Under the pieces are notes generated by a model, which did not search any database, was not told the DNA's origin, and saw nothing but the letters and a program-made list of their open reading frames with translations. This document shows positions 1 to 64,000 of a stretch of DNA of 64,000 nt, in pieces. The DNA is from Agromyces sp. H66. Its GTDB lineage: Bacteria > Actinomycetota > Actinomycetes > Actinomycetales > Microbacteriaceae. The stretch is from NCBI RefSeq assembly GCF_004959775.1, contig NZ_SJZG01000004.1:169196-233195 (forward strand), given 5' to 3'. Position 1 is the stretch's first letter. Every line of letters starts with the position of its first letter. Made by a program: the position numbers and the translations under genes.

Positions 1-513
1 GCACCCGCGTGGGAGCGGGTCGCCCGGCGCATCGGCAAGGAGCGGGGCTTCGTGGTCGCGAGCGTGCTCTTCGCGGTGGCGGCGGCCAGCCTCGTCGGCA
101 TGCTGTGGGCACCCGGCCCGTGGGTCTACGCGTCGGTGGCGCTCGCCGGCGCCGCGTACGCGGGCATGCAGTCGCTACCGATGGCCATGCTGCCCGATGT
201 CATCTCGCACGACGCCAGGCGTCACGGCGACGGACGCGCAGGCAGCTTCGGCGGCGTCTGGACCGCCGGCGAGACGGCGGGCATGGCGCTCGGCGCGACG
301 CTCTTCACCATCGTGCTCGCCGTCACGGGGTACGTCGAGTCGGTGGGCTCGGCCGTCGTCGCCCAGCCCGACGCCGCGGTCGCCGGGATCACGGTGGCCT
401 TCAGCCTGCTGCCCGCCGCGCTCGTGCTGGCGAGCCTCCTGTCGCTGCGCCGCTACCCGCTGCGCAAGGGCGACATCGACGCGGATGCCACGGCGCGGGC
501 GGCAGTGCGATGA
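1..513 (+). CDS. MFS/GPH-family sugar transporter, C-terminal part (5' end outside window)
   Basis: Frame 1 is open from the first base and ends at TGA 511-513, so about 170 C-terminal residues are present. The sequence has hydrophobic helices (around codons 18-50, 95-115 and 130-150) separated by a charged loop reading MLPDVISHDARRHGDGRAG. That loop matches the conserved cytoplasmic segment of MelB-like glycoside-cation symporters (MFS_2), followed by a GVWTAGET helix. Family knowledge suggests uptake of a sugar or glycoside with a cation; the substrate cannot be told. The stop overlaps the next start (ATGA), so the two genes are probably co-transcribed and translationally coupled. Confidence 0.8.
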   Translation, partial: APAWERVARRIGKERGFVVASVLFAVAAASLVGMLWAPGPWVYASVALAGAAYAGMQSLPMAMLPDVISHDARRHGDGRAGSFGGVWTAGETAGMALGATLFTIVLAVTGYVESVGSAVVAQPDAAVAGITVAFSLLPAALVLASLLSLRRYPLRKGDIDADATARAAVR

Positions 514-2156
514 GCGCGTTCGAGCGGCACCCCGACGACGTGCTCGCAGAGCTCGAGGCGCTGCGGAGCGCCGACGCCCCCACGCACGGCGGTCGGGTGC
601 TCTCGTACGTGTACGACTCCGGGCTTCCCGAGCTCGACGAGCTCGCCGCCCGCGCCGCCCGCCTCGTGCAGGCGGTGAACGGCCTCGACCCGACGACGTT
701 CACGTCGGTCGCCGCCATGGAGTCGGGCGTCGTCGGATTCGCGCGGCGGGTCTTCCACGGTGGCGGCGCGGGTGCCGGTGGCGCCGGGGGCGCCGGTGGC
801 GCCGGGGGTGCCCGTGGCGACGACGTCGTGGTCGGCTCGGTCACGTCGGGGGGCACCGAGAGCTGCCTGCTCGCCGTCAAGACGGCCCGCGACGTGTGGC
901 GCGCGGCGCGCGCGGGGACCCCGCGCACACCTCGGATCGTCGCCCCGACGACCGTGCACGCGGCGTTCCACAAGGCCGCGCACTACTTCGGACTCGAACT
1001 GGACCTCGTGCCGGTCGACCCGGGTACCGGTGCGCCGACGCCTGCCGCGATCGAGGAGCGTCTCGGCGACGACGTCGCGCTCGTGGTGCTCAGCGCACCG
1101 TCGTACCCGTTCGCGACGCTCGACCCGATCGCGGATGTCGCGGCGATCACCGACTCGCGCGGCATCGCGCTGCACGTCGACGCCTGCATCGGCGGCTTCG
1201 CGCTCGCGTTCTGGCCCGACGACCTGCCCGCCTGGGACTTCCGGGTGCCGGGCGTGACGAGCCTCTCGGCCGACCTGCACAAGTACGGCTACGCACCGAA
1301 GGGCGTGTCGGTGCTGCTGACCCGCGGACGCGACCGCCAGCGCCACCAGTACTTCGCGACGACCGACTGGCCGGGATATCCCGTGGTGAACCCCACGATG
1401 GCCGGGTCGAAGCCCGCCGGGCCGCTCGCGGCCGCGTGGGCGATCACCGGGGTGCTCGGCGAGGGCGGCTTCGCCGAGCTCACGGCCCGCGCGGCATCCG
1501 CCACCCGTGAGCTCCTCGACGTGATCGACGGCATCGAGGGCCTGCGCGTCGTCGGCGAACCCACGGGCCCGCTCCTCGCGGTGACGGTCGACGAGCGGGT
1601 GCCGGCCGACCGGCGGGTGGATCCGCACCACTGGGCGGATGCGGCGCGCGAGTCGGGATGGCACGTACAGCTGCAACCGGGTCGCGTGCAGTCGGACGGC
1701 ACGCGCCTGCCGCACACGAGCCACCTCACCGTGACGCCCGTCACGCAGTCCGTGGTGTCGGAGCTGTCCGCCGCGCTCGCCGCCGCCGCCGATCGCGTGC
1801 GCGGCGTGCCGGCCGTCGACGGGCACGAGCTCGTGGCCGGACTCGCCGCGCAGCTGCCCGGCGGCGTCGAGGCGCTCGCCGCGGCGTCCGCGGGCGTCGA
1901 CTCCGACGGCGCGGCCGCACTGCTCCGGGCGTTCGGCCTCCTCGGCGGCGGGGCCGGCGCGGACGATGGAGCGGGCGGGGCCGGTGGGGCCGATGCGGCG
2001 GGTAGCGCCGGCGCGAGCGGCGCGGGCGGTGGGGGCGGCGGGGCGTTGCCCGATCGGCTCGCACCCGTGCTCGCACTCGTCGAGGCGCTGCCCGGCTCGC
2101 TCACCGAGCGACTGCTCATCGAACTGCTCGCGCGGGTCGTCGAACCACGCGACTGA
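510..2156 (+). CDS. PLP-dependent decarboxylase / sphingosine-1-phosphate lyase-like enzyme
   Basis: 548 residues, started at the ATG that overlaps the transporter stop (ATGA). Fold-type I PLP enzyme of the group II decarboxylase/S1P-lyase superfamily: TSGGTES phosphate-binding turn near residue 112, the LHVDACIGG cofactor Asp at about 224, and the Schiff-base Lys in SADLHKYGYAPKG at about 258. Two low-complexity stretches are unusual: a Gly/Ala-rich insert at about 85-103 between the N-terminal region and the PLP core, and a Gly/Ala-rich linker at about 478-512 before an acidic tail. The reaction is likely decarboxylation of an amino acid or C-C cleavage of a phosphorylated aminoalcohol; the substrate is unknown. 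Coupling to a transporter suggests uptake plus catabolism. Confidence 0.8.
   Translation: MSAFERHPDDVLAELEALRSADAPTHGGRVLSYVYDSGLPELDELAARAARLVQAVNGLDPTTFTSVAAMESGVVGFARRVFHGGGAGAGGAGGAGGAGGARGDDVVVGSVTSGGTESCLLAVKTARDVWRAARAGTPRTPRIVAPTTVHAAFHKAAHYFGLELDLVPVDPGTGAPTPAAIEERLGDDVALVVLSAPSYPFATLDPIADVAAITDSRGIALHVDACIGGFALAFWPDDLPAWDFRVPGVTSLSADLHKYGYAPKGVSVLLTRGRDRQRHQYFATTDWPGYPVVNPTMAGSKPAGPLAAAWAITGVLGEGGFAELTARAASATRELLDVIDGIEGLRVVGEPTGPLLAVTVDERVPADRRVDPHHWADAARESGWHVQLQPGRVQSDGTRLPHTSHLTVTPVTQSVVSELSAALAAAADRVRGVPAVDGHELVAGLAAQLPGGVEALAAASAGVDSDGAAALLRAFGLLGGGAGADDGAGGAGGADAAGSAGASGAGGGGGGALPDRLAPVLALVEALPGSLTERLLIELLARVVEPRD
762..812 (+). repeat. Gly/Ala-coding low-complexity repeat inside the PLP enzyme
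   Basis: Near-tandem copies of a ggtggcgccggg-type unit encode a run of Gly-Gly-Ala inside the PLP-enzyme gene. It lies in a surface-loop position before the phosphate-binding turn, so length variation would probably be tolerated. Confidence 0.7.
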
Positions 2157-2223
2157 CCCGTACTGCCGGCGGCCGGCCGCATCCTGCCGGACCGGCGCGC
2201 GGTCGCGGCATCCGCTGCCAGGG

Positions 2224-2284
2224 CCGGAATCGAGCGGTCGCGTTTGCAGGGTGCGACCCGCCAATCGCGACCTCTCGATTCCGG
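2224..2284. terminator. Long imperfect palindrome between convergent genes (terminator/REP-like)
   Basis: Arms 2224-2242 (begins ccggaatcgag) and 2266-2284 (ends ctcgattccgg) are inverted repeats matching at 18 of 19 positions. The 23-nt middle continues the pairing imperfectly (gcagggt/acccgcc), leaving a loop of about 3 nt. It sits between the convergent PLP-enzyme and lipoprotein genes, so it can serve as a bidirectional terminator. Its length and A/T-bearing core also resemble a dispersed palindromic repeat. Only one copy was seen here. Confidence 0.6.
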
Positions 2285-2294
2285 GGTCGGCCCT

Positions 2295-3179
2295 TCAGCC
2301 GGCCGGCGCATCCAGGCCGCAGCGTTCGCCGTAGTAGGCGTACAGCTCGGCCTTCAGGCCGTCGGCGGCGGGCACGTCGAGCCGGCCGGCCCGGCCGTCG
2401 TCGGTGGCGAGTTCGAACGGGAGGATCGTGCCGCGCTTGTCGTCGGCGATCGCGTGGGCGTCGCATCGCGCGGGCCGCACCGGAAGCGAGATCGTGAACG
2501 GCGCGTCACCGGTCGCCACGTCGAGGCCGAGCGTCCAGTCGATGCCGTCTTCGGCGTTCAGGAGCGTCGTGCCGTAGATGCGCTCGATGCGCATCGAGCG
2601 GTCGCCGGTGGCCACAGGCTCGACCCGCACGTCGATGTAGGCCCGACGGTCGGGGCCGACGCCGGTCGAGCGCAGGTGCTCGGGCATGACGAGGGCGGCC
2701 ACGGCCGCGACGGACTCGCCGAGGCAGTCGGCGCCGTTCACGCGGGCGACGGTGTCGAAGGGGTCGTCGGCCGTGAGCCGACCCTCGTGCGCACCGTCCG
2801 CCGTGCGCAGGCGCAGGTCGACCTCGACCGGCCCGGGCTCGGCGTCGCACACGCTCGCCGGCAGGTCGAGCCGGATGTCGACCGCGTCGTCGGCCCCGAG
2901 CTCGATCGCCTCCGACCGCTCCAGTCCTGGCGCGAACGTCGGCGTCTCGACGACGAACGATTCGATCGTCACCGGCGTCGGGCCGGCGTTCTCGAAGCGC
3001 ACCACGAGTTGCCCTGCGACGACGTCGAGGCGGCCCTGCTTGATGGAGACCGCGAGCCCGTCGGGCATCGCGGGCGCGGCGGCCGGCGACGCGCACCCCG
3101 CGAGCAGGAGCGGCACGGTCGCGAGGGCGCCGACGAGCGCGAGCGAGCGGGAGCGGTGGGCGAGAGGCATCCGGCTCAT
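2295..3179 (-). CDS. Lipoprotein of unknown function
   Basis: 294 residues from ATG 3179 (a second ATG, three codons in, at 3170 is possible). The N-terminus is Arg/His-positive, then hydrophobic, and ends in the lipobox LLLAGC, so it is a predicted lipid-anchored exported protein with the modified Cys near residue 26. The rest looks like beta-sandwich sequence with four scattered Cys that could form disulfides, and no motif I recognise. It starts only 7 nt after the mrp stop and probably forms the last gene of the mgtE-N/DUF1003/mrp operon. No function is assigned. Confidence 0.75.
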   Translation of the reverse strand: MSRMPLAHRSRSLALVGALATVPLLLAGCASPAAAPAMPDGLAVSIKQGRLDVVAGQLVVRFENAGPTPVTIESFVVETPTFAPGLERSEAIELGADDAVDIRLDLPASVCDAEPGPVEVDLRLRTADGAHEGRLTADDPFDTVARVNGADCLGESVAAVAALVMPEHLRSTGVGPDRRAYIDVRVEPVATGDRSMRIERIYGTTLLNAEDGIDWTLGLDVATGDAPFTISLPVRPARCDAHAIADDKRGTILPFELATDDGRAGRLDVPAADGLKAELYAYYGERCGLDAPAG

Positions 3180-3186
3180 CGTTCGA

Positions 3187-4365
3187 TCACCGCACCGAGA
3201 CGTCGAGGCGGCGACCGGCCAGCGATCGGGGGAGGGCGGCGAGGTGCTCGGCGACCTGCTCGATGGCGCGCGCGGCCGGATCGTCGGGCGAGGAGGCCAC
3301 GACGGGCGTGCCGGCGTCGCCGCCCTGTCGCAGCGCGATGCTGAGCGGAACGCTCGCCAGGAGCGGCACGGGCTCGGGCTGCCCCTCGGAGAGCCGCTCG
3401 GCCACGAGGGCGCCGCCGCCGGCGCCGAACAGCTCGACGACGCTTCCCTCGGGCCCGGCGAAGCCCGACATGTTCTCGACCACGCCGACGATGCGCTGTC
3501 CGGTCTGCCGGGCGACCACGCCCGATCGCTCGGCGACGTCGGCCGCGGCCGGCTGCGGCGTCGTGACCACGACGACCTCGGCGTTCGGCAGCAGCTGCCC
3601 CAGCGAGATCGCCACATCGCCGGTGCCCGGCGGCAGGTCGACGAGGAGCACGTCGAGGTCGCCGAAGTACACGTCGGTGAGGAACTGGTTGAGCGTGCGG
3701 TGCAGCATCGGACCCCGCCACGCCACGGCCACCGACGACGCGCGGCCGCCCGGCTCGGCGGGCTCCACGAACATGCCGATCGAGATGACCTTCACGCCGT
3801 GGGCCACGGGCGGCAGGATCATGTCGTCGACCCGCGTCGGGCGGGCGGCGTTGCCGTGCTCGTCGACGAGGCCGACCAATCCCGGGATCGAGAAGCCGTG
3901 CACGTCGGCGTCGACGAGCCCCACGCTCAAGCCGCGTGCGGCCAGCGCGACGGCGAGGTTCGCGGTGATCGTCGACTTGCCGACGCCGCCCTTGCCGCTC
4001 GTGATCGCGATCACGCGGGTGAGGGTGCCCGGGCCGAACGGGTTGCCCCGTGCCGCGCGGCCGCCGCGGAGCCGCTCGGTGAGCGCCTGCCGTTGTTCGG
4101 GCGTCATGACCGTGAGGTCCACGTCGGCGTTGCCGGGCCCGACGACCGTCTCCGCGGCCTGCCGCACGTCGCGTTCGATGCGGTCGCTGGCGGGGCATCC
4201 GACGATCGTCAACCGGATGCCGACCCGTGCACGACCGTCGTCGCCGACCGCGACCGACTCGACCATGTCGAGGTCGGTGATCGGCTTGCGGATCTCGGGG
4301 TCGATGACGCCGGTGAGTGCGGCGCGGACCCCCTGCTCGAGTGCTGCGACGTCAACGGGGGGCAT
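3187..4365 (-). CDS. mrp: Mrp/NBP35-family iron-sulfur carrier ATPase
   Basis: 392 residues. An N-terminal MIP18/DUF59 domain (about 8-85, VIDPEIRKPITDLDMV) precedes a ParA-like P-loop ATPase with a deviant Walker A SGKGGVGKST at about 123-132 and the switch DLPPGTGD. The family binds and transfers Fe-S clusters in the cytoplasm. The start at ATG 4365 is chosen because GGGGAGG sits 6 nt upstream and the DUF59 domain begins directly after. The start overlaps the stop of the DUF1003 gene by 14 nt, indicating coupling. The usual C-terminal CxxC of many Mrp proteins is not visible in the translation, which may affect cluster binding. Confidence 0.9.
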   Translation of the reverse strand: MPPVDVAALEQGVRAALTGVIDPEIRKPITDLDMVESVAVGDDGRARVGIRLTIVGCPASDRIERDVRQAAETVVGPGNADVDLTVMTPEQRQALTERLRGGRAARGNPFGPGTLTRVIAITSGKGGVGKSTITANLAVALAARGLSVGLVDADVHGFSIPGLVGLVDEHGNAARPTRVDDMILPPVAHGVKVISIGMFVEPAEPGGRASSVAVAWRGPMLHRTLNQFLTDVYFGDLDVLLVDLPPGTGDVAISLGQLLPNAEVVVVTTPQPAAADVAERSGVVARQTGQRIVGVVENMSGFAGPEGSVVELFGAGGGALVAERLSEGQPEPVPLLASVPLSIALRQGGDAGTPVVASSPDDPAARAIEQVAEHLAALPRSLAGRRLDVSVR

Positions 4366-4870
4366 GCTCGGCCTCCCCGTCGGGCTGCCGGTCGAGCTCC
4401 TCCATCGCGGCACGCAGCTCGGCGCGGATGAAGTCCTTCGTCGCGAGCTCCTTCACGACGAGCCGGAGCGCCACGACCTCGCGGGCGAGGTACTCGGTGT
4501 CGGCGAGGTTCCGCTCGGCGCGTTGACGGTCCTGTTCGATCTGCACGCGGTCGCGGTCGTCCTGCCGGTTCTGGGCGAGCAGGATGAGCGGGGCGGCGTA
4601 GGAGGCCTGCAGGGAGAGGGCGAGGGTCAGCGCGATGAAGCCGTAGTCGGCGCGGTCGAACTGCAGGTTCGTGGGTGCGAGCGTGTTCCAGAGCATCCAC
4701 GCGACGACGAAGAGGGAGAGGCCGAACAGGAACCAGGGCGTTCCCATGCCGCGCGCGATGTACTCGGTGAAGCGACCGAAGCGGTCGCTGTCGCCCGATC
4801 CGCGGAAGGCCGGCGATCGGCGGATTCCCTTCGGGGTGTCGAACCGGCGGTCGACGTCAACGCGTGCCAT
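4352..4870 (-). CDS. DUF1003 family membrane protein
   Basis: 172 residues from ATG 4870, preferred over ATG 4888 because AAGGAGG lies 8 nt before it. Two transmembrane helices (about 46-64 and 79-97, separated by a loop with LAPTNLQFDRADYG) are followed by a long charged, probably coiled-coil C-terminus (QNRQDDRDRVQIEQDRQR). This matches the DUF1003 family, whose role is unknown. It lies between an MgtE-N/CBS gene and mrp with 14-nt overlaps on both sides; my recollection is that this trio recurs in actinobacteria. Confidence 0.88.
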   Translation of the reverse strand: MARVDVDRRFDTPKGIRRSPAFRGSGDSDRFGRFTEYIARGMGTPWFLFGLSLFVVAWMLWNTLAPTNLQFDRADYGFIALTLALSLQASYAAPLILLAQNRQDDRDRVQIEQDRQRAERNLADTEYLAREVVALRLVVKELATKDFIRAELRAAMEELDRQPDGEAEHAPR

Positions 4871-6185
4871 CTCCTGCCCTCCTTCCATGCGGGATCGGGA
4901 TGCTACCGGTGGTCAGTTGCGCGCGCGCCGCGGCGCGGCGTCCCACTTCGGTCTCCTCGGGATGACTTCGCCAGTCATCGGGCAGGAGGTAGTCGAGCAC
5001 GTCGTCAATCGTCACCACCCCGACGAGTCGGTGCTTCTCGTCGACCACCGGCACCGAGACGAGGTCGTAGCTCGCGAGGATGCGGCTGACCTCGGCGGCG
5101 GAGGTGTCGGCGCGGACGGGCTCGAGGCCCTGGTCGATGAGCGTGCCGAGGCGCTCGTGCGGCGGATAGCGGAGCATCCGCTGGAAGTGGACGATGCCGA
5201 GGAACCGACCCGTCGGCGGCTCGTACGGCGGCAGGGTGACGCACACCGCGGCGCCGAGCGCCGGCGGGAGGTCGTGACGTCGGATGAGCGCGAGTCCCTC
5301 GGCCACGGTCGCGTCGGCCGAGACGATGATGGGCTCGGTCGTCATGAGCCCGCCGGCGGTGTCGGGGCCGTACGAGAGGAGGAACCGCACGTCGTCGGCC
5401 TCCTCGGGCTCCATGAGCTCGAGGAGGTGCTCGCCGCGCTCCTCGGGGAGCTGCGCGATGAGGTCGGCCGCGTCGTCGGGCGACATGTGGTCGAGCACGT
5501 CGGCGGCGCGGTCGTCGCCGAGCTTCGCGAGGATCTCGACCTGGTCGGACTCGGGCATCTCCTCGAGCACGTCGGCGAGCCGGTCGTCGGGCAGTTCCGC
5601 GGCGACCTCCTGCCGGCGCTGCGGGGGCAGGTCGAGGAGCGTGTTCGCGAGGTCGGCGGGCTTCAGCTCGGAGTAGGTCGCGATGAGCTGCTCGGCGGAC
5701 TGCGCCTCGCCCTTCGCCGTGAACTCGCGCACCTCGCGCCAGGTCACGTAGGCCGACTGCCCCTTCGTGAACGGCGATGCGCCCTTGGGTCGGCGCACGA
5801 AGAGCTGGTCGACCTCCCACTCGCCGGGCTCGCGCTCCTCGATCGCGACATCCTCGATCGTCGCCTGGCCCGAGCCGTCGTTGAAGACCACCTTGCGACC
5901 GAGCATCTCGGCGATCACGCGCACCTCGCCGCCGCGCTGCTCGAACCGGCGCAGGTTGATGAGGCCCGTCGTGATGATCTGGCCGCCCCCGATCGACGTG
6001 ACCCGCCCGATCGAGACGAAGACCCTGCGTTTGCCCGGGATCTCGACGATGAGTCCGACGACCCGCGGAGGGTCGTTCTTGCGGTACACGACGAGGACGT
6101 CGCGCACCTTACCGACCCGGTCGCCGGCGGGGTCGAAGACCGCGCAGCCGGCGAGTCGGGCGACGAAGACTCTCGTGGCACTCAC
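4857..6185 (-). CDS. MgtE intracellular N-domain plus CBS-pair protein, no channel domain
   Basis: 442 residues. The order is: PRC-barrel-like N-terminus (about 1-150, twice VGKVRDVLVV-like), MgtE N domain (about 170-275, repeated ELPDDRLADVLEEM-type helices) and two CBS motifs (about 280-410, ending VPVVDEKHRLVGVVTIDDVL). The five-helix Mg channel found in true MgtE is absent, so this is a cytoplasmic regulator or sensor rather than a transporter. It could sense Mg2+ or nucleotide and act on another protein. Head of a four-gene minus-strand operon; its stop overlaps the DUF1003 gene by 14 nt. Confidence 0.85.
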   Translation of the reverse strand: MSATRVFVARLAGCAVFDPAGDRVGKVRDVLVVYRKNDPPRVVGLIVEIPGKRRVFVSIGRVTSIGGGQIITTGLINLRRFEQRGGEVRVIAEMLGRKVVFNDGSGQATIEDVAIEEREPGEWEVDQLFVRRPKGASPFTKGQSAYVTWREVREFTAKGEAQSAEQLIATYSELKPADLANTLLDLPPQRRQEVAAELPDDRLADVLEEMPESDQVEILAKLGDDRAADVLDHMSPDDAADLIAQLPEERGEHLLELMEPEEADDVRFLLSYGPDTAGGLMTTEPIIVSADATVAEGLALIRRHDLPPALGAAVCVTLPPYEPPTGRFLGIVHFQRMLRYPPHERLGTLIDQGLEPVRADTSAAEVSRILASYDLVSVPVVDEKHRLVGVVTIDDVLDYLLPDDWRSHPEETEVGRRAAARAQLTTGSIPIPHGRRAGDGTR

Positions 6186-6262
6186 ACCACCAACTTAGCC
6201 CCGGAACCGGCATTCCGGCCGGTTCCGGGCGGCGGCGCGCGGCCCCGTGGGAGAATGGCCGC

Positions 6263-7021
6263 GTGACCAACCAATCCCCGTTCGGCGGCCGCATGGCGCG
6301 CACGTATCCGACCCTCCCCAGCGGTGAGACCGTGGCGAGCTTCGAGACCTACGCCGAGGCGCAGGCCGGCGTCGACACGCTGGCCAAGGCGGGCTTCCCC
6401 GTGAAGGAGCTCGCGATCGTCGGCACCGGCCTCACGAGCGTGGAGCGGATCACCGGCACCCTCAGCTGGGGGCGGGCCGCCGGCGCCGGCGCGTTGTCGG
6501 GCGCCTGGTTCGGCACCTTCCTCGGCCTGTTGTTCTTCATCTTCGCCCCCACGGGCGCGTCGCTCGGCATCCTGGGCGCCGCGATCCTCATCGGCGCGGG
6601 ATTCGGCATGATCTTCAGCGTCGTCTCGTACTCGGTCAACCGGCGCCGCCGCGACTTCACCTCGATCGCCCAGGTGCTGGCGACGCGCTACTCGATCGTC
6701 GCCGAGCCGGCGCACGTCACGCGCGCACGGCAGGTGCTCGGAACCACGGATGTCGCGGGTGCACCGTGGAGCGCGCCGGCCGCGCCGGTGCCGCCCGCTG
6801 CCTCCGCGGCCGTGCCGGCGGCCGCGCCGCCGCCCGCGCCCGCCGCGTCGGCAGAGCCGTCGGGCGGGGAGGCGGCGTCGGCCGGAGGAGAGGGCACCGA
6901 GGCATCCGACACCGGCGCGGAAGCGGCCGAAGAGGAACCGCGCGGCCTCACCTACGGCGAGGCGCAGGACGCCGCCCGCCGGGCGCGCCGGCAGCGCGAA
7001 CGCGGCGACGCCGACGCCTGA
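6263..7021 (+). CDS. General stress protein 17M-like (YflT domain) membrane protein
   Basis: 252 residues from GTG 6263; a GAGAAT hexamer lies 6 nt upstream, suggesting a leaderless message. The N-terminal region (about 20-75, VASFETYAEAQAGVDTLAKAGFPV) matches the YflT/GSP17M small domain. Two transmembrane segments follow (about 75-120, AGAGALSGAWFGTFLGLLFF and the next helix). The C-terminal 90 residues are Pro/Ala/Glu-rich and disordered. The family is stress-induced in Bacillus; the mechanism is unknown. Confidence 0.78.
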   Translation: MTNQSPFGGRMARTYPTLPSGETVASFETYAEAQAGVDTLAKAGFPVKELAIVGTGLTSVERITGTLSWGRAAGAGALSGAWFGTFLGLLFFIFAPTGASLGILGAAILIGAGFGMIFSVVSYSVNRRRRDFTSIAQVLATRYSIVAEPAHVTRARQVLGTTDVAGAPWSAPAAPVPPAASAAVPAAAPPPAPAASAEPSGGEAASAGGEGTEASDTGAEAAEEEPRGLTYGEAQDAARRARRQRERGDADA

Positions 7022-7145
7022 GGCCCGCCGGCGTCGGGCCGGTCGCGCGGCCGGTGCGCCGCTTCGGTCGACGCGAGGGCGCACAGGGGCGCGGTGAGCA
7101 GCAGCGCTCCTTGCGCGGCCGGCGACGTCGCGGGGCATTTCCAGA

Positions 7146-7159
7146 TTCGCGATATATCG
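7146..7159 (+). promoter_or_regulatory. AT-rich palindrome before the PGPGW gene
   Basis: The palindrome gcgatatatcgt contains a perfect GATATATC core in an otherwise GC-rich gap and ends about 8 nt before ATG 7168. It resembles half of the PadR-gene operator at 47450-47473, which also carries GCGATATAT. It could be an operator or the -10 region itself. Confidence 0.4.
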
Positions 7160-7167
7160 TGTCGCCC

Positions 7168-7512
7168 ATGGTGCACCTGATCACGCAACGCGAGCTCGAG
7201 CTCGAGATCGCCGAGGGCGAGCGGCCGGATCGTCCGATCCGGCGGATGCTCCGCGGCATCCGCCGCTGGATCGACCGCCACCCGCGGCTGCGGTTCGCCT
7301 ACCGACTCGGCGTCGGCGTGCTCGGCGGGGTCATCGCGTTCGGCGGGCTGCTGCTCGTGCCGCTGCCCGGCCCCGGATGGCTCGTCGTATTCCTCGGCCT
7401 CGCGATCCTCGGCACCGAGTTTGCGTGGGCGAAACGCCTCGCCGCCTTCACCAAGCGCCAGCTCGCGCGGTTCTGGGCCTGGTGGCAGGAGCGCCGGGCC
7501 GCGCGCGCCTGA
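7168..7512 (+). CDS. PGPGW-motif small membrane protein (TIGR02611-like)
   Basis: 114 residues from ATG 7168. A charged amphipathic N-terminus (ELELEIAEGERPDRPIRR) precedes two membrane helices framing the signature LLLVPLPGPGWLVVFLGLAILG (residues about 60-80). The tail is Arg/Trp-rich. The PGPGW family is a small actinobacterial and proteobacterial membrane protein of unknown function. The initial Met-Val-His start is supported by the palindrome just upstream, which leaves little room for an earlier start. Confidence 0.75.
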   Translation: MVHLITQRELELEIAEGERPDRPIRRMLRGIRRWIDRHPRLRFAYRLGVGVLGGVIAFGGLLLVPLPGPGWLVVFLGLAILGTEFAWAKRLAAFTKRQLARFWAWWQERRAARA

Positions 7513-7605
7513 CGAACCCGACCGCCGGCCGCGCCACGCCCGCGGGCTCTGCGCCAGTTGTGCGGGCGCGGAGGACGCGGATGTGGCTCCGAGGCCGCGA
7601 GGGCG

Positions 7606-9165
7606 TCAGCGCGCGGCGCCGCGCACCCACGCCTCGACCTCGTCGGCCGTGCGCGGGATCGCCGCCGAGAGGTTCTCGGCGCCGTCGGCGGTCACGAGGA
7701 CGTTGTCCTCGATGCGCACGCCGATGCCGCGGAACTCCTCGGGCACCGTGAGGTCGTCGGCCTGGAAGTACAGGCCGGGCTCGATCGTGAACACCATGCC
7801 CGCCTCGAGCACGCCGTCGAGGTACATGGAGCGACGCGCCTGCGCGCAGTCGTGCACGTCGAGCCCCAGGTGGTGGCTCGTGCCGTGCACCATGTAGCGG
7901 CGGTGGAACTGGTTCTCGGGCTGCAGCGACTCCTCGGCCGACACGGGCAGGAATCCCCACTCGGCGGTCTTCCGCGCGATGACCTCCATTGCGGCGGCAT
8001 GCACCTCGCGGAAGATCGCACCCGGCTTCACGACCCGGAACGCGGCATCCGCGGCTTCGAGCACCGCCTCGTAGACCTGGCGCTGCACCGGCGAGAAGGT
8101 GCCGTTCACCGGGAACGTGCGCGTGATGTCGGCCGTGTAGTACGTGTCGCGCTCGACCCCCGCGTCGAGGAGCACCAGGTCGCCGGGCACGACGGGGCCG
8201 TCGTTGCGGGTCCAGTGCAGGATGGTCGCGTGCGGGCCGGCCGCGGCGATCGAGCTGTAGCCGACGTCGTTGCCGTCGAGCCGGGCGCGGGTCGCGAAGA
8301 CACCCTCGATGACGCGCTCGCCGCGCACCTCGGCCGTGATGCGGGGCAGCTCCTCGAGCACCTCGGTGAATCCCCGCGCCGTCGCGTCGATCGCGGCCCG
8401 CAACTCGGCGACCTCGAACTCGTCCTTCACGAGGCGCAGCTCGGAGAGCACGCGCGCGAGCTCGGCGTCGGGCTCGTGCTCGCCGCCCACCTCGAGCGAG
8501 AACGGGGCGTCCGACGCGTTGGTCGAGAGGGCGGCCTCGGCGGCGTACCGGATGCGTGCGTGGTCGACGCGCTCGGTGAACGCCGGGTCGGCTTCGCGCA
8601 GCACGAGCGTCGAGGTGTCGACCGAGTCGATCACGTGGTCGAGGTCGGCGATGCCGCGAGTGGCGAGGCCCAGGTCGGCGGCGACGTGCGCGAGCGAGGG
8701 GCGCGGCCCGATCCAGAACTCGCCGATCGACGCGTCGGCGTAGAACTCCTCGGTGTCGCGCCCGGCGCGCTCGCGGAAGTACACGGTGGCGTCGTGGGCG
8801 TCGCCGTTCGGCTCGAGCACGAGCACCGCGCCCGGCTCGGAGTCGGCGCCCCAGCCGGTGAGGTGCGCGAAGGCCGAGTGGGCGCGGAACGGGTAGTCGG
8901 TGTCGTTGGCGCGCTGCTTCATGTCACCGGCCGGGATGATCAGCCGGATGCCCGTGAACGCCGCCGAGACCTTCGCGCGACGGGCCGCGGCGAACGTCGC
9001 CTGCTCCCGCGCGGGCGGCAGCGACTCGTCGCGCTCGGCCCAGCCGGTGCCGATGTATCGCTTGAAGCCCTCCGACGAGGGCGTCGTCGAGCGGTTGGCG
9101 TTGCGGTCATCCTCCTCCGCCGTGGGGCGCGCGGTCGAGGTGCTCGTGTCGGTGGTGTTCGCCAT
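7606..9165 (-). CDS. Aminopeptidase P family (M24B) Xaa-Pro peptidase
   Basis: 519 residues. The N-terminal creatinase-like domain is followed by the pita-bread catalytic domain with the dinuclear metal ligands visible: Asp in LLDAGVERDTYYTADITRTF (two Asp), His in VHGTSHHLGLDVHD, Glu in FTIEPGLY and Glu in GIGVRIEDNVL. It removes N-terminal residues preceding proline in the cytoplasm. The start is ATG 9165, with a CAGAAT box 7 nt upstream; ATG 9174 in the same frame is an alternative. It ends 94 nt beyond the convergent PGPGW gene. Confidence 0.9.
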   Translation of the reverse strand: MANTTDTSTSTARPTAEEDDRNANRSTTPSSEGFKRYIGTGWAERDESLPPAREQATFAAARRAKVSAAFTGIRLIIPAGDMKQRANDTDYPFRAHSAFAHLTGWGADSEPGAVLVLEPNGDAHDATVYFRERAGRDTEEFYADASIGEFWIGPRPSLAHVAADLGLATRGIADLDHVIDSVDTSTLVLREADPAFTERVDHARIRYAAEAALSTNASDAPFSLEVGGEHEPDAELARVLSELRLVKDEFEVAELRAAIDATARGFTEVLEELPRITAEVRGERVIEGVFATRARLDGNDVGYSSIAAAGPHATILHWTRNDGPVVPGDLVLLDAGVERDTYYTADITRTFPVNGTFSPVQRQVYEAVLEAADAAFRVVKPGAIFREVHAAAMEVIARKTAEWGFLPVSAEESLQPENQFHRRYMVHGTSHHLGLDVHDCAQARRSMYLDGVLEAGMVFTIEPGLYFQADDLTVPEEFRGIGVRIEDNVLVTADGAENLSAAIPRTADEVEAWVRGAAR

Positions 9166-9212
9166 GCCGTCCATTCTGGCACCGCCGGCCGAGCGGACGC
9201 CGCGAGCCGACG

Positions 9213-10229
9213 TCACCCGACGCGGCTCAGCGTCGCGACCACGGGCCGGTGGTCGCTGCCCGACCCGTCGACCTCGCCGATGACCCGGAACGCGTCGACC
9301 CGCCACCCCGGCGTGGCCAGGACGTGGTCGATCGGGCTTCCGAGGAGCTTCGGCAGGATTGTCGGCCACGTGCCGATCGCTCCCGCGCCGGCGGCGACCG
9401 CGGCATCCCGGCACCGCCCGAGGTCGCCGCCGTCGACGCCGCGGCCGGCGAAGTGGTCGACCGTCGCGTTGAAGTCGCCCGCCATGATGACGTTCTCGCC
9501 CGCGCATTGCTCGGCGAGCCAGTCGAGGTCGCTTCGCCAGTTGCGGAGTTCCCAACGGATGGGCGCGACGGCGTGCACGGCGACGATGCGCGGACCGTCG
9601 CCGGCCACCGGGTCCGCGACGATCGAGGGCAGCGTGTTCGTGTTGCCGGGCGGTCCGGGCACGAGCGCCGACGTGACCGTGTAGTCGCCGAGTGCCGGCG
9701 AGATGAGGATCGTGGTGGAGCGCGCCTTCGCGACCTCGTCGAAGGCGACGGTGTGCACCCACATGGGGCTGCCGCCCTCGCGCATCGCGATCGCGATCTC
9801 CTCGCCGAGCGGTCCGGTGGTCTCGGGCAGCACGATGACGTCGGCGCCCTCGTCGAGCGCGAGCGTCGCGATGCCCGATGCGTCGGGCACCTCTCCGAGG
9901 GTGTTCCAGGACATGACGGTGACGGATGCCTCGCCGGCCGCGGCATCCGACCCGCTCGCGCCGCGCGTGGCGAGCACCGCGACGTTGCCGGCCGCGAACA
10001 GCGCCAGGACGACGGCCATGGCGATCCCGAACCGGCGCGTCGGGCGCGGGATCGCGAAGAGGGTGAACGCCGCCGCGAACACGATGCCGCCGAGGGCCGC
10101 CGCACCGCGCAGGGCGACGACGTGCGCGGCCACCCACTGGTTCTGGAGACCCACCCCCTGCGGCCAGACGAGCACGGCGGCGAGCGCGGCCGTGCCGAGG
10201 ACGACCGTCCAGCCCAGGAAGCGCAGCAT
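9213..10229 (-). CDS. Endonuclease/exonuclease/phosphatase (EEP) family membrane-anchored protein
   Basis: 338 residues. Three N-terminal hydrophobic helices (about 5-22, 38-62 and 70-90) anchor the protein. The extracytoplasmic EEP domain then begins VTVMSWNTLG (about 102), with Glu in VIVLPETTG, MAGDFNAT (catalytic Asp/Asn) and the terminal GSDHRPVVATL. Known relatives hydrolyse phosphodiesters, including nucleic acids and lipids; the substrate is unknown here. A TAGGGT box 7 nt before the ATG suggests a leaderless transcript. Divergent from the PHP gene. Confidence 0.85.
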   Translation of the reverse strand: MLRFLGWTVVLGTAALAAVLVWPQGVGLQNQWVAAHVVALRGAAALGGIVFAAAFTLFAIPRPTRRFGIAMAVVLALFAAGNVAVLATRGASGSDAAAGEASVTVMSWNTLGEVPDASGIATLALDEGADVIVLPETTGPLGEEIAIAMREGGSPMWVHTVAFDEVAKARSTTILISPALGDYTVTSALVPGPPGNTNTLPSIVADPVAGDGPRIVAVHAVAPIRWELRNWRSDLDWLAEQCAGENVIMAGDFNATVDHFAGRGVDGGDLGRCRDAAVAAGAGAIGTWPTILPKLLGSPIDHVLATPGWRVDAFRVIGEVDGSGSDHRPVVATLSRVG

Positions 10230-10236
10230 TCCACCA

Positions 10237-10242
10237 ACCCTA
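10237..10242 (-). promoter_or_regulatory. Leaderless -10 box (TAGGGT) of the EEP gene
   Basis: TAGGGT on the minus strand lies 7 nt before ATG 10229, fitting the TANNNT pattern seen at many other starts in the window. Confidence 0.5.
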
Positions 10243-10314
10243 GGCGAGCACGTCCTGCTTCCGCCGATGGGTCACTCCGGGTCTGCTGGGAGTCGGCGGT
10301 GAGGATGCCGCGAC

Positions 10315-10320
10315 TAGCAT
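10315..10320 (+). promoter_or_regulatory. Leaderless -10 box (TAGCAT) of the PHP gene
   Basis: TAGCAT followed by exactly 6 nt and then GTG 10327. The adjacent AAGGA is too close to the start to act as a ribosome-binding site, supporting leaderless initiation. Confidence 0.55.
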
Positions 10321-10326
10321 GAAGGA

Positions 10327-11196
10327 GTGTCCGAGTCTCCCGTCGCCGCCGGTGAAGCCGACCTGCACACCCACACGACGGTCTCGGACGGAACCGAGTC
10401 GCCCACCGTCCTGATGCAGCAGGCCGCGGCGGCCGGGCTCTGGGGGATCGCCCTCACCGACCACGACTCGACGGGCGGCTGGGCCGAGGCCGCGGCCGCC
10501 GTGCCCGAGACGGGCGTGGTGCTGATCCCGGGAATCGAACTCTCCACTCGTGAGGGGTTCACGAGCGTCCACCTGCTCGGCTACCTCATCGACCCGCTCG
10601 ACGAGGCGCTGCTCGCCGAGACCGCCCACATCCGCGAATCACGGCTCACTCGTGCCGAGGAGATCGTGCGCCGCATCGGCCGGGACTACGCGCTGAGCTG
10701 GGACGACGTGCTCGCGCAGACCACGGAGGGCGCCACGATCGGCCGACCGCACATCGCCGACGCGCTCGTGGCCCGCGGGCACGTGGCCTCGCGCTCGGCG
10801 GCGTTCGCCGGCATCCTGGATCCCGGCGCCGGCTACGCGCAGCCGCACTACGCGCCCGATCCGCTCACGGGGGTGCGCCTCATCCGTGCGGCCGGCGGCG
10901 TGCCGGTGCTCGCGCACCCCGGTACCCGGGGTGCGGAACGGGTCATCCCGCCCGAACGGCTGGAGCGTCTCGTCGACGCGGGCCTGTTCGGCCTCGAGAT
11001 CGACCACCCCGAGAACCGCGAGGACGCGAAGCCGCGACTGCGCGCGCTCGCCCGCCGGTTCGGGCTCGCCGTCACGGGATCGAGCGACTACCACGGTGCC
11101 GGCAAGCCGAACGTGCTGGGCGAGTGCCGCACCGCACCCGAGGTCGTCGGGCGCATCATCGCCGAGGGTCGCGGCTCGGCGCCGGTCTTCCCCTGA
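10327..11196 (+). CDS. PHP-domain phosphoesterase
   Basis: 289 residues. Metal-binding PHP motifs are DLHTHTTVSDGT (13-24), LTDHDST (about 45), an internal VLAHPG (about 195) and the terminal TGSSDYHG (about 261). These place it with stand-alone PHP proteins such as 3',5'-nucleoside bisphosphate phosphatase (TrpH/RNase AM-like). It probably hydrolyses phosphate from nucleotides or RNA 5' ends in the cytoplasm. Start GTG 10327 is set by the leaderless box; no earlier in-frame start is better placed. Confidence 0.88.
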   Translation: MSESPVAAGEADLHTHTTVSDGTESPTVLMQQAAAAGLWGIALTDHDSTGGWAEAAAAVPETGVVLIPGIELSTREGFTSVHLLGYLIDPLDEALLAETAHIRESRLTRAEEIVRRIGRDYALSWDDVLAQTTEGATIGRPHIADALVARGHVASRSAAFAGILDPGAGYAQPHYAPDPLTGVRLIRAAGGVPVLAHPGTRGAERVIPPERLERLVDAGLFGLEIDHPENREDAKPRLRALARRFGLAVTGSSDYHGAGKPNVLGECRTAPEVVGRIIAEGRGSAPVFP

Positions 11197-11208
11197 CGGG
11201 TCGCGCGT

Positions 11209-11281
11209 CGTCACGCCGACGGCGCGACGACGCGCGGGACGTCACGCCGACGGCGTGACGGGGAGCGTCACGCCGCGGGCG
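11209..11281. repeat. CGTCACGCCG repeats with a perfect hairpin between convergent genes
   Basis: CGTCACGCCG occurs three times, at 11209, 11240 and 11266; the last copy runs over the helicase stop. The middle copy pairs with CGGCGTGACG (11251-11260) around a single A, giving a perfect 21-bp palindrome. Placed between the PHP and DEAD-box genes, it is a likely bidirectional terminator. Confidence 0.6.
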
Positions 11282-12743
11282 CCGACCCGCCGGTCGATCC
11301 GCGGCGCCGGCGGCGGCGGCGCGGTGCCGCGTTGCCGTCGTGGTGCTCGTGCCCCTTGCCGTCGTGCGTCCCGGTGCCGGGCTCCTTCGCGACGGCGGCC
11401 GTGTCGGCCCTCTCGCCGCCGGCGGCCGGCTCACCGGCCGGCTTGCCGCCGCGCGTGCGCCGGCGCGAACGCGAACGCGGTGCGCGCTCGGCATCGGCCT
11501 CGGCACGGCCCTCGCTGCGCCCGGCCGTGCTCGAACGCGCGGGTGCGGCCGTCGCGCTCGGCTTCAGCCGGCCCTTGGTGCCCTGGGGGATGTCGAGGTC
11601 GGAGTACAGGTGCGGGCTCGACGAGTAGGTCTCGGTCGGCTCGGGCTGGCCGAAGTCGAGCGCCCGGTTGATGAGCGCCCACTTGTGCAGGTCGTCCCAG
11701 TCGACGAACGTGACGGCGATGCCGGTCTTGCCCGCGCGCCCGGTGCGACCGACGCGGTGCAGGTACGCCTTGTCGTCGTCGGGGATGGTGTGGTTGATGA
11801 CGTGCGTCACGTCGTCGACGTCGATGCCGCGCGCCGCGACATCCGTGGCGATCAGCACGTCCTTCTTGCCGGCCTTGAACGCCGCCATCGCCCGCTCGCG
11901 CTGGTCCTGGTTGAGGTCGCCGTGCACGGCGGCGGCGTTGAAGCCGCGGTCGTTGAGCTCCTCGACGAGCTTCGCCGCCGCGCGCTTGGTGCGCGTGAAG
12001 ATGACGGTCTTGCCGCGGCCGTCGGCCTGGAGGATGCGGGCGATCACCTCGTCTTTGTCGAGCGAGTGCGCCCGGTACACGAGGTGCTTGATGTTCGCCT
12101 GCGTGAGGCCCTCGTCGGGGTCGGTCGCCCGGATGTGGATCGGCCGGGTCATGAAGCGGCGGGCCAGCGCCACGATCGGACCGGGCATGGTCGCCGAGAA
12201 CAGCATCGTGTGCCTGGTCGCCGGGGTCTGCGCCATGATCTTCTCGATGTCGGGCAGGAAGCCGAGGTCGAGCATCTTGTCGGCCTCGTCGAGCACCATC
12301 TCGCTGACGTTGCGCAGCGAGAGGAGGCGCTGCGACGCGAGGTCGAGCAGGCGTCCGGGCGTGCCGACGACGATCTGCGCGCCGGCCTTGAGCTGCTCGA
12401 TCTGGCCCTCGTACGCCTTGCCGCCGTAGATCGACACGATCTTGGTGGGACGGTTGGATGCCGCGAGCTCGAGGTCCTCGGTCACCTGCACGCAGAGTTC
12501 GCGGGTGGGCACCACGACGAGCACCTTGACGCCCGGCTCGGGGTCGTCGCCGAGGCGCTGGATGATCGGCAGGCCGAACCCGAAGGTCTTGCCCGTGCCG
12601 GTCTTGGCCTGGCCGATGATGTCCTGGCCCGAGAGGGCGAGGGGGATGGTCTGTTCCTGGATGGGGAAGGCATCGATGATGCCCTTCCCGGCGAGGGCGT
12701 CGACGATGTCGGACGCGACGCCGAGGTCACTGAAAGTGGTCAA
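11268..12743 (-). CDS. DEAD-box ATP-dependent RNA helicase
   Basis: 491 residues. All helicase motifs are present: F and Q motif (TTFSDLG...FPIQEQTIPL), Walker A AKTGTGKT (about 49), PTREL, TPGRLLDL, DEAD at about 156, SATM, and the C-terminal TDVAARGIDVDDVTHVI and HRVGRTGRAG. The tail (about 400-491) is Arg/Gly/Pro-rich with two basic patches, likely RNA-binding. The start TTG 12743 is chosen because homologues begin at TTFSDLG. ATG 12824 in frame is an alternative, 8 nt after a TAGGCT box. If TTG is right, the 5' leader is about 80 nt. The RhlE/CsdA subgroup is not decided. Confidence 0.9.
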   Translation of the reverse strand: MTTFSDLGVASDIVDALAGKGIIDAFPIQEQTIPLALSGQDIIGQAKTGTGKTFGFGLPIIQRLGDDPEPGVKVLVVVPTRELCVQVTEDLELAASNRPTKIVSIYGGKAYEGQIEQLKAGAQIVVGTPGRLLDLASQRLLSLRNVSEMVLDEADKMLDLGFLPDIEKIMAQTPATRHTMLFSATMPGPIVALARRFMTRPIHIRATDPDEGLTQANIKHLVYRAHSLDKDEVIARILQADGRGKTVIFTRTKRAAAKLVEELNDRGFNAAAVHGDLNQDQRERAMAAFKAGKKDVLIATDVAARGIDVDDVTHVINHTIPDDDKAYLHRVGRTGRAGKTGIAVTFVDWDDLHKWALINRALDFGQPEPTETYSSSPHLYSDLDIPQGTKGRLKPSATAAPARSSTAGRSEGRAEADAERAPRSRSRRRTRGGKPAGEPAAGGERADTAAVAKEPGTGTHDGKGHEHHDGNAAPRRRRRRRGSTGGSAPAA

Positions 12744-12832
12744 AGTTCTGCCTGTCGAATGTCGCTGATGAGGGTGCGCCTCGTCTCGACTCCAGGCGCA
12801 CGGCCGCGGGTCCAACGCCCGCATGCGCTTCC

Positions 12833-12869
12833 AGCCTATCGGAGACTCCCTGAGAGCCTCCGATAGGCT
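12833..12869. promoter_or_regulatory. Palindromic divergent promoter (helicase / ferritin-like)
   Basis: AGCCTATCGGAG (12833-12844) and CTCCGATAGGCT (12858-12869) form a perfect 12-bp inverted repeat around 13 nt. Each arm carries a TAGGCT -10 box pointing outward. The right one is exactly 6 nt before GTG 12876; the left one drives the helicase. Confidence 0.65.
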
Positions 12870-12875
12870 GGGCCC

Positions 12876-13592
12876 GTGGTGTTCCGGACGAATCGACGCG
12901 GCCCGCGTCCCGAGACGCCGCGCCTGCGTCCGCGCCCGGCGCCGACCGAGCTCGCGCGCGTCGACTTCCACGAGCTCGTGCCCGAGCCCGTGCCCTTCCT
13001 CGGGCAGGCCGCCTACATCCAGCTCGAGTTCTTCGAGGGCCTCGCCAAGGCCGTGGCCACCGCGCCGACGCTACCGTCGAAGGAGGGTCTGAGTGCGGCC
13101 GCGGGCGTCGCGCTGCGCAAGCACCACGCGCTCATCGCGGAGCTGCGCCGGCTCGACGTGGAACCCGACGACGTGATGGCGCCGTTCGCGCCGGCCACCG
13201 ACCGGTTCCGCCAGGCGACGGCGGGCGCCGACTGGTACGAGCTGCTCCTCGGGATCCACCTCACGGCCGGCATGCTCGACTCGTTCTTCTCGCGCCTGGC
13301 CGAGGGTCTTCCGGCCGAGCTCGGCGCGCGCGTGCGGGCCATCCTCGACGAGGAGGGCGCCACGGTCGTGCTCGAATCCGAACTGAAGGCCGCGATCCAG
13401 GCGGACCCGAGGCTCGCCGACCGACTCGCCCTCTGGGGCCGGAGCCTCGTGGGCGACACGCTCCTCATCGCTCGCTCTGCGTTGCGGGGGTCGGATGCCT
13501 CGGCGCGGGCCGGCGAGCAGGTCGAGCCCGTGTTCACCGAGCTCATCGCCGACCACACGCGTCGCATGGACGCGCTCGGGCTCACGGCGTAG
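12876..13592 (+). CDS. Ferritin-like fold-containing protein
   Basis: 238 residues from GTG 12876, leaderless with TAGGCT 6 nt upstream. The sequence is mainly helical with spaced acidic/His residues (LEFFEGLAKA, KHHALIAELR, WYELLLGIHLTAGMLD, ADHTRRMDAL) typical of the MiaE/ferritin-like four-helix bundle annotated in Microbacteriaceae. A di-iron or redox role is a family-level guess. In mycobacteria a comparable protein (Rv3210c) is next to a DEAD-box helicase gene (Rv3211), as here, from memory. Confidence 0.75.
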   Translation: MVFRTNRRGPRPETPRLRPRPAPTELARVDFHELVPEPVPFLGQAAYIQLEFFEGLAKAVATAPTLPSKEGLSAAAGVALRKHHALIAELRRLDVEPDDVMAPFAPATDRFRQATAGADWYELLLGIHLTAGMLDSFFSRLAEGLPAELGARVRAILDEEGATVVLESELKAAIQADPRLADRLALWGRSLVGDTLLIARSALRGSDASARAGEQVEPVFTELIADHTRRMDALGLTA

Positions 13593-13617
13593 CCGGAGGT
13601 CGCCGTCGAGGCGCCGG

Positions 13618-13929
13618 TCAGGCCTTCCGGGCCGCGGCACCCGGCCGAGCGAGCCGCTCGAAGAGCGCCGCGTCGCCGCGCTCCCGGCGCGGGCCGATCA
13701 CGAGAACGGCCGCGACGGCCGCAAGCCCGGCGGCGACGAGGGAGGCGACCCAGATCCAGCCGCCGTCCCACGGCAAGCCGAGCCAGGTGAGCCCGACCCA
13801 CACGACGGCCGCGACCGCGGTGCCGATCGCGGGCACGAGGGCGCTGCCGTACGTGTGCCGGCGGGGGAGCGCATAGCGAGCGGCGAGTCCGAGGATCGCT
13901 CCGCCGAGCGCGACGAACATGAGCTCCAT
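13618..13929 (-). CDS. Small integral membrane protein, unknown
   Basis: 103 residues with three predicted helices (about 3-20, 31-53 and 58-80) and a basic C-terminus (RRERGDAALFERLARPGAAARKA). I do not recognise a family. It follows the DUF3107 gene at 2 nt distance on the same strand, so the two are almost certainly co-transcribed. Confidence 0.6.
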   Translation of the reverse strand: MELMFVALGGAILGLAARYALPRRHTYGSALVPAIGTAVAAVVWVGLTWLGLPWDGGWIWVASLVAAGLAAVAAVLVIGPRRERGDAALFERLARPGAAARKA

Positions 13930-13931
13930 CG

Positions 13932-14156
13932 TCAGGCGACGAATCCGACGCGGCGCGACTCCTCCGAGCCGATCTCGATGTAGGCGAGCGCCGCCGACGG
14001 CACGACGTACACGGTGCCCTTGTCGTCGGTGAGCTTGAGGTGCGCCGACTGCCCGGAGAGCGCCGCCGCGACGGCCTGCTCCACCTCCGCCGCCGTCTGC
14101 GAGGTCTCGAATCCGAGTTCACGGGGGGAGTTCTGGATGCCGATGCGAACGTCCAC
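13932..14156 (-). CDS. DUF3107 protein
   Basis: 74 residues. The characteristic N-terminus DVRIGIQNSPRELGFET and C-terminus YVVPSAALAYIEIGSEESRRVGF match DUF3107 (Rv3208A/TB9.4 family), usually 74-80 residues. GTG 14156 is chosen because AGAAAGG lies 7 nt upstream; ATG further upstream would add a non-conserved extension. The function is unknown. Divergent from adnA with less than 100 nt between, so promoters are shared in this gap. Confidence 0.85.
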   Translation of the reverse strand: MDVRIGIQNSPRELGFETSQTAAEVEQAVAAALSGQSAHLKLTDDKGTVYVVPSAALAYIEIGSEESRRVGFVA

Positions 14157-14237
14157 GGTGCGCCTTTCTGCTTGTGTCTGAAACACTACGACACGGGCCG
14201 CGCCGGGCCGTACCCGTTCACTGTCGGCGGAACGCGT

Positions 14238-14243
14238 TACCGT
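14238..14243 (+). promoter_or_regulatory. Leaderless -10 box (TACCGT) of adnA
   Basis: TACCGT, 6 nt, then ATG 14250. No Shine-Dalgarno sequence is visible before this start. Confidence 0.5.
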
Positions 14244-14249
14244 TCAGGC

Positions 14250-17200
14250 ATGCCCCGCACCGCGACTTCGCCGCACCCCGTCGCGACACTTCCCGATGGG
14301 GCGCACGCCGCGGTCTTCGGCTCACCCGGCAGCGGCAAGACCCGGCTCGTGGTCGAACTGGTCGCCGACCGCGTCGAACGCCGCGGCTACGGCACCGACG
14401 AGGTGCTCGTGCTGTCGGCGACGCGGGCGTCGGCCACGGCACTCCGCGACGAGCTCGCGGTGCGCCTCGGTGTCGCGACGAGGGGGCCGCTCGCGCGAAC
14501 CGCCAACTCGATCGCGTTCCAGCTCGTGCGGGCGGCCACCGGAGCACCCGTCACGCTGCTCACGGGCGCCGAGCACGACCAGATCGTCGGCGACCTCCTC
14601 GAGGGCGGCATCCGCGACGGGTTCGGCCCGGCCTGGCCCGAACCCCTCGGGCCCGACGTGCGCGAGCTGCGGGGATTCCGCTCAGAGCTCCGCGACCTCA
14701 TGATGCGCGCCGTCGAGCACGGTGTCGACGCCCGGGCACTCGCGCGACTCGGCGAACGCGCGGGCCGGCCCGAGTGGGTCGCCGCGGCGACGTTCCTCGA
14801 GGAGTACGCCGAGGTGAAGGAGCAGGTGCGGCCGACCCAGTTCGACTCCGCCGAGCTGGGCGCGTTCGCCGCCGCGATCGTGCGTCGCAGTACGACGGAT
14901 GCCGCGGCATCCGCTGCGCTCGGCGGCCTCGCGGCGCTCCGGCTCATCGTGGTCGACGACGCCCAGGAGGCGACCGAGGCCACGGCCGCCATGCTCGGCG
15001 CGTTCGCGGCCCGCGGCGTCGCGGTGGTCGCGTTCGGCGATCCCGACGTCGCGAGCAACGGATTCCGAGGGGGCCGGCCCGAACTCCTCGGCTCGTTGTC
15101 GACCGTGCTCGACGGCGCCCCCGTTCGGCGCATCGAGCTCCCGAGCGTGCTGCGCGGCCGGTCGGCCATCCGCGAGGTCGTGCGCTCGGCCACCTCGCAC
15201 ATCGGCACCGCCCTCGGCGGAACGCACCGGCAGGCGACATTCGACGAGTCCGACGGCGTCGACGCCGACCCGTTGGCCCCGGTGCTCGGCATCGAGGCGC
15301 ACTCGCATGCGGCCGAGTGCCAGTCCGTCGCGGCGCTCCTGCGCGAACGGCACCTGCTCGACGGCGTGCCGTGGTCGTCGATGGCCGTCGTGCTGCGGGC
15401 CGGTGCCGACGTGCCCGCGTTCGAACGCGGCCTCGCGCTCGCCGACGTGCCGACCGCGGGCGACGCGGCACGCACGGCGCTGCGCGACGCGCCGGCCGCC
15501 GCCGCGCTGCTCGTCGCGGCTTCGCTCGCGCTCGACCGCGAGCCGCTCACCGCCGAGCGGGCGATGGAGGTGCTCACCGGGCCGCTGGGGCGGCTCGACG
15601 GGGTCGGGCTGCGCCGCCTCCGTCTCGCGTTGCGGCACGAGGAACTCGCGGCGGGGGGCTCGCGGTCAGGCGACGAACTGCTCGTCGACGCGCTGTCGGC
15701 GCCGGGCGGATTCGAGACCGTCGACGCGGCTCCCGGCCGGCGTGCCGCACGCGTCGCGAAGCTCCTCGCCTCCGCACGTGGCGTCGCCACAGGTGGGGGC
15801 ACCATCGAGGAGGTGCTCTGGTCGCTGTGGGACGGCAGCGGCCTCGCGTCGGAGTGGGGGGCGCAGGCGCGCGGCACGGGCGTGCTGGCCGACGAAGCGA
15901 ACCGCTCCCTCGATGCGGCGGTCGCGCTGTTCGCGGCGGCCACGCGCTTCGTGGAGCGCGAGCCCGACGCACCGGCCGTGCGCTTCGTAGACGAGGTGCT
16001 GGCCAACGAGCTCCCCGAAGACTCGCTGGCGCCGCAGCGCAGCGCCGAGTCGGTCGTCGTGACCACGCCGCCGGCCCTCATCGGCCGCGAGTTCGACGTG
16101 GTGGTCGTCGCCGGGCTGCAGGACGGCGTGTGGCCGAACCTGCGCCCCCGCGGCACCCTGCTGCACGCCGGGCTGCTGCCGCGCGTCGTCGCGGCGGCGC
16201 GGGCGGGCGCGCCGTTGCCCGGCCCCGAGACCGCGGCCGAGTCGCGTGCGTCGGTGCGCGGCGACGAGCTTCGCCTCTTCGCGCTCGCGGCGTCTCGTGC
16301 GAAGCGCCAGCTCGTGCTGAGCTGCACCGCCAACGACGATGAGCAGCCGTCGATGCTCATGGGCTACGCCACCGAACGGGTCCGGCCGCGCCGTCGGCCC
16401 CTGCACCTGCGCGGACTCGTCGGCGCGTTGCGCCGCGAGGCCGTCGCCACGGCCGATCCCGAGTCCGCCGCGGCGCTCGCGCTGCTCGCCGAGGAGGGCG
16501 TCCCGGGCGCACACCCCGACGACTGGTACGGGCTCGCCGAGCCCTCGACCACGGCGCCGCTCGTGGACCTCGACGACCCCGAGGCGCTCGTCGCCGTGTC
16601 GCCGTCGCAGATCGACCGGGCCGAGGAGTCGCCGCTCGGGTGGTTCATCGACCATGTCGCGTCGCCGCCGTCGGGGATCGCCGCGTCGATCGGCACGATC
16701 GTGCACGCCGTGGTCGAGGAGGCGGGCGCCCGCGACGACGGCGACACGAGCGTGGAGACGCTGTGGGCCGCCGTCGAGGCGCGCTGGCGGGACCTCCGGT
16801 TCGAGGCCGGCTGGGTCGCCGAACGCGAGCGGCGCGGTGCGCGGCGCATGGTCGAGGGCGCCGCCGACTACTTGGCGGCGTTCGCCGACGACGGCAAGGT
16901 GCTGCTCGGCGCGGAAGGCCGGTTCACGCTCGTCGTCGACCGCGTGCGGATCACGGGCACCATCGATCGCGTCGAGGCGTCGCCCGACGGCACGACCGTG
17001 ATCGTCGACCTGAAGACAGGGCGCACGCCGCCGACCGTCGAGCAGGCGTCGCGGCATCCGCAGCTCGCGGCGTACCAGCTGGCCGCGCGGGCCGGCGAGG
17101 TCCCGAACGCCGGCGTGGTCGGCGGCGCGAAGCTCGTCTACCTCGCGAGGCCGACCCGCGGCGTCGGTTACACCGAACGCGCACAGCAGCCGTTCGACGA

Positions 17201-17351
17201 CGACGCCGAGGCGGAGTTCCGCGACCGACTCGCCGAGGTCGGGCGGCTCATGGCCGCGAGCACCTTCGAGGGCCCGGGGGAGCTCGGCTTCCGTTCCCGC
17301 TTCGGCGCCTGGCAGTACCGTGTGCACCTCATCCCGGCGGTCTCGGCATGA
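14250..17351 (+). CDS. adnA: AdnA-like helicase-nuclease subunit (UvrD-like domain plus PD-(D/E)XK)
   Basis: 1033 residues. A UvrD-like motor has Walker A GSPGSGKTR (24-32), a divergent Walker B VVDDAQEAT (about 233), motif III GDPDVASNGFRGG lacking the usual Gln, and motif VI ALAASRAKRQL. A C-terminal RecB-type nuclease follows, with IVHAVVEEAG, GTIDRVEASPDG and VIVDLKTG (about 895-930). This fits AdnA, the partner whose motor is weak while its nuclease resects one strand in double-strand break repair. The ATGA overlap with adnB indicates an AdnAB heterodimer made from one transcript. Size and order match Mycobacterium Rv3202c-Rv3201c. Confidence 0.85.
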   Translation: MPRTATSPHPVATLPDGAHAAVFGSPGSGKTRLVVELVADRVERRGYGTDEVLVLSATRASATALRDELAVRLGVATRGPLARTANSIAFQLVRAATGAPVTLLTGAEHDQIVGDLLEGGIRDGFGPAWPEPLGPDVRELRGFRSELRDLMMRAVEHGVDARALARLGERAGRPEWVAAATFLEEYAEVKEQVRPTQFDSAELGAFAAAIVRRSTTDAAASAALGGLAALRLIVVDDAQEATEATAAMLGAFAARGVAVVAFGDPDVASNGFRGGRPELLGSLSTVLDGAPVRRIELPSVLRGRSAIREVVRSATSHIGTALGGTHRQATFDESDGVDADPLAPVLGIEAHSHAAECQSVAALLRERHLLDGVPWSSMAVVLRAGADVPAFERGLALADVPTAGDAARTALRDAPAAAALLVAASLALDREPLTAERAMEVLTGPLGRLDGVGLRRLRLALRHEELAAGGSRSGDELLVDALSAPGGFETVDAAPGRRAARVAKLLASARGVATGGGTIEEVLWSLWDGSGLASEWGAQARGTGVLADEANRSLDAAVALFAAATRFVEREPDAPAVRFVDEVLANELPEDSLAPQRSAESVVVTTPPALIGREFDVVVVAGLQDGVWPNLRPRGTLLHAGLLPRVVAAARAGAPLPGPETAAESRASVRGDELRLFALAASRAKRQLVLSCTANDDEQPSMLMGYATERVRPRRRPLHLRGLVGALRREAVATADPESAAALALLAEEGVPGAHPDDWYGLAEPSTTAPLVDLDDPEALVAVSPSQIDRAEESPLGWFIDHVASPPSGIAASIGTIVHAVVEEAGARDDGDTSVETLWAAVEARWRDLRFEAGWVAERERRGARRMVEGAADYLAAFADDGKVLLGAEGRFTLVVDRVRITGTIDRVEASPDGTTVIVDLKTGRTPPTVEQASRHPQLAAYQLAARAGEVPNAGVVGGAKLVYLARPTRGVGYTERAQQPFDDDAEAEFRDRLAEVGRLMAASTFEGPGELGFRSRFGAWQYRVHLIPAVSA

Positions 17352-20300
17352 GGGCCGACGGCATGCGGGCCGACGGCACGGGGGCCGACGGCACGAAAAT
17401 CCACGGCGCGGCGGCATCCGTCCCGATCGCGGGTCGAGGTGCCGCCATCGGCGCGGCCGAGATCGCCGCGCGCCTCGGCCTGCACCCGCCAACCGACGAG
17501 CAGCGTGCCGTCATCGAGGCCGATCCGCGCGGCGCGAGCATCGTCGTCGCCGGTGCCGGCAGCGGCAAGACCGAGACCATGGCGAACCGCGTGGTGTGGC
17601 TCCTCGCCAACGGGCACGTCGCCGTACCCGAGGTGCTGGGCCTCACGTTCACGCGCAAGGCCGCCGGCGAACTCGCCGACCGCGTGCGCGAACGCGTCGG
17701 GCAGCTCGTCGCCGAGGGCATCGCCGACGTGGAACTCGATCCGCTGGAATCGGCCGCCGTCAGCACCTACAACGCCTTCGCCAGCACGATCTACCGCGAG
17801 CACGCGATGCTGATCGGGCGCGAGCCCGACGCGTCGGTGCTGGGCGAGGCATCCGCGTGGCTCCTCGCCCGCTCGGTCGCCTCCGCGTCGGCCGACCCGC
17901 GGCTCGTGGAGCTCGACGCGTCGCTCGACCGGGTCACCGGCGCGGTGCTCTCGCTCAGCCGGGCGCTCGCCGAGAACGTCGCCGACAGCCGCGACGTGCA
18001 CGCGTTCGCCCGTGACTTCCTCGCGATGGAGGGCCTGCCGATCGAGGCGCCGCGCAAGCGCACCGACTTCCAGACCTTCACCGACGCGCTCGGCGTGGTC
18101 GGCGCCCTGCCGCCCCTGCTCGAACTCGCCGACGCGTACGCGGCCGCCAAGCGCGAGCGCGGCTACGTCGAGTTCTCCGACCAGGTGGCGTTGGCCCTCG
18201 CGATCTGCGAACGGCATCCCGAGGTCGTCGCCGCGCACCGGGAGCGTGCCCGCACCGTGCTCCTCGACGAGTACCAGGACACGAGCGTCGTGCAGACCCG
18301 GCTGCTCTCGACGCTGTTCCGCGGGCACCCGGTGATGGCGGTCGGCGACCCCGACCAGTCGATCTACGGATGGCGCGGGGCGAGCGCCGCGAACCTCGCG
18401 CGCTTCGCGCACGACTTCGCGCCCGACGGGGCCGCCGGGGTCTTCGATCTGTCGACGAGCTGGCGCAACCCGCGGATCGTGCTCGATGCGGCGAACGCGC
18501 TCATCGCACCGCTCGACGCTGGAATCCCCAAGGCGCCCCTCGTGGCCTCGCCGTTCGCGGGGCCGGGCCGCCTCGACGTGGCGTGGGCGGAGACCATCGA
18601 GGAGGAGGCCGACCTGGTCGCCCGATGGTTCGCCGCGCGCCTCGGGCACGCTCGGGACGGGGCCGTGCCGACCGGGGCGCTGCTCTGCCGCACGTTCGCG
18701 AACGTCGGCGTCTTCACGGCGGCGCTGCACGCACGCGGCGTGCCCGTGCATGTGCTCGGTGTCGCGGGCCTGCTCGACCAGCCCGTCATCGCCGACCTCG
18801 TCTGCGTGCTCCGAGTGCTGCATGACCCCACCGCGGGCTCCGAACTCGTGCGGGTGCTCGGCGGCGCGCGCTGGCGCATCGGCACGGCCGACCTCGCCGC
18901 ACTGCACGACCTCGCCAGGTGGCTCGCCGATCGCGACCTCGCGAGCCGGCGGCTCGACGACGACGTGCGCACCGGGCTCCGTGCGTCGATCGCACCAGAT
19001 GAGTCGCCGTCGATCGTGGACGCCCTCGACTTCCTGCTCACCGCGCCCGATGGGCACAGCGCGGTGCGCGGCTTCAGCGAGACGGGCCTGAGCCGCATGC
19101 GCCGAGCCGGCGCGCAGCTCCAGTCGCTTCGCCGCCGCGCGGGCCTGCCGCTGGTCGACTTCGTGCATCTCGTGGTGCAGGAACTCCTGCTCGACATCGA
19201 GGTCGACGCGAACGAATCGCAACCCCTCGGCGCGCCGAGCCTCGAGGCATTCGACGACCTGCTCACGGGCTTCGCGCAACTCGCCGAGCACCCCACGCTC
19301 GGCGCCTTCCTCGGATGGCTCACCGAGGCCGAGCAGCGCGACCGGCTGGCGCCCCGGCAGGATGAGCCCGAACCGGGCGCCGTGCAGGTGCTCTCCATCC
19401 ACGGGTCGAAGGGCCTCGAGTGGGATCTCGTCGCCATCCCGCGAATGGTCGACGACGAGCTGCCGTCGAAACCGCGCACCACGAAGGGATGGCTGGCGTT
19501 CGGCGAGCTGCCGAACGATTTCAAGGGCGACCGCGACGAGTTGCCCGAGCTGCAGTGGCGGGGCGTGCAGAGCCAGGCCGAGTTCGACGCCGCCGTGCGT
19601 GCGTTCGCCGACGAGAACCGGGATCGCCACGCCGACGAGGAGCGACGGCTCGCGTACGTGGCGCTGACGCGCACACGCGACGAACTGCTGCTCACGGGCT
19701 CGTGGTGGTCGACGCAGAAGTCGTCGCGTACGCCGAGCCCGTTCCTGCGCGAGCTCGCCGTGGCGGGCGTGGTCGACCCGGCGGCGCTGCCGCTCGCGCC
19801 CGCCGACGACGAGAACCCCCGCGACGGCGCGACGACACGGCAGCGCTGGCCGCTCGACCCGCTCGGTGCACGGCGCGCCCGAGTTCGCGCCGCCGCCGAC
19901 GCGGTGCGCGCCGCCGCCGAGCGGCCGAGCGGCGCGGGCATCGGGCCTCGGCTCGCCGACGAGCTGCGCCTCCTCCTCGAGGAGCGTCGGCGCCGGTTCG
20001 AGGGGCCCGGGGCCCCGCCGATCCCGGCGCGTGTGCCCGCCTCCCGGTTCAAGGACTACGTCGACGATCCCGCGGCGGTCGCCGAGCAGCTCCGACGGCC
20101 CATGCCGCAGCGCCCCTACCGCGCCACCCGCATCGGCACGCTCTTCCACGCGTGGGTGGAGCACCGATCCACGGGTCCGGGCGAGGCCGCCGCGATCGAC
20201 GACGGGTGGTCGGCCCTCGCGGTCGACGACGACGAGCCGACGTCGATCCTCGCGGATGCGGCGCCCGACCGTCTGCGCGCGCTGCGGGCGACGTTCGAGG

Positions 20301-20704
20301 CCTCCGAGTGGGGCGGGCGTCGCCCCATCGCCGTCGAGCTCGAGCTGCACCTGCCGATCGACGAGCACGTGTTCGTGTGCAAGCTCGACGCGGTCTACGA
20401 GGTGCCGCCCGGCGGGGAACTGGCCGCTCGCGGCATCCGCTACCAGGTCGTCGACTGGAAGACCGGCGCCTCGCCGCGCGACGAGCACGACCTGGAGCTC
20501 AAGCAGACGCAGCTCGCCCTGTACCGCCTCGCGTACGCGAAGTGGGCGGGCGTGGCGCCCGAGCAGATCGATGCGGTGTTCTACTTCGTCGAGGAGGACC
20601 GCATCATCCGGCCCGACCGCCTCTACGACGAGGCGGCGTTGCGCCGCTCCTGGGCCTCGGCGGCGGGCTCCGCGGCCGCCGTGTCGTCGGTGCCGTCGGG
20701 GTGA
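17348..20704 (+). CDS. adnB: AdnB-like ATP-dependent helicase-nuclease subunit
   Basis: 1118 residues. Full SF1A helicase motifs are present: TDEQRAVIEA (Q motif), VAGAGSGKTET (about 74-84), LTFTRKAAGEL, LLDEYQDTS, GDPDQSIYGWRGA, SIHGSKGLEWDLV and YVALTRTRDELLL. The C-terminal nuclease shows IGTLFHAWVE, FVCKLDAVYEV, VVDWKTG and the QTQLALYRLAY box. In characterised AdnAB this subunit drives translocation and cuts the second strand. The start is ATG 17348 (ATGA overlap). Residues 1-17 derive from a triplicated 15-bp unit, so the first 35 residues may be non-essential. The 3' end overlaps the convergent phosphotransferase gene by 82 nt. Confidence 0.88.
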   Translation: MRADGMRADGTGADGTKIHGAAASVPIAGRGAAIGAAEIAARLGLHPPTDEQRAVIEADPRGASIVVAGAGSGKTETMANRVVWLLANGHVAVPEVLGLTFTRKAAGELADRVRERVGQLVAEGIADVELDPLESAAVSTYNAFASTIYREHAMLIGREPDASVLGEASAWLLARSVASASADPRLVELDASLDRVTGAVLSLSRALAENVADSRDVHAFARDFLAMEGLPIEAPRKRTDFQTFTDALGVVGALPPLLELADAYAAAKRERGYVEFSDQVALALAICERHPEVVAAHRERARTVLLDEYQDTSVVQTRLLSTLFRGHPVMAVGDPDQSIYGWRGASAANLARFAHDFAPDGAAGVFDLSTSWRNPRIVLDAANALIAPLDAGIPKAPLVASPFAGPGRLDVAWAETIEEEADLVARWFAARLGHARDGAVPTGALLCRTFANVGVFTAALHARGVPVHVLGVAGLLDQPVIADLVCVLRVLHDPTAGSELVRVLGGARWRIGTADLAALHDLARWLADRDLASRRLDDDVRTGLRASIAPDESPSIVDALDFLLTAPDGHSAVRGFSETGLSRMRRAGAQLQSLRRRAGLPLVDFVHLVVQELLLDIEVDANESQPLGAPSLEAFDDLLTGFAQLAEHPTLGAFLGWLTEAEQRDRLAPRQDEPEPGAVQVLSIHGSKGLEWDLVAIPRMVDDELPSKPRTTKGWLAFGELPNDFKGDRDELPELQWRGVQSQAEFDAAVRAFADENRDRHADEERRLAYVALTRTRDELLLTGSWWSTQKSSRTPSPFLRELAVAGVVDPAALPLAPADDENPRDGATTRQRWPLDPLGARRARVRAAADAVRAAAERPSGAGIGPRLADELRLLLEERRRRFEGPGAPPIPARVPASRFKDYVDDPAAVAEQLRRPMPQRPYRATRIGTLFHAWVEHRSTGPGEAAAIDDGWSALAVDDDEPTSILADAAPDRLRALRATFEASEWGGRRPIAVELELHLPIDEHVFVCKLDAVYEVPPGGELAARGIRYQVVDWKTGASPRDEHDLELKQTQLALYRLAYAKWAGVAPEQIDAVFYFVEEDRIIRPDRLYDEAALRRSWASAAGSAAAVSSVPSG
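17352..17396 (+). repeat. Three tandem 15-bp units at the adnB 5' end
   Basis: gggccgacggcatgc, gggccgacggcacgg and gggccgacggcacga follow one another without a gap, directly after the start codon. The unit is in frame (15 bp) and encodes R/G-A-D-G-M/T repeats, so copy-number change alters only the N-terminal tail. Confidence 0.85.
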
Positions 20705-21861
20705 GGCGGCTCGGGCGGGGCCGCATCGCCCCAATCGCTGAGGTCGAGCGGGATCGGTGCCGTGGCATCCGCCGGCGCCGTCGGCTGTTCGCCGGCCTCG
20801 CGGCGCTCGAACTCCGAGAAGTCGTAGCTGTCGGTGAGCAGTGTCGCCCCGCCCTCGCGAGGCAGGTGGTCGCGGGGCGTGTCGTCGAGCATGCGCTCCA
20901 CGTCGCCGACCGCGAGGATCGGACCGGTCTCAGGTGAGAGCGGCTCGCTCGTCTGGTCGTGCACGCGCTCCACGAGGCCGTCGAGGAGCGAGACGGCGTC
21001 GTCGATGATCGCCTCGTCGCGGCGCTCGACGCCGTGGAGGAGCCACCGAGCGAGCTCGAGCTCGCCGTAGAGGAGCGCGCGCTGGGGCAGATGGGCGTCG
21101 GCGACGCCGGAACGGCCTCGCGTGTACGCCTCGAGCGCGAACTCGGCGGATGCCCCGCGCGACGTCAGCAGCCAGTGCAGGTCGCGCGCCGGGTCGCCGA
21201 CCGCGAGCGTCCCCCAGCCGACGATGGCCGTCACGATGTCGCCGTCGACGAGGATCGAGTCGGCCGTGAGCGAGCCGTTGACGACGGTGGGCCGGAATCG
21301 CCACAGTGCCTGGTCGTCGGTCGCCTGTTCCCACCGGCGCAGGATCGCCGCGGGCAGGCGACCGGTGTCGGCGGCCTGCCCGATGAGGTGGACCACGCCG
21401 TCATGCGCCTCCTCGGCGGTCTCCCGCGGGAGGCCCGCGTCGCCGATGAAGCCGGCGGGCAGCGTGTGGATCGCGGCGATGGCGGTGCCCACCGCCCAGG
21501 CCAGCGACTCGTGCTCGGTGAGCTCGTCGGCCGTCAGCACCGTGCCCGGCAGGAACTCGGTGACGATGGCGCGGGTGCCGTCGATCGGCGCCTGGCCGAC
21601 GAACGCGGGCACCCGGAAGGGCAGGAGCGATCGGATGCCGGGGGTCATCGCCCGGATGGCGACGAGGTCGGCGGACTGCTCGGTCTCGGCACTCTGCGAG
21701 CGCGGCGCGCGGATGACGAGGTGCCGCCCGTCGGCGGCCCGGAGCAGGACGCTGTCGTACCCTCCGTGGCTGCGGCGGGTGTGCGTGCGGGCCCCGCGCA
21801 CCTCGAGGCCGGGCACCGCCGCCGTGGCCAACGCGGCTAGAGTGAGAGGGGGTCTGGCCAT
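20623..21861 (-). CDS. Phosphotransferase (APH/macrolide kinase-like) protein
   Basis: 412 residues. An aminoglycoside phosphotransferase-like fold is indicated by HLVIRAPRSQSAE, the hinge AIVTEFLPGTVL, a catalytic-loop relative VVNGSLTADSILVDG (usual HGDLxxxN becomes NGSLTADS) and a DFG relative AIVGWGTLAVGDPARDL. Both the catalytic Asp and the DFG are altered, so kinase activity is doubtful. The C-terminal 120 residues are acidic and disordered. ATG 21861 is chosen because TAAGCT lies exactly 6 nt upstream. The C-terminus overlaps adnB by 82 nt. Resistance function should not be assumed. Confidence 0.75.
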   Translation of the reverse strand: MARPPLTLAALATAAVPGLEVRGARTHTRRSHGGYDSVLLRAADGRHLVIRAPRSQSAETEQSADLVAIRAMTPGIRSLLPFRVPAFVGQAPIDGTRAIVTEFLPGTVLTADELTEHESLAWAVGTAIAAIHTLPAGFIGDAGLPRETAEEAHDGVVHLIGQAADTGRLPAAILRRWEQATDDQALWRFRPTVVNGSLTADSILVDGDIVTAIVGWGTLAVGDPARDLHWLLTSRGASAEFALEAYTRGRSGVADAHLPQRALLYGELELARWLLHGVERRDEAIIDDAVSLLDGLVERVHDQTSEPLSPETGPILAVGDVERMLDDTPRDHLPREGGATLLTDSYDFSEFERREAGEQPTAPADATAPIPLDLSDWGDAAPPEPPHPDGTDDTAAAEPAAEAQERRNAASS

Positions 21862-21867
21862 GGCCAC

Positions 21868-21873
21868 AGCTTA
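21868..21873 (-). promoter_or_regulatory. Leaderless -10 box (TAAGCT) of the phosphotransferase gene
   Basis: On the minus strand TAAGCT plus 6 nt leads to ATG 21861, fixing that start over the in-frame GTG two codons earlier. Confidence 0.5.
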
Positions 21874-21969
21874 AGCAGGTGAGTCCGCCTCCCGGGCGAC
21901 CGCCACGCCTTCCCGCCGACTCCGCCCACTGGTGCAGACAGCGGGCTCAGACGTGCAGAGAGGTGTCCA

Positions 21970-22935
21970 GTGCGCGAAACGACCGCCCCGCCCCTCGCGC
22001 GCGCCGCCATCGACCGCGACGGCGAGGCCCGCGCCGACGACGACTTCGCCGAGCATTTCGACGCCGACCCCCGGGCTCGCGTCATCGCGATGCACCGCGG
22101 CCGGGTGCTCCTCGCCGAGCGCGTCGACGGCTCGGATCCGGTGCTCGACTTCCGTCGCCCGGGCGAACTGCCTGAGCCGCAGCTGCGCTGCTACCTCGGT
22201 CGCACGGTGACCGACGATGGGACCGTGCCGGCGGGCACGCCCGTCGAGGTCCGGGTGTTCGATGCGGATGCCGCGTCGCGCGTCGAGCCCGAGCAAGCGC
22301 GTTGGGCGAGCCTGCGTGCGGCGGCCCCCGTGCTCGGCGACCGCGACGCGGGACTGTTCACCGAGGCGGTCGCCCTCGCGAACTGGCACGAGTCGAGCCC
22401 GTTCTGTCCACGCTGCGGATCGACGACGACGGTGATCCAGGCGGGCTGGGCACGCAGGTGCGACCGGGAGGACACGCTCCTCTTCCCCCGAACCGACCCC
22501 GCCGTCATCGTGCTCGTGACCGACGACGAGGATCGCGTGCTCCTCGGCTCGAACGCCCTCTGGGAGCAGAACCGCTTCTCGCTCCTCGCGGGGTTCGTCG
22601 AACCCGGGGAGTCGCTCGAGGCGGCCGTGGTGCGCGAGATCGGCGAGGAGGCCGGGCTCGTCGTCGACCGGGTCGAGTACGCGGCGTCGCAGCCCTGGCC
22701 GCTGCCCGCCAGCCTCATGATCGGCTTCACGGCACGGGCGGCCGCGAACGCCGCGGCCGCCGATGCGAGGCCCGACGGCGTCGAGATCCTGGAATTGCGC
22801 TGGTTCACGCGCGAGGAACTCTCAGGCGCGAACCCCGACATCGGTCTGCCCGGCGGGAGCTCGATCGCCCGGTGGATGCTCGAGCGCTGGTACGGTGGCC
22901 CGGTCGACGAGGGGATGCCGTGGATCACGTCGTGA
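21970..22935 (+). CDS. nudC: NADH pyrophosphatase / NAD-cap hydrolase NudC
   Basis: 321 residues. The Nudix box GFVEPGESLEAAVVREIGEE (about 213-232) fits GX5EX7REUXEE exactly. The NudC-specific SQPWPLPASLM follows. The zinc-ribbon region has FCPRCG but then ARRCDRED, so only three of the usual four Cys are present. The enzyme hydrolyses NAD(H) and removes NAD caps from RNA. GTG 21970 is preceded by AGAGG. The stop region contains the start of the next helicase gene (16-nt overlap), so both are one operon, as nudC-uvrD2 in mycobacteria. Confidence 0.92.
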   Translation: MRETTAPPLARAAIDRDGEARADDDFAEHFDADPRARVIAMHRGRVLLAERVDGSDPVLDFRRPGELPEPQLRCYLGRTVTDDGTVPAGTPVEVRVFDADAASRVEPEQARWASLRAAAPVLGDRDAGLFTEAVALANWHESSPFCPRCGSTTTVIQAGWARRCDREDTLLFPRTDPAVIVLVTDDEDRVLLGSNALWEQNRFSLLAGFVEPGESLEAAVVREIGEEAGLVVDRVEYAASQPWPLPASLMIGFTARAAANAAAADARPDGVEILELRWFTREELSGANPDIGLPGGSSIARWMLERWYGGPVDEGMPWITS

Positions 22936-24707
22936 TCGCGGCATCCGACGATCCACTCCTTCGCGCCCTCGACGACGACCAGCGCGTGGTGGCCGAAGCC
23001 CTGCTCGGCCCGGTGTGCGTGCTGGCCGGCGCCGGAACCGGCAAGACCCGGGCGATCACGCATCGCATCGCGTACGGCGTGGCATCCGGTGCCTACGACC
23101 CCGCCCGCGTCATGGCGCTGACCTTCACGGCGCGCGCGGCCGCCGAGCTGCGGGCCAGGTTGCGGGTGCTCGGCGCCGGGGGAGTGCAGGCGCGCACGTT
23201 CCACGCCGCGGCGCTCGCGCAGCTCAACCACTTCTGGCCGCTCGTGGTGGGCGGCAGCGCCCCTCGCGTGCTCGAGTACAAGGGGCGTGTGCTCGGCGAG
23301 GCCGCCGAACGGCTGAAGCTGCGCGTCGATGTGCCCACGCTGCGCGATGTCGCCGCCGAGATCGAATGGCGCAAGGTGAGCGCCCTCGGCATGGACGACT
23401 ACGAGCGCCGGCTCGCGAGCCGCGGCGCGCCGGGCTCGCTCACCGCCGACCAGATGCTCGCCCTGATCGCCGGCTACGAGCAGCTGAAGGACGAGCGCCG
23501 CGCGCTCGACTTCGAGGACGTGCTGCTCGCGACCGCCGGCATGATCGAGTCGGAGCCGTCGGTCGCCATGCACGTGCGCGAGAGCTATCGGCACTTCGTG
23601 GTCGACGAGTACCAGGACGTGTCGCCCGCGCAGCAGCAGTTGCTCGACCTCTGGCTCGGCGGTCGCCGCGACGTGTGCGTGGTCGGCGACGCGAGTCAGA
23701 CCATCTACTCCTTCGCCGGCGCCACGCCCGAGTACCTGCTCGACTTCGAGCGGCGCTACGAGGACGCGACGGTCGTGCGCCTGGAGCGCAACTACCGGTC
23801 GACGTCGGCGATCATCGGCGTCGCGAACCGGCTCATGCGGGGCCGGGCGGGCGCGCTGCAGCTCGTGTCGGTGGCCGGTGAGGCGGATGGGGCGACGGAT
23901 GCCGCGGCGACACCCGTCGTGGAACCCGACGTGGTGTCCTACCCCGACGAGCTCGCCGAGGCCCGCGGGGTCGCCACCCGCATCCGGGAGCGCGTCGACG
24001 CCGGGGTCCCGCCCGAGTCGATCGCCGTGCTCATGCGCGTGAACTCGCAGTCGGCGATCCTCGAGCGGGCGCTCGACGACGTCGGCGTGAGCTCGCGGGT
24101 GCGCGGTGCCGTGCGCTTCTTCGACCGGCCCGAGGTGCGCGAGGCGGTGCATTCGCTGCGCGCGGCGGCGCTCACGATCGCGGGCGAGCCGCTCTTCAAG
24201 TCGGTCAGCGACGTGCTGCGTTCGCTCGGCTGGACCGTGCAGCCTCCCGAGGGTCCCGGCGCGGTGCGGGCGCGGTGGGAGTCGCTGAACGCGATAGCGC
24301 GCCTCGTCGACGACGCGCCCGAGGGCACGACGTTCCGGGAGTTCGCCGACGAGTTGCGGGCGCGTGCCGAGGCCCAGCACGAGCCCACGGTGTCGGCCGT
24401 GACGCTCGCGACGCTGCACTCGGCGAAGGGCCTCGAGTGGGACGAGGTGTTCATCGTCGGGCTCACCGAGGGCATGCTGCCGATCTCGTACGCGAAGGGG
24501 TTCGACGCCGTCGACGAGGAGCGGCGACTGCTCTACGTCGGCATCACGCGGGCACGGCGCCGGCTCGCGCTGAGCTGGCCCCGCGGGGGCGGGGGGCAGC
24601 GAGGCGAACGGGAGCCGTCGCGGTTCCTGCAGGAGTTCGGCACCCGCAATCGGGATGCGGCTCGTGGCGTCGCCGCCGGGGGAGGGCGCCCGGTCGCTCC
24701 AGCGTGA
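22920..24707 (+). CDS. uvrD2: UvrD2-like ATP-dependent DNA helicase (no HRDC domain)
   Basis: 595 residues. SF1A motifs: LAGAGTGKTRA (about 35-45), LTFTARAAAELR, VVDEYQDVSPAQQ, GDASQTIYSFAGA, ERNYRSTSAI, TLHSAKGLEWDEV and LLYVGITRARRRL. It unwinds DNA 3' to 5'. GTG 22920 is preferred over GTG 22932 because GAGGGG lies 5 nt before it. Mycobacterial UvrD2 carries C-terminal tetracysteine and HRDC modules; this protein ends about 25 residues after SRFLQEFG and lacks both. The 3' end overlaps the convergent ThiF-like gene by 164 nt. Confidence 0.88.
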   Translation: MDHVVIAASDDPLLRALDDDQRVVAEALLGPVCVLAGAGTGKTRAITHRIAYGVASGAYDPARVMALTFTARAAAELRARLRVLGAGGVQARTFHAAALAQLNHFWPLVVGGSAPRVLEYKGRVLGEAAERLKLRVDVPTLRDVAAEIEWRKVSALGMDDYERRLASRGAPGSLTADQMLALIAGYEQLKDERRALDFEDVLLATAGMIESEPSVAMHVRESYRHFVVDEYQDVSPAQQQLLDLWLGGRRDVCVVGDASQTIYSFAGATPEYLLDFERRYEDATVVRLERNYRSTSAIIGVANRLMRGRAGALQLVSVAGEADGATDAAATPVVEPDVVSYPDELAEARGVATRIRERVDAGVPPESIAVLMRVNSQSAILERALDDVGVSSRVRGAVRFFDRPEVREAVHSLRAAALTIAGEPLFKSVSDVLRSLGWTVQPPEGPGAVRARWESLNAIARLVDDAPEGTTFREFADELRARAEAQHEPTVSAVTLATLHSAKGLEWDEVFIVGLTEGMLPISYAKGFDAVDEERRLLYVGITRARRRLALSWPRGGGGQRGEREPSRFLQEFGTRNRDAARGVAAGGGRPVAPA

Positions 24708-25503
24708 GCGAGGCGGCGGCGAGACCGGTGCGGCCGTGCGCGAGGCGGTCGTCGACGACGGCCGCGGCGAGCGCGCTCGCGTCGAGCGCGGCACGCGGGG
24801 TGCAGCTGGCGGCGGGTCGCCCCGCGAGCTGCGCCGCGATCACCGGCCACGCGGCGTCGGCGTCGCGCCTCGTGAGGTCGAGGCAGCGCAGGCACGGCCC
24901 GGTGCCGGGTTCGACGAGGGGGCCCACGCGCGCGCCCGTGTCGTCGAAGACGATCACGAGGTGGGGTACGTCGCGGCGGAGGAACGGCAGGTAGCTCGCC
25001 GGCGGCACGACCCAGGTCGCCGAGATCACGGCCAGGGTCGCCGTCTCGCCCGCGTCGCGCGCGTCGGCCACGTCGTAGCCGAGCGTCGTGAGGCTCGAGG
25101 TGAGCCGGCTCCGGACCAGGCCCTCGGCGTCGAGCGCCACGAGCGGCGGCGCGGCGGCCGGCTCGGTGGCCGCGGCGGCCGTGGTGGCCGGCGCGGGCTC
25201 GGTGGCGGGGGTGGCAGGCGTGGCATCGAGGCGGCGTTCGGCGCGGAGACCGGGTTCCGGCTCCGGCAGGAACGCCGGCTCGAGCAGCTCGAGCAGGCGC
25301 TGCACCTGCTCGGCCGTCGCACCGAGGCCAACGCCCATGGTGAGGAACGTCGACCGGCTCACGCCGTGGCGCAGCGCCGCGAGCAGGTTGGCCTCGAGCT
25401 CGCCGGCGTCGGGGAGGATGACTCGGGCCGCCGTCGCGCCGAGCTGCAGGTCGGTCGGCGAGCGCCACACGAGGGGCAGGGTGGGGTCGATCCGCGGTGC
25501 CAT
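24544..25503 (-). CDS. ThiF/E1-like (TOMM cyclodehydratase-related) protein
   Basis: 319 residues from ATG 25503. The signature resembles the Ocin-ThiF/leader-peptide-binding family of azole-forming systems: GPLVEPGTGPCLRCLDLTRRDADAAWP (excerpted: PCLRCLDL near residue 200) and a C-terminal HPDCGC, together a four-Cys zinc site. The middle contains an Ala/Thr/Pro linker. No precursor peptide or YcaO gene is present here, and a similar orphan (Rv3196, as I recall) lies in the same syntenic block in mycobacteria. A housekeeping role is therefore more likely than peptide antibiotic synthesis. The C-terminal 55 codons overlap uvrD2 on the other strand. Confidence 0.7.
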   Translation of the reverse strand: MAPRIDPTLPLVWRSPTDLQLGATAARVILPDAGELEANLLAALRHGVSRSTFLTMGVGLGATAEQVQRLLELLEPAFLPEPEPGLRAERRLDATPATPATEPAPATTAAAATEPAAAPPLVALDAEGLVRSRLTSSLTTLGYDVADARDAGETATLAVISATWVVPPASYLPFLRRDVPHLVIVFDDTGARVGPLVEPGTGPCLRCLDLTRRDADAAWPVIAAQLAGRPAASCTPRAALDASALAAAVVDDRLAHGRTGLAAASLTLERPGALPRRRRHEPHPDCGCRTPAGTATAPVRLAAPRPRGASSARAGAVPA

Positions 25504-25579
25504 GCCGGGAGCATGCCCGAGATCACGTCGGTCTCGCGGCATCCGTCCACAGGCCGGGCGGAACCGGAACCGGGCACAC

Positions 25580-26956
25580 TCAGCCCGTGGGCTCCTCCCC
25601 GTCTTCACCGGGTGCGGCCGGGGTCTCGCCGCGGAGCAGCTGCTCGAGCGCCTGGTCGAACTCGTCGTCGGCGTCGGACTCCGCGGTGCGGGTGCCCGTG
25701 AGGCGGGCGACGAGCCCGCTCGGGTCGTCGAGGTCGGCGGCCGTCGGGAGCAGGTCGGGGTGGGCCCAGAGTGCGTCGCGACCCTCGATGCCGACGGCCT
25801 CGGTCACGGCGCGCCACATGGCGGTCGCCTCGCGCAGCCGGCGTGGACGGAGCTCGAGTCCGACGAGCGTCGCGAACGCCGACTCGGCGGGGCCGCCCGA
25901 CGCGCGGCGACGGCGGATCGACTCGGCGATGGCATCGGAGCGCGGCAGGCGCCCCGTGGCATCCGCGGTGACGGCGTCGACCCAGCCCTCGACGAGCGCG
26001 AGCATCGTCTCGAGTCGGCCCAGCGCGGCCTGCTGCGCCTCGCTCTTCGGGCGGATGAGCGCGCCGTTCACGACGGCGTCGCGGAGTTCCTCGGTGTTCG
26101 ACGGGTCGAAGCCCTCGGCGAGCTGTTCGAGCCGGTCGGTGTCGATGTCGATGCCGCGGGCGAAGGCGGTGATGGCGGTGATCAGGTGCAGGCGGAGCCA
26201 GCGAGCGTGCCGGAAGAGCCGGGCGTGCGCGGTCTCGCGCACGGCGAGGTAGAGCTCCACCTGGTCGTGCGGGATGTCGAGTCCGTCGCCGAACTCGGCG
26301 ACGTTCTGCGGCAGGAGTGCGGCGCGGCCGTCGGTCTGCAGGGGGATGCCGATGTCGCCGCCCGAGACGACCTCGGTCGCGAGCTGCCCGACGACCTGGC
26401 CGAGCTGCATCGCGAACAGCGCGCCGCCGATGCCGCGCATCATGCGGCTCGCGCCCTGGATCATGGTGCGCAGCTCCTCGGGCGCCTGCTCGGTCATCAC
26501 GCGCGTGAGGGCGTCGGAGATGCTGAGGGCGACGGGCTCGGCCAGCTGCGTCCACACGGGCATGGTGGCCGTCACCCACGCGCGACGGGTGAGCAGCTCG
26601 GGGGTCTCGGGGAGCGCCGAGAAGTCGACGGCCTCGTCGAGCCAGAGCGATGCGACCTGCAGCGCCTGTTCGAGGCGCGCCCGGTCGTCGTCGTCGATCT
26701 GCCGCTGGCCGGATGCCGCGCGCTGCTCGCCCTGGCGGAGCGCCACGCTCCAGTCGATGCCGTCGCCGCCGCGGTTCATGGCCTGCTGCAGTTGGCCGAA
26801 CAGCGCGGCGATGCTCGCCGGATCGTTGGGGAGCCCGGCGGCGCCCGCGAGTTGCGAGGCGTCGATGCCGCCGGCCCCCGAGAGCAGTTCGCGGAGCATC
26901 TCGCGGAACTCCTCCTCGGGATTCCGGTCGCCAGGCTCGTCGTCCTGATGGGCCAC
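25580..26956 (-). CDS. Zinc-dependent metalloprotease-family putative hydrolase (DUF2342)
   Basis: 458 residues. The family hallmark YLAVRETAHARLFRHARWLR (about 222-241) carries the shortened RExxH zinc motif, and the upstream ALFAMQLGQVVGQLA glycine/hydrophobic helix is typical of the TIGR03624 branch. The canonical HExxH is replaced by R-E-T-A-H, which I believe is normal in this branch. GTG 26956 is chosen over GTG 26965 because GGAGG is 8 nt before it. Divergent from the PDZ-Lon gene, with which it is co-located in mycobacteria (Rv3194c-Rv3195, from memory). Confidence 0.82.
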   Translation of the reverse strand: MAHQDDEPGDRNPEEEFREMLRELLSGAGGIDASQLAGAAGLPNDPASIAALFGQLQQAMNRGGDGIDWSVALRQGEQRAASGQRQIDDDDRARLEQALQVASLWLDEAVDFSALPETPELLTRRAWVTATMPVWTQLAEPVALSISDALTRVMTEQAPEELRTMIQGASRMMRGIGGALFAMQLGQVVGQLATEVVSGGDIGIPLQTDGRAALLPQNVAEFGDGLDIPHDQVELYLAVRETAHARLFRHARWLRLHLITAITAFARGIDIDTDRLEQLAEGFDPSNTEELRDAVVNGALIRPKSEAQQAALGRLETMLALVEGWVDAVTADATGRLPRSDAIAESIRRRRASGGPAESAFATLVGLELRPRRLREATAMWRAVTEAVGIEGRDALWAHPDLLPTAADLDDPSGLVARLTGTRTAESDADDEFDQALEQLLRGETPAAPGEDGEEPTG

Positions 26957-27024
26957 GTGAGCCACCTCCAGTCGCGTCTCTTCAACCGTAGCGCCGGCTC
27001 AGGGGACTGGTCTGGGAAATGGCC

Positions 27025-27030
27025 TAGGCT
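27025..27030 (+). promoter_or_regulatory. -10 box (TAGGCT) with leader for the PDZ-Lon gene
   Basis: TAGGCT lies about 70 nt before TTG 27100, leaving an untranslated leader that carries GGAGG 7 nt before the start. This contrasts with the leaderless genes nearby. Confidence 0.4.
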
Positions 27031-27099
27031 GGGTCTTCCGGGTGTCCGCCCTTCGCGAACAACGCCCGTACGCGATCAGGCACCGCCGGGAGGACTGGG

Positions 27100-28230
27100 T
27101 TGAGCATCTTCGACGATGAGACCCCGTTGTCCGAAGACCGTCGGCGCGCCGACCCCGGCGCGACGCGACGCCCTCTCCGGCAACGCATCGGCGGGTGGGC
27201 CCTCGCCGTGGCCGCCGTCATCGCCGTGCTGTTCGCGCTGCTGCCCTCCCCGTACGTCATCGAGCAGCCCGGACCGATCTACGACACCCTCGGGGTGGCC
27301 GAGCGCGGCAACCGGGAGATCCCGCTCATCGAGATCCCCGACGAGCAGACCTTCCCGACCGACGGCGAGCTCAACCTCCTCACGGTGACCGTGCTGGGCC
27401 GGCCCGGCCGGACGCCGAACTGGCTGGAGGTGCTGGGCGCCTGGTTCGACCAGACCCGCTCGGCGGTGCCCATCGAGGTGTTCTTCCCGCCGGGCCTGAG
27501 CGAGGCCGACCGCGACGCGCAGAACGAGGCGATGATGGTCGACTCGCAGCAGGACGCGATCGCCGCGGCACTCGTCGAGCTCGGCTACGAGTTCCCGCGC
27601 GAGGTCACGGTCGCCGACGTCGTCGAGGGGTCGCCCGCCGAGGGGCTGCTCGACGAGGGCGACGTCATCGCCGAGGTGAACGGCGTGCCCGTGCACGCGG
27701 TCGAGGAATTGCGGGAGGCGGTGCGGCAGAACGGCACGGATGCTCCGGCGAACCTCGTCGTGGTTCGCGACGGCACCGAGCAGACCGTCGCCGTCACGCC
27801 CGTCGAGCGCGGCGGTGCCGTGGTGCTCGGCGTCGGGGTCCGCATGCGCTACGAGTTCCCGATCGACGTCACCCTGCAGCTCGACGATGTCGGCGGACCG
27901 AGTGCCGGCATGATGTTCGCACTCGGCATCGTGGACAAGCTCACCCCCGGCGCGATGACGGGCGGCGAGATCATCGCCGGCACCGGCACCATCGATTCGG
28001 CCGGCGCGGTGGGTCCGATCGGCAGCATCCGACAGAAGCTCTGGGGCGCCGACGGGGCGGGCGCCGACTGGTTCCTCGCACCCGAGTCGAACTGCGATGA
28101 GGTGACCGGGCACGTCCCCGACGGCCTCACCGTCTTCGCCGTGTCGAGCCTCGACGAGGCTCGATCGATCGTCGAGGCGGTCGGCGACGGCGCGGACCTC
28201 TCGGGATTCGCCTCCTGCCCCGCGTCCTGA
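27100..28230 (+). CDS. PDZ domain-containing Lon-type (S16) membrane protease
   Basis: 376 residues from TTG 27100, set by GGAGG 7 nt upstream. A cytoplasmic tail precedes one transmembrane helix (about 28-48), then a PDZ domain (about 165-235, VVEGSPAEGLLDEGDVIAEVNG) and a Lon-type proteolytic domain. The catalytic Ser268 is in GGPSAGMMFALG and Lys313 in GSIRQKLWGA. The active site lies outside the membrane. Substrates are unknown. Next to UPF0182 as in mycobacteria. Confidence 0.9.
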   Translation: MSIFDDETPLSEDRRRADPGATRRPLRQRIGGWALAVAAVIAVLFALLPSPYVIEQPGPIYDTLGVAERGNREIPLIEIPDEQTFPTDGELNLLTVTVLGRPGRTPNWLEVLGAWFDQTRSAVPIEVFFPPGLSEADRDAQNEAMMVDSQQDAIAAALVELGYEFPREVTVADVVEGSPAEGLLDEGDVIAEVNGVPVHAVEELREAVRQNGTDAPANLVVVRDGTEQTVAVTPVERGGAVVLGVGVRMRYEFPIDVTLQLDDVGGPSAGMMFALGIVDKLTPGAMTGGEIIAGTGTIDSAGAVGPIGSIRQKLWGADGAGADWFLAPESNCDEVTGHVPDGLTVFAVSSLDEARSIVEAVGDGADLSGFASCPAS

Positions 28231-28301
28231 ACAGCCGGTTCCAAGGCTCGCGACCATAGGATGGAATCTCGATCCCATCGCGACCGAACACGAGGCCGAG
28301 A

Positions 28302-31214
28302 TTGTCAGCACAGCCGCAAGCACCGAGGATTCCGCGCCGCCGCGCCCCCATCGTCATCACGATCGGGGTGGTGGCAGCACTCGTCATCGCGTTCTTCGTC
28401 TTCGTCGGACTCTACGCCGACGTGCTCTGGTACGACCAGCTGGGCTTCCTCGAGGTCCTCACGACCGAGTGGATCGCACGCCTCGTGCTCTTCGTCATCG
28501 GCTTCGTCGCCATGGCGGTGCCCGTCTGGGCGTCGATCCAGATCGCGTACCGTACGAGGCCCGTTTACGCGAAGCTGAACTCGCAGCTCGACCGCTACCA
28601 GGAGGTCTTCGAGCCGCTCCGGCGCCTCGCCATGTACGGCATCCCCGTGGTGCTCGGCGTGTTCGCGGGCGTGTCGACGTCGACGCGCTGGGAGCTCTCG
28701 CTCATGTGGCTGAATCGCACCCCGTTCGGCACGACCGACCCGCAGTTCGGGTACGACGTGGGGTTCTTCGTCTTCGAGCTGCCGTTCTACCGCTCCATCG
28801 TGGGGTTCGCCTCGGCGGTCGTGCTGCTCTCGCTGCTCCTCGTCGTCGCGACGGCCTACCTGTACGGCTCGATCCGCGTGAGCGGCCGCGAGGTCGTGAT
28901 CTCCAAGTCCGCTCGCGTGCAGATCGCCGTCACGACGGGCGTGTACCTGTTGCTGCAGGCGGTCAGCATCTGGTTCGACCAGTACGCGGCCGTGTCCGAG
29001 TCGGGTCCGATCATCACGGGTGCGGCCTATACCGACGTCAACGCCGTGATCCCGGGTCGGGGCATCCTCGCGGCGATCGCGGCGGTCGTCGCGGTGCTCT
29101 TCTTCATCACCGCGGCCATCGGGCGTTGGCGGCTTCCGCTCGTCGGCACCGCGCTCCTCATCGTGTCGAGCCTCATCATCGGGTCGCTGTACCCGTGGGT
29201 CGTGCAGCGGTTCCAGGTGGACCCGAGCGCGAAGACGCTGGAGGCGCCGTTCATCGAACGGGGTATCGAGTCAACGCGTGACGCGTACGGCGTGGCCGAC
29301 ATCGAGGTGATCCCGTTCGAGGCGAAGACCGACGCCGAGCCGGGCGCGCTGCGAGCCGACGCCGAGACCACCGCGAACATCCGCCTGATGGATCCGCTCG
29401 TGATCAGCCCGGCGTTCCGGCAGCTCGAGCAGTTCCGCCAGTACTACCAGTTCCCCGCGGAGCTCGACGTCGACCGCTACGAGATCGACGGAAGCACCCA
29501 GGACACCGTGGTGGCCGTACGCGACCTCGCACTGGAGGGCCTGGGCGACGCGCAGACCTGGTTCAACTCGCACATCGTCTACACCCACGGCTACGGCATG
29601 GTGGCGGCGGCGGGCAACCAGCGCTCGGTCGACGGGCAGCCCGTCTTCCTCCAGTCCGGCATCCCGTCGACGGGCGTGCTGGGCGACTTCCAGCCGCGCG
29701 TGTACTTCGGCGAGGGCTCGCCCGACTACTCGATCGTCGGGGCCCCCGAGGACGCCGACCCGATCGAGCTGGACTATCCGGCCGGTGGCGACAGCGAGCG
29801 GGAGACCCGCACGACCTTCGAGGGCGACGGCGGGCCGAAGCTCGACAACGTCTTCACGAAGCTCGTCTACGCCCTGAAGTTCCAGTCGGAGCAGATCTTC
29901 CTCTCCGACGCCGTGAACACCGATTCGCAGATCCTGTACGATCGCGACCCGCTCGAGCGTGTGCGCAAGGTCGCGCCCTATCTCACGCTCGATTCCGACA
30001 CCTACCCCTCGGTCGTCGACGGCCGCCTCGTGTGGATCGTCGACGGCTACACCCTCACCGACCAGTACCCGTACTCGAACAAGGTCAGCATGAGCGAGGC
30101 CATCGCCGACAGCGAGGGGCTGCCGGCGACGCTGCCGTTCGACGAGGTGAACTACATCCGGAACTCGGTGAAGGCCACGGTGGACGCCTACGACGGCTCG
30201 GTGACGCTCTACGCCTGGGACGAGGACGACCCGATCATCCAGACCTGGCAGAAGATCTTCCCGGCGGCGATCGAGCCGATGAGCGAGATGTCGGGCGAAC
30301 TGCTGAGCCACGTGCGGTACCCGGCCGACCTGTTCAAGATGCAGCGCGCGGTGCTCGGCCGCTACCACGTGACCGACCCGGGGTCGTTCTACTCCCGCGA
30401 GGACGCGTGGACCACGCCGAAGGAGCCGACGGCCGGCGCGAACACGACGCTCCTGCAGCCGCCGTACTACCTGACGATGCAGATGCCGGGGCAGGATGCG
30501 CCGTCGTACTCGTTGTACTCGACGTTCATCCCCGAGGCCCGTGGCGAGCAGAGCCGCAACGTGCTGCGCGGGTACCTTGCCGTGAACTCGGATGCCGGGT
30601 CGACCGACGGCGAACGCGGGGAGGACTACGGAAAGCTCCGTCTGCTCGCGCTGCCCGAGGATGACAACGTGCCGGGTCCCGGCCAGGTGCAGAACCAGTT
30701 CGACGGCGACCCGAGCATCTCGGCCCAGCTGAACATCCTGAAGCAGGGCCAGTCCGACGTGATCAACGGCAACTTGCTCACGGTTCCCGTGGGCGGCGGC
30801 CTGCTCTACGTGCAGCCGGTCTACGTGCAGTCGACCGGCAGCACGAGCTATCCGCTGCTGCAGAAGGTGCTCGTCGCGTTCGGCGACCAGATCGCGTTCG
30901 AGGACACGCTCGATCTCGCACTCGACGTGCTGTTCGGCGGCGACTCCGGCGCCGACGCCGGCGACAACGAGGTGGAGCCCGACGTCGAGCCCACGACGCC
31001 GCCCGAGGACGGCGAGCCGACGACCCCCGTCGAGCCGACCGACGAGGTGCAGGCGCTCCTGAACGAGGCGAACCAGGTCCTCCAGGAGAAGCAGGCCGCG
31101 CTCACGGCGGGTGACTGGGCGGCGTACGGCGCGGCCGACGAGCGGCTCGCCGAGATCATCGAGCAGTTGCTCGAGCTCACGCAGACCGAGACGACCGCCG
31201 AAGAGTCGCAGTGA
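28302..31214 (+). CDS. UPF0182 family large membrane protein
   Basis: 970 residues from TTG 28302. Seven N-terminal transmembrane helices (between about 18 and 300) include the conserved LWYDQLGFLEVLTTEW. A large extracytoplasmic domain follows (about 310-880) with GYGMVAAAGNQ, PRVYFGEGSPDYSIVGA and LLYVQPVYVQ, and then a Pro/Glu-rich linker and a coiled-coil tail. This matches UPF0182 (Rv3193c family), conserved in actinobacteria and cyanobacteria, function unknown. Its stop overlaps the methyltransferase start by 4 nt (GTGA). Confidence 0.92.
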   Translation: MSAQPQAPRIPRRRAPIVITIGVVAALVIAFFVFVGLYADVLWYDQLGFLEVLTTEWIARLVLFVIGFVAMAVPVWASIQIAYRTRPVYAKLNSQLDRYQEVFEPLRRLAMYGIPVVLGVFAGVSTSTRWELSLMWLNRTPFGTTDPQFGYDVGFFVFELPFYRSIVGFASAVVLLSLLLVVATAYLYGSIRVSGREVVISKSARVQIAVTTGVYLLLQAVSIWFDQYAAVSESGPIITGAAYTDVNAVIPGRGILAAIAAVVAVLFFITAAIGRWRLPLVGTALLIVSSLIIGSLYPWVVQRFQVDPSAKTLEAPFIERGIESTRDAYGVADIEVIPFEAKTDAEPGALRADAETTANIRLMDPLVISPAFRQLEQFRQYYQFPAELDVDRYEIDGSTQDTVVAVRDLALEGLGDAQTWFNSHIVYTHGYGMVAAAGNQRSVDGQPVFLQSGIPSTGVLGDFQPRVYFGEGSPDYSIVGAPEDADPIELDYPAGGDSERETRTTFEGDGGPKLDNVFTKLVYALKFQSEQIFLSDAVNTDSQILYDRDPLERVRKVAPYLTLDSDTYPSVVDGRLVWIVDGYTLTDQYPYSNKVSMSEAIADSEGLPATLPFDEVNYIRNSVKATVDAYDGSVTLYAWDEDDPIIQTWQKIFPAAIEPMSEMSGELLSHVRYPADLFKMQRAVLGRYHVTDPGSFYSREDAWTTPKEPTAGANTTLLQPPYYLTMQMPGQDAPSYSLYSTFIPEARGEQSRNVLRGYLAVNSDAGSTDGERGEDYGKLRLLALPEDDNVPGPGQVQNQFDGDPSISAQLNILKQGQSDVINGNLLTVPVGGGLLYVQPVYVQSTGSTSYPLLQKVLVAFGDQIAFEDTLDLALDVLFGGDSGADAGDNEVEPDVEPTTPPEDGEPTTPVEPTDEVQALLNEANQVLQEKQAALTAGDWAAYGAADERLAEIIEQLLELTQTETTAEESQ

Positions 31215-32098
31215 CCGGTTCCGTCGACCTCCGCGGTGGCGACTGGCTCGACGATAACCGCGCGAACTGGGACGAACGGGTGCCGATCCACGTGGCATCC
31301 GACTTCTACGACCAGGACCCGCTGCGCGCGGGCGGGAGCGTGCTCGACCCCATCGCGCGCGCGGGTGTCGATCGGCTGTTCCCCGATGGGCTCGCGGGCG
31401 TTCGCATCCTGCACCTGCAGTGCCACTTCGGCTCGGACACGCTGTCGCTCGCGAACCTCGGCGCGAGCGTGGTCGGGCTCGACTTCTCGCGTGCGGCCGT
31501 CGAGGAGGCCCGGCGCATGGCGGCGGAGATCGGCCTCGATGGCCGTGCGCGGTTCGTCGAGGCCAACGTCTACGACGCCCGCCAGGAACTGCCCGATCCC
31601 GGATCGTTCGACCTGGTATTCACGACCTGGGGAACGATCGGCTGGCTTCCGGATGTCGCGGAGTGGGCCCGTATCGTCGCCTGGTTCCTGAAGCCCGGCG
31701 GGCGCCTGTACTTCGCCGACGGGCACCCGGCGGCGTACGTGTTCGACGGCGAGGGCGGCGCGGGCGGCATGCCGACCTTCCAGTATCCGTACGTGAACGC
31801 CGATCCCGACGTGATCGACGACCCGAGCGACTACGCCGACGCGGATGCGAAGCTCGTCAACGACCGCACCTGGGAGTGGGTGCATCCGCTCGACGAGATC
31901 ATGGGCGCGCTGCGTGCGGCGGGCCTCACGATCGACGACTTCGTCGAGCACTACGAGGTGCCGTGGCAGATCTTCCCGATCGCCGTGCCGAAGGGCGACG
32001 GCATGTTCGGGTGGCCCGCCGAGCGGTGGCTGCCGCTGTCGTACGAGCTGGTCGCGTCGGCGCCGACGGAGGGCCCAGCGGATTCCGCCGACTCCTGA
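31211..32098 (+). CDS. SAM-dependent methyltransferase (class I)
   Basis: 295 residues from GTG 31211 (GTGA overlap with UPF0182). SAM-binding motif I is LHLQCHFGSDTLSLANLGA (about 56-74), with an acidic motif II in VVGLDFS and a post-I loop FDLVFTTWGTIGWLPD. These resemble Methyltransf_11/25-type small-molecule methyltransferases. The substrate is unknown. The trailing VPWQIFPIAVPKG is typical of this actinobacterial family. It ends 62 nt before the tRNA gene. Confidence 0.85.
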   Translation: MTGSVDLRGGDWLDDNRANWDERVPIHVASDFYDQDPLRAGGSVLDPIARAGVDRLFPDGLAGVRILHLQCHFGSDTLSLANLGASVVGLDFSRAAVEEARRMAAEIGLDGRARFVEANVYDARQELPDPGSFDLVFTTWGTIGWLPDVAEWARIVAWFLKPGGRLYFADGHPAAYVFDGEGGAGGMPTFQYPYVNADPDVIDDPSDYADADAKLVNDRTWEWVHPLDEIMGALRAAGLTIDDFVEHYEVPWQIFPIAVPKGDGMFGWPAERWLPLSYELVASAPTEGPADSADS

Positions 32099-32118
32099 AC
32101 CGGCGAGGCCGTGCTCGA

Positions 32119-32148
32119 TTGGACGGCCGATGCATCGCCTGCTAGTGT
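32119..32148 (+). promoter_or_regulatory. Promoter of tRNA-fMet
   Basis: TTGGAC (32119-32124), an 18-nt spacer and TAGTGT (32143-32148) lie 12 nt before the mature tRNA 5' end. Confidence 0.55.
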
Positions 32149-32160
32149 TATCTCTTGTGC

Positions 32161-32234
32161 CGCGGGGTGGAGCAGTTCGGTAGCTCGCTGGGCTCATAAC
32201 CCAGAGGTCGTAGGTTCAAATCCTGCCCCCGCAA
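32161..32234 (+). tRNA. Initiator tRNA-fMet (anticodon CAU)
   Basis: The full cloverleaf can be drawn. The acceptor arm pairs GCGGGG (32162-32167) with CCCCGC (32227-32232). Base 1 (C) and base 72 (A) are unpaired, the hallmark of initiator tRNA. The anticodon stem CTGGG/CCCAG holds the three consecutive G:C pairs needed by IF3, around loop CTCATAA. The T-arm is GTAGG-TTCAAAT-CCTGC. The discriminator is A (32234) and CCA is not fully encoded (cag follows). Confidence 0.97.
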
Positions 32235-32240
32235 CAGATG

Positions 32241-32271
32241 AAGGCCCGGAATCCAACGGATTCCGGGCCTT
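32241..32271 (+). terminator. Perfect hairpin after tRNA-fMet
   Basis: AAGGCCCGGAATCC (32241-32254) and its exact complement (32258-32271) are separated by AAC. This 14-bp stem begins 6 nt after the tRNA. The following T tract is poor, so it may be a weak intrinsic or processing signal. It marks the edge of the core genome before the island. Confidence 0.75.
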
Positions 32272-32417
32272 CGTGCTTGCCGCCGCGAGTCGTGCCCGCG
32301 CCCATTTCGGGTGACAGGTGCGCGATCGAGCCACCTCCGATGCCCACATGTGGAATCGTTCTACTGGGTGACCCTCCGCACCCCTCGCACCGCGGCATCC
32401 CGAAAGGCGCTTCATCG

Positions 32418-34376
32418 TTGAGCAACAACCACGCCACCTTCATTTGGTCGATCGCCGATCTGCTGCGCGGTAGCTTCAAGGCGCACCAGTACGGCGACAT
32501 CATCCTGCCGTTCACGGTGCTTCGCCGCCTCGATGCGGTGCTCGCGCCCACGAAGCAGGCGGTGTTCGCGGCGGTCGAGGAGGCGAAGCGCAATGAGCTC
32601 CCGGTGCGGGCGACCTACCTCAAACAGAAGGCCGGTCACCGGTACTCGTTCTGGAACGAGTCGAAGTTCGACCTGAAGACAGCGCTCGGCGATTCCGAGA
32701 ACCTGGCATCGAACCTGCTCGACTACGTCAACGGGTTCAGCGAGAACGTGCGTGACATCTTCGCGAAGTACAAGATCGAGGACCGTCTCGCCGAGCTCGA
32801 TGAGCACGACCTGCTGTTCCTGGTGACCCAGCGGTTCGCTGAGGTCGACCTCTCGCCGGCGAACGTGCCGAACGAGGAGATGGGCCACATCTTCGAGGAG
32901 CTGATCCGAAAGTTCGCGGAGGCCTCGAACGAGACCGCTGGTGAGCACTTCACCCCCCGTGACGTGATCGAGCTCATGGTCGACGTGCTCCTCGCCCCAG
33001 AGAACGAGACCCTGGCGACCCCGCACATCGCGCGCTCGATCTACGACCCCACGGCCGGCACGGGCGGCATGCTCAGCGTCGCCGAGGACCACATCCGTTC
33101 GGCCAACCCGACCGCGACGCTCACTCTTGCCGGGCAAGAGATCAACCCGCAGTCGTACGCGATCTGCAAGGCCGACATGACCGTGAAGGGTCAGGCGGTC
33201 GACGCGATCGTGTTCGGCGACACCCTCCGCAACGACGGCCATGAGGCTCGTACCTTCAACTACTGCCTGTCGAACCCGCCGTTCGGCGTCGACTGGAAGA
33301 AGCAGCAGAAGGATGTCACGCAGGAGCACACGCTTCGCGGCTACGCGGGCCGGTTTGGGCCGGGTCTGCCGCGCGTGTCAGACGGGTCGATGCTGTTCCT
33401 TCTGCACCTGATCTCGAAGATGCGCCCCACCGACGAGGGTGGCGGGCGTGCGGGCATCGTGCTCAACGGCAGCCCGCTGTTCACCGGCGGCGCCGGGTCG
33501 GGGGAGTCGAACATCCGCAAGTGGATCCTCGAGCGCGACCTGCTCGAGGCGATCATCGCCCTGCCGACCGACATGTTCTACAACACCGGCATCGCCACCT
33601 ACGTCTGGATCCTGTCCACGAAGAAGGAACTGAGACGCGAGCGCAAGGTGCAGCTGATCGACGGCAGCAAGCTGTTCCGTAAGATGCGCAAGGGCCTCGG
33701 CTCGAAGCGTAACGAACTCGGCGAGCAGAACATCGCCGACATCGTGAAGCTCTACAGCGACTTCGACGAGACGAAGCAGTCGAAGATCTTCCCCCGCGAG
33801 GCGTTCTTCTACCGCACCATCACCGTCGAGCGACCGCTCAAGCTGGCGTTCCAGGTCACGCCCGACCGTATCGAGGCGGCGCTCGCCGAGAAGGCGGTCG
33901 CCAAGCTCGATGAAGGCGAGCGGATGTCGCTGCGCCGCGCCCTCGAAACGCTCGACGCCGCCCGCACCTACAAGAACCGCGACGCGTTCACGAAGGAGCT
34001 GAAGGCCACGCTCAAGGATGCCGGGCTCACGCTCCCAGCCCCGGCCATGAAGACGGTGCTCGCGCAGCTTTCCGAACGGGATGACACTGCCGATGTCTGC
34101 ACCGACACCAAGGGCAGGCCCGAACCCGACCCGACATTGCGCGACACCGAGAACGTGCCGTGGACGGAGGACCTCCACGAGTATTTCGCCCGCGAGGTCA
34201 CCCCGTTCGCACCCGACGCGTGGATCGACGAGTCGAAGACCAAGGAGGGGTGCGAGATTCCCTTTACGCGGCACTTCTACGAGTACGTGCCGCCGCGCCC
34301 GCTCGAGGAGATCGACCGCGACCTCGACGTGGTACTCGGGCGGATCCGCGCGCGACTCGAGCAGGTGCGTGCGTGA
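32418..34376 (+). CDS. hsdM: Type I restriction-modification system methyltransferase subunit M
   Basis: 652 residues. The start is TTG 32418, since family members begin NxxxSFIWSxADLLRG; AAAGG lies 12 nt upstream. The N-terminal HsdM_N helical domain is followed by an N6-adenine methyltransferase: SAM motif I DPTAGTGGML (about 210-219) and catalytic NPPFGVDW (286-293). The C-terminal 130 residues include LARRTFxxR-type helices for binding S. Together with HsdS it methylates the host recognition site, and with HsdR it forms the restriction complex. The GTGA overlap with hsdS ensures coupled synthesis. Confidence 0.95.
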   Translation: MSNNHATFIWSIADLLRGSFKAHQYGDIILPFTVLRRLDAVLAPTKQAVFAAVEEAKRNELPVRATYLKQKAGHRYSFWNESKFDLKTALGDSENLASNLLDYVNGFSENVRDIFAKYKIEDRLAELDEHDLLFLVTQRFAEVDLSPANVPNEEMGHIFEELIRKFAEASNETAGEHFTPRDVIELMVDVLLAPENETLATPHIARSIYDPTAGTGGMLSVAEDHIRSANPTATLTLAGQEINPQSYAICKADMTVKGQAVDAIVFGDTLRNDGHEARTFNYCLSNPPFGVDWKKQQKDVTQEHTLRGYAGRFGPGLPRVSDGSMLFLLHLISKMRPTDEGGGRAGIVLNGSPLFTGGAGSGESNIRKWILERDLLEAIIALPTDMFYNTGIATYVWILSTKKELRRERKVQLIDGSKLFRKMRKGLGSKRNELGEQNIADIVKLYSDFDETKQSKIFPREAFFYRTITVERPLKLAFQVTPDRIEAALAEKAVAKLDEGERMSLRRALETLDAARTYKNRDAFTKELKATLKDAGLTLPAPAMKTVLAQLSERDDTADVCTDTKGRPEPDPTLRDTENVPWTEDLHEYFAREVTPFAPDAWIDESKTKEGCEIPFTRHFYEYVPPRPLEEIDRDLDVVLGRIRARLEQVRA

Positions 34377-35563
34377 TATCCACCGAAGAGAGCGCCGAAA
34401 GTTGGCCATTGGTGAGACTTGGCGCACTGGTCCAGTTCAAGAGCGGTGACGCCATCTCGGGCGAGAAGATTCGGGATGAAGGCGACTACCCCGTTTTCGG
34501 TGGGGGCGGCTTCCGCGGCTACACGGACACGTACAACACCATGGGAGACCGTGCGCTCGTCGGCAGACAAGGTGCACTCTGTGGCAATGTCACGTTCGCG
34601 CGTAGCCGCTTCTTCGCGACTGAGCATTCGCTCGTGGCGCACCCGCGTACCGCCTTCGACGCGCGATGGCTCGCGTTTCTTCTTGAAGCAATGAACCTTC
34701 GCCAGTACTCGATGTCTGCTGCACAACCGGGGCTCGCGGCGGAGAATCTGGCGCAGCTTCGAGTCCCAGTGCCGCTGATTGCGGAGCAAGAGGCGATTGC
34801 AGAGTTCCTCGATCGGGAGACGGCGGAGATCGACGCGTTCATCGCGGATCAGGAGGAGCTCATCGCCCTGCTGACGGAGCGCCGCGCCGCGACGATCAGT
34901 CACGCAGTCATCAGGGGGCTCGATCCTTCCGCCCAGACCGCTCCCACTGGCGTAAATTGGCTGGGCGACATTCCGTCGCATTGGACGGTGCGTTCGGCCA
35001 TCGCGATCGGTCGTACATTCGGCTCCGAGCCCATCGCGGAAGATGAGCTTGCCTCCGAGGGGGTGATCGCCTTCCTCAAGGTCTCGTCGTTGTCCTCCTC
35101 GTCGCTCCAACTTGAGTCGATCGATTGGTATGTGAACGACAGCCAGCGAGCCGTCACAGGCGAGTTTGTAGTATTTCCCAAGCGCGGTGCGGCCATCTTC
35201 GGGAACAAGGTCAATGTTGCGACTGGTCCCGCGGTCATTGATCCGAATCTGATGGGCTGGCAACTCTTTCCGTCAAACAGCCCGAGGTACTTCGCATATG
35301 TTCTCAAGTGCGTACGTCTCGAAGAGCTCGCCGACGTCTCGACCGTTCCACAGATCAATGTGAAACACCTCAGGGAGCTTCGCTTGCCGGTACCTCCGGT
35401 TGATGAACAGGTTCGGATTGCGCACCACATCGACAGGGAGGTCGGGGAACTCGATGCCGCAATCGCCGACGCCAGCGAAGCGATCGCCCTTTCCCGCGAG
35501 CGACGCGCCGCACTGATCTCGGCAGCGGTGTCGGGCAAGATCGACGTGAGGAGTGCCGCGTGA
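34373..35563 (+). CDS. hsdS: Type I restriction-modification specificity subunit S
   Basis: 396 residues from GTG 34373 (GTGA overlap with hsdM). Two target-recognition domains are each followed by a conserved helical spacer: TRD1 about 10-135 with VPVPLIAEQEAIAEFLDRET, TRD2 about 200-345 with LPVPPVDEQVRIAHHIDREV. The two spacers form the coiled coil that fixes the distance between half-sites. The recognition sequence cannot be read from the protein. Base composition is visibly lower in GC than the neighbours, usual for hsdS. GTGA overlap with the next gene. Confidence 0.93.
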   Translation: MISTEESAESWPLVRLGALVQFKSGDAISGEKIRDEGDYPVFGGGGFRGYTDTYNTMGDRALVGRQGALCGNVTFARSRFFATEHSLVAHPRTAFDARWLAFLLEAMNLRQYSMSAAQPGLAAENLAQLRVPVPLIAEQEAIAEFLDRETAEIDAFIADQEELIALLTERRAATISHAVIRGLDPSAQTAPTGVNWLGDIPSHWTVRSAIAIGRTFGSEPIAEDELASEGVIAFLKVSSLSSSSLQLESIDWYVNDSQRAVTGEFVVFPKRGAAIFGNKVNVATGPAVIDPNLMGWQLFPSNSPRYFAYVLKCVRLEELADVSTVPQINVKHLRELRLPVPPVDEQVRIAHHIDREVGELDAAIADASEAIALSRERRAALISAAVSGKIDVRSAA

Positions 35564-36423
35564 GGCCGCAGACGATCCAGATCTTCCTGCCGACGGGCGA
35601 TCCGAGCGGTATCCGGCAGGCGGAGATCACGACGCGTACGGTGCGGGTGTACGACGTTCCTCGCTCGGAGTTGCGGCGATTCGCCGGGCTCTCGGCGGCG
35701 CACCAGCCCGGCGTCTACTTCCTGATCGGGGAGGAGTCCGACGAGGCATCCGTCGACGATCGGCCGCTGCTCTACATCGGCGAGTCCGACGATGTCAGCG
35801 TGCGACTCGGTCAGCATGGCGCCGATGCGGCCAAGGCGTTCTGGAATCGGGCGCTCGTCGCGGTGTCGCTGACCGACAGTTGGACCAAGGCGCACACCCG
35901 TCAACTGGAGTTCGACGCGCTCGCGAGCGCCGCGAGTGCTGCGTCGCATCGTCTGCAGAACGGGAACACGGGGTTCAGCCGCAAGCTCCAGGACCCGATC
36001 GCCGCGGACTGCGCCGAGTACTTCGAGACGATCGAGGTGCTGGTCTCGACGCTGGGGCACGACTTCCTCGAGCGCGCGAAGAGCGCGGGCGAGGTGGGCG
36101 CCGACGACACCTATTCGATAACTGCCAAGGGCGCGACGGCGCGGGGCACGTACTCTGCGGCCGGGTTCACGGTGTTCCGTGGCTCTGGCGCGAACGCGGT
36201 CGTCAATCGCGAGGCGCATCCGCGAGTGCACTCGGCGCAGGGGCGCCTGCTCGCCCAGGGCGTGCTCGAAGCGAATGGAGACGGCTTCGTCTTCACACGC
36301 GACCACACCTTCACGTCGCCATCGGGCGCGGCCGACGTCGTGTTCGGCCGGTCCGCGAACGGATGGACGGAGTGGAAGACCGCCGACCGACGCACGCTGG
36401 ATTCTCAGGTGCGAGTGCAATGA
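35560..36423 (+). CDS. GIY-YIG nuclease-family protein with DUF4357
   Basis: 287 residues from GTG 35560, overlapping the hsdS stop by 4 nt. GVYFLIG (51-57) and LLYIGES (70-76) are the paired strands of a GIY-YIG core, followed by an Arg (VRLGQH) and a Glu (RQLEFDAL) suited to catalysis. The C-terminal part (about 225-280, FTSPSGAADVVFGRSANGWTEWK) matches DUF4357. Such genes recur inside type I R-M loci. The role is not established, though cleavage of modified or single-stranded DNA is possible. Confidence 0.85.
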   Translation: MRPQTIQIFLPTGDPSGIRQAEITTRTVRVYDVPRSELRRFAGLSAAHQPGVYFLIGEESDEASVDDRPLLYIGESDDVSVRLGQHGADAAKAFWNRALVAVSLTDSWTKAHTRQLEFDALASAASAASHRLQNGNTGFSRKLQDPIAADCAEYFETIEVLVSTLGHDFLERAKSAGEVGADDTYSITAKGATARGTYSAAGFTVFRGSGANAVVNREAHPRVHSAQGRLLAQGVLEANGDGFVFTRDHTFTSPSGAADVVFGRSANGWTEWKTADRRTLDSQVRVQ

Positions 36424-36449
36424 ACGACGGTCGCGGTTGTACCGATAGC

Positions 36450-36494
36450 GTGACAATCGTTCCATATTCGTGACATTCGTACCAGAATCGTCAC
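36450..36494 (+). promoter_or_regulatory. Repeat-bearing promoter/operator of the nucleotidyltransferase gene
   Basis: GTGACAATCGTTCC (36450-36463) and GTGACATTCGTACC (36470-36483) are direct repeats exactly 20 bp apart, two helical turns. An inverted half AATCGTCAC (36486-36494) abuts ATG 36495. The gene product has an N-terminal winged helix, so self-repression is plausible. Confidence 0.6.
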
Positions 36495-37121
36495 ATGAAC
36501 CTGAGCGAGCCGCTCGCGGGCATCACCAGCGAGGTCGAGGCCGCGACGCTTCGCGTGCTCGCCCGCAGCGACGCGGGGTTCTCGGGTCGGCAGGTTCACC
36601 AGCTGGCCGGCGTCGGCTCCACGACGAGCGTGCATCGGGCGCTCACACGCTTCGTCCGAGTCGGGCTCGTCGATGCGGAGTCGCGACCGCCGGCGATCAT
36701 CTACCGCCCGAACCGGCGGCACGTGCTGTGGCCCGTGATCGAGTCGGCCCTCGACACGCGCTCCCGTGTGTTCGCCGACCTCGACCGGTTCTGTCGTGAG
36801 GAACTGCCTGGCGAACTCGACCTCACCATCGTCGTGTACGGCTCGGTCGCTCGACGCGAGTCGTCGCTCGAATCCGATCTCGACCTATTCGTCGTCTACC
36901 CCGACGGCATCGATCCCGACGCGCAGGCGGAGTACAGCTATCGGCTGGAGCAGCACGCGGAACGTCTCACCGGGAACGAGACGCAGATCTACGCCGTCAC
37001 GCGCTCTGAACTCCGTCGTCGCGAACGCGATCGCGACCCGCTGCTCGCGAGCGTGATCGCCGACGGCATCGTCGTGCACGGATCGCAACTGCCCACCGCG
37101 CAGAGACGTCGCGCCTCGTGA
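36495..37121 (+). CDS. Winged-helix plus nucleotidyltransferase-domain protein
   Basis: 208 residues. An N-terminal winged helix (about 10-65, SGRQVHQLAGVGSTTSVHRALTRF) is fused to a Pol-beta-type MNT nucleotidyltransferase with VVYGSVAR (113-120) and SDLDLFVVYP (127-136), giving GS and DxD. The third acidic residue is less clear. MNT proteins are usually antitoxins to HEPN toxins or AMPylating enzymes; no HEPN gene adjoins. In this setting it may be a transcriptional regulator or a modifier of R-M subunits. The 72-nt gap after the GIY-YIG gene holds the repeats listed above. Confidence 0.75.
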   Translation: MNLSEPLAGITSEVEAATLRVLARSDAGFSGRQVHQLAGVGSTTSVHRALTRFVRVGLVDAESRPPAIIYRPNRRHVLWPVIESALDTRSRVFADLDRFCREELPGELDLTIVVYGSVARRESSLESDLDLFVVYPDGIDPDAQAEYSYRLEQHAERLTGNETQIYAVTRSELRRRERDRDPLLASVIADGIVVHGSQLPTAQRRRAS

Positions 37122-37170
37122 GGTGCTGAGCGAGCAATCCTCAGCCCGAGGTGCTCGCCAAAACACATGG

Positions 37171-37221
37171 TTGCGACTCGACCGGCGATCAGCGTATGTT
37201 TTTCCTGAGAAAACATACGCT
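37171..37221 (+). promoter_or_regulatory. Promoter overlapped by a perfect 31-bp palindrome (operator)
   Basis: AGCGTATGTTTT (37191-37202) and AAAACATACGCT (37210-37221) are exact inverted repeats around a 7-nt centre. A -35-like TTGCGA (37171-37176) and an 18-nt spacer place TATGTT (37195-37200), within the left arm, as the -10. The palindrome would therefore block polymerase when bound. Downstream are the AlbA_2 ATPase, hsdR and thermonuclease genes. Confidence 0.65.
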
Positions 37222-37238
37222 CGAGACACGGAGGCGCG

Positions 37239-38984
37239 GTGGGCATACGTTTTCACGACGACGATCCCGTCTCTGACGAGGTGCAGCGTGTGCTCACCTC
37301 ACTCGCCGGCGGCACTCCGCTCGAGCGGAAGCGCGTCGATCTCAAGGAGGAGCGTGGCCGGCGCGACAAAGGCGGAGTGCTCTCGCCTCCGGTTCCGCAG
37401 AGCGAGTCGGCCGCCAGGCACCTGGCGGGGGAATGCGCCTGCATGGCCAACACGCCGGGCGGCGGAGCCCTCATCGTCGGCGTGGCCGACGATGGCGCAC
37501 TCGTCGGCACGGGCTTGGACGCGGAATGGCTTCGATACCGCATCTACGAACTCACCGATCGACGGATCACCCCCGATATCCGTGTCGTCGACGTCAACGG
37601 CGTCCGGCTCCTGACGATCATCGTGGTCGAAGCGCTCGAGCCGATCACCTTCAACAACAAGCTGCTGTGGAGAGTGGACACGAACTGTGTCTCGATCGAC
37701 ACTGCAACCTGGGTAGCGGGTCGAGCGCACCGGCCGATGAGCGACTCGAGCGCGCTTCCGTCGACCTTCACGATCGCCGACGTCCGCCCGGTCGCCATCG
37801 CTCGCGCCCGCGAATACCTGAAGGCATCCGGCGAAACGCGCTCCATCGAACTGGCACGCTCGACTGACGCCGACATGCTCCGGCGACTGAACGCACTGAC
37901 CGCCGACGGCCATCTGACCCGTGCAGGCGCGTTGCTCTTCGTCGGCCGTGATGAGCCGGCGCTCGATTACGTGCGCCGAAAGATCGTCGCCGGCGACAGC
38001 GTGAAGCGGGTGTCATTGTCGGGTGTGGCGGTGCTGGAAGAACTGGCCGAGGTCGAGCGAGAACTCGAGGCTGCCAACGATGTCGTGTCGCACATGGGCG
38101 ATGGTTTCGCGATCGGCCAATTCCGTGAATTGCCTCCGACCGCCGTTCGCGAAGCAGTGGTGAACGGGCTAGCCCATCGCGACTGGGCCGACCCGCGCCC
38201 GACGGTCGTCGAGCACATCGGCGGCACGCTGACCGTGACCTCGCCCGGCGGATTCGTCGGTGGGGTCGACGCTACGAACATCATCACGCACCCCTCCCAG
38301 ACCCGGAACCGGGCGCTCGCCGACCTGCTCGCGGCATTGCGGATCGCCGAGCGTGAAGGTGTGGGTGTCGACCGGATGGTTCGTGACATGGTGCGACTCG
38401 GGCGGCCCTCGCCGATCATCCACGAAATCGCCGGACCTCACGTACGCACCACGCTGGTGGGCGGCGTGGTGGATGCCGAGTGGGTGCGGTTCCTCGGTGA
38501 TATCGAACCAGGCGAGTACGGGAACGACCTCGACGTCATCCTCATCCTCGACCGTGCAAGTCGCACCGGCTGGATCGACATCGAACGTTTGGCCCCCGTG
38601 CTGCAGCGCAACATCGGCGAGACCGAGCAGGCGATGGCGCGCATGCTCACCCTTCGGATCGGCGAGCAACCGCTCGTCCGACAGATCGCCGGGGTTCCCG
38701 AATCCGCGTCGCCTGCGTGGACCTTGACGGATGCCGCTCGCCGCCGCCTTCCCGCCCGGGTCGACGATGCGTTGAGTATCCGAGCACGAGCCGCGTTGGC
38801 GATGGACTGGGCTCGAGCGCGAGGACGCATCAGCAACACCGAACTCGCTGACCTCACCGGCGTGCAGCAGCCCAATACGCTTCGACTGCTCAAGTCGTTG
38901 GTCGAACGTGGGGAACTGAGGCCGTCTCGGCCGAATGCACGCGGGCGCGGGCTCTACTACGTTCCCGTTGACGGGAAGGAGTGA
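37239..38984 (+). CDS. AlbA_2/Schlafen-like DNA-binding plus GHKL ATPase, C-terminal winged helix
   Basis: 581 residues from GTG 37239 (GGAGG 4 nt upstream). An AlbA_2 domain (about 30-150) carries ERKRVDLKEE and ACMANTPGGGALIVGV. A HATPase_c_4 module (about 295-385) has VREAVVNGLAHRDW and GVGVDRMVRDMVRLG. The C-terminus (about 525-575, ISNTELADLTGVQQPNTLRLLKSLVERG) is a winged helix. This COG2865-type architecture is usually taken as a transcriptional regulator or ATP-dependent DNA sensor and is common in R-M loci. Its stop is 1 nt before hsdR, so it shares the palindrome-bearing promoter and may bind it. Confidence 0.82.
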   Translation: MGIRFHDDDPVSDEVQRVLTSLAGGTPLERKRVDLKEERGRRDKGGVLSPPVPQSESAARHLAGECACMANTPGGGALIVGVADDGALVGTGLDAEWLRYRIYELTDRRITPDIRVVDVNGVRLLTIIVVEALEPITFNNKLLWRVDTNCVSIDTATWVAGRAHRPMSDSSALPSTFTIADVRPVAIARAREYLKASGETRSIELARSTDADMLRRLNALTADGHLTRAGALLFVGRDEPALDYVRRKIVAGDSVKRVSLSGVAVLEELAEVERELEAANDVVSHMGDGFAIGQFRELPPTAVREAVVNGLAHRDWADPRPTVVEHIGGTLTVTSPGGFVGGVDATNIITHPSQTRNRALADLLAALRIAEREGVGVDRMVRDMVRLGRPSPIIHEIAGPHVRTTLVGGVVDAEWVRFLGDIEPGEYGNDLDVILILDRASRTGWIDIERLAPVLQRNIGETEQAMARMLTLRIGEQPLVRQIAGVPESASPAWTLTDAARRRLPARVDDALSIRARAALAMDWARARGRISNTELADLTGVQQPNTLRLLKSLVERGELRPSRPNARGRGLYYVPVDGKE

Positions 38985-38985
38985 C

Positions 38986-41900
38986 GTGTCGATACAGCAC
39001 GAGATCGCGTTCGAAGACGAGATCTGCGCGCACCTCGAAGCGCATGGGTGGGTGTACTCGCCGAACGACGAGTTGTACGACGCCGAACGCGCGCTCGTGG
39101 CATCCGACCTGTTCGACTGGCTCGAGGCGACGCAACCCGATCAGCTGGCCAAGATCGTCAAGCCCGAGGCATCCGCTGCGGTGCAGGACCAGGCGCGTCG
39201 ACAACTGCTCGACCGAATCGGGCAGGTACTGGCGACCGATCCGATGAACGGCGGTGGCACGCTGAACGTGCTGCGCCGCCCGGTGTCGCACCGGAACGCG
39301 AAGCTGTCGCTGTTCCAGACGCGACCGGCGACCTCGTTGAACGCGACGACACTCGAGCGGTATGCGGCGAACCGGCTGCGGGTGATGCGGCAGGTCGAGT
39401 ACTCGACGAAGCACGGCGGCCGAATTGACCTGGCGTTGTTCGTCAACGGCATCCCGGTGGCCACGATCGAGCTGAAGACCGACCTCACCCAGAACCTCGC
39501 CGCCGGGCTCAAGCAGTACGCGCACGACCGCATCCCCACGGGCGAACCGCTGCTGACGTTCGGCCGCGGCGCGCTCGTGCACTTCGTCGTCACGAACGAG
39601 GAGGTGCACATGACCACGCACCTCGATGGCGCGAACACCCGGTTCCTGCCGTTCAACCGTGGCCGCGACAACGGCGCCGGCAACCCGCCGATGGATGACA
39701 CGAGCCCGACGGCGTACTTCTGGCGCGACATCCTCGACCGGGACACCTGGCTCGACCTCGTCGGGCGGTTCCTGCACTTCCGCTTCGACGAGCGCACCGA
39801 CCCGATCGACGGGAAGAAGTCGTTCACCCGGTCGCTTCGGTTCCCCCGCTACCACCAGTGGCGTGCGGTGACGAACCTCGAACGCGTCGTGCTGGATGAG
39901 GGGCCGGGGGAGAACTACCTGATCCAGCACTCGGCTGGGTCTGGCAAGACGGACTCGATCGCGTGGGCCGCGCACCGGATGGCGCAGCTGCACCGCCCCG
40001 ACGGCTCGAAGGTGTTCGACGGCGTGATCGTGGTCTCCGATCGGCAGGTGCTCGACGGGCAACTGCAGCGGGCGGTGGAGCAGCTCGAGACGACGTCGGG
40101 AGTGTTCCAGCCGATCACCCGCGGCGGTGAGGCGTCGAAGTCGAAGCAGCTCGCCGGCGCGCTGCTCGCCGGGAAGCAGATCATCGGGGTGACGTTGCAG
40201 ACGTTCCCGCATGCGCTCGAGGAGATCGAGAAGAACACCGGGCTGGCCGGGCGGACGTATGCGGTGATCGCGGACGAGGCGCACTCGTCGCAGACAGGCG
40301 AGGCGGCGGCGTCGCTGAAGCAGGTGCTGACGGCCGAGGGTCTCGATACGCGCTCGGCGGGCGCTACTCGACCAACGGATGAGGGTGACGACGAGGCATC
40401 CGTCGACGCCGAGGATGTGCTCGCTGACTACATGGCGCGCAAAGTCGGCATCGGGAACATCTCGTTCTTCGCGTTCACGGCCACGCCGAAAGGTAAGACC
40501 GTCGAACTGTTCGGCCGGGCCGACGAGGCCGGCGAGAAGCATCCGTTCGACCTGTACTCGATGAAGCAGGCGATTCAGGAGGGCTTCATCCTCGACGTAC
40601 TGAAGAACTACCTGCCCTACGACCTCGCGTTCGAGATCGCGCACAAGGACGACCCGGCCAAGCTCGACATCGAGGTCGACGTGCAGAAGGCGAACAGCGA
40701 GCTGATGCGGTGGGTCCGTCTGCACCCGACGAACATCTCGCAGAAGGTCGCGGTGATCGTCGAGCACTTCCGTGCCAACGTGCGCAGCGAGCTCGGCGGG
40801 CGGGCGAAGGCGATGGTCGTCACCGGCTCGCGCAAGGAAGCCGTGCGATACAAGCTCGCGATCGACGAGTACCTCACCGCGAACGGGCTGGCTGACGAGT
40901 TGGCCGCGCTGGTCGCGTTCTCAGGTGCGGTGACGGATGCCGCGGCCGGCACGGGTTCGCCGGCGGGCGAGTTCACCGAGGCATCCATGAACCCGGGTCT
41001 CAAGGGGCGGGCGTTGGAGGAGGCGTTCGCCGGCGACGAGTTCCAGGTGATGATCGTCGCGAACAAGTTCCAGACCGGGTTCGATCAGCCGCTTCTCGTG
41101 GGCATGTACGTCGACAAGAAGCTCTCGGGCATCACCGCCGTGCAGACGCTCTCGCGGCTGAACCGGGTGATTCCCGGCAAGGAGAACACGTACATCCTCG
41201 ACTTCGTGAACGACCCCGCCGAGATCCGCGCGGCGTTCCAGACGTACTACGAGGACGCCGAACTGCCGATCGACAAGGTGTCGGACCCGAACGTCATCCA
41301 CGACATGCTCGGCAAGCTGCGCAGCATGCACATCATCGACCGGCACGACATCGACGACGTCGTCGACGCGTGGCTGAACAAGACCAGCCACAATCAGCTC
41401 TATTCGAAGATCAAGGCCTCTCGTGATGTGTTCTGGGACCGGTGGCGTGCTGCGGTCGACGGCGACGACGGCCTCGAACTCGCGCGGCTCGAGGAGTTCC
41501 GCGCAACCGTGAACGCGTTCGTGCGCGCCTACGACTTCCTGTCGCAGATCCTCGATTACGGCGACACCGACATCGAGAAGTGGGCGATCTTCCTGCGCGT
41601 GTACCGGCGGGTGATCGAGCGTGAGGGCGGCGACCCCTCGGCGATCAGCACGGATGACATCGTGCTCACGCACTATCGGCTGCGCAAGCTCGATGCGCAG
41701 AACCTCAAGCTCACCGACGGTCAGGCGGGCGAGCTCAGCGGCGTCACCGCCGCCGGGTCGGCGCAGCCGAAGGAGACGAAGTACGGGTTGCTGCGCGAGG
41801 TGATCGACCGGATCAACCAGCTCTTCATCGGCACCGACGTCGACGAGGTCGATCAGGTGTCGAGCATCGAGACGCTCGCGCGGCACATGATCGACAGCGA

Positions 41901-42114
41901 GCGGATCCAGGCGCAGGCGATGGCGAATACTCCGGCCGACTTCGCCTCGTCGCCGACGATCCAGGTCGAGGTGGAGGACGCGCTCTACGCGGCGGCAGCA
42001 GGGCAGAGCCAGGCGTTCAAGGCCCTGCTGAAGTCGGCGGATGCCGCGCAGATCGCCGCGGTCGTGCTGGCGATGGGGCTGTACGAGAAGGCGCGGGCGG
42101 CCGCGGAGGCGTGA
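38986..42114 (+). CDS. hsdR: Type I restriction endonuclease subunit R
   Basis: 1042 residues from GTG 38986 (AAGGAG 4 nt before; upstream stop 1 nt away). The N-terminal PD-(D/E)XK nuclease shows Asp148 in GRIDLALFVNG and Glu162-Lys164 in IELKTD. The SF2 translocase has Walker A SAGSGKTDS (about 316-324), DEAHSSQTG and FTATPKG. The C-terminal helices bind M. It translocates and cuts unmodified DNA with HsdMS. The stop overlaps the thermonuclease start (GTGATG). It is separated from hsdMS by three genes and its own promoter. Confidence 0.95.
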   Translation: MSIQHEIAFEDEICAHLEAHGWVYSPNDELYDAERALVASDLFDWLEATQPDQLAKIVKPEASAAVQDQARRQLLDRIGQVLATDPMNGGGTLNVLRRPVSHRNAKLSLFQTRPATSLNATTLERYAANRLRVMRQVEYSTKHGGRIDLALFVNGIPVATIELKTDLTQNLAAGLKQYAHDRIPTGEPLLTFGRGALVHFVVTNEEVHMTTHLDGANTRFLPFNRGRDNGAGNPPMDDTSPTAYFWRDILDRDTWLDLVGRFLHFRFDERTDPIDGKKSFTRSLRFPRYHQWRAVTNLERVVLDEGPGENYLIQHSAGSGKTDSIAWAAHRMAQLHRPDGSKVFDGVIVVSDRQVLDGQLQRAVEQLETTSGVFQPITRGGEASKSKQLAGALLAGKQIIGVTLQTFPHALEEIEKNTGLAGRTYAVIADEAHSSQTGEAAASLKQVLTAEGLDTRSAGATRPTDEGDDEASVDAEDVLADYMARKVGIGNISFFAFTATPKGKTVELFGRADEAGEKHPFDLYSMKQAIQEGFILDVLKNYLPYDLAFEIAHKDDPAKLDIEVDVQKANSELMRWVRLHPTNISQKVAVIVEHFRANVRSELGGRAKAMVVTGSRKEAVRYKLAIDEYLTANGLADELAALVAFSGAVTDAAAGTGSPAGEFTEASMNPGLKGRALEEAFAGDEFQVMIVANKFQTGFDQPLLVGMYVDKKLSGITAVQTLSRLNRVIPGKENTYILDFVNDPAEIRAAFQTYYEDAELPIDKVSDPNVIHDMLGKLRSMHIIDRHDIDDVVDAWLNKTSHNQLYSKIKASRDVFWDRWRAAVDGDDGLELARLEEFRATVNAFVRAYDFLSQILDYGDTDIEKWAIFLRVYRRVIEREGGDPSAISTDDIVLTHYRLRKLDAQNLKLTDGQAGELSGVTAAGSAQPKETKYGLLREVIDRINQLFIGTDVDEVDQVSSIETLARHMIDSERIQAQAMANTPADFASSPTIQVEVEDALYAAAAGQSQAFKALLKSADAAQIAAVVLAMGLYEKARAAAEA

Positions 42115-43775
42115 TGCATCGGGTACGGAGGTTCTTCGCGCGATCAGATGTGCGCATCGGCGCCACGGTCGCGGTCGGCGCGGGACTACTGCTGTCGGCA
42201 GCTAGGGATCGCTTTCCCGCCCTTGGGGTGGTCGCGTCGTGGATTATCGGGTTGGCGCTTCTGGTCCTCGTGGCAGCCCTTGCTGAACTCGCTCACGGCC
42301 GTCGTCGACACATGACTCCTGCCGAGCATCGCTGGTACTACGAGCATCGAAACGGCAAGCCGGCGAACCTCTACTGGCCCGGCCATTTCATTCCGGTGCA
42401 ACGGGCGCCGGTACGGCCGTGGCTCATTGAAGGTCTCGTGGTCGCCACGGCCGTCTCGTTTGGGCTCGCGAACGTGCGTTGGGGGAGTCCGCCAGCAACA
42501 CACGCATGGGTGTCGTTGACCTTCCTGCTGGGCATCAGTTCTGCGATCGCGGCATATCGCAGGTTCGTCTCGCGCAATCGAAGCATGTCACAGGCCGAAC
42601 GGGTGCTGTTCTCAGCGGATCCGGCTCAGAAGCCGTCGTTCCTCTACTGGCCAGGAGAACCGGTTCCCAGTCGTGATCCTGCGCCGTGGTCCGAGACGCC
42701 CCTGGTGTTGGTGCCGCGACGGATCATCGCCGCGTACAGCGAGCGACCACGCCGCGTCATGTCGGCAATCGCCATCGTCGTGATCTCGCTCATAGCGCTC
42801 TCCGGTGTCGTACTCACTGCCGCTCCGGCCGCTGCTGACGAAGCGACGGTGACGCGCATCGTCGACGGCGACACGTTGGAGGTCCGACTGAACGGGGAGA
42901 TCCGGCGCGTTCGGCTGCTGAACATCGATACCCCCGAACTCGGCCGCGACGGGCGCGAAGCGGAGTGTCTGGCAGAACAAGCGAAGGACACGCTCGCGCA
43001 ACTCGTGCGCCCCGGTTCGAAGGTGCGACTGGAATATGACCGCGTCCGTGTCGATCGATACGGCCGTGTGCTAGCGGCGGTGGTCAGCGAGTCCGGCACT
43101 CTCGTGAACGCCTCAATCGCTCGGCTGGGATTCAGCGGTCCGATCTCGTACGGCGACAATATGGAGTACTTCGACGAGGTCGAGGCGGCAGACAGGATTG
43201 CACGTGAGAATGCGGCCGGTATGTACGACGCTCAGGTGGAGTGTTCTCCGGCAGCGGTCATCGCGGGCATCGCGGCACAAGTTGAAGCGCTACCGCCCAC
43301 CTTGCCACCAAGCTCTGCTGAGCTCGTAACGGTCGCTGCGACGGCTGCTGCGGTGACGGTCGCGGCAGCAACCGCACGGGCGTCATTCGAACAGATGCGA
43401 TTCCTGAGCGAATCATCGCGGAGCTATTTCATCGACGAAATCGATCGCCTCTCGAGTGCGGCGAACGCCGTCGAGCGGCGCGCCGCCGTTGAAGCCGACG
43501 TCGCGCAGGCCGCGGAAGCGGCCGCCAACGAACAGGCCGAGCGCGAGGAAGAAGCTCGCAAGGCGGCGGCTGAACGCGCAGAAGCCGAGCGTGCCGCCGC
43601 AGAACAGTCGGCACGAGAGCAGTCGGGGACGCCGGATTCGGATAGTGACGATCGGGCATCCGGTGGCGGGTACCCATCCGATATCGGCTATACCGGATGC
43701 CGCGACTACAGCGGCGTCGGCATGATCGACGACCAAGGCCGCTCCTTCGCACCCATTCCGTGCCCCCCGCGTTGA
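42111..43775 (+). CDS. Membrane-anchored staphylococcal-nuclease-like protein
   Basis: 554 residues from GTG 42111 (ATG 42114 follows directly). There are about four to five N-terminal membrane helices (between residues 17 and 240). The SNase (TNase) domain starts at TRIVDGDTLEV (about 247), with catalytic RVRLLNIDTPE (Arg and Glu) and RVDRYGRVLAAV (second Arg). An Ala/Glu-rich coiled coil (about 440-510) then leads to a Cys-containing tail GYTGCRDYSG...IPCPPR. The nuclease lies on the far side of the last helix. It overlaps hsdR by 4 nt, so it is made with the restriction subunit. I know no fixed name for this arrangement. Confidence 0.8.
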   Translation: MMHRVRRFFARSDVRIGATVAVGAGLLLSAARDRFPALGVVASWIIGLALLVLVAALAELAHGRRRHMTPAEHRWYYEHRNGKPANLYWPGHFIPVQRAPVRPWLIEGLVVATAVSFGLANVRWGSPPATHAWVSLTFLLGISSAIAAYRRFVSRNRSMSQAERVLFSADPAQKPSFLYWPGEPVPSRDPAPWSETPLVLVPRRIIAAYSERPRRVMSAIAIVVISLIALSGVVLTAAPAAADEATVTRIVDGDTLEVRLNGEIRRVRLLNIDTPELGRDGREAECLAEQAKDTLAQLVRPGSKVRLEYDRVRVDRYGRVLAAVVSESGTLVNASIARLGFSGPISYGDNMEYFDEVEAADRIARENAAGMYDAQVECSPAAVIAGIAAQVEALPPTLPPSSAELVTVAATAAAVTVAAATARASFEQMRFLSESSRSYFIDEIDRLSSAANAVERRAAVEADVAQAAEAAANEQAEREEEARKAAAERAEAERAAAEQSAREQSGTPDSDSDDRASGGGYPSDIGYTGCRDYSGVGMIDDQGRSFAPIPCPPR

Positions 43776-43853
43776 TCGCAGTATGCAACTTCCTGGGGTC
43801 GTGGATGTGTGGCGTCGAACGGAGGTGCCAAACGGGCCGAGCAGATCGGTTCC

Positions 43854-44957
43854 TCACGACGGCCGGGCGACGACGATGCGCGGATGCCTCCCCGCCACGC
43901 TCAGCGGAAGCGTTCGTACCACGTCCCAGTGCCGGCTCCCGGCGAGCGCCGGCTCCTGGCCCTCATCGACGAGGACGACGAGGAGTCCGTCGTCGCGCAG
44001 CACCCGGCGCCACTCGCTCAGCAGGTGCGGCAGTCCGTGGCGTTCGTGCACCTGCACACCCCACGGCGGGTTGCTGATGATCCGGTCGATGCTGCCGCTC
44101 GCGTCCGGCAGGGAGACCGCGTCGCCGACGCGCCACACGATGCCCGGGTGTCCATCGGCGTTGCCGGTCGCGATGCGCACGGCATCGGCGTCATGGTCGC
44201 CGCCGACATATGCGCCGTCGGGCTCCGCGTGCGCCGCCTCGATCAGGATGGTGCCGGCACCGCAGCAAGGGTCGAGAACGCGGAGGCCGGGCTCCAGCCG
44301 TGCGAGTTCGGCCATCGCGGCCGCGACCGGAGGGTGGATGCTTCCCGCCACGGTGGCGCGCCGCCACGCGCGTCGATGCAGCGGCGTGCCGCTCGCACGC
44401 AGGCCCACCCGCACGAGCGTCCCGTCCGCGGTCACGCGCCAGTCGATGGCTTCCGGCGGGGGAGCGATGCCACCCCGCCGCGAGTGGTACGCGGCTCCGA
44501 GCCGTCGCGCCAGCACCCTGCCCACGGCATCCTCGAGGTCGTGGCGGCTGTAGTTCCGTCGACCCGTGAGCGATGCCGTGGCGCTGAACACCACGTTCCG
44601 TCGGAGGTCTCGGGCGCGAAGCATCCTCACCCCGGCCGTGAGGTCGGCTCGCGCCAGCGCCGTGGACAGCGGATCGAGGCACTGCCGGCTCCGCCCCGGG
44701 TCGGGTATCGACGCGACGATCGGGAACACGTCGTCGGCGGTGCGCGGCGGGTCGGTCAGGATCGAGTCGTCACGTGGTTCCACGACGAACTGTCGCTTCG
44801 AGGCGGCGAGGACGCGATGGCCCTCGCGAGCGAGCCCGGCGGCGGTGAGCTCCTCCAGGCCGTTGACGGTGCGGACGAGGATCGAGGGAGGGGGAGTGAT
44901 GCTGCTCGGGCGCGCGCGGTCGAGCGACCGCGCCGCCTCTCGGCGGATGGCAGGCAT
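43854..44957 (-). CDS. THUMP/Trm11-like N-methyltransferase (RNA-type)
   Basis: 367 residues from ATG 44957 (GGAAG 7 nt before). The C-terminal Rossmann domain has motif I VLDPCCGAGTILIEAAH (about 239-255) and catalytic SNPPWGVQV (about 304-312), the NPPW/Y motif of amino-group methyltransferases. The N-terminal half (RTVNGLEELTAAGLA, RNYSRHDLEDAVGRVL) resembles the THUMP-associated region of tRNA/rRNA guanine N2 methyltransferases. The likely substrate is tRNA or rRNA. It borders the island on the opposite strand and may be the first core gene. Confidence 0.75.
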   Translation of the reverse strand: MPAIRREAARSLDRARPSSITPPPSILVRTVNGLEELTAAGLAREGHRVLAASKRQFVVEPRDDSILTDPPRTADDVFPIVASIPDPGRSRQCLDPLSTALARADLTAGVRMLRARDLRRNVVFSATASLTGRRNYSRHDLEDAVGRVLARRLGAAYHSRRGGIAPPPEAIDWRVTADGTLVRVGLRASGTPLHRRAWRRATVAGSIHPPVAAAMAELARLEPGLRVLDPCCGAGTILIEAAHAEPDGAYVGGDHDADAVRIATGNADGHPGIVWRVGDAVSLPDASGSIDRIISNPPWGVQVHERHGLPHLLSEWRRVLRDDGLLVVLVDEGQEPALAGSRHWDVVRTLPLSVAGRHPRIVVARPS

Positions 44958-45108
44958 GTGAGAACTTCCGGTCGGCGATTGAAGCGGCGGATGGCCGCCC
45001 CACATCGCTCGCCGCGGGCGGGGCCTCGGTCTGGCGAGCGGGTCGCTAGCCGAGGAGGAAGAACATGCGTGTCACGGAAAGCATTCTACGGTGCAGTGCC
45101 GGCCCCGC

Positions 45109-46806
45109 TCAGCCCGGGCCGCGTCGGCCGAGCATCCCCGCGAACAGGGCGTGCAGCAGCGGCGCCGCCGACGCCGCCATGAGCACGGTGCCGAAGACCG
45201 CGTCGACGGGACGGAGCAGGATGCCGCCGATGAGCAGGCCGGCGAACAGGATCGCCGAGACGACTCGCCGCCCGGTGCGCTCGAGCTGTCGGATCCGCTG
45301 GTCGAGGCGCGGCGTCTCGACGGCGAGCTTGCCGTCCTCGATCCGGGTGACCACGTCGTCGAGGCGGCGGGGCAGCCGTGCTGCGATGCCGGCGATGGAC
45401 ACGGCCTCCTGCGCGAACGCACGAACCGTACCGCCGCGTTCGTCGCGCAGCAATCGCCCGGCGTAGGGCTCGACGGCGTTCCAGATGTTGAAGTCGGGAT
45501 CGAGCGAGCTGCACATCCCCGAGGTGAGCGACATCGCACGGATGATGAGCAGGAAGTTCTCGGGAAGCTGGAACGGCAGCGCCCGCATCGTGGCGCTGAA
45601 CTCGATCGCGAATCCACGCAGCTCGCGCTCATCGAGCTGCCGGAGGTCGGCGAAACCCATACCACCGAACCGCGCGAACAGCTCGGTCATGGCCCGCTCG
45701 AGCTCCGCGGTATCGGCGGACGGCAGCAGGACGCCCAGGTCCTTGACGCTGTCGACGAGCTGGCGCCCGTTGCGCGCGGCGACCGCGATCAGGAATCGCT
45801 GCAGGCCCCGGCGCAGGGAGTCGGGGACCTCGCCCATCATGCCGAAGTCGACGAACGTCAGCGCCCAGTCTCGTCCGTCCGCGCGCGAGCCGGCGGGGAG
45901 GGGCGTGACGAAGATGTTGCCGGGGTGCGGGTCCGCGTGGAAGAAGCCGTCGACGAACAGCTGGTCGAACATCACGGGCGCGAAGTCCGCCGCCACCGCC
46001 GACGGGTCGATGCCGGCGGCGCGCAGGCCCGCGAGGTCGTTGATCTTGATCGCGGTCACGTCCTGCAGCGTGAGCACGCGCCGCGTGAGGCGCTCCCACG
46101 CGATCTCGGGCACTCGCACGCGGTCGTCGTCGGCGAACTCCTCGGCGAACCGCTCCGCGTTCAGCGCCTCGTGCAGGTAGTCGATCTCCTCGAGGCTGGT
46201 CTGTGCGAACTCCTCTACCAGCCGGGGCAGGTCCACATGGCTCGACACGAGCTTCACCCGGTTCAGCCATCCCGCCACCCTGCGCAGGGCCGCGAGGTCC
46301 ACGTCGACGATCGCCTCGATCCCCGGTCGCTGCACCTTGACGACGACGTCGGCGAACCCGGTCTCGGCCGCTTCCGCGGGCGTCAGCCGAGCACGGTGAG
46401 CCTGGCCGAGGGATGCCGCGGCGAGCGGCTCGGGGTCGAAGAATGCGTACGCGTGCTCCAGCGGCACGCCGAGTTCGGCTTCGGCGAGGGTGCGGATCTG
46501 CGCGAACTCGACGGGCGGGACCTCGTCCTGAAGTCCCTCGAGCTCCTTCGTGATCTCGGGCGGAAGCACGTCCAGTCGGGAGGACATGAACTGCCCGACC
46601 TTGATCATCAGCCCGCCGAGCGCGACCGCGAGCGTGTGGAAGTTCCGCGCGATGCGCTGGAGCCGCGCGGCCCGCCCACGCGCCGCCGGCTTCGCCAGGC
46701 CGATCCTGGGGAGGAAGATCTCGAACCACCAGGCCTGCACCATGTACCGCATGGCGAACCGCAGGAGCCGCCGGTATCGGGCGCGCGTGTGCCTGGCGTC
46801 GGCCAT
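45109..46806 (-). CDS. ABC1/UbiB-family atypical kinase
   Basis: 565 residues from ATG 46806, set by AAGGAG 5 nt upstream. UbiB-family marks are the KxGQ motif LMIKVGQFMSSR (about 70), the Ala-rich loop AAASLGQAHRA, the Lys in VVVKVQRPG, and the catalytic FFHADPHPGNIFV and FVDFGMMG. Two C-terminal transmembrane helices (about 500-555) anchor it. The family binds ATP and supports quinone or isoprenoid lipid pathways. Follows the PadR gene by 37 nt in one operon. Confidence 0.88.
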   Translation of the reverse strand: MADARHTRARYRRLLRFAMRYMVQAWWFEIFLPRIGLAKPAARGRAARLQRIARNFHTLAVALGGLMIKVGQFMSSRLDVLPPEITKELEGLQDEVPPVEFAQIRTLAEAELGVPLEHAYAFFDPEPLAAASLGQAHRARLTPAEAAETGFADVVVKVQRPGIEAIVDVDLAALRRVAGWLNRVKLVSSHVDLPRLVEEFAQTSLEEIDYLHEALNAERFAEEFADDDRVRVPEIAWERLTRRVLTLQDVTAIKINDLAGLRAAGIDPSAVAADFAPVMFDQLFVDGFFHADPHPGNIFVTPLPAGSRADGRDWALTFVDFGMMGEVPDSLRRGLQRFLIAVAARNGRQLVDSVKDLGVLLPSADTAELERAMTELFARFGGMGFADLRQLDERELRGFAIEFSATMRALPFQLPENFLLIIRAMSLTSGMCSSLDPDFNIWNAVEPYAGRLLRDERGGTVRAFAQEAVSIAGIAARLPRRLDDVVTRIEDGKLAVETPRLDQRIRQLERTGRRVVSAILFAGLLIGGILLRPVDAVFGTVLMAASAAPLLHALFAGMLGRRGPG

Positions 46807-46843
46807 GGGGACTCCTTGACGCCGACGTGCTCGCGGCACGCGG

Positions 46844-47413
46844 TCAGCCTTGGGCGAGGATCGAGTACAGCTTACGCCGGGCCTCGTCGAGCACCGCGAC
46901 CGCTTCCGTCACCTGCTCGGGAGACCCGCTGCGCGCCACCTGGGCGGCCGCCTGGGCGAGCTGGGCGCCGGCCTTCGGAATCGCGGTCGCGCTCGCGGCA
47001 TCCCGCATGCCCGGCATCTCCCAGGGAGCCGAGCGCTCTGCCGACCCCTCGGTCCCCGCTCGTCCGGTGTCGGTCAGCGAGTACGTCTTGCGGCCGCCGG
47101 ACTCCTCCGCGGTGATGAGCCCCTCGTCGGCGAGCATCTGCAGTGTCGGGTACACCGAGCCCGGGCTCGGCTTCCACATGCCGTGGCTGCGCTCCTCGAT
47201 CTCGTGGATGATCTGGTAGCCGTGCATGGGCCGCTCCGTCAGGAGCGCGAGCACGGCCGCGCGCACGTCGCCTCGCCCCATCCGGGTGCCGACGCGCTGC
47301 TCGAAGACATCTCGAAGCTGCTCCATCGCCTCCCACAGCCCGGCACCCGCTCGGCCCGCGCCCGGCCCGCGACGACGCGGCCCGAATTGATCTCCCAGGT
47401 ATGAATCGTTCAT
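46844..47413 (-). CDS. PadR-family transcriptional regulator
   Basis: 189 residues. The winged helix of the PadR family is plain (about 49-110, LLTERPMHGYQIIHEIEERSHG with KPSPGSVYPTLQMLADEGLI). A helical C-terminus follows for dimerisation. ATG 47413 is set by AAGGAGG 6 nt before. The operator-like palindrome just upstream suggests autorepression, with control of the ABC1 kinase gene as well. Confidence 0.92.
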   Translation of the reverse strand: MNDSYLGDQFGPRRRGPGAGRAGAGLWEAMEQLRDVFEQRVGTRMGRGDVRAAVLALLTERPMHGYQIIHEIEERSHGMWKPSPGSVYPTLQMLADEGLITAEESGGRKTYSLTDTGRAGTEGSAERSAPWEMPGMRDAASATAIPKAGAQLAQAAAQVARSGSPEQVTEAVAVLDEARRKLYSILAQG

Positions 47414-47449
47414 GACGACCTCCTTGCGACAGCGACCTCAGCCGTCGAT

Positions 47450-47473
47450 AGCGATATATAACGATACATCGCT
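47450..47473. promoter_or_regulatory. Operator-like palindrome upstream of padR
   Basis: AGCGATATATAA and CGATACATCGCT form a 24-bp imperfect inverted repeat (AGCGAT...ATCGCT outer arms exact). It is AT-rich within a GC-rich divergent region, 37 nt before the PadR ATG. Confidence 0.6.
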
Positions 47474-47525
47474 CAGGATGTCCACACCAGCGATGCCCGA
47501 CGTCACGACGGCGCCGCGTATCGTT

Positions 47526-47557
47526 CCGGGCGCCGGGACCTTCGGCCCGGCGCCCGG
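47526..47557. other. Perfect 12-bp hairpin in the padR/fusion-gene gap
   Basis: CCGGGCGCCGGG (47526-47537) pairs exactly with CCCGGCGCCCGG (47546-47557) around ACCTTCGG. It lies 26 nt before ATG 47584 and may stop antisense or read-through transcription. Confidence 0.5.
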
Positions 47558-47583
47558 GCGCCGCCGGGCCGCATCATGGGTGC

Positions 47584-48555
47584 ATGTCCACGAACCCGTG
47601 GTCATCGCCCGCAGGGGCGAGAGCCCGACCTGGCATGCCGGGCCGGAGGGTCGGCTACGTCGTGGCGATCGTGGTCAACGTCGTGTTCTTCCTGCTGGTG
47701 AACGTGTGGCCGACATGGCGGGTCGTGCCGTTCCTCACCGACGCGGCGCAGGAGCTCGTCGTGCTGGTGAACCTGTCGCTGATCGCCGGCCTGGTCGTGA
47801 ACGTGCTGAACCTGGCGCTCGATCTCGCGTGGGTCAAGGCGGTGGGGGAGATCATCACGTCCGTGATCGCACTGGTCGTGGTCGTACGGTTCTGGATCGT
47901 GTTCCCCTTCGCCTTTCCCGAGCCGGGGTTCGACTGGGAGCTGCTGACTCGAGTGGTGCTCGGCGTCGCGATGGCGGGCACCATCGTCAGCGTCATCGTG
48001 CAGGTCGTGGTGCTCGCGCGGCTGGATGGGACGCCGCCCTCGTACCATGGCGGGATGACCGCCCCCGAGACGCGCGACGCCCTCATCGACGCCGCCGACC
48101 TATGCCTCTCCGCCTTCGAACGCGCCGTCGACGACGTGCCCGAGGCCGAGCGCACTGCCCCGTTCGCCGGTACCGGTCGCGACCGCGACCTGCGCGACGT
48201 CGTCAACCACCTGCATGCCTGGCATGTGCTCCTGCTCGGCTGGCTCGACGCGGATGCCGCGGGCCGGTCGCCGGCATTCCCCGCCGAGGGCTACGACTGG
48301 GCATCGCTCGACGACCTCAACCTCGCCCTCCGCGACCGCTACCGCGACGTCGACCTCGAGGCGGCGCGCCGGCGCCTGCGGACCAGCCACGCCGAGGTGC
48401 TCGCTCGGCTGGCGGGCATCGAGGATGCCTCGCTGTACGACCCGTCGCGGCATCCGTGGCTTCGCGGCGCACTCGCCGAACCGGTGCACGAGTGCCTGGG
48501 CGCCCACTACGACTGGGCGATCGAGGCCGTCGGCGCCGCCCGAGCGCCGCGCTGA
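47584..48555 (+). CDS. In-frame fusion: four-helix membrane protein + ClbS/DfsB-like domain
   Basis: 323 residues. Residues about 25-150 contain four membrane helices (GYVVAIVVNVVFFLLVNVWP, LVVLVNLSLIAGLVVNVLNL and two more), seen elsewhere as a free-standing small membrane protein. From Met158 (MTAPETRDALIDAADLC) the sequence matches ClbS/DfsB (DUF1706) four-helix proteins from their normal N-terminus, through VVNHLHAWHVLLLGWL. No stop separates them. An internal ATG at 48055 has its own leaderless promoter box. ClbS-type proteins are linked to self-protection (colibactin) and metal-dependent bundles; the role here is unknown. Confidence 0.7.
   Translation: MSTNPWSSPAGARARPGMPGRRVGYVVAIVVNVVFFLLVNVWPTWRVVPFLTDAAQELVVLVNLSLIAGLVVNVLNLALDLAWVKAVGEIITSVIALVVVVRFWIVFPFAFPEPGFDWELLTRVVLGVAMAGTIVSVIVQVVVLARLDGTPPSYHGGMTAPETRDALIDAADLCLSAFERAVDDVPEAERTAPFAGTGRDRDLRDVVNHLHAWHVLLLGWLDADAAGRSPAFPAEGYDWASLDDLNLALRDRYRDVDLEAARRRLRTSHAEVLARLAGIEDASLYDPSRHPWLRGALAEPVHECLGAHYDWAIEAVGAARAPR
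48043..48048 (+). promoter_or_regulatory. Internal leaderless -10 box (TACCAT) for the ClbS-like part
   Basis: TACCAT, exactly 6 nt, then ATG 48055, inside the open frame of the fusion gene. The spacing is the same as at many true starts in the window. Confidence 0.5.
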
Positions 48556-48605
48556 TCGCGGTGGGCGGCGGGATCCCCCCAGGAACATCCCGCCGCCCGG
48601 CCCGC

Positions 48606-49292
48606 CTACGCGCCGTCGCCGCTGAGTCGGAACGGCACGGTGACGATGTTCGAGGCGACGCCGATCTGCTGAAGGTCGTGCTTGTCGACCACGCCGTCTC
48701 CGTTCGCGTCGGGGACGACCGCCGGCGCGTCGTCGAAGACGCCGTTGCCGTCGAGGTCGTCGACCACGGCCACCGTCAGGACGGTGTCGACGTCCTCGCC
48801 GGCGATCGGGGCACCGACGAGCCACGTGTCCCAGATCTCGGCGGCTCCCTCGGATCGATCGGTGACCCCGGTCAGGTTGAACAGGTTTGCGAGGTTGGTG
48901 CCGGGCCCCGAGAATCCGGGCCGGGTGCTGCTCGTCGTCGAGGTCAACACGACGAGTCCGGGCAGCCGGTCGTCGGCGCCCGTCGAGAAGGTGCCCGGGA
49001 ACGGCGCGATGTCGTTGTGTGCCGCGGGGCCGGTCAGTTGGAGCCCGGAGAAGCCGGCCGTCGTGAGTCCGTCGCGATACTCCAGCGAGAGGTCGACGAA
49101 CCAGCCGGCACCGTCGATGCCCGCGACGTCGCCGCGGCTGGGCGCGAGCACGTCCACGTGGACGGGGGCGTCGTTCGGGTTGCCTCGGTCGGCTGGCGGC
49201 CCGCCGAATGCCGATGCGGGAGCGGTCGAGACGATCGCGCCGGCGACGAGTGCTCCGGCGGCGATCGCGAGACGAGTGGTGGTCGTGTTCAC
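48606..49292 (-). CDS. Secreted protein with calcium-loop-like motifs, unknown
   Basis: 228 residues from GTG 49292 (AAGGAAG 5 nt upstream). A Sec signal peptide (about 1-28) ends STAPASA. The mature part has two DxDGxG-type loops, DLDGNGVFDD (about 178) and DANGDGVVDKHDL (about 195), resembling dockerin/EF-hand calcium loops. The rest is beta-rich. No family is recognised. Divergent from the hydrolase gene. Confidence 0.75.
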   Translation of the reverse strand: MNTTTTRLAIAAGALVAGAIVSTAPASAFGGPPADRGNPNDAPVHVDVLAPSRGDVAGIDGAGWFVDLSLEYRDGLTTAGFSGLQLTGPAAHNDIAPFPGTFSTGADDRLPGLVVLTSTTSSTRPGFSGPGTNLANLFNLTGVTDRSEGAAEIWDTWLVGAPIAGEDVDTVLTVAVVDDLDGNGVFDDAPAVVPDANGDGVVDKHDLQQIGVASNIVTVPFRLSGDGA

Positions 49293-49403
49293 GGGATCTT
49301 CCTTCGTTCGAATTCCACGTGGGGCGGCTCTCGTGTCCGTCCCTTCCCGTACCACGACACGCACGGCGATTTCGTTCACCGACACGCTGCGGAACGACTC
49401 GCA

Positions 49404-49409
49404 TAGGCT
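49404..49409 (+). promoter_or_regulatory. Leaderless -10 box (TAGGCT) of the hydrolase gene
   Basis: TAGGCT, 6 nt, then ATG 49416. Confidence 0.55.
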
Positions 49410-49415
49410 GGCCGC

Positions 49416-50237
49416 ATGGCCGACACGACCCCCACCGATCCCGGTTTCGCGATCGCCGTGGCGCAGTTCGCGCCGGGCGACGACCGCGCGGCGAACCTCG
49501 CCGAGATCGAGCGGCTGGCCGCGCTCGCCGTCGCGCGCGGCGCGCGGCTCGTCGTCTTCCCCGAGTACTCGAGCTACTTCACGCCGACGCCCGACGAGAC
49601 GTGGCTGGATGCCGCCGAGCCCGTCGGCGGCGCGTTCACGACCGCGCTCGCCGCGCTCGCGGATCGGCTCGGCGCGCACCTCGTGGCCGGCATGATCGAG
49701 CGGCTCGAGGGCGAGCGCCGGGTCGCGAACTCCGTGGTCGCGGTCGCGCCGGGTGAGGTCGTCGCGCGCTACCGCAAGCTCCACCTCTACGATGCGTTCG
49801 GGCAGCGAGAGTCCGAGTGGGTGGCGCCGGGGGAGGTCGCCGCTCCCGAGGTCTTCGAGGCGCGCGGCATCCGTTTCGGCCTGCAGACCTGCTACGACGC
49901 GCGCTTCCCCGAGGTGACCCGGCGCGTCGTCGACGCGGGCGCCGATGTCGTGTGCATGCCCGCGGAGTGGGTGCGCGGCCCGCTGAAGGAGGCGCACTGG
50001 CGGGTGCTCACGACCGCGCGGGCGCTCGAGAACACGGTGTACGTCGCCGCGGCCGACCATGCCCCGCCGGTCGGCGCCGGCAACAGCATGATCGTCGACC
50101 CGATGGGCGTCGAGGTCGCGACGATCGGCGAGGTGACGGATGTCGCGGTCGCGTGGATCTCGCGCGAGCGCATCGAGGCGGTGCGGCGCGTGAACCCGGC
50201 GCTCGAACTGCGCCGGTTCCGCGTCACCGAGCGCTGA
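49416..50237 (+). CDS. Carbon-nitrogen hydrolase (nitrilase superfamily)
   Basis: 273 residues. The Glu-Lys-Cys triad is visible: Glu50 in VVFPEYSSY, Lys121 in ARYRKLHLYD and Cys159 in GLQTCYDARFPE. This matches nit1/omega-amidase-like nitrilase branches that hydrolyse C-N bonds of small amides, such as deaminated glutathione. Cytoplasmic. Start set by the leaderless box. Converges with the aminotransferase gene (3-nt gap), and a transaminase/omega-amidase pairing would make chemical sense. Confidence 0.88.
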   Translation: MADTTPTDPGFAIAVAQFAPGDDRAANLAEIERLAALAVARGARLVVFPEYSSYFTPTPDETWLDAAEPVGGAFTTALAALADRLGAHLVAGMIERLEGERRVANSVVAVAPGEVVARYRKLHLYDAFGQRESEWVAPGEVAAPEVFEARGIRFGLQTCYDARFPEVTRRVVDAGADVVCMPAEWVRGPLKEAHWRVLTTARALENTVYVAAADHAPPVGAGNSMIVDPMGVEVATIGEVTDVAVAWISRERIEAVRRVNPALELRRFRVTER

Positions 50238-50240
50238 GGG

Positions 50241-51464
50241 TCAGCGCGACCCCGAGCCGAGCCGAGCCAGTCTCGAGGATGCCTCCTCGAGCACGTCTCG
50301 GCGCTTGCAGAACGCGAACCGCACCAGGCTTCGGACCGCATGCTGCCGGTCGGCGTGCACGAAGGCCGACACCGGCACGCCGACGACCCCGGCCCGGTCG
50401 GGGAGCTCCCGGCAGAGCGCCGCACCGTCGTCGTAGCCGAGCGGTGCGGCATCGGCGACGATGAAGTATCCGGCATCGGGCAGCGAGACGGTGAAGCCCG
50501 CCGCCTCGAGGCCGGCCGCCAGCACGTCGCGCTTGCCGCGCAGGGCGGCAGCGGCATCCGTGAACACCGCGTCGGGCAGGCCCAGCCCCGTGGCGACGGC
50601 CGGCTGGAACGGGGCGCCGTTCACGTAGGTGAGGTACTGCTTGACCGCGAGCACGCTCGTGACGAGATCGGCCGGGGCGGTGAGCCAGCCGATCTTCCAC
50701 CCCGTGGTGCTGAACGTCTTGCCGCCCGACGAGATCGTGATCGTGCGTTCGCGCGCGCCGGGGATCGTGGCGATCGGCCGGTGGGCCGTGCCGAACGTGA
50801 GGTGCTCGTAGACCTCGTCGGTCACGATGAGGGCGTCGTGCCGCACCGCGAGGTCGACGATGCGCTCGAGCACCTCGTCGCCGAGCACGGTGCCGGTCGG
50901 GTTGTGCGGCGAGTTCACGAGGATCATGCGCGTGCGATCGGTGACCGCCGCCTCGAGCTCATCGAGGTCGACGTGCCAATCGGGGAACCGGAGCGGAACG
51001 GTGCGGTGCACGCCCCCGGCGCGGGCGATCAGCGCCGCGTACGCGTCGTACGACGGCTCGAACGTCACCACCTCGTCGCCCGTGTCGACGTGCGCGAGGA
51101 TCGCCGCAGCGAGTGCTTCGGTGGCGCCGGCGGTCACGAGCACCTCGGATGCCGCATCCACGTCGAGCCCGTACCATCTCGCCTGGTGCTCGGCGATCGC
51201 CTCGCGGAGCACGGGCGAGCCGATGCCCGGCGGATACTGGTTCACCCCGTCGGCGATGGCCTGCCGAGCGGCCTCCAGCACCTCGGCCGGGCCGTCCTCG
51301 TCGGGAAAGCCCTGACCGAGGTTGATGGCGCCGGTGCGCTGGGCGAGCGCGCTCATCTCGGCGAAGATGGTGGCCGCGATCGAGCCGTCGTCGGCGAGCA
51401 GCCCGGCACCGGCGGCGGTGCGCTGCCACGGGCGGAGACCGGGTGCGGGGGAGAAGTCGCTCAC
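50241..51464 (-). CDS. Class I/II PLP aminotransferase
   Basis: 407 residues from GTG 51464. Features of fold-type I: NLGQGFPDEDGP, NQYPPGIGSPVLREAIA, NSPHNPTGTVL, DEVYEHL and the PLP Lys in SSGGKTFSTTGWKIGW (about 242-247). It is closest in style to kynurenine-oxoglutarate/methionine aminotransferases (YbdL/KAT-like), which often work beside omega-amidase. TACGGT 6 nt before the GTG supports the start. The substrate is inferred only. Confidence 0.88.
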   Translation of the reverse strand: MSDFSPAPGLRPWQRTAAGAGLLADDGSIAATIFAEMSALAQRTGAINLGQGFPDEDGPAEVLEAARQAIADGVNQYPPGIGSPVLREAIAEHQARWYGLDVDAASEVLVTAGATEALAAAILAHVDTGDEVVTFEPSYDAYAALIARAGGVHRTVPLRFPDWHVDLDELEAAVTDRTRMILVNSPHNPTGTVLGDEVLERIVDLAVRHDALIVTDEVYEHLTFGTAHRPIATIPGARERTITISSGGKTFSTTGWKIGWLTAPADLVTSVLAVKQYLTYVNGAPFQPAVATGLGLPDAVFTDAAAALRGKRDVLAAGLEAAGFTVSLPDAGYFIVADAAPLGYDDGAALCRELPDRAGVVGVPVSAFVHADRQHAVRSLVRFAFCKRRDVLEEASSRLARLGSGSR

Positions 51465-51470
51465 GCTCTC

Positions 51471-51476
51471 ACCGTA
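51471..51476 (-). promoter_or_regulatory. Leaderless -10 box (TACGGT) of the aminotransferase gene
   Basis: Minus-strand TACGGT, 6 nt, then GTG 51464. Confidence 0.5.
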
Positions 51477-51632
51477 CGTCAGGCTCCGGCCGCTACGCTG
51501 GCGCAGGGGCGTGCTCGGGAGGCATCCGTCTTCGGACGAATCACTGCTCGGGGATAGCCGGTTCATAGACTTCGCCGATGCCGCGCACAGCTTCGCGCTG
51601 GATGCTGGGCACCGACTTGGAAGGGAGCAATC

Positions 51633-53210
<1,578 letters not shown>

Positions 53211-53242
53211 GCGGCGACCCGGTCGGGGTCGACCGGACGACG

Positions 53243-53275
53243 GGAGGGCCGGGGCCCACGGGACCCCGGCCCTCC
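53243..53275 (+). terminator. GC-rich terminator after the HtrA-like gene
   Basis: GGAGGGCCGGGG (53243-53254) and CCCCGGCCCTCC (53264-53275) are exact inverted repeats, 33 nt after the stop codon. The loop is 9 nt and the tail is not T-rich. Confidence 0.65.
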
Positions 53276-53329
53276 TCGTCGGCGAGGGGCGTGACTGCTA
53301 GGCTCGATCGACCCGAGCGAGTGAGGAAC

Positions 53330-54385
53330 ATGCCCGAGCAGCACCACCAGGCGACACCGTCGTCGCTCGTCGGCGTCTCCTATGTCATGCCCGTGCTGAA
53401 CGACGTGACCCACGTGCGGGCGGCCGTCGAATCGATCCTCGCGCAAGACTATGAGGGTCCCGTCGAGGTGCTCATCGCCCTCGGCCCGTCGATCGACGGC
53501 ACGGCCGAGCTCGTCGCCGACCTCGCCGAGCGTCACCCCGACGTGCGGGTGCTCGAGAACGAGGTCGGGTCGACGCCGGCCGGACTCAACATCGGCATCC
53601 GTGCCGCCCGGCACCCGGTCGTGGTGCGCGTCGACTCGCACTCGATGCTGCCCACCGACTACGCCCGCATCGCCGTCGAGACCCTCGAGCGAACCGGCGC
53701 CGACAACGTCGGCGGCATCATGGACGCCAAGGGAGAGACGCCGTTCGAGCAGGCCGTCGCCCTCGCGTACACCACCAAGGTCGGGCTCGGCGGCTCCGCG
53801 TTCCATGTCGGCGGCGCCGAAGGCCCCGCCGACACCGTCTACCTCGGCGTGTTCCGTCGGAGCGCGCTGAACCGTGTCGGCCTCTTCGACGAGACGATCA
53901 AGCGCGGGCAGGACTGGGAGCTCAACCGGCGCCTCCGCGAGACCGGCGGCACGGTGTGGTTCACGCCGGCGCTCGCCGTCACCTACCGGCCGCGCTCGAC
54001 GGTCGAGCGGCTCGCGCGCCAGATGATCTCCACCGGGCTGTGGCGCGGTGAGCTCGCGCGGCGGTTCCCGGCCGCGAACGGCATCCGCTACTTCGTGCCG
54101 CCGGTCATGGTCGTCGGGGTGGCGCTGGGTGTGCTCCTCGGCATCGGCGGCATCGTGCAGGCCGCCATGGGCGTCGCGCCGTGGCTGCTCATCGGGTTCG
54201 CGGCACCGCTGGTCTACCTGCTGTTCGTGATCGCCGCGACGCTCGTGTACGCCCGTGGCCGCGGCGCGCGCACCGCCGCCTGGTTTCTCGTAGTGTTGCC
54301 CTGCATACACGTGTCGTGGGGGATCGGCTTCGTGCTGGGGTACCTCTCGCTCACGAGCAACATCGCCAAGCACACGGGAAGGTGA
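53330..54385 (+). CDS. Family 2 glycosyltransferase with C-terminal membrane helices
   Basis: 351 residues from ATG 53330 (GAGGA 2 nt before; GTG 53321 is also possible). A GT-A fold shows VSYVMPVLNDVTHV, the DxD-type VVRVDSHS (about 99-106) and the acceptor motif RGQDWELNRRL (QDWE). Three C-terminal membrane helices (about 255-345) resemble ExoA/succinoglycan-type transferases. A glycopolymer role is inferred from the neighbours. The TAGGCT at 53299-53304 is a likely -10. The stop overlaps the start region of the next gene (GTGA at 54382). Confidence 0.88.
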   Translation: MPEQHHQATPSSLVGVSYVMPVLNDVTHVRAAVESILAQDYEGPVEVLIALGPSIDGTAELVADLAERHPDVRVLENEVGSTPAGLNIGIRAARHPVVVRVDSHSMLPTDYARIAVETLERTGADNVGGIMDAKGETPFEQAVALAYTTKVGLGGSAFHVGGAEGPADTVYLGVFRRSALNRVGLFDETIKRGQDWELNRRLRETGGTVWFTPALAVTYRPRSTVERLARQMISTGLWRGELARRFPAANGIRYFVPPVMVVGVALGVLLGIGGIVQAAMGVAPWLLIGFAAPLVYLLFVIAATLVYARGRGARTAAWFLVVLPCIHVSWGIGFVLGYLSLTSNIAKHTGR

Positions 54386-54390
54386 CGCGG

Positions 54391-55203
54391 ATGTCCCAAG
54401 CCGGTCAGGCCGCGGCCAGGCCCACGTCGATCGCAGAGCTCCGCGCGGTCACGCAGCCGCCCGAGGTGCGGAGCCGCCGCAACGCCGAACACTGGACGGC
54501 CTCGCTGTACCTCCGCAACCTCTCGCCGTATCTCACCTGGGTGCTCCTGAAGACGTCGATCTCGGCGAACGGCGTCACCGGCCTCATGATCCTCGTCGGC
54601 TGGTCGACCGCGGCAGCCCTGCTCATCCCCGGCATCTGGGGCGCGCTCCTGGCCGTCGTGCTCGGCCAACTGCAGATGCTCGTCGACTGCTCCGACGGCG
54701 AGGTCGCCCGCTGGCGCCGAACCTCGTCGCCCGCGGGCGTCTTCCTCGACAAGGTCGGCCACTACACGACCGAGGCACTCATTCCGCTCGCGCTCGGCAT
54801 CCGTGCGGCCGCGTACCCCATCGAGCTGCCCGGCGACTTCCTCTGGACGACCATAGCGGCGCTGCTCGCCCTCGTGATCGTGCTGAACAAGGCGCTCAAC
54901 GACATGGTGCACGTCGCCCGCGCCAACGCGGGGCTGCCGAAGCTCGCCGACACCCACGGTGAGACCGCACCCCGCGGCGGGCTCATCGCGAAGCTGCGCA
55001 AGGCCGCCCGGTTCGTGCCGTTCCACCGCCTGTACCACTCCGTCGAGCTCACGTTGATCGCCTTCGCCGCCGCGCTCGTCGGCCTCGTGGCCGGCCAGCC
55101 GCTCGTCGACCGCGTCGTGGTGGCGGCGCTGCTGCCGCTGGCGGTGCTCTCCCTGTTCGGCCACTTCGTCGCGATCATGGCGTCTCGCCGTGTCCGCGCC
55201 TGA
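54391..55203 (+). CDS. CDP-alcohol phosphotransferase family protein
   Basis: 270 residues from ATG 54391 (GGAAGG 8 nt upstream; GTG 54382 overlapping the previous stop is the alternative). The signature DCSDGEVARWRRTSSPAGVF followed by LDKVGHY fits D-x2-DG-x2-AR-x8-G-x3-D, but the fourth Asp, usually the proposed base, is His. Six membrane helices are predicted. It would move a phospho-alcohol from a CDP donor onto a lipid or glycan acceptor. Between two glycosyltransferases; the product is probably a phosphodiester polymer or a modified lipid. Confidence 0.85.
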   Translation: MSQAGQAAARPTSIAELRAVTQPPEVRSRRNAEHWTASLYLRNLSPYLTWVLLKTSISANGVTGLMILVGWSTAAALLIPGIWGALLAVVLGQLQMLVDCSDGEVARWRRTSSPAGVFLDKVGHYTTEALIPLALGIRAAAYPIELPGDFLWTTIAALLALVIVLNKALNDMVHVARANAGLPKLADTHGETAPRGGLIAKLRKAARFVPFHRLYHSVELTLIAFAAALVGLVAGQPLVDRVVVAALLPLAVLSLFGHFVAIMASRRVRA

Positions 55204-56137
55204 CGTGCCGGTCCCCGACCCTGCCGACGGGGCGTCCGCTTCGACGGGCTCAGCGAACGCGCGACCGCGCGTCGGCGTGGTGGTGCTCACGATGGGCACC
55301 CGGCCCGATGATCTCGCACGCGGCATCCGGAGCGTCCTCGACCAGCGCGACGTGACGGTCGACGTGGTGTGCGTGGGCAACGGGTGGGACCCGGCGACCG
55401 CCGTGCCCGCCCTTCCCGACGCCGTGAAGACGCTGCACCTGCCCGAGAACCTCGGCATCCCCGCCGGCCGCAACCGCGGCGTGCCCGAGGTCGCGGGCGA
55501 CGTGCTCTTCTTCCTCGACGACGACGCGTTCCTGCCGAGTCCGGGGTTCCTCGCGAGCGGATGCCGCCTCCTCGCCGATCGGCCCGAGATCGGGCTGATC
55601 CAGCCCCGGGTCGTCGACCCGTCCGGCCGGGTGTCGCCGCGCCGGTGGATCCCGCGCATCCGCAAGGGCGACCCCGCGCGCTCGAGCACGGTGTTCTCGT
55701 GCTGGGAGGGCGCGGTGCTCATGCCGCGTGCCGTGTTCGAGGCCACGGGCGGATGGGCCGATCCGTTCTTCTACGCGCACGAGGGCATCGAGCTCGCCTG
55801 GCGGGTCTGGGACACCGGTCGCGTCGCCTGGTATGCGGGCGACCTCGAGGCGGGGCATCCGGTGATCGATCCGGCGCGCCACGCGTACTACTACCGGCTG
55901 AACGCGCGGAACCGCGTGTGGCTCGCCCGTCGCAACCTGCCGGCCGTGTTCGTGCCGCTGTACGTGGGCTCGTGGACCGCCATCCAGGTGCTGCGCTGGG
56001 CGCGCAACCCGTCGGCCCTGCGCGCCTGGTTCGCGGGGTGGCGTGCGGGCTGGCGGCAGGACGCGGGGGAGCGGCGTCCCATCCGGTGGCGGACGGTGTG
56101 GCGCATGACGCTGGCCGGGCGCCCGCCACTGGTCTGA
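55190..56137 (+). CDS. Family 2 glycosyltransferase
   Basis: 315 residues from GTG 55190, overlapping the previous gene by 14 nt (GTG 55205 is an alternative). The GT-A core has RVGVVVLTMGTRPDDL, VVCVGNGWDPA, GIPAGRNRGV, the nucleotide-sugar DDD in LFFLDDDAFLP (about 103-113) and FFYAHEGIELAWRV. This resembles rhamnosyl/galactofuranosyl-type transferases. No transmembrane helix is certain. Part of the same operon as the two upstream genes. Confidence 0.85.
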   Translation: MSAPDVPVPDPADGASASTGSANARPRVGVVVLTMGTRPDDLARGIRSVLDQRDVTVDVVCVGNGWDPATAVPALPDAVKTLHLPENLGIPAGRNRGVPEVAGDVLFFLDDDAFLPSPGFLASGCRLLADRPEIGLIQPRVVDPSGRVSPRRWIPRIRKGDPARSSTVFSCWEGAVLMPRAVFEATGGWADPFFYAHEGIELAWRVWDTGRVAWYAGDLEAGHPVIDPARHAYYYRLNARNRVWLARRNLPAVFVPLYVGSWTAIQVLRWARNPSALRAWFAGWRAGWRQDAGERRPIRWRTVWRMTLAGRPPLV

Positions 56138-56275
56138 GGAGCCGGGCGTCCGCTCCGGTCCGCCCCGCGGCCCGCCCAGGTCCGACGCGCGTGGCGACGC
56201 GTAACGATCGGCTCTCGATCATCGCTCGGCAACCCATGGCGCCGCCGCCGGGACATCCGGCGTCCACCTGCTCGC

Positions 56276-56281
56276 TACCCT
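56276..56281 (+). promoter_or_regulatory. Leaderless -10 box (TACCCT) of the CDP-glycerol polymerase-like gene
   Basis: TACCCT, 6 nt, then GTG 56288. Confidence 0.5.
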
Positions 56282-56287
56282 TGGACG

Positions 56288-57583
56288 GTGGGACTACGCA
56301 GGGACGCCCAGCGCGCCGTCAAGCTGGCCAGGGACATCATGTGGTCGCGGCGCGCCCAGCGCGAGCTGCTCTCGCGCCTCGCGAAGCAACCGCCCCTCGA
56401 GCCGCACCGGTACCGCATCGGGGTGTACTTCGCCGACGGCCGCGTCAACCTCTACCAGCTGCGCCAGTGGTACAAGCCGCTCGCCGAGCTCGCGCAGACG
56501 CATCCCGTGCTCATCCTCAGCCGGGCATCGGGCGCGGCGCTGGCCCTGCTCGACGAGTCGCCCCTGCCGGTCGCCTACGTGCGACGCGTCGTCGACCTCG
56601 AGCAGGTGATCCATGAGCAGGACCTGCACATCGTGTTCTACGTGAACCAGAACGCGAAGAACTTCCAGATGATGCGCTACGGGCGTCGCTGGCACGTGTT
56701 CATCAACCACGGCGAGTCCGACAAGATGTACATGACCACGAACCAGTTCAAGGCGTACGACTACGCGCTCATCGCGGGTGACGCGGCGCGCGCCCGCCTC
56801 GAGAAGGTGCTGTGGGACTACGACTTCGACAAGCGGGCCATTCCGATCGGGCGACCGCAGGCCGATCACTACCTCGACGGGACCTCGCTGCCGTACCCGC
56901 CCGATGAGCGCGACGTCGTGCTGTACGCGCCCACGTGGGAGGGTGATCGCGGTTCCGCCGCGTACGGGTCGATCGCCTCGCACGGGGTGCCGCTCGTGCG
57001 CGCCCTCCTCGCCACGGGCCGGCATCGCGTGATCTACCGGCCGCATCCACGCTCGGGGGTCGTCGACCACGCGTACGGCGCGGCGAATCGCGAGATCATC
57101 GCGGCCATCGCTGCGGCCAACGCCGCCGACCCGACGGCGCAGCACGTCTACGACGACGGTCCGTCGCTCGGCTGGCAGCTGGCGGCGGCGGATGTCGCGA
57201 TCGTCGACATCTCGGCGATGGTGTACGACCGGCTCGCCGCCGGCAAGCCGCTGCTCATCACCCGGCCCGCGAACCCCGAGGCGCAGATCGACACGGGCGG
57301 CTACCTGCAGGCCTGCGAGTGGCTCGAGGTGTCGGATGCCGCATCGATGGTCGCGCGCATCGACGAGGTCGCCCACGACGAGGCGGCGCTCGAACGGCTC
57401 GGGTTCTGGGTCGAGCGGTACTTCGGCGACACCACCCCGGGCGTCACGACGAAGCGGTTCCACGCTGCCGTCGACCACCTCATGGACGAGTGGGAGCGCT
57501 TCGCGGCGCTGCATGCGGGCGAGGAGGAGATCGACGAGTTCGAGGAGGACGACGAAGACGAGGCGGAGTCGCTCGGCGCCTAG
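56288..57583 (+). CDS. CDP-glycerol:polyglycerophosphate glycerophosphotransferase family protein
   Basis: 431 residues. Conserved in TagB/TagF-type GT-B enzymes are VFINHGESDKMY (about 138-149), VLYAPTWEGDRGSAAYGS (about 218-235), VIYRPHPRSG (about 250) and ADVAIVDISAMVYDRLAAGKP (about 303-323). They add glycerol-phosphate units from CDP-glycerol to teichoic acid chains on the inner membrane face. The acidic tail (EEEIDEFEEDDEDEAE) is unusual. The start is fixed by the leaderless box. The stop overlaps that of the convergent EcsC-like gene (ctag). Confidence 0.85.
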   Translation: MGLRRDAQRAVKLARDIMWSRRAQRELLSRLAKQPPLEPHRYRIGVYFADGRVNLYQLRQWYKPLAELAQTHPVLILSRASGAALALLDESPLPVAYVRRVVDLEQVIHEQDLHIVFYVNQNAKNFQMMRYGRRWHVFINHGESDKMYMTTNQFKAYDYALIAGDAARARLEKVLWDYDFDKRAIPIGRPQADHYLDGTSLPYPPDERDVVLYAPTWEGDRGSAAYGSIASHGVPLVRALLATGRHRVIYRPHPRSGVVDHAYGAANREIIAAIAAANAADPTAQHVYDDGPSLGWQLAAADVAIVDISAMVYDRLAAGKPLLITRPANPEAQIDTGGYLQACEWLEVSDAASMVARIDEVAHDEAALERLGFWVERYFGDTTPGVTTKRFHAAVDHLMDEWERFAALHAGEEEIDEFEEDDEDEAESLGA

Positions 57584-58671
57584 GATCCGGCGCGGGGCGC
57601 GTCGGTCGTGTCGCCAGGCCCCTCGATGGCGGCGCCCTCCCTGAAGCCGGAGCCATCCTCGATGGCGGCGCCGCCCTCCTCGATGTGGCTGCCCTCGTCG
57701 GCCCCGCCGGAGCCATCCTCGATGGCGGCCCGGGACTTCGACCGCTTCCGCTCGCGCACGGCGCGGCCCGTGGCGGCGCGCAGTTCGCGGCTCGTGCTCA
57801 CGGCGAATCCGCCGACCGCGGCCCCGGCCCGCGCCATCCGGAGCGCCGCCGTCTTCACCATCGAGTCGTCGCCGCGGGGCTCGAGATCGAGGGGGAGCAG
57901 GGCCGGCGGCGCACCGAACGCGAGGCGCGACTGCTGCAGCACCCTGCGCCCGAGCAGGTGGTTGCCGACGCCGCCGATGGCCGCGCCGATGCCGAACGGG
58001 ATCGCCTTGCCGACGATGCCCGCGCCGCCGCGCACGGCGAACTGCTTGAGGAACACCGTTCGCAGGCGATCGACGACCGTGCCCATGAACGCCTTCGGCA
58101 GGCTGTTGGTGATGATCTCGCCCCAGTAGGCGTTGCGGGCCACGCCGCGGCCGGTCGCCTGCGACGCGAGTTGGCGCACGAGGTCGATGCCCTCGCGGCC
58201 GAGCATCAGGGTCATCACGAGGGCGCGTGCCCGTTCGGGGTTCTCGACGGCGATGCCGTGCACTTCGGCCACCGACTGCGCGAAGAGCGCCGTGGCCTCG
58301 AGGAAGCCCGCGGTCTCGACGCTCGAGAGTGCGAGGGTGACGCCGGTGCCGATGCCGGGGACGACCGCCGTCGCGCCCACGGCGGCGCCGCCGGTCGTGA
58401 CGGCCGCGAGGTAGCGGCGTTCGAGGATGCGCACGAGCTGGTCGGTGGTGGCGTTCGGGAAGCGTCGACGGATGCCGCGCAGGTGCGCCACGACGACGGG
58501 TCGCTGGATCGAGAGCACCGCGTCGATGCCGCGCTCGACGCCGTGCGCGCGCCCGAGGTCGGGCTGGTCGCCTGGCGTGGCGCCGGGCGTGTTCCCGGGC
58601 GTGGCGCCGGGCTCGTCCTCCCGTGGGGCACTCGAGCCCATCGAGGTGATCTTGTGCACGCGTTCGGTCAT
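57580..58671 (-). CDS. EcsC-like family protein
   Basis: 363 residues. The mid region with GGAAVGATAVVPGIGTGVTLALSSVETAGFLEATALF (in part, about 95-131) and IPFGIGAAIGGVGNHLLGRRV matches the EcsC protein family, with alternating glycine-rich amphipathic helices. Function poorly known, often near the membrane. The C-terminus contains three AAIEDGSG-like repeats. Stop codons of this gene and the convergent neighbour share CTAG. Confidence 0.75.
   Translation of the reverse strand: MTERVHKITSMGSSAPREDEPGATPGNTPGATPGDQPDLGRAHGVERGIDAVLSIQRPVVVAHLRGIRRRFPNATTDQLVRILERRYLAAVTTGGAAVGATAVVPGIGTGVTLALSSVETAGFLEATALFAQSVAEVHGIAVENPERARALVMTLMLGREGIDLVRQLASQATGRGVARNAYWGEIITNSLPKAFMGTVVDRLRTVFLKQFAVRGGAGIVGKAIPFGIGAAIGGVGNHLLGRRVLQQSRLAFGAPPALLPLDLEPRGDDSMVKTAALRMARAGAAVGGFAVSTSRELRAATGRAVRERKRSKSRAAIEDGSGGADEGSHIEEGGAAIEDGSGFREGAAIEGPGDTTDAPRAGS
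57620..57729 (-). repeat. Repeats coding the EcsC-like C-terminal tail
   Basis: A 23-bp unit beginning ccggagccatcctcgatgg occurs at 57647-57669 and 57707-57729, with a shorter copy at 57620-57639. On the minus strand it encodes the repeated AAIEDGSG peptide. Confidence 0.8.
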
Positions 58672-58791
58672 GGTGGCTCGATCCTAGGCGGCGAACCCGA
58701 GCGGATGCCGGGGGTTGCGTGACGACGCCGAGTTCCGCGTTCGCGGGGTGTGGGGCGGCGACTCGTCCTCCACAGGCCCCACGCCGGGAAG

Positions 58792-58800
58792 TTGTCCACA
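58792..58800 (+). promoter_or_regulatory. DnaA-box-like nonamer TTGTCCACA
   Basis: TTGTCCACA matches the actinobacterial DnaA box consensus and lies in the divergent gap before the HNH gene. It is single, so not an origin. Confidence 0.4.
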
Positions 58801-58859
58801 GGTAAACGGCCTGATCAAGCGTGATTTCGAATGTCGGCGGGTCGTGGTCGAATGAAGGC

Positions 58860-60102
58860 ATGGAACCCGCAGCCCGACTCGTCGAGGCGCTCGACCGCGT
58901 CCTCGAGCTCGAGCGTTCCATCCGCGCCCTGCAGGCTGAACAGCTGGGCCGGGTGCACGAGCTCCGGCTGCTGATGCGTACGGTCGAGGCGCACCCGACG
59001 CGCACCGAACGCGAGAACCGGGAGTGGGCCGACCGCGCCTGTTCGGCCGAGCTCGCCACGTCGCTGCAGGTCCATGAGCGGGCAGCGACGGCCCTGATGC
59101 ATGACGCCACGGCACTCGTCGATCTGCCGGCGGCGGCCGAGGCGCTCACCGTCGGCGACGTGTCGCTGCACCACGTGCGTGCGCTCATCGACGCGGTCGG
59201 GTTCGTGCCCGGCGAGCGTGCGACCGAGTTCGAGCAGGAGGCGATCGAGAAGGCGCGCCGCATGACGACGGTCGGGTTCCGCAGGGCGCTCGTGCGCATG
59301 CAGCACCGGTACCAGCCCGCGGCCCCCGAAGCCCGCAAGCGTCGGGCGCTCGACGACCGGCGGCTCGTCATCGAGCCGGCCCACGACGGCATGGCCTGGG
59401 TCAACCTCCTGTGCGCTGCGGAGGAGGCGGTCGCGATCCGGGCGCGAGTGGCGGGCGCCGTCGCCGTACGAGCGGCGGGCGATGCGCGCAGCAGGCCGCA
59501 GCGCGAGGCCGACGCGGCGGTCGCGCTGCTCATCGGCCGCGTCGATCCGTTGGGGGCGCCCGATCCCGGCGACCTCGGCACGGTGCGCGCGACGGTGCAT
59601 CTCGTCATCCCGGCACTCACGCTGCTCGGGCACGGCGTCCAGCCGGCCATGCTCGAGAACCACGGCCCCATCGACACCGAGACGGCACGGCACCTCTTCG
59701 CGCACGTGCCGTCGTTCCGGACGATCCTCACCGATCCGGTGTCGGGCGCGACGCTCCGGTACGGTCGCTCGACACGCCGGGTGCCCGCCGATCTCGCCGC
59801 GTGGCTGCGCGTTCGCGACGGGCGGTGCCGGTTCCCAGGCTGCGAACGGCCGGCGAGCGAGAGCGAGCTCGACCACACGGTCGCGTGCGAGCACGACGGA
59901 TGCACCGACCACGACAATCCCGCCGTGCTGCCGCGGTCATCATCGGCTGAAGCATCACACCGGGTGGCGTGTCTGGCAGCGGTCCGACGGCACCATCCGC
60001 TGGTGCAGTCCCGCGGGGCGCTGGTACGACGGGCCGCCCGACGGGTTGGTGCATCCCCTCGGCGAGCCGGGCGCGGGCGGAGCGGCGGCCCGCGCGGGGT
60101 GA
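58860..60102 (+). pseudogene. DUF222/13E12 HNH endonuclease, frameshifted in the HNH motif
   Basis: From ATG 58860 the frame encodes a DUF222 helical domain (about 1-300) and the start of the HNH module (RDGRCRFPGCERPASESELDH). It reads DNPAVL at 59928-59930, where the expected CRGHHRLKHHTGW continues in another frame (from 59929) to the stop at 60100-60102. Restoring two bases after CTG would give AVLCRGHH, as in intact relatives. The zinc/HNH core is therefore split. Without repair the original frame runs on into non-homologous sequence. Either a real pseudogene or a sequencing error. Confidence 0.8.
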
Positions 60103-60218
60103 GCCCGAGCGTGGTGAGAGTTGTGATGCGCGCGCCGCCACGGTGCGGGGGGAGGGGGCGGAGTGGTGGCGGCGCGACTGCGGTGCCGGGTGAGGTGGTC
60201 GCGGCGCGACTGCCGAGC

Positions 60219-60992
60219 CTACTTGCCGCCGTGCTCCGCGTTGTAGCGGTCGAGCACCTCGTCGATCGGGGCGTCGAGCACGAGCGCGCCCTTGTCGAGA
60301 TAGAGGCCGCGCGTGCAGAACCGGCGCAGGTCGCGCTCGTTGTGCGACACGAAGAAGAGCGTGCGCCCGCTCGCGAGCAACTCCTCGATGCGCCGGTAGC
60401 ACTTCTCGCGGAACGCCTTGTCGCCGACCGCGAGCACCTCGTCGACGAGGAGGATGGGCTCCTCGAGCTGCGAGATCACGGCGAACGCGATGCGCACCTT
60501 CATGCCGCTCGAGAGGTGCTTGTACGGCGTGTCGAGGAAGTCGCCGATGTCGGCGAACCCGATGATCTCGTCGAACTTGGCATCGATCTGCGCCCGGGTC
60601 ATGCCGTGCAGCCCGGCGGTGAGATAGACGTTGTCGCGAACCGTGAGGTCGTCGACGAATCCGCCCGTGATCTCGATGAGCGGAGCGACCCCGCCCGTCA
60701 CCTCGACCGTGCCCTCGTCGGGGATCATCACGCCCGCGACGAGCTTCAGCAGGGTCGACTTGCCCTGGCCGTTCCGTCCGACGACGCCGATCGCCTCGCC
60801 CTCGCGTACGTCGATCGACACGTTCCGCAACGCCCAGAACTCGTCGGGCCGCGTACGCCGCCGCCGTCCGGCGAAGAGATCCTTGAACAGGCGACGACCG
60901 CGGCGATTGCGCCGGAACCGCACGCCGAGGCCGTCGACGCGGATGGCGCGGGCCTCGGTGGAGGCGTGCGCGGTGGCCGGGGCATCCGTCAT
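60219..60992 (-). CDS. Polysaccharide/teichoic acid ABC transporter ATPase (TagH/Wzt-like)
   Basis: 257 residues from ATG 60992 (AAGGAG 5 nt before). Walker A is GRNGQGKST (about 76-84), signature LSSGMKVRIAFA (about 157) and Walker B ILLVDEVLAVGD. The LSSGM signature and DEVLAVGD are typical of glycan exporters of the Wzt/TagH/RfbE group. It energises export of the glycopolymer made by the nearby enzymes. The start shares TGATG with the permease stop. The C-terminal carbohydrate-binding domain of Wzt is absent. Confidence 0.92.
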   Translation of the reverse strand: MTDAPATAHASTEARAIRVDGLGVRFRRNRRGRRLFKDLFAGRRRRTRPDEFWALRNVSIDVREGEAIGVVGRNGQGKSTLLKLVAGVMIPDEGTVEVTGGVAPLIEITGGFVDDLTVRDNVYLTAGLHGMTRAQIDAKFDEIIGFADIGDFLDTPYKHLSSGMKVRIAFAVISQLEEPILLVDEVLAVGDKAFREKCYRRIEELLASGRTLFFVSHNERDLRRFCTRGLYLDKGALVLDAPIDEVLDRYNAEHGGK

Positions 60993-61810
60993 CAGATCTC
61001 CTTCAGCACCTGGCGCACGCTGCCGCGGAAGACGAGCATCCCGATTGCGAGCAGTGCGACCGACATCGCGGCGGACACCACCACGTTGAACCAGTCGAGC
61101 TCGTCGGGGAAGAACCCGGCGCGGTACAGCCCGAAGATGCCCGAGAGCGGGTTGAACGCCGCCCAGACATGCAGTTCCTCGGGCAGGTTCGACACCCCGT
61201 AGATGATGGGCGACGCGTAGAAGAGGAACCGCAGGATGAGCTTCACCGCACGTTCGAGGTCGCGGAAGAAGACCACGAGCGGCGCCACGATGAGCGAGAC
61301 GCCGACCGTGAGCACGGCCTGCAGGAGCACGGCGAGCGGGAAGAACACGAGCTCCCAGCCGACCCGCGCACCGAACGCGATCGCGAACACCGCGAGCACC
61401 GGCAGGGCGAGCACGAACTCGATGCCCTTCGACAGCACGATGCGGTTCACCCAGATGGTGCGGGGGATCTTCGTCGACCGGACGAGCTTGGCGTCCTTGA
61501 GGAACGCGCGCGTCGAGTCCGAGACGGCGCCGTTGAACCACATCCAGGGCAGGAGCGCGGAGAGCAGGAACACGATGTACGGCGGTGTGCCGACGAGGCG
61601 CTCGAACACCTGCGTGAACACGAACCAGTAGATGCCCGCCATCACCAGCGGGTCGAGCACCGACCAGAGGTAGCCGAGGGCCGAGGTCGAGTAGCGCACC
61701 TTCAGGTCGCGCGTCGTGAGGAGCCAGAGGGAGTGCCGATACCGGATCCACGGCGTCCGCTGGAGCGGATGCGCGTCGCCGGCGCCCCCGACCGTTACCG
61801 CACTCATCAC
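60992..61810 (-). CDS. ABC-2 type glycopolymer export permease (TagG/Wzm-like)
   Basis: 272 residues from GTG 61810 (ATG 61807 follows). Six membrane helices (between about 40 and 265) with the Wzm/TagG pattern: LWLLTTRDLKVRYSTSALGYLWSVLDPLVM near the N-terminus and RFLFYASPIIYGVSNLPEE (excerpt) near the end. TACGAT lies 6 nt before GTG. It forms the pore for the TagH-like ATPase encoded just downstream. Confidence 0.9.
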   Translation of the reverse strand: MMSAVTVGGAGDAHPLQRTPWIRYRHSLWLLTTRDLKVRYSTSALGYLWSVLDPLVMAGIYWFVFTQVFERLVGTPPYIVFLLSALLPWMWFNGAVSDSTRAFLKDAKLVRSTKIPRTIWVNRIVLSKGIEFVLALPVLAVFAIAFGARVGWELVFFPLAVLLQAVLTVGVSLIVAPLVVFFRDLERAVKLILRFLFYASPIIYGVSNLPEELHVWAAFNPLSGIFGLYRAGFFPDELDWFNVVVSAAMSVALLAIGMLVFRGSVRQVLKEI

Positions 61811-61816
61811 GATCTC

Positions 61817-61822
61817 ATCGTA
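61817..61822 (-). promoter_or_regulatory. Leaderless -10 box (TACGAT) of the ABC exporter operon
   Basis: Minus-strand TACGAT, 6 nt, then GTG 61810. Confidence 0.5.
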
Positions 61823-61889
61823 GATGCCGCGCGGCGGTAGGTTTGGAGGAGGCGGTCAGCGCGCGCCGCGACCGGTCGGAAGGAGCGTC

Positions 61890-62426
61890 GTGCACCGCAC
61901 CAGTACCCGGGTCCTGCTCAGTTGCGCCGCGATCGGCGTCGTCGGAGGCGTCGTCGCCGGCGCGTCGGGATATCTCGCCGCCGCGTTCGCCGCGTTCGGG
62001 CCGATGCTCTACGGCCTGACGGTCGGCACGCACTTCCTGCCGAGCGTCGTCGCACTCGCGTTCCTGAAGCGACCCGGCATGGCGGTGCTCGCGGGCCTCA
62101 TCGCCGGGCTCGTCGGCGCGGCGTTCGCGCCGTGGTGGTTGTGGCGCTACGTCGGCGCCGGGCTGCTCGTCGGGCTGCTCATCGAGATCCCGTTCCTCGT
62201 GTCGCGGTACCGTCGCTGGGATGCGTGGCTCTTCTACGCCGCTGCCGGCTTCGCGGGGCTCGTCATCGCGATCGCCGTCTTCATCGGCCTCGGCGCCGAG
62301 CACTACGCGTGGTGGGCATGGGCGATCGCGCTGCCGCTGTGGGTGCTCTCGCCCGTGCTGTTCACGTGGATCGGACGCATCGTCGCGCGCCGACTCGCCA
62401 AGGCTGGCGTGGCGCAAGCCACCTGA
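61890..62426 (+). CDS. ECF-type/YkoE-like membrane protein
   Basis: 178 residues from GTG 61890 (AAGGAG 4 nt before). Five to six membrane helices, with LYGLTVGTHFLPSVVALAFL and RPGMAVLAGLIAGLVGAAF, recall substrate-binding (S) components of energy-coupling factor transporters such as YkoE. No T or A component is next to it, so a shared ECF module elsewhere would be needed. Divergent from the ABC exporter; not obviously part of glycopolymer synthesis. Confidence 0.6.
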   Translation: MHRTSTRVLLSCAAIGVVGGVVAGASGYLAAAFAAFGPMLYGLTVGTHFLPSVVALAFLKRPGMAVLAGLIAGLVGAAFAPWWLWRYVGAGLLVGLLIEIPFLVSRYRRWDAWLFYAAAGFAGLVIAIAVFIGLGAEHYAWWAWAIALPLWVLSPVLFTWIGRIVARRLAKAGVAQAT

Positions 62427-62473
62427 GCGCGGGCGCGGCCCGGGCCGCCTGAGCGCGAATCGCGCCGGCACGC

Positions 62474-62505
62474 GAAGAGCGGATGCCACGAGGCATCCGC
62501 TCTTC
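62474..62505. terminator. Perfect bidirectional hairpin between convergent genes
   Basis: GAAGAGCGGATGCC (62474-62487) and GGCATCCGCTCTTC (62492-62505) pair exactly around ACGA. Placed between the ECF-like gene and the nucleotidyltransferase gene. Confidence 0.75.
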
Positions 62506-62522
62506 ACTGCTGTGCTGCGGGA

Positions 62523-63215
62523 TCACACGAAGTGGTTGGCACGCTCCAGGTCTTCGGCGAAGTCGATCTCGACCGCGTAGAGGTCGGAGACGTCCATCGG
62601 CTCGACGAGCATGCCGTTCTTCTCGATGGCGAGCTCGATGCCGCGCTCGAAGTAGTCCTGATCGCCCACTCGCGAGAGGTGCGCCAGGAGCAGCGCCTTG
62701 TCGCGACTCGACACGTAGTTGATGCCGACGGCCTCGCCGAGACCGCCCTTGACGGTCTTGGAGAGCTCCTTGATGTAGCCCTCGGCGGTCGTCGTGTACT
62801 TCACCTCTTCGTCGGACACCTTGGCGGTGTTGACGGTGACGAACGACTGGTCACGCGCGATGAGCGGCAGCGCGCGGTCGAGGATGCGCGGGTCGAACAC
62901 GACGTCGCCGTTCATCCAGAGCAGCCCGCCCGACTGCGATGCCGCCAGCGCGCGCATGAGGCTCTTCGAGGTGTTCGTCTGGTCGTACTCCTCGTTGTAG
63001 ACGAAGGACGCCTGCGGGAACGCCTCGATGATGTGCTCGAGCTTGTACCCGACGACGATCGTCACGCTGGCGTTGTTGCCGAAGGCGTGCTCGATGTTGT
63101 CGAACTGCTGACGCATGATGGTGCGGCCATCGGCGAGTTCGGTGAGCGGCTTGGGGAGGGATCGTCCGAGCCGGCTCCCCATGCCGGCCGCGAGAATCAC
63201 GATCTGGGTGGTCAC
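62523..63215 (-). CDS. Nucleotidyltransferase (LicC/IPC-type NTP transferase)
   Basis: 230 residues from GTG 63215 (GAAGGAG 5 nt before). The signature IVILAAGMGSRLGRSLPKPL (residues 5-24) and later WMNGDVVFDP and DLYAVEIDFAEDL match sugar-1-phosphate and choline-phosphate type nucleotidyltransferases. With a CDP-alcohol phosphotransferase close by, a cytidylyltransferase making the CDP-activated donor is a reasonable inference. The exact substrate is unknown. Confidence 0.85.
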   Translation of the reverse strand: MTTQIVILAAGMGSRLGRSLPKPLTELADGRTIMRQQFDNIEHAFGNNASVTIVVGYKLEHIIEAFPQASFVYNEEYDQTNTSKSLMRALAASQSGGLLWMNGDVVFDPRILDRALPLIARDQSFVTVNTAKVSDEEVKYTTTAEGYIKELSKTVKGGLGEAVGINYVSSRDKALLLAHLSRVGDQDYFERGIELAIEKNGMLVEPMDVSDLYAVEIDFAEDLERANHFV

Positions 63216-63406
63216 TGCATCTCCTTCGGTGGTGGCGGATGCCGCGACACGCACGTTGCCGTGTGTTCGTCGTCTGTTCATCCGGAAGTTCACATGTGGA
63301 CACGCCGTTATGCCGACTCACAGGATACCGGCGACCACGGCCCGGCACATGGGGGTTGACGCGGTCGTAGTGGGATCGTGATACGAAGCTCAGGAAATCC
63401 GCAGAA

Positions 63407-63424
63407 TACCCCATCCGGGGGGTA
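63407..63424. promoter_or_regulatory. Palindrome TACCCC-N6-GGGGTA (CsoR-like operator)
   Basis: The exact 6-bp arms flank ATCCGG in the gap before the last gene. The layout resembles operators of CsoR-type copper or metal repressors. A -35-like TTGACG lies upstream at 63355-63360. Confidence 0.35.
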
Positions 63425-63453
63425 GTGGGGCGCGTCGGCGACGCACTCATTGG

Positions 63454-63459
63454 TAGGTT
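63454..63459 (+). promoter_or_regulatory. Leaderless -10 box (TAGGTT) of the last gene
   Basis: TAGGTT, 6 nt, then GTG 63466. Confidence 0.5.
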
Positions 63460-63465
63460 GTGTTG

Positions 63466-64000
63466 GTGACTTCCGTTTCGCCCTCAGAACACGACGACGA
63501 AACTCCCGGAGGCACCGGCACGGGGGTGTCCGCTGATCGGGGGACTTCTGTCGCGCGTCCCGCGTCCGAGGGCGAGCAGAATGAGGCCCTGCCGGCGGCC
63601 CCACGTCGCCCGAGCGCCTCGACGTCGGCCGCGACTTCCGGCACGGCGAAATCCGGCACGGCGAAATCCACGAGGTCGACGAAGCCGAGGTCGACGACGG
63701 CGAAGGCGGCCGCGACGAAGGGGACCGCGGCGAAGGCGGCGGCGGCGAAGGGAACTGCGCCGAAGGCGGCGGCTAAGGGGTCCGCGGCGAAGGGGTCCGC
63801 GACGGCGCCGGCCGCGTCGGATGGTGCGAAGACCGCGCCGGCGTCAGACGACCAGCCCGAGGCGCCGACGCCTTCGAAGCGCACGCCGGCATCGCGGGCG
63901 GCGTCGTCGAAGGCCGCCGCCGCGAGGGGCGAGGCTGCGAAGTCGGCGCGCACGTCACGCGCGTCGACGGCGAGCTCGGCGACGACGAGGAAGCGCTCCA
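63466..64000 (+). CDS. Lys/Ala/Ser/Thr-rich protein, 5' part (runs off the window)
   Basis: Open from GTG 63466 to the last base (178 codons, no stop). The first 50 residues are acidic and polar. Thereafter the sequence is almost only Ala, Lys, Thr, Ser, Pro and Gly in AAKG/STKP-like repeats, like histone H1-type or DNA-binding tails. The downstream folded part, if any, is outside the window, so no function is given. The box at 63454 fits this start. Neighbouring glycopolymer genes may be unrelated. Confidence 0.7.
   Translation, partial: MTSVSPSEHDDETPGGTGTGVSADRGTSVARPASEGEQNEALPAAPRRPSASTSAATSGTAKSGTAKSTRSTKPRSTTAKAAATKGTAAKAAAAKGTAPKAAAKGSAAKGSATAPAASDGAKTAPASDDQPEAPTPSKRTPASRAASSKAAAARGEAAKSARTSRASTASSATTRKRS
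63637..63666 (+). repeat. Tandem 15-bp units in the Lys/Ala-rich gene
   Basis: tccggcacggcgaaa occurs twice in a row (63637-63651 and 63652-63666), in frame. Related AAKGS-coding 15-bp units (gcgaaggggtccgcg) recur near 63788-63803. Confidence 0.8.

Follow-up and report, generated by a model that had tools for sequence, protein, structure and literature searches.

A predicted type I restriction-modification locus of Agromyces sp. H66 in which hsdR lies behind accessory genes and an operator-like palindrome

Results

Organization of the locus

We consider it fairly probable that the DNA analyzed here carries a type I restriction-modification (R-M) locus at a tRNA-Met hotspot, that its hsdS-hsdR junction has gathered cargo genes, and that hsdR has come to lie behind the operator-like palindrome of one of them. 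The locus, which was probably acquired by this Microbacteriaceae genome, occupies positions 32418-43775 of the window, i.e. of the whole 64,000-nt stretch under analysis (Agromyces sp. H66, GCF_004959775.1, NZ_SJZG01000004.1, 169,196-233,195, forward strand). The sequence and domain assignments made with Pfam, PADLOC and NCBIfam revealed the gene order hsdM-hsdS-GIY-YIG/DUF4357, winged-helix nucleotidyltransferase (NTase), AlbA_2/GHKL ATPase-hsdR-membrane SNase (Table 1). This bears out the seven-gene anatomy described in the first-pass annotation, including the GTGA overlaps of hsdM with hsdS and of hsdS with the GIY-YIG gene, the position of hsdR 1 nt after the AlbA_2/GHKL gene, and its overlap with the SNase ORF.

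Domain scans found HsdM, HsdS and HsdR encoded together, as they also are in the related loci L004-L010. The sequences DPTAGTGG and NPPF in HsdM and D...ELK, AGSGKT and DEAH in HsdR, which we take to be the methylase, nuclease and helicase motifs, are intact when read by eye. Alignments of HsdM with its close relatives begin at residue 1, and four relatives of HsdR match at 71-77%. By gene content and intact motifs, the locus is a predicted type I R-M system, which may methylate a bipartite site and restrict DNA.

All 14 same-genus regions compared showed the same left flank, namely UPF0182 followed by tRNA-Met and then by differing DNA. An RMKL-like methyltransferase, considered as a conserved right flank, had no match at E 1e-30 in any of 14 further genomes of the genus.

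Table 1. Features of the locus and its left edge (positions in the window)
Feature	Position	Strand	Basis
tRNA-Met (CAT), left edge of variable region	32161-32235	+	ARAGORN
GC-rich hairpin just 3' of the tRNA, probable tRNA terminator	32240-32272	+	read by eye
hsdM, type I DNA N6-methyltransferase, TTG start	32418-34376	+	Pfam N6_Mtase 8.5e-62, HsdM_N 4.1e-22; PADLOC MTase_I 6.6e-275
hsdS, specificity subunit, GTGA overlap with hsdM	34373-35563	+	Pfam Methylase_S 3.7e-25; sequence
GIY-YIG nuclease-like protein with C-terminal DUF4357, GTGA overlap with hsdS	35560-36423	+	DUF4357 8.6e-22, GIY-YIG 0.011
Two tandem 20-bp direct repeats, operator-like, upstream of NTase	36449-36488	+	16/20 positions match; 0/60 shuffles equal
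Winged-helix + minimal nucleotidyltransferase (PDC-M05A-like), without partner gene	36495-37121	+	NTP_transf_2 1.9e-6; PDC-M05A 1e-13
Palindrome AGCGTATGTTTT-7-AAAACATACGCT, operator-like, upstream of AlbA gene	37191-37221	.	two perfect 12-nt arms, 7-nt spacer
AlbA_2 / HATPase_c_4 (GHKL) / wHTH protein	37239-38984	+	domain scan; relative L236; solved relative 3lmm, E 1.1e-73
hsdR, type I restriction/translocase subunit, 1-nt gap after AlbA gene	38986-42114	+	HSDR_N 4.8e-15, SWI2_SNF2 6.9e-19
Membrane protein with SNase (thermonuclease) domain, start overlapping hsdR stop	42111-43775	+	SNase 9.3e-13; hydrophobic segments

The GIY-YIG/DUF4357 gene recurs beside type I systems

The DUF4357 match of the third gene is clear, and its GIY-YIG match is weak (16.4 bits, below the cut-off of 22.6); a search of the PDB gave no match to this protein, for which a nuclease role may be proposed from its domains. 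Ten of the 14 family relatives fetched have hsd matches no more than 6 kb away, and the gene is thus repeatedly associated with type I systems. Many of the hsdM matches near these relatives are only 24-31% identical, and therefore other methylase types may be among them. The overlap with hsdS also occurs on plasmids of two phyla, and hsdM, hsdS and the GIY-YIG gene appear to form one translationally coupled unit. The literature searched, including passages of papers that name DUF4357, yielded no description of this association. One general lead from the survey is that this family may repeatedly furnish type I loci with a fourth gene.

The winged-helix NTase and its missing partner

The NTase contains the minimal nucleotidyltransferase domain found in MNT/HEPN (type VII) toxin-antitoxin (TA) modules, and a sequence search of the PDB gave no match to it. 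A partner gene adjoins 16 of the 20 NTase homologues (L005/L202 and 15 of 19 other loci). A partner profile, built from 11 of these 16 partner-bearing loci, revealed no match beside the window NTase, which stands without an adjacent HEPN-like partner.

The HEPN pattern is all-helical, with an Rx4-6H motif. The 136-aa partner from Salinibacterium sedimenticola (L005) has five helices in a single-sequence prediction (best-model pLDDT 81), and in the partner alignment the H is invariant (11/11) and the R is present in 8/11, with K in L005. Pfam and PADLOC scans and a profile search of the PDB yielded no family match; comparing profiles with two known HEPN sets gave no link either, and had no power, since these sets showed no link even between themselves. 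The best PDB match of the partner, the designed helical bundle 6egc (2.4e-4), carries no evidential weight.

The 20-bp repeats upstream of the NTase gene have counterparts in its family; a repeat that no shuffle reached (17/20, period 11) was also present in one of three control regions. Twenty bp was the best repeat period in 13 of 20 family promoters. At this period the mean best match was 12.8/20; the 35 others tried gave 7.25-9.2, and none of 50 random sets exceeded 9.45. The period is favoured across the family and the repeat sequence is particular to each locus, which makes these winged-helix NTases a second general lead. The repeat of L005 (12/20) is not significant alone, being reached in 38/60 shuffles, and the window and L005 are only slightly more alike upstream (34/40) than within the NTase coding sequence (440/571).

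Judged from these sequence comparisons, the NTase is one half of a TA-like pair of genes, of which the window keeps the NTase and the repeats, without the partner. It would be the remnant of a TA-type module of NTase and small helical partner that presumably regulated itself.

Putative transcription signals upstream of hsdR

When the 130 nt preceding the AlbA gene were shuffled 200 times with dinucleotide content kept, no shuffle equalled its palindrome. Among AlbA relatives, L236 gave the same result (0/200), L238 and L242 gave 3/200 and 9/200, and the shuffle test found no significant palindrome upstream of L237, L239, L240 and L241. The operator-like elements seem to belong to the cargo genes themselves, clearly for the NTase family and partially for the AlbA family. 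Exact copies of the NTase repeats or the AlbA half-sites were found nowhere in the window beyond 36449-36488 and 37192-37220; a 9-of-11 half-site occurs at 37243, in the AlbA start region.

That the hsdR set stands apart from hsdMS and behind an operator-like palindrome was upheld. The first-pass annotation mentions neither the repeats before the NTase gene nor the tRNA-Met that directly precedes the locus. A separate promoter for the hsdR set, as first annotated, was not, in that a consensus scan (poorly suited to a high-GC actinobacterium) found no sigma-70-like site in 32100-44000, and the proposed two separately promoted sets may be three transcription units, given the operator-like repeats before the NTase gene. 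There was no terminator-like site between hsdS and the AlbA gene, and therefore read-through from hsdM is possible.

The AlbA_2/GHKL/wHTH gene, which has a palindrome of its own, now precedes hsdR, and from this position we infer that HsdR output is probably set there. The net effect would be to place restriction downstream of cargo regulators. The membrane SNase, which may start at the GTG of the 4-nt overlap or at the ATG at 42114 in the TGATG junction, would be a loosely attached tail gene.

Comparison with other hsd loci

Among ten close relatives in which the hsdS-hsdR gap was measured, it is -14 to +37 nt in eight and longer in L004 (378 nt) and in L005 (1966 nt, occupied by cargo). Both genes were matched in 71 HsdR loci, of which 35 have a spacing of at least 600 nt, and those long gaps that were scanned contain varied TA/Abi genes. 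Close relatives of both the GIY-YIG protein (59%, same slot) and the NTase lie between hsdS and hsdR only in S. sedimenticola, there together with the partner gene, about 16 nt after which hsdR begins. Trees do not place the window and L005 as sisters, and therefore the cargo shares the history of the core only in part. Apart from the window, an AlbA_2/HATPase_c_4 gene occupies this slot in one of the 80 closest HsdR loci (L046). The complete set of seven genes occurred in none of these 80 loci, as far as their contigs reach, and at the thresholds applied it was missing from 298 further genomes of the family.

In the fetched samples, 0/19 NTase, 0/7 AlbA and 0/2 SNase relatives lie near hsd matches, as expected if accessory genes were associated with such loci at random, whereas the GIY-YIG family departs from this expectation. 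A plasmid search for the AlbA protein returned a single distant record.

Discussion

One alternative is an ordinary defence island, in which the tRNA-Met site and the hsdS-hsdR slot gather defence genes linked functionally by nothing other than co-transcription. The variable content after tRNA-Met in the 14 same-genus regions and the many long hsdS-hsdR gaps, with varied TA/Abi genes in those scanned, agree with this, but the non-random GIY-YIG linkage with its hsdS overlap in two phyla, the retention of the NTase repeats despite the missing partner, and the placing of hsdR directly behind the AlbA gene make it rather unlikely. Less probable still is a dedicated timed system, as first annotated, in which methylation comes first and restriction and the SNase are licensed later by the AlbA protein and the NTase. 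The significant palindrome and the wHTH protein before hsdR suit it, as do the NTase-partner module before hsdR in L005 and the delay of restriction by C proteins possible in type II systems (excerpts of PMC3874152); against it, the gene set recurs nowhere in the loci and genomes compared, the fetched relatives of its accessory genes other than GIY-YIG are not near hsd genes, and the type I control described in the available part of PMC12255303 is HsdR proteolysis. A guard system of the PrrC/DarTG kind, with cargo acting as a back-up when the R-M core is inhibited, has precedents in the available passages on PrrC in EcoprrI (PMC12707154), DarTG2 between hsdS and hsdR (PMC12255303) and HEPN toxins in R-M operons (PMC3710099), and L005 carries the NTase-partner pair, but it is very improbable here, as the partner, which would be the likeliest effector, is missing from the window, and the other effectors resemble nucleases rather than known suicide toxins.

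We keep to the reading of a type I locus with gathered cargo. A bolder extension, which we regard as doubtful, is that self-regulated cargo modules capture hsdR. In the window hsdR would then belong to an AlbA-hsdR-SNase operon behind the palindrome, and in Salinibacterium to an NTase-partner-hsdR operon behind the NTase repeats. Restriction would thus be derepressed like the toxin of a TA operon, and the orphan wHTH-NTase would repress or modify its new neighbours.

Inserted cargo in a type I locus has precedents. According to the available part of its description, the RptR-RMS-DarTG2-M48 island of EPEC (PMC12255303) likewise has seven ORFs, one extra gene after hsdR, a presumed horizontal origin, a TA module between hsdS and hsdR, and a regulator acting on promoter repeats. 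RptR precedes that whole island, whereas the regulator-like genes of the window sit inside; NTase and AlbA stand where EPEC has DarTG2, and SNase where it has M48. A complete TA module in this slot is absent from the window, which has the NTase only and lacks a toxin-like partner; L005 has the pair. Accessory genes also occupy the hsdS-hsdR slot in Campylobacter (rlo genes, RloF), with different gene families as far as the accessible text describes them (PMC4619093).

The GSxAR...SDxD motif of the window NTase is, we presume, shared with MNT/HEPN NTases. Likeness to that class, including PDC-M05 (NTase + HEPN), extends to the PDC-M05A match and the small helical partner beside most homologues; compared with the portion available of PMC12988326, the differences are the N-terminal winged helix, the 20-bp-repeat promoter, a partner matching no HEPN model, and its absence from the window. 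As in SNIPE (PMC13190303, in the part available), the nuclease domain of the SNase protein is tied to the membrane, but SNIPE is a DUF4041/GIY-YIG protein with a cytoplasmic nuclease, whereas the window protein, whose part in defence is conjectural, has an SNase domain on an uncertain side of the membrane. The literature searched contained nothing relevant on membrane SNases in defence.

In type I systems, the restraint of HsdR on unmethylated host DNA is often explained by proteolysis. With hsdR behind cargo operators, transcriptional gating becomes testable by simple operator mutations. In EcoKI, hsdR and hsdMS are under separate promoters; in contrast to loci of that type, hsdR of the window comes second in its set, after the gene of a regulator-like ATPase.

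Organization of the type I R-M locus

The locus within the window is a type I restriction-modification (R-M) locus with cargo, i.e. with accessory genes inserted at the hsdS-hsdR junction. The gene positions in the first-pass annotation were borne out by the window sequence, and family scans backed the gene names (see the table below).

Genes of the R-M locus of Agromyces sp. H66, in window positions
Gene	Position	Remarks
hsdM	32418-34376	GTGA overlap with hsdS
hsdS	34373-35563	GTGA overlaps on both sides (hsdM, GIY-YIG/DUF4357)
GIY-YIG/DUF4357 (GIY)	35560-36423	DUF4357 strong; GIY-YIG below its Pfam cut-off
winged-helix nucleotidyltransferase (NTase)	36495-37121	71-nt gap after GIY
AlbA_2/HATPase_c_4/wHTH (AlbA)	37239-38984	preceding 117-nt gap contains a palindrome
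hsdR	38986-42114	1 nt after AlbA
SNase ORF	42111-43775	overlap with the hsdR stop

The GC content is 64–67% across 32–44 kb of the window versus 69–76% elsewhere, with exceptions outside the locus at 28–32 kb (approx. 68–69%) and 62–64 kb (68%). Hydropathy analysis of the SNase protein revealed hydrophobic segments near residues 40–58, 104–122 and 216–234 and a weaker one at 403–421; an Ala-rich, signal-peptide-like sequence, recognized by eye, closes the stretch before the SNase domain. This domain possibly faces outside; the loop charges do not decide the side. A second HsdR-like frame (L002, G000:C29:142126-143820; 1207 aa, 25–30% identity) is present in the same genome.

Genomic setting

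A tRNA-Met gene follows the UPF0182 gene in all 14 same-genus regions (in the window it occupies 32161-32235), and four of them (L279, L280, L281 and L287) contain two such genes. No match to the hsdM or hsdR of the window was found in these 14 regions (stretches of approx. 20 kb; 6.8 kb for L283). The distance from tRNA-Met to the ABC1 kinase gene is approx. 3 kb in the nearest relative (L277) versus 12.9 kb in the window. The pattern suggests an integration hotspot at this tRNA-Met gene. To the right of the locus, the window carries an RMKL/UPF0020-like methyltransferase gene (43854-45005, minus strand), which is absent from 14 other same-genus genomes; the variable region may therefore reach past the SNase gene.

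Conservation of the gene set

The HsdR search, which covered 84,980 species with a single genome each, confirmed at least 536 relatives. The best 80 loci were retained and mapped with the seven proteins of the window, supplemented by profiles for GIY, NTase, AlbA and the NTase partner (a small helical protein, see below). All seven genes occurred together in none of these best 80 of at least 536 HsdR loci, several of the 80 being truncated at contig ends. The dedicated seven-gene design proposed earlier, timed to methylate first and restrict later, was an over-reading of a correct observation.

The locus L005 of Salinibacterium sedimenticola (G529/L202 in the family set) contains hsdM, hsdS, GIY (59%), NTase (62%) and hsdR (76%). 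Among more distant loci, a GIY relative lies 5′ of hsdM in L031, L032 and L034, an AlbA relative is placed inside the hsdS-hsdR slot of L046, and NTases occupy the slots of L052 and L060. A further 29 loci of the order, with short flanks, gave no accessory match. An NTase-partner pair was also observed upstream of a related hsdM in Kocuria rhizophila (L011, 3-1103), apparently a separate meeting of both modules.

Among 299 family genomes (that of the window included), the number of genomes with a relative at the thresholds used was 33 for NTase, 15 for GIY, 8 for AlbA, 14 for SNase and 22 for HsdR. Eighteen of the 21 other genomes having HsdR were fetched, and among these, accessory genes of the window type lie between hsdS and hsdR in G529 alone. 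In G620, a GIY relative is located approx. 2 kb from hsdM on the opposite strand; G656 and G650 show long gaps between hsdS and hsdR that contain no genes of the window type.

In the HsdR tree, the window falls outside the group of L005, L004 and L006 (supports 98/98 and 99/99), and in the HsdM tree the window and L005 are again unpaired. Since neither L004 nor L006 gave an accessory match, the cargo was either lost several times or exchanged.

The hsdS-hsdR junction as a cargo site

Both hsdS and hsdR were matched in 71 of the best 80 loci (of at least 536), and in 35 of the 71 they are separated by at least 600 nt. Ten slot ORFs, drawn from 8 of these 35 loci, were scanned: five matched TumE, zeta toxin, HipA-like kinase, DUF3037 and RhuM/Fic, and the scan was uninformative for the other five. 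A Salinibacter ruber plasmid shows the order hsdM-hsdS-ATPase-hsdR (the ATPase falling below the HATPase_c cut-off), with a GIY-DUF4357 relative nearby. The frequent long gaps, the TA-type slot ORFs and this plasmid indicate that the junction is a common cargo site. The DarTG2 case (PMC12255303) has its cargo at this same junction, as in the window. In 4 of the 16 plasmid stretches examined for GIY (see below), the type I loci L292, L294, L295 and L297, a SprT-family metalloprotease gene is located immediately 3′ of hsdR.

Linkage of GIY to R-M genes

An hsd match was located within 6 kb of 10 of the 14 fetched GIY family relatives (all non-own places except L202), many of the hsdM matches being only 24–31% identical. 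The same treatment gave no hsd match within 6 kb for 19 NTase relatives (the 20 best-scoring among 35 non-own places, with L202 set aside), for all 7 AlbA relatives (the nearest, L236, 45%, and six others) or for 2 of 13 SNase relatives.

GIY matches were found in 50 plasmid records; 16 of the 25 listed, each from a different genus, were examined. Annotated hsdS and/or type I genes lie within 6 kb in eight (H2, H5, H6, H8, H9, H12, H13 and H16) and are absent from this distance in seven (H1, H4, H7, H10, H14, H18 and H19), H7 having another methylase and a helicase. H20 contains a methylase and a helicase, neither named type I, and probably belongs with the eight. In H2, H8, H13 and H16 (Pseudomonadota and Actinomycetota) hsdS lies immediately 5′ of GIY, the two genes overlapping by 1 or 4 nt; a 4-nt overlap also occurs in L005. 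The order hsdS-GIY-hsdR is found in H2 and H8; H16 would share it if the DEAD/DEAH helicase gene there represents hsdR.

The NTase module and its missing partner

A gene of approx. 130–150 aa adjoins 16 of 20 NTase homologues (L202-L221); in L005 it is located between NTase and hsdR (9574-9984). It is absent beside the NTases of L204, L210, L214 and L217, the last of which has a strong repeat (17/20). Beside the window NTase the partner profile found none at E 10, and tblastn gave only a distant chance match (46123, E 0.31); an overlapping GTG frame after the NTase stop runs three codons and then ends.

Single-sequence AlphaFold2 modelling of the L005 partner predicted five helices, with a pLDDT of 81 for the best model and 68–77 for the others, and in an RxxxxxH pattern of the partners H is invariant (11/11) and R occurs in 8/11. 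A HEPN-like partner is plausible, because PADLOC PDC-M05 is described as NTase + HEPN (PMC12988326).

The 110 nt upstream of 20 NTase genes (window, L005 and L203-L220; L221, whose start site is not known, was omitted) were analyzed for tandem repeats. The best repeat at period 20 averaged 12.8/20 matches, versus 7.25–9.2 for the 35 other periods (10 to 45); random windows, drawn in 50 sets, gave 8.7 (maximum 9.45). The best period was 20 in 13 of the 20 promoters and 40 in two more. The repeat sequence varies from locus to locus, which would fit operators that are each recognized by the winged helix of the adjacent NTase. Per 10-nt block upstream from the NTase start, the window and L005 share 10, 9, 8, 7, 5 and 5 positions, and 440/571 in the coding sequence; the repeat of L005 was not significant alone in a shuffle test.

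Candidate operators and possible control of hsdR

In the window, the repeat upstream of NTase (16/20 matches) was reached by 0/60 shuffles, and the palindrome before AlbA, with two 12-nt arms, by 0/200 dinucleotide shuffles of the 130-nt upstream region. None of three control upstream regions had a significant palindrome in the shuffle test. One of them (before 47412) had a 17/20 repeat of period 11 that no shuffle reached, and a single repeat alone is therefore weak evidence.

From its position and domain content, the AlbA protein, which has a solved relative (3lmm), would bind the palindrome and set the level of HsdR. The point worth testing is that hsdR now stands behind candidate operators of the cargo.

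Upstream of AlbA relatives, with start sites approximate throughout, palindromes were found in L236 (10-nt arms, 0/200 shuffles), L238 (9 nt, 3/200) and L242 (8 nt, 9/200); no significant one was found in L237, L239, L240 or L241. By eye, several of the AlbA_2/GHKL relatives L237-L241 share a GTTTTnC...CCCTTCAC...GnAAAAC-like imperfect palindrome 5′ of the gene.
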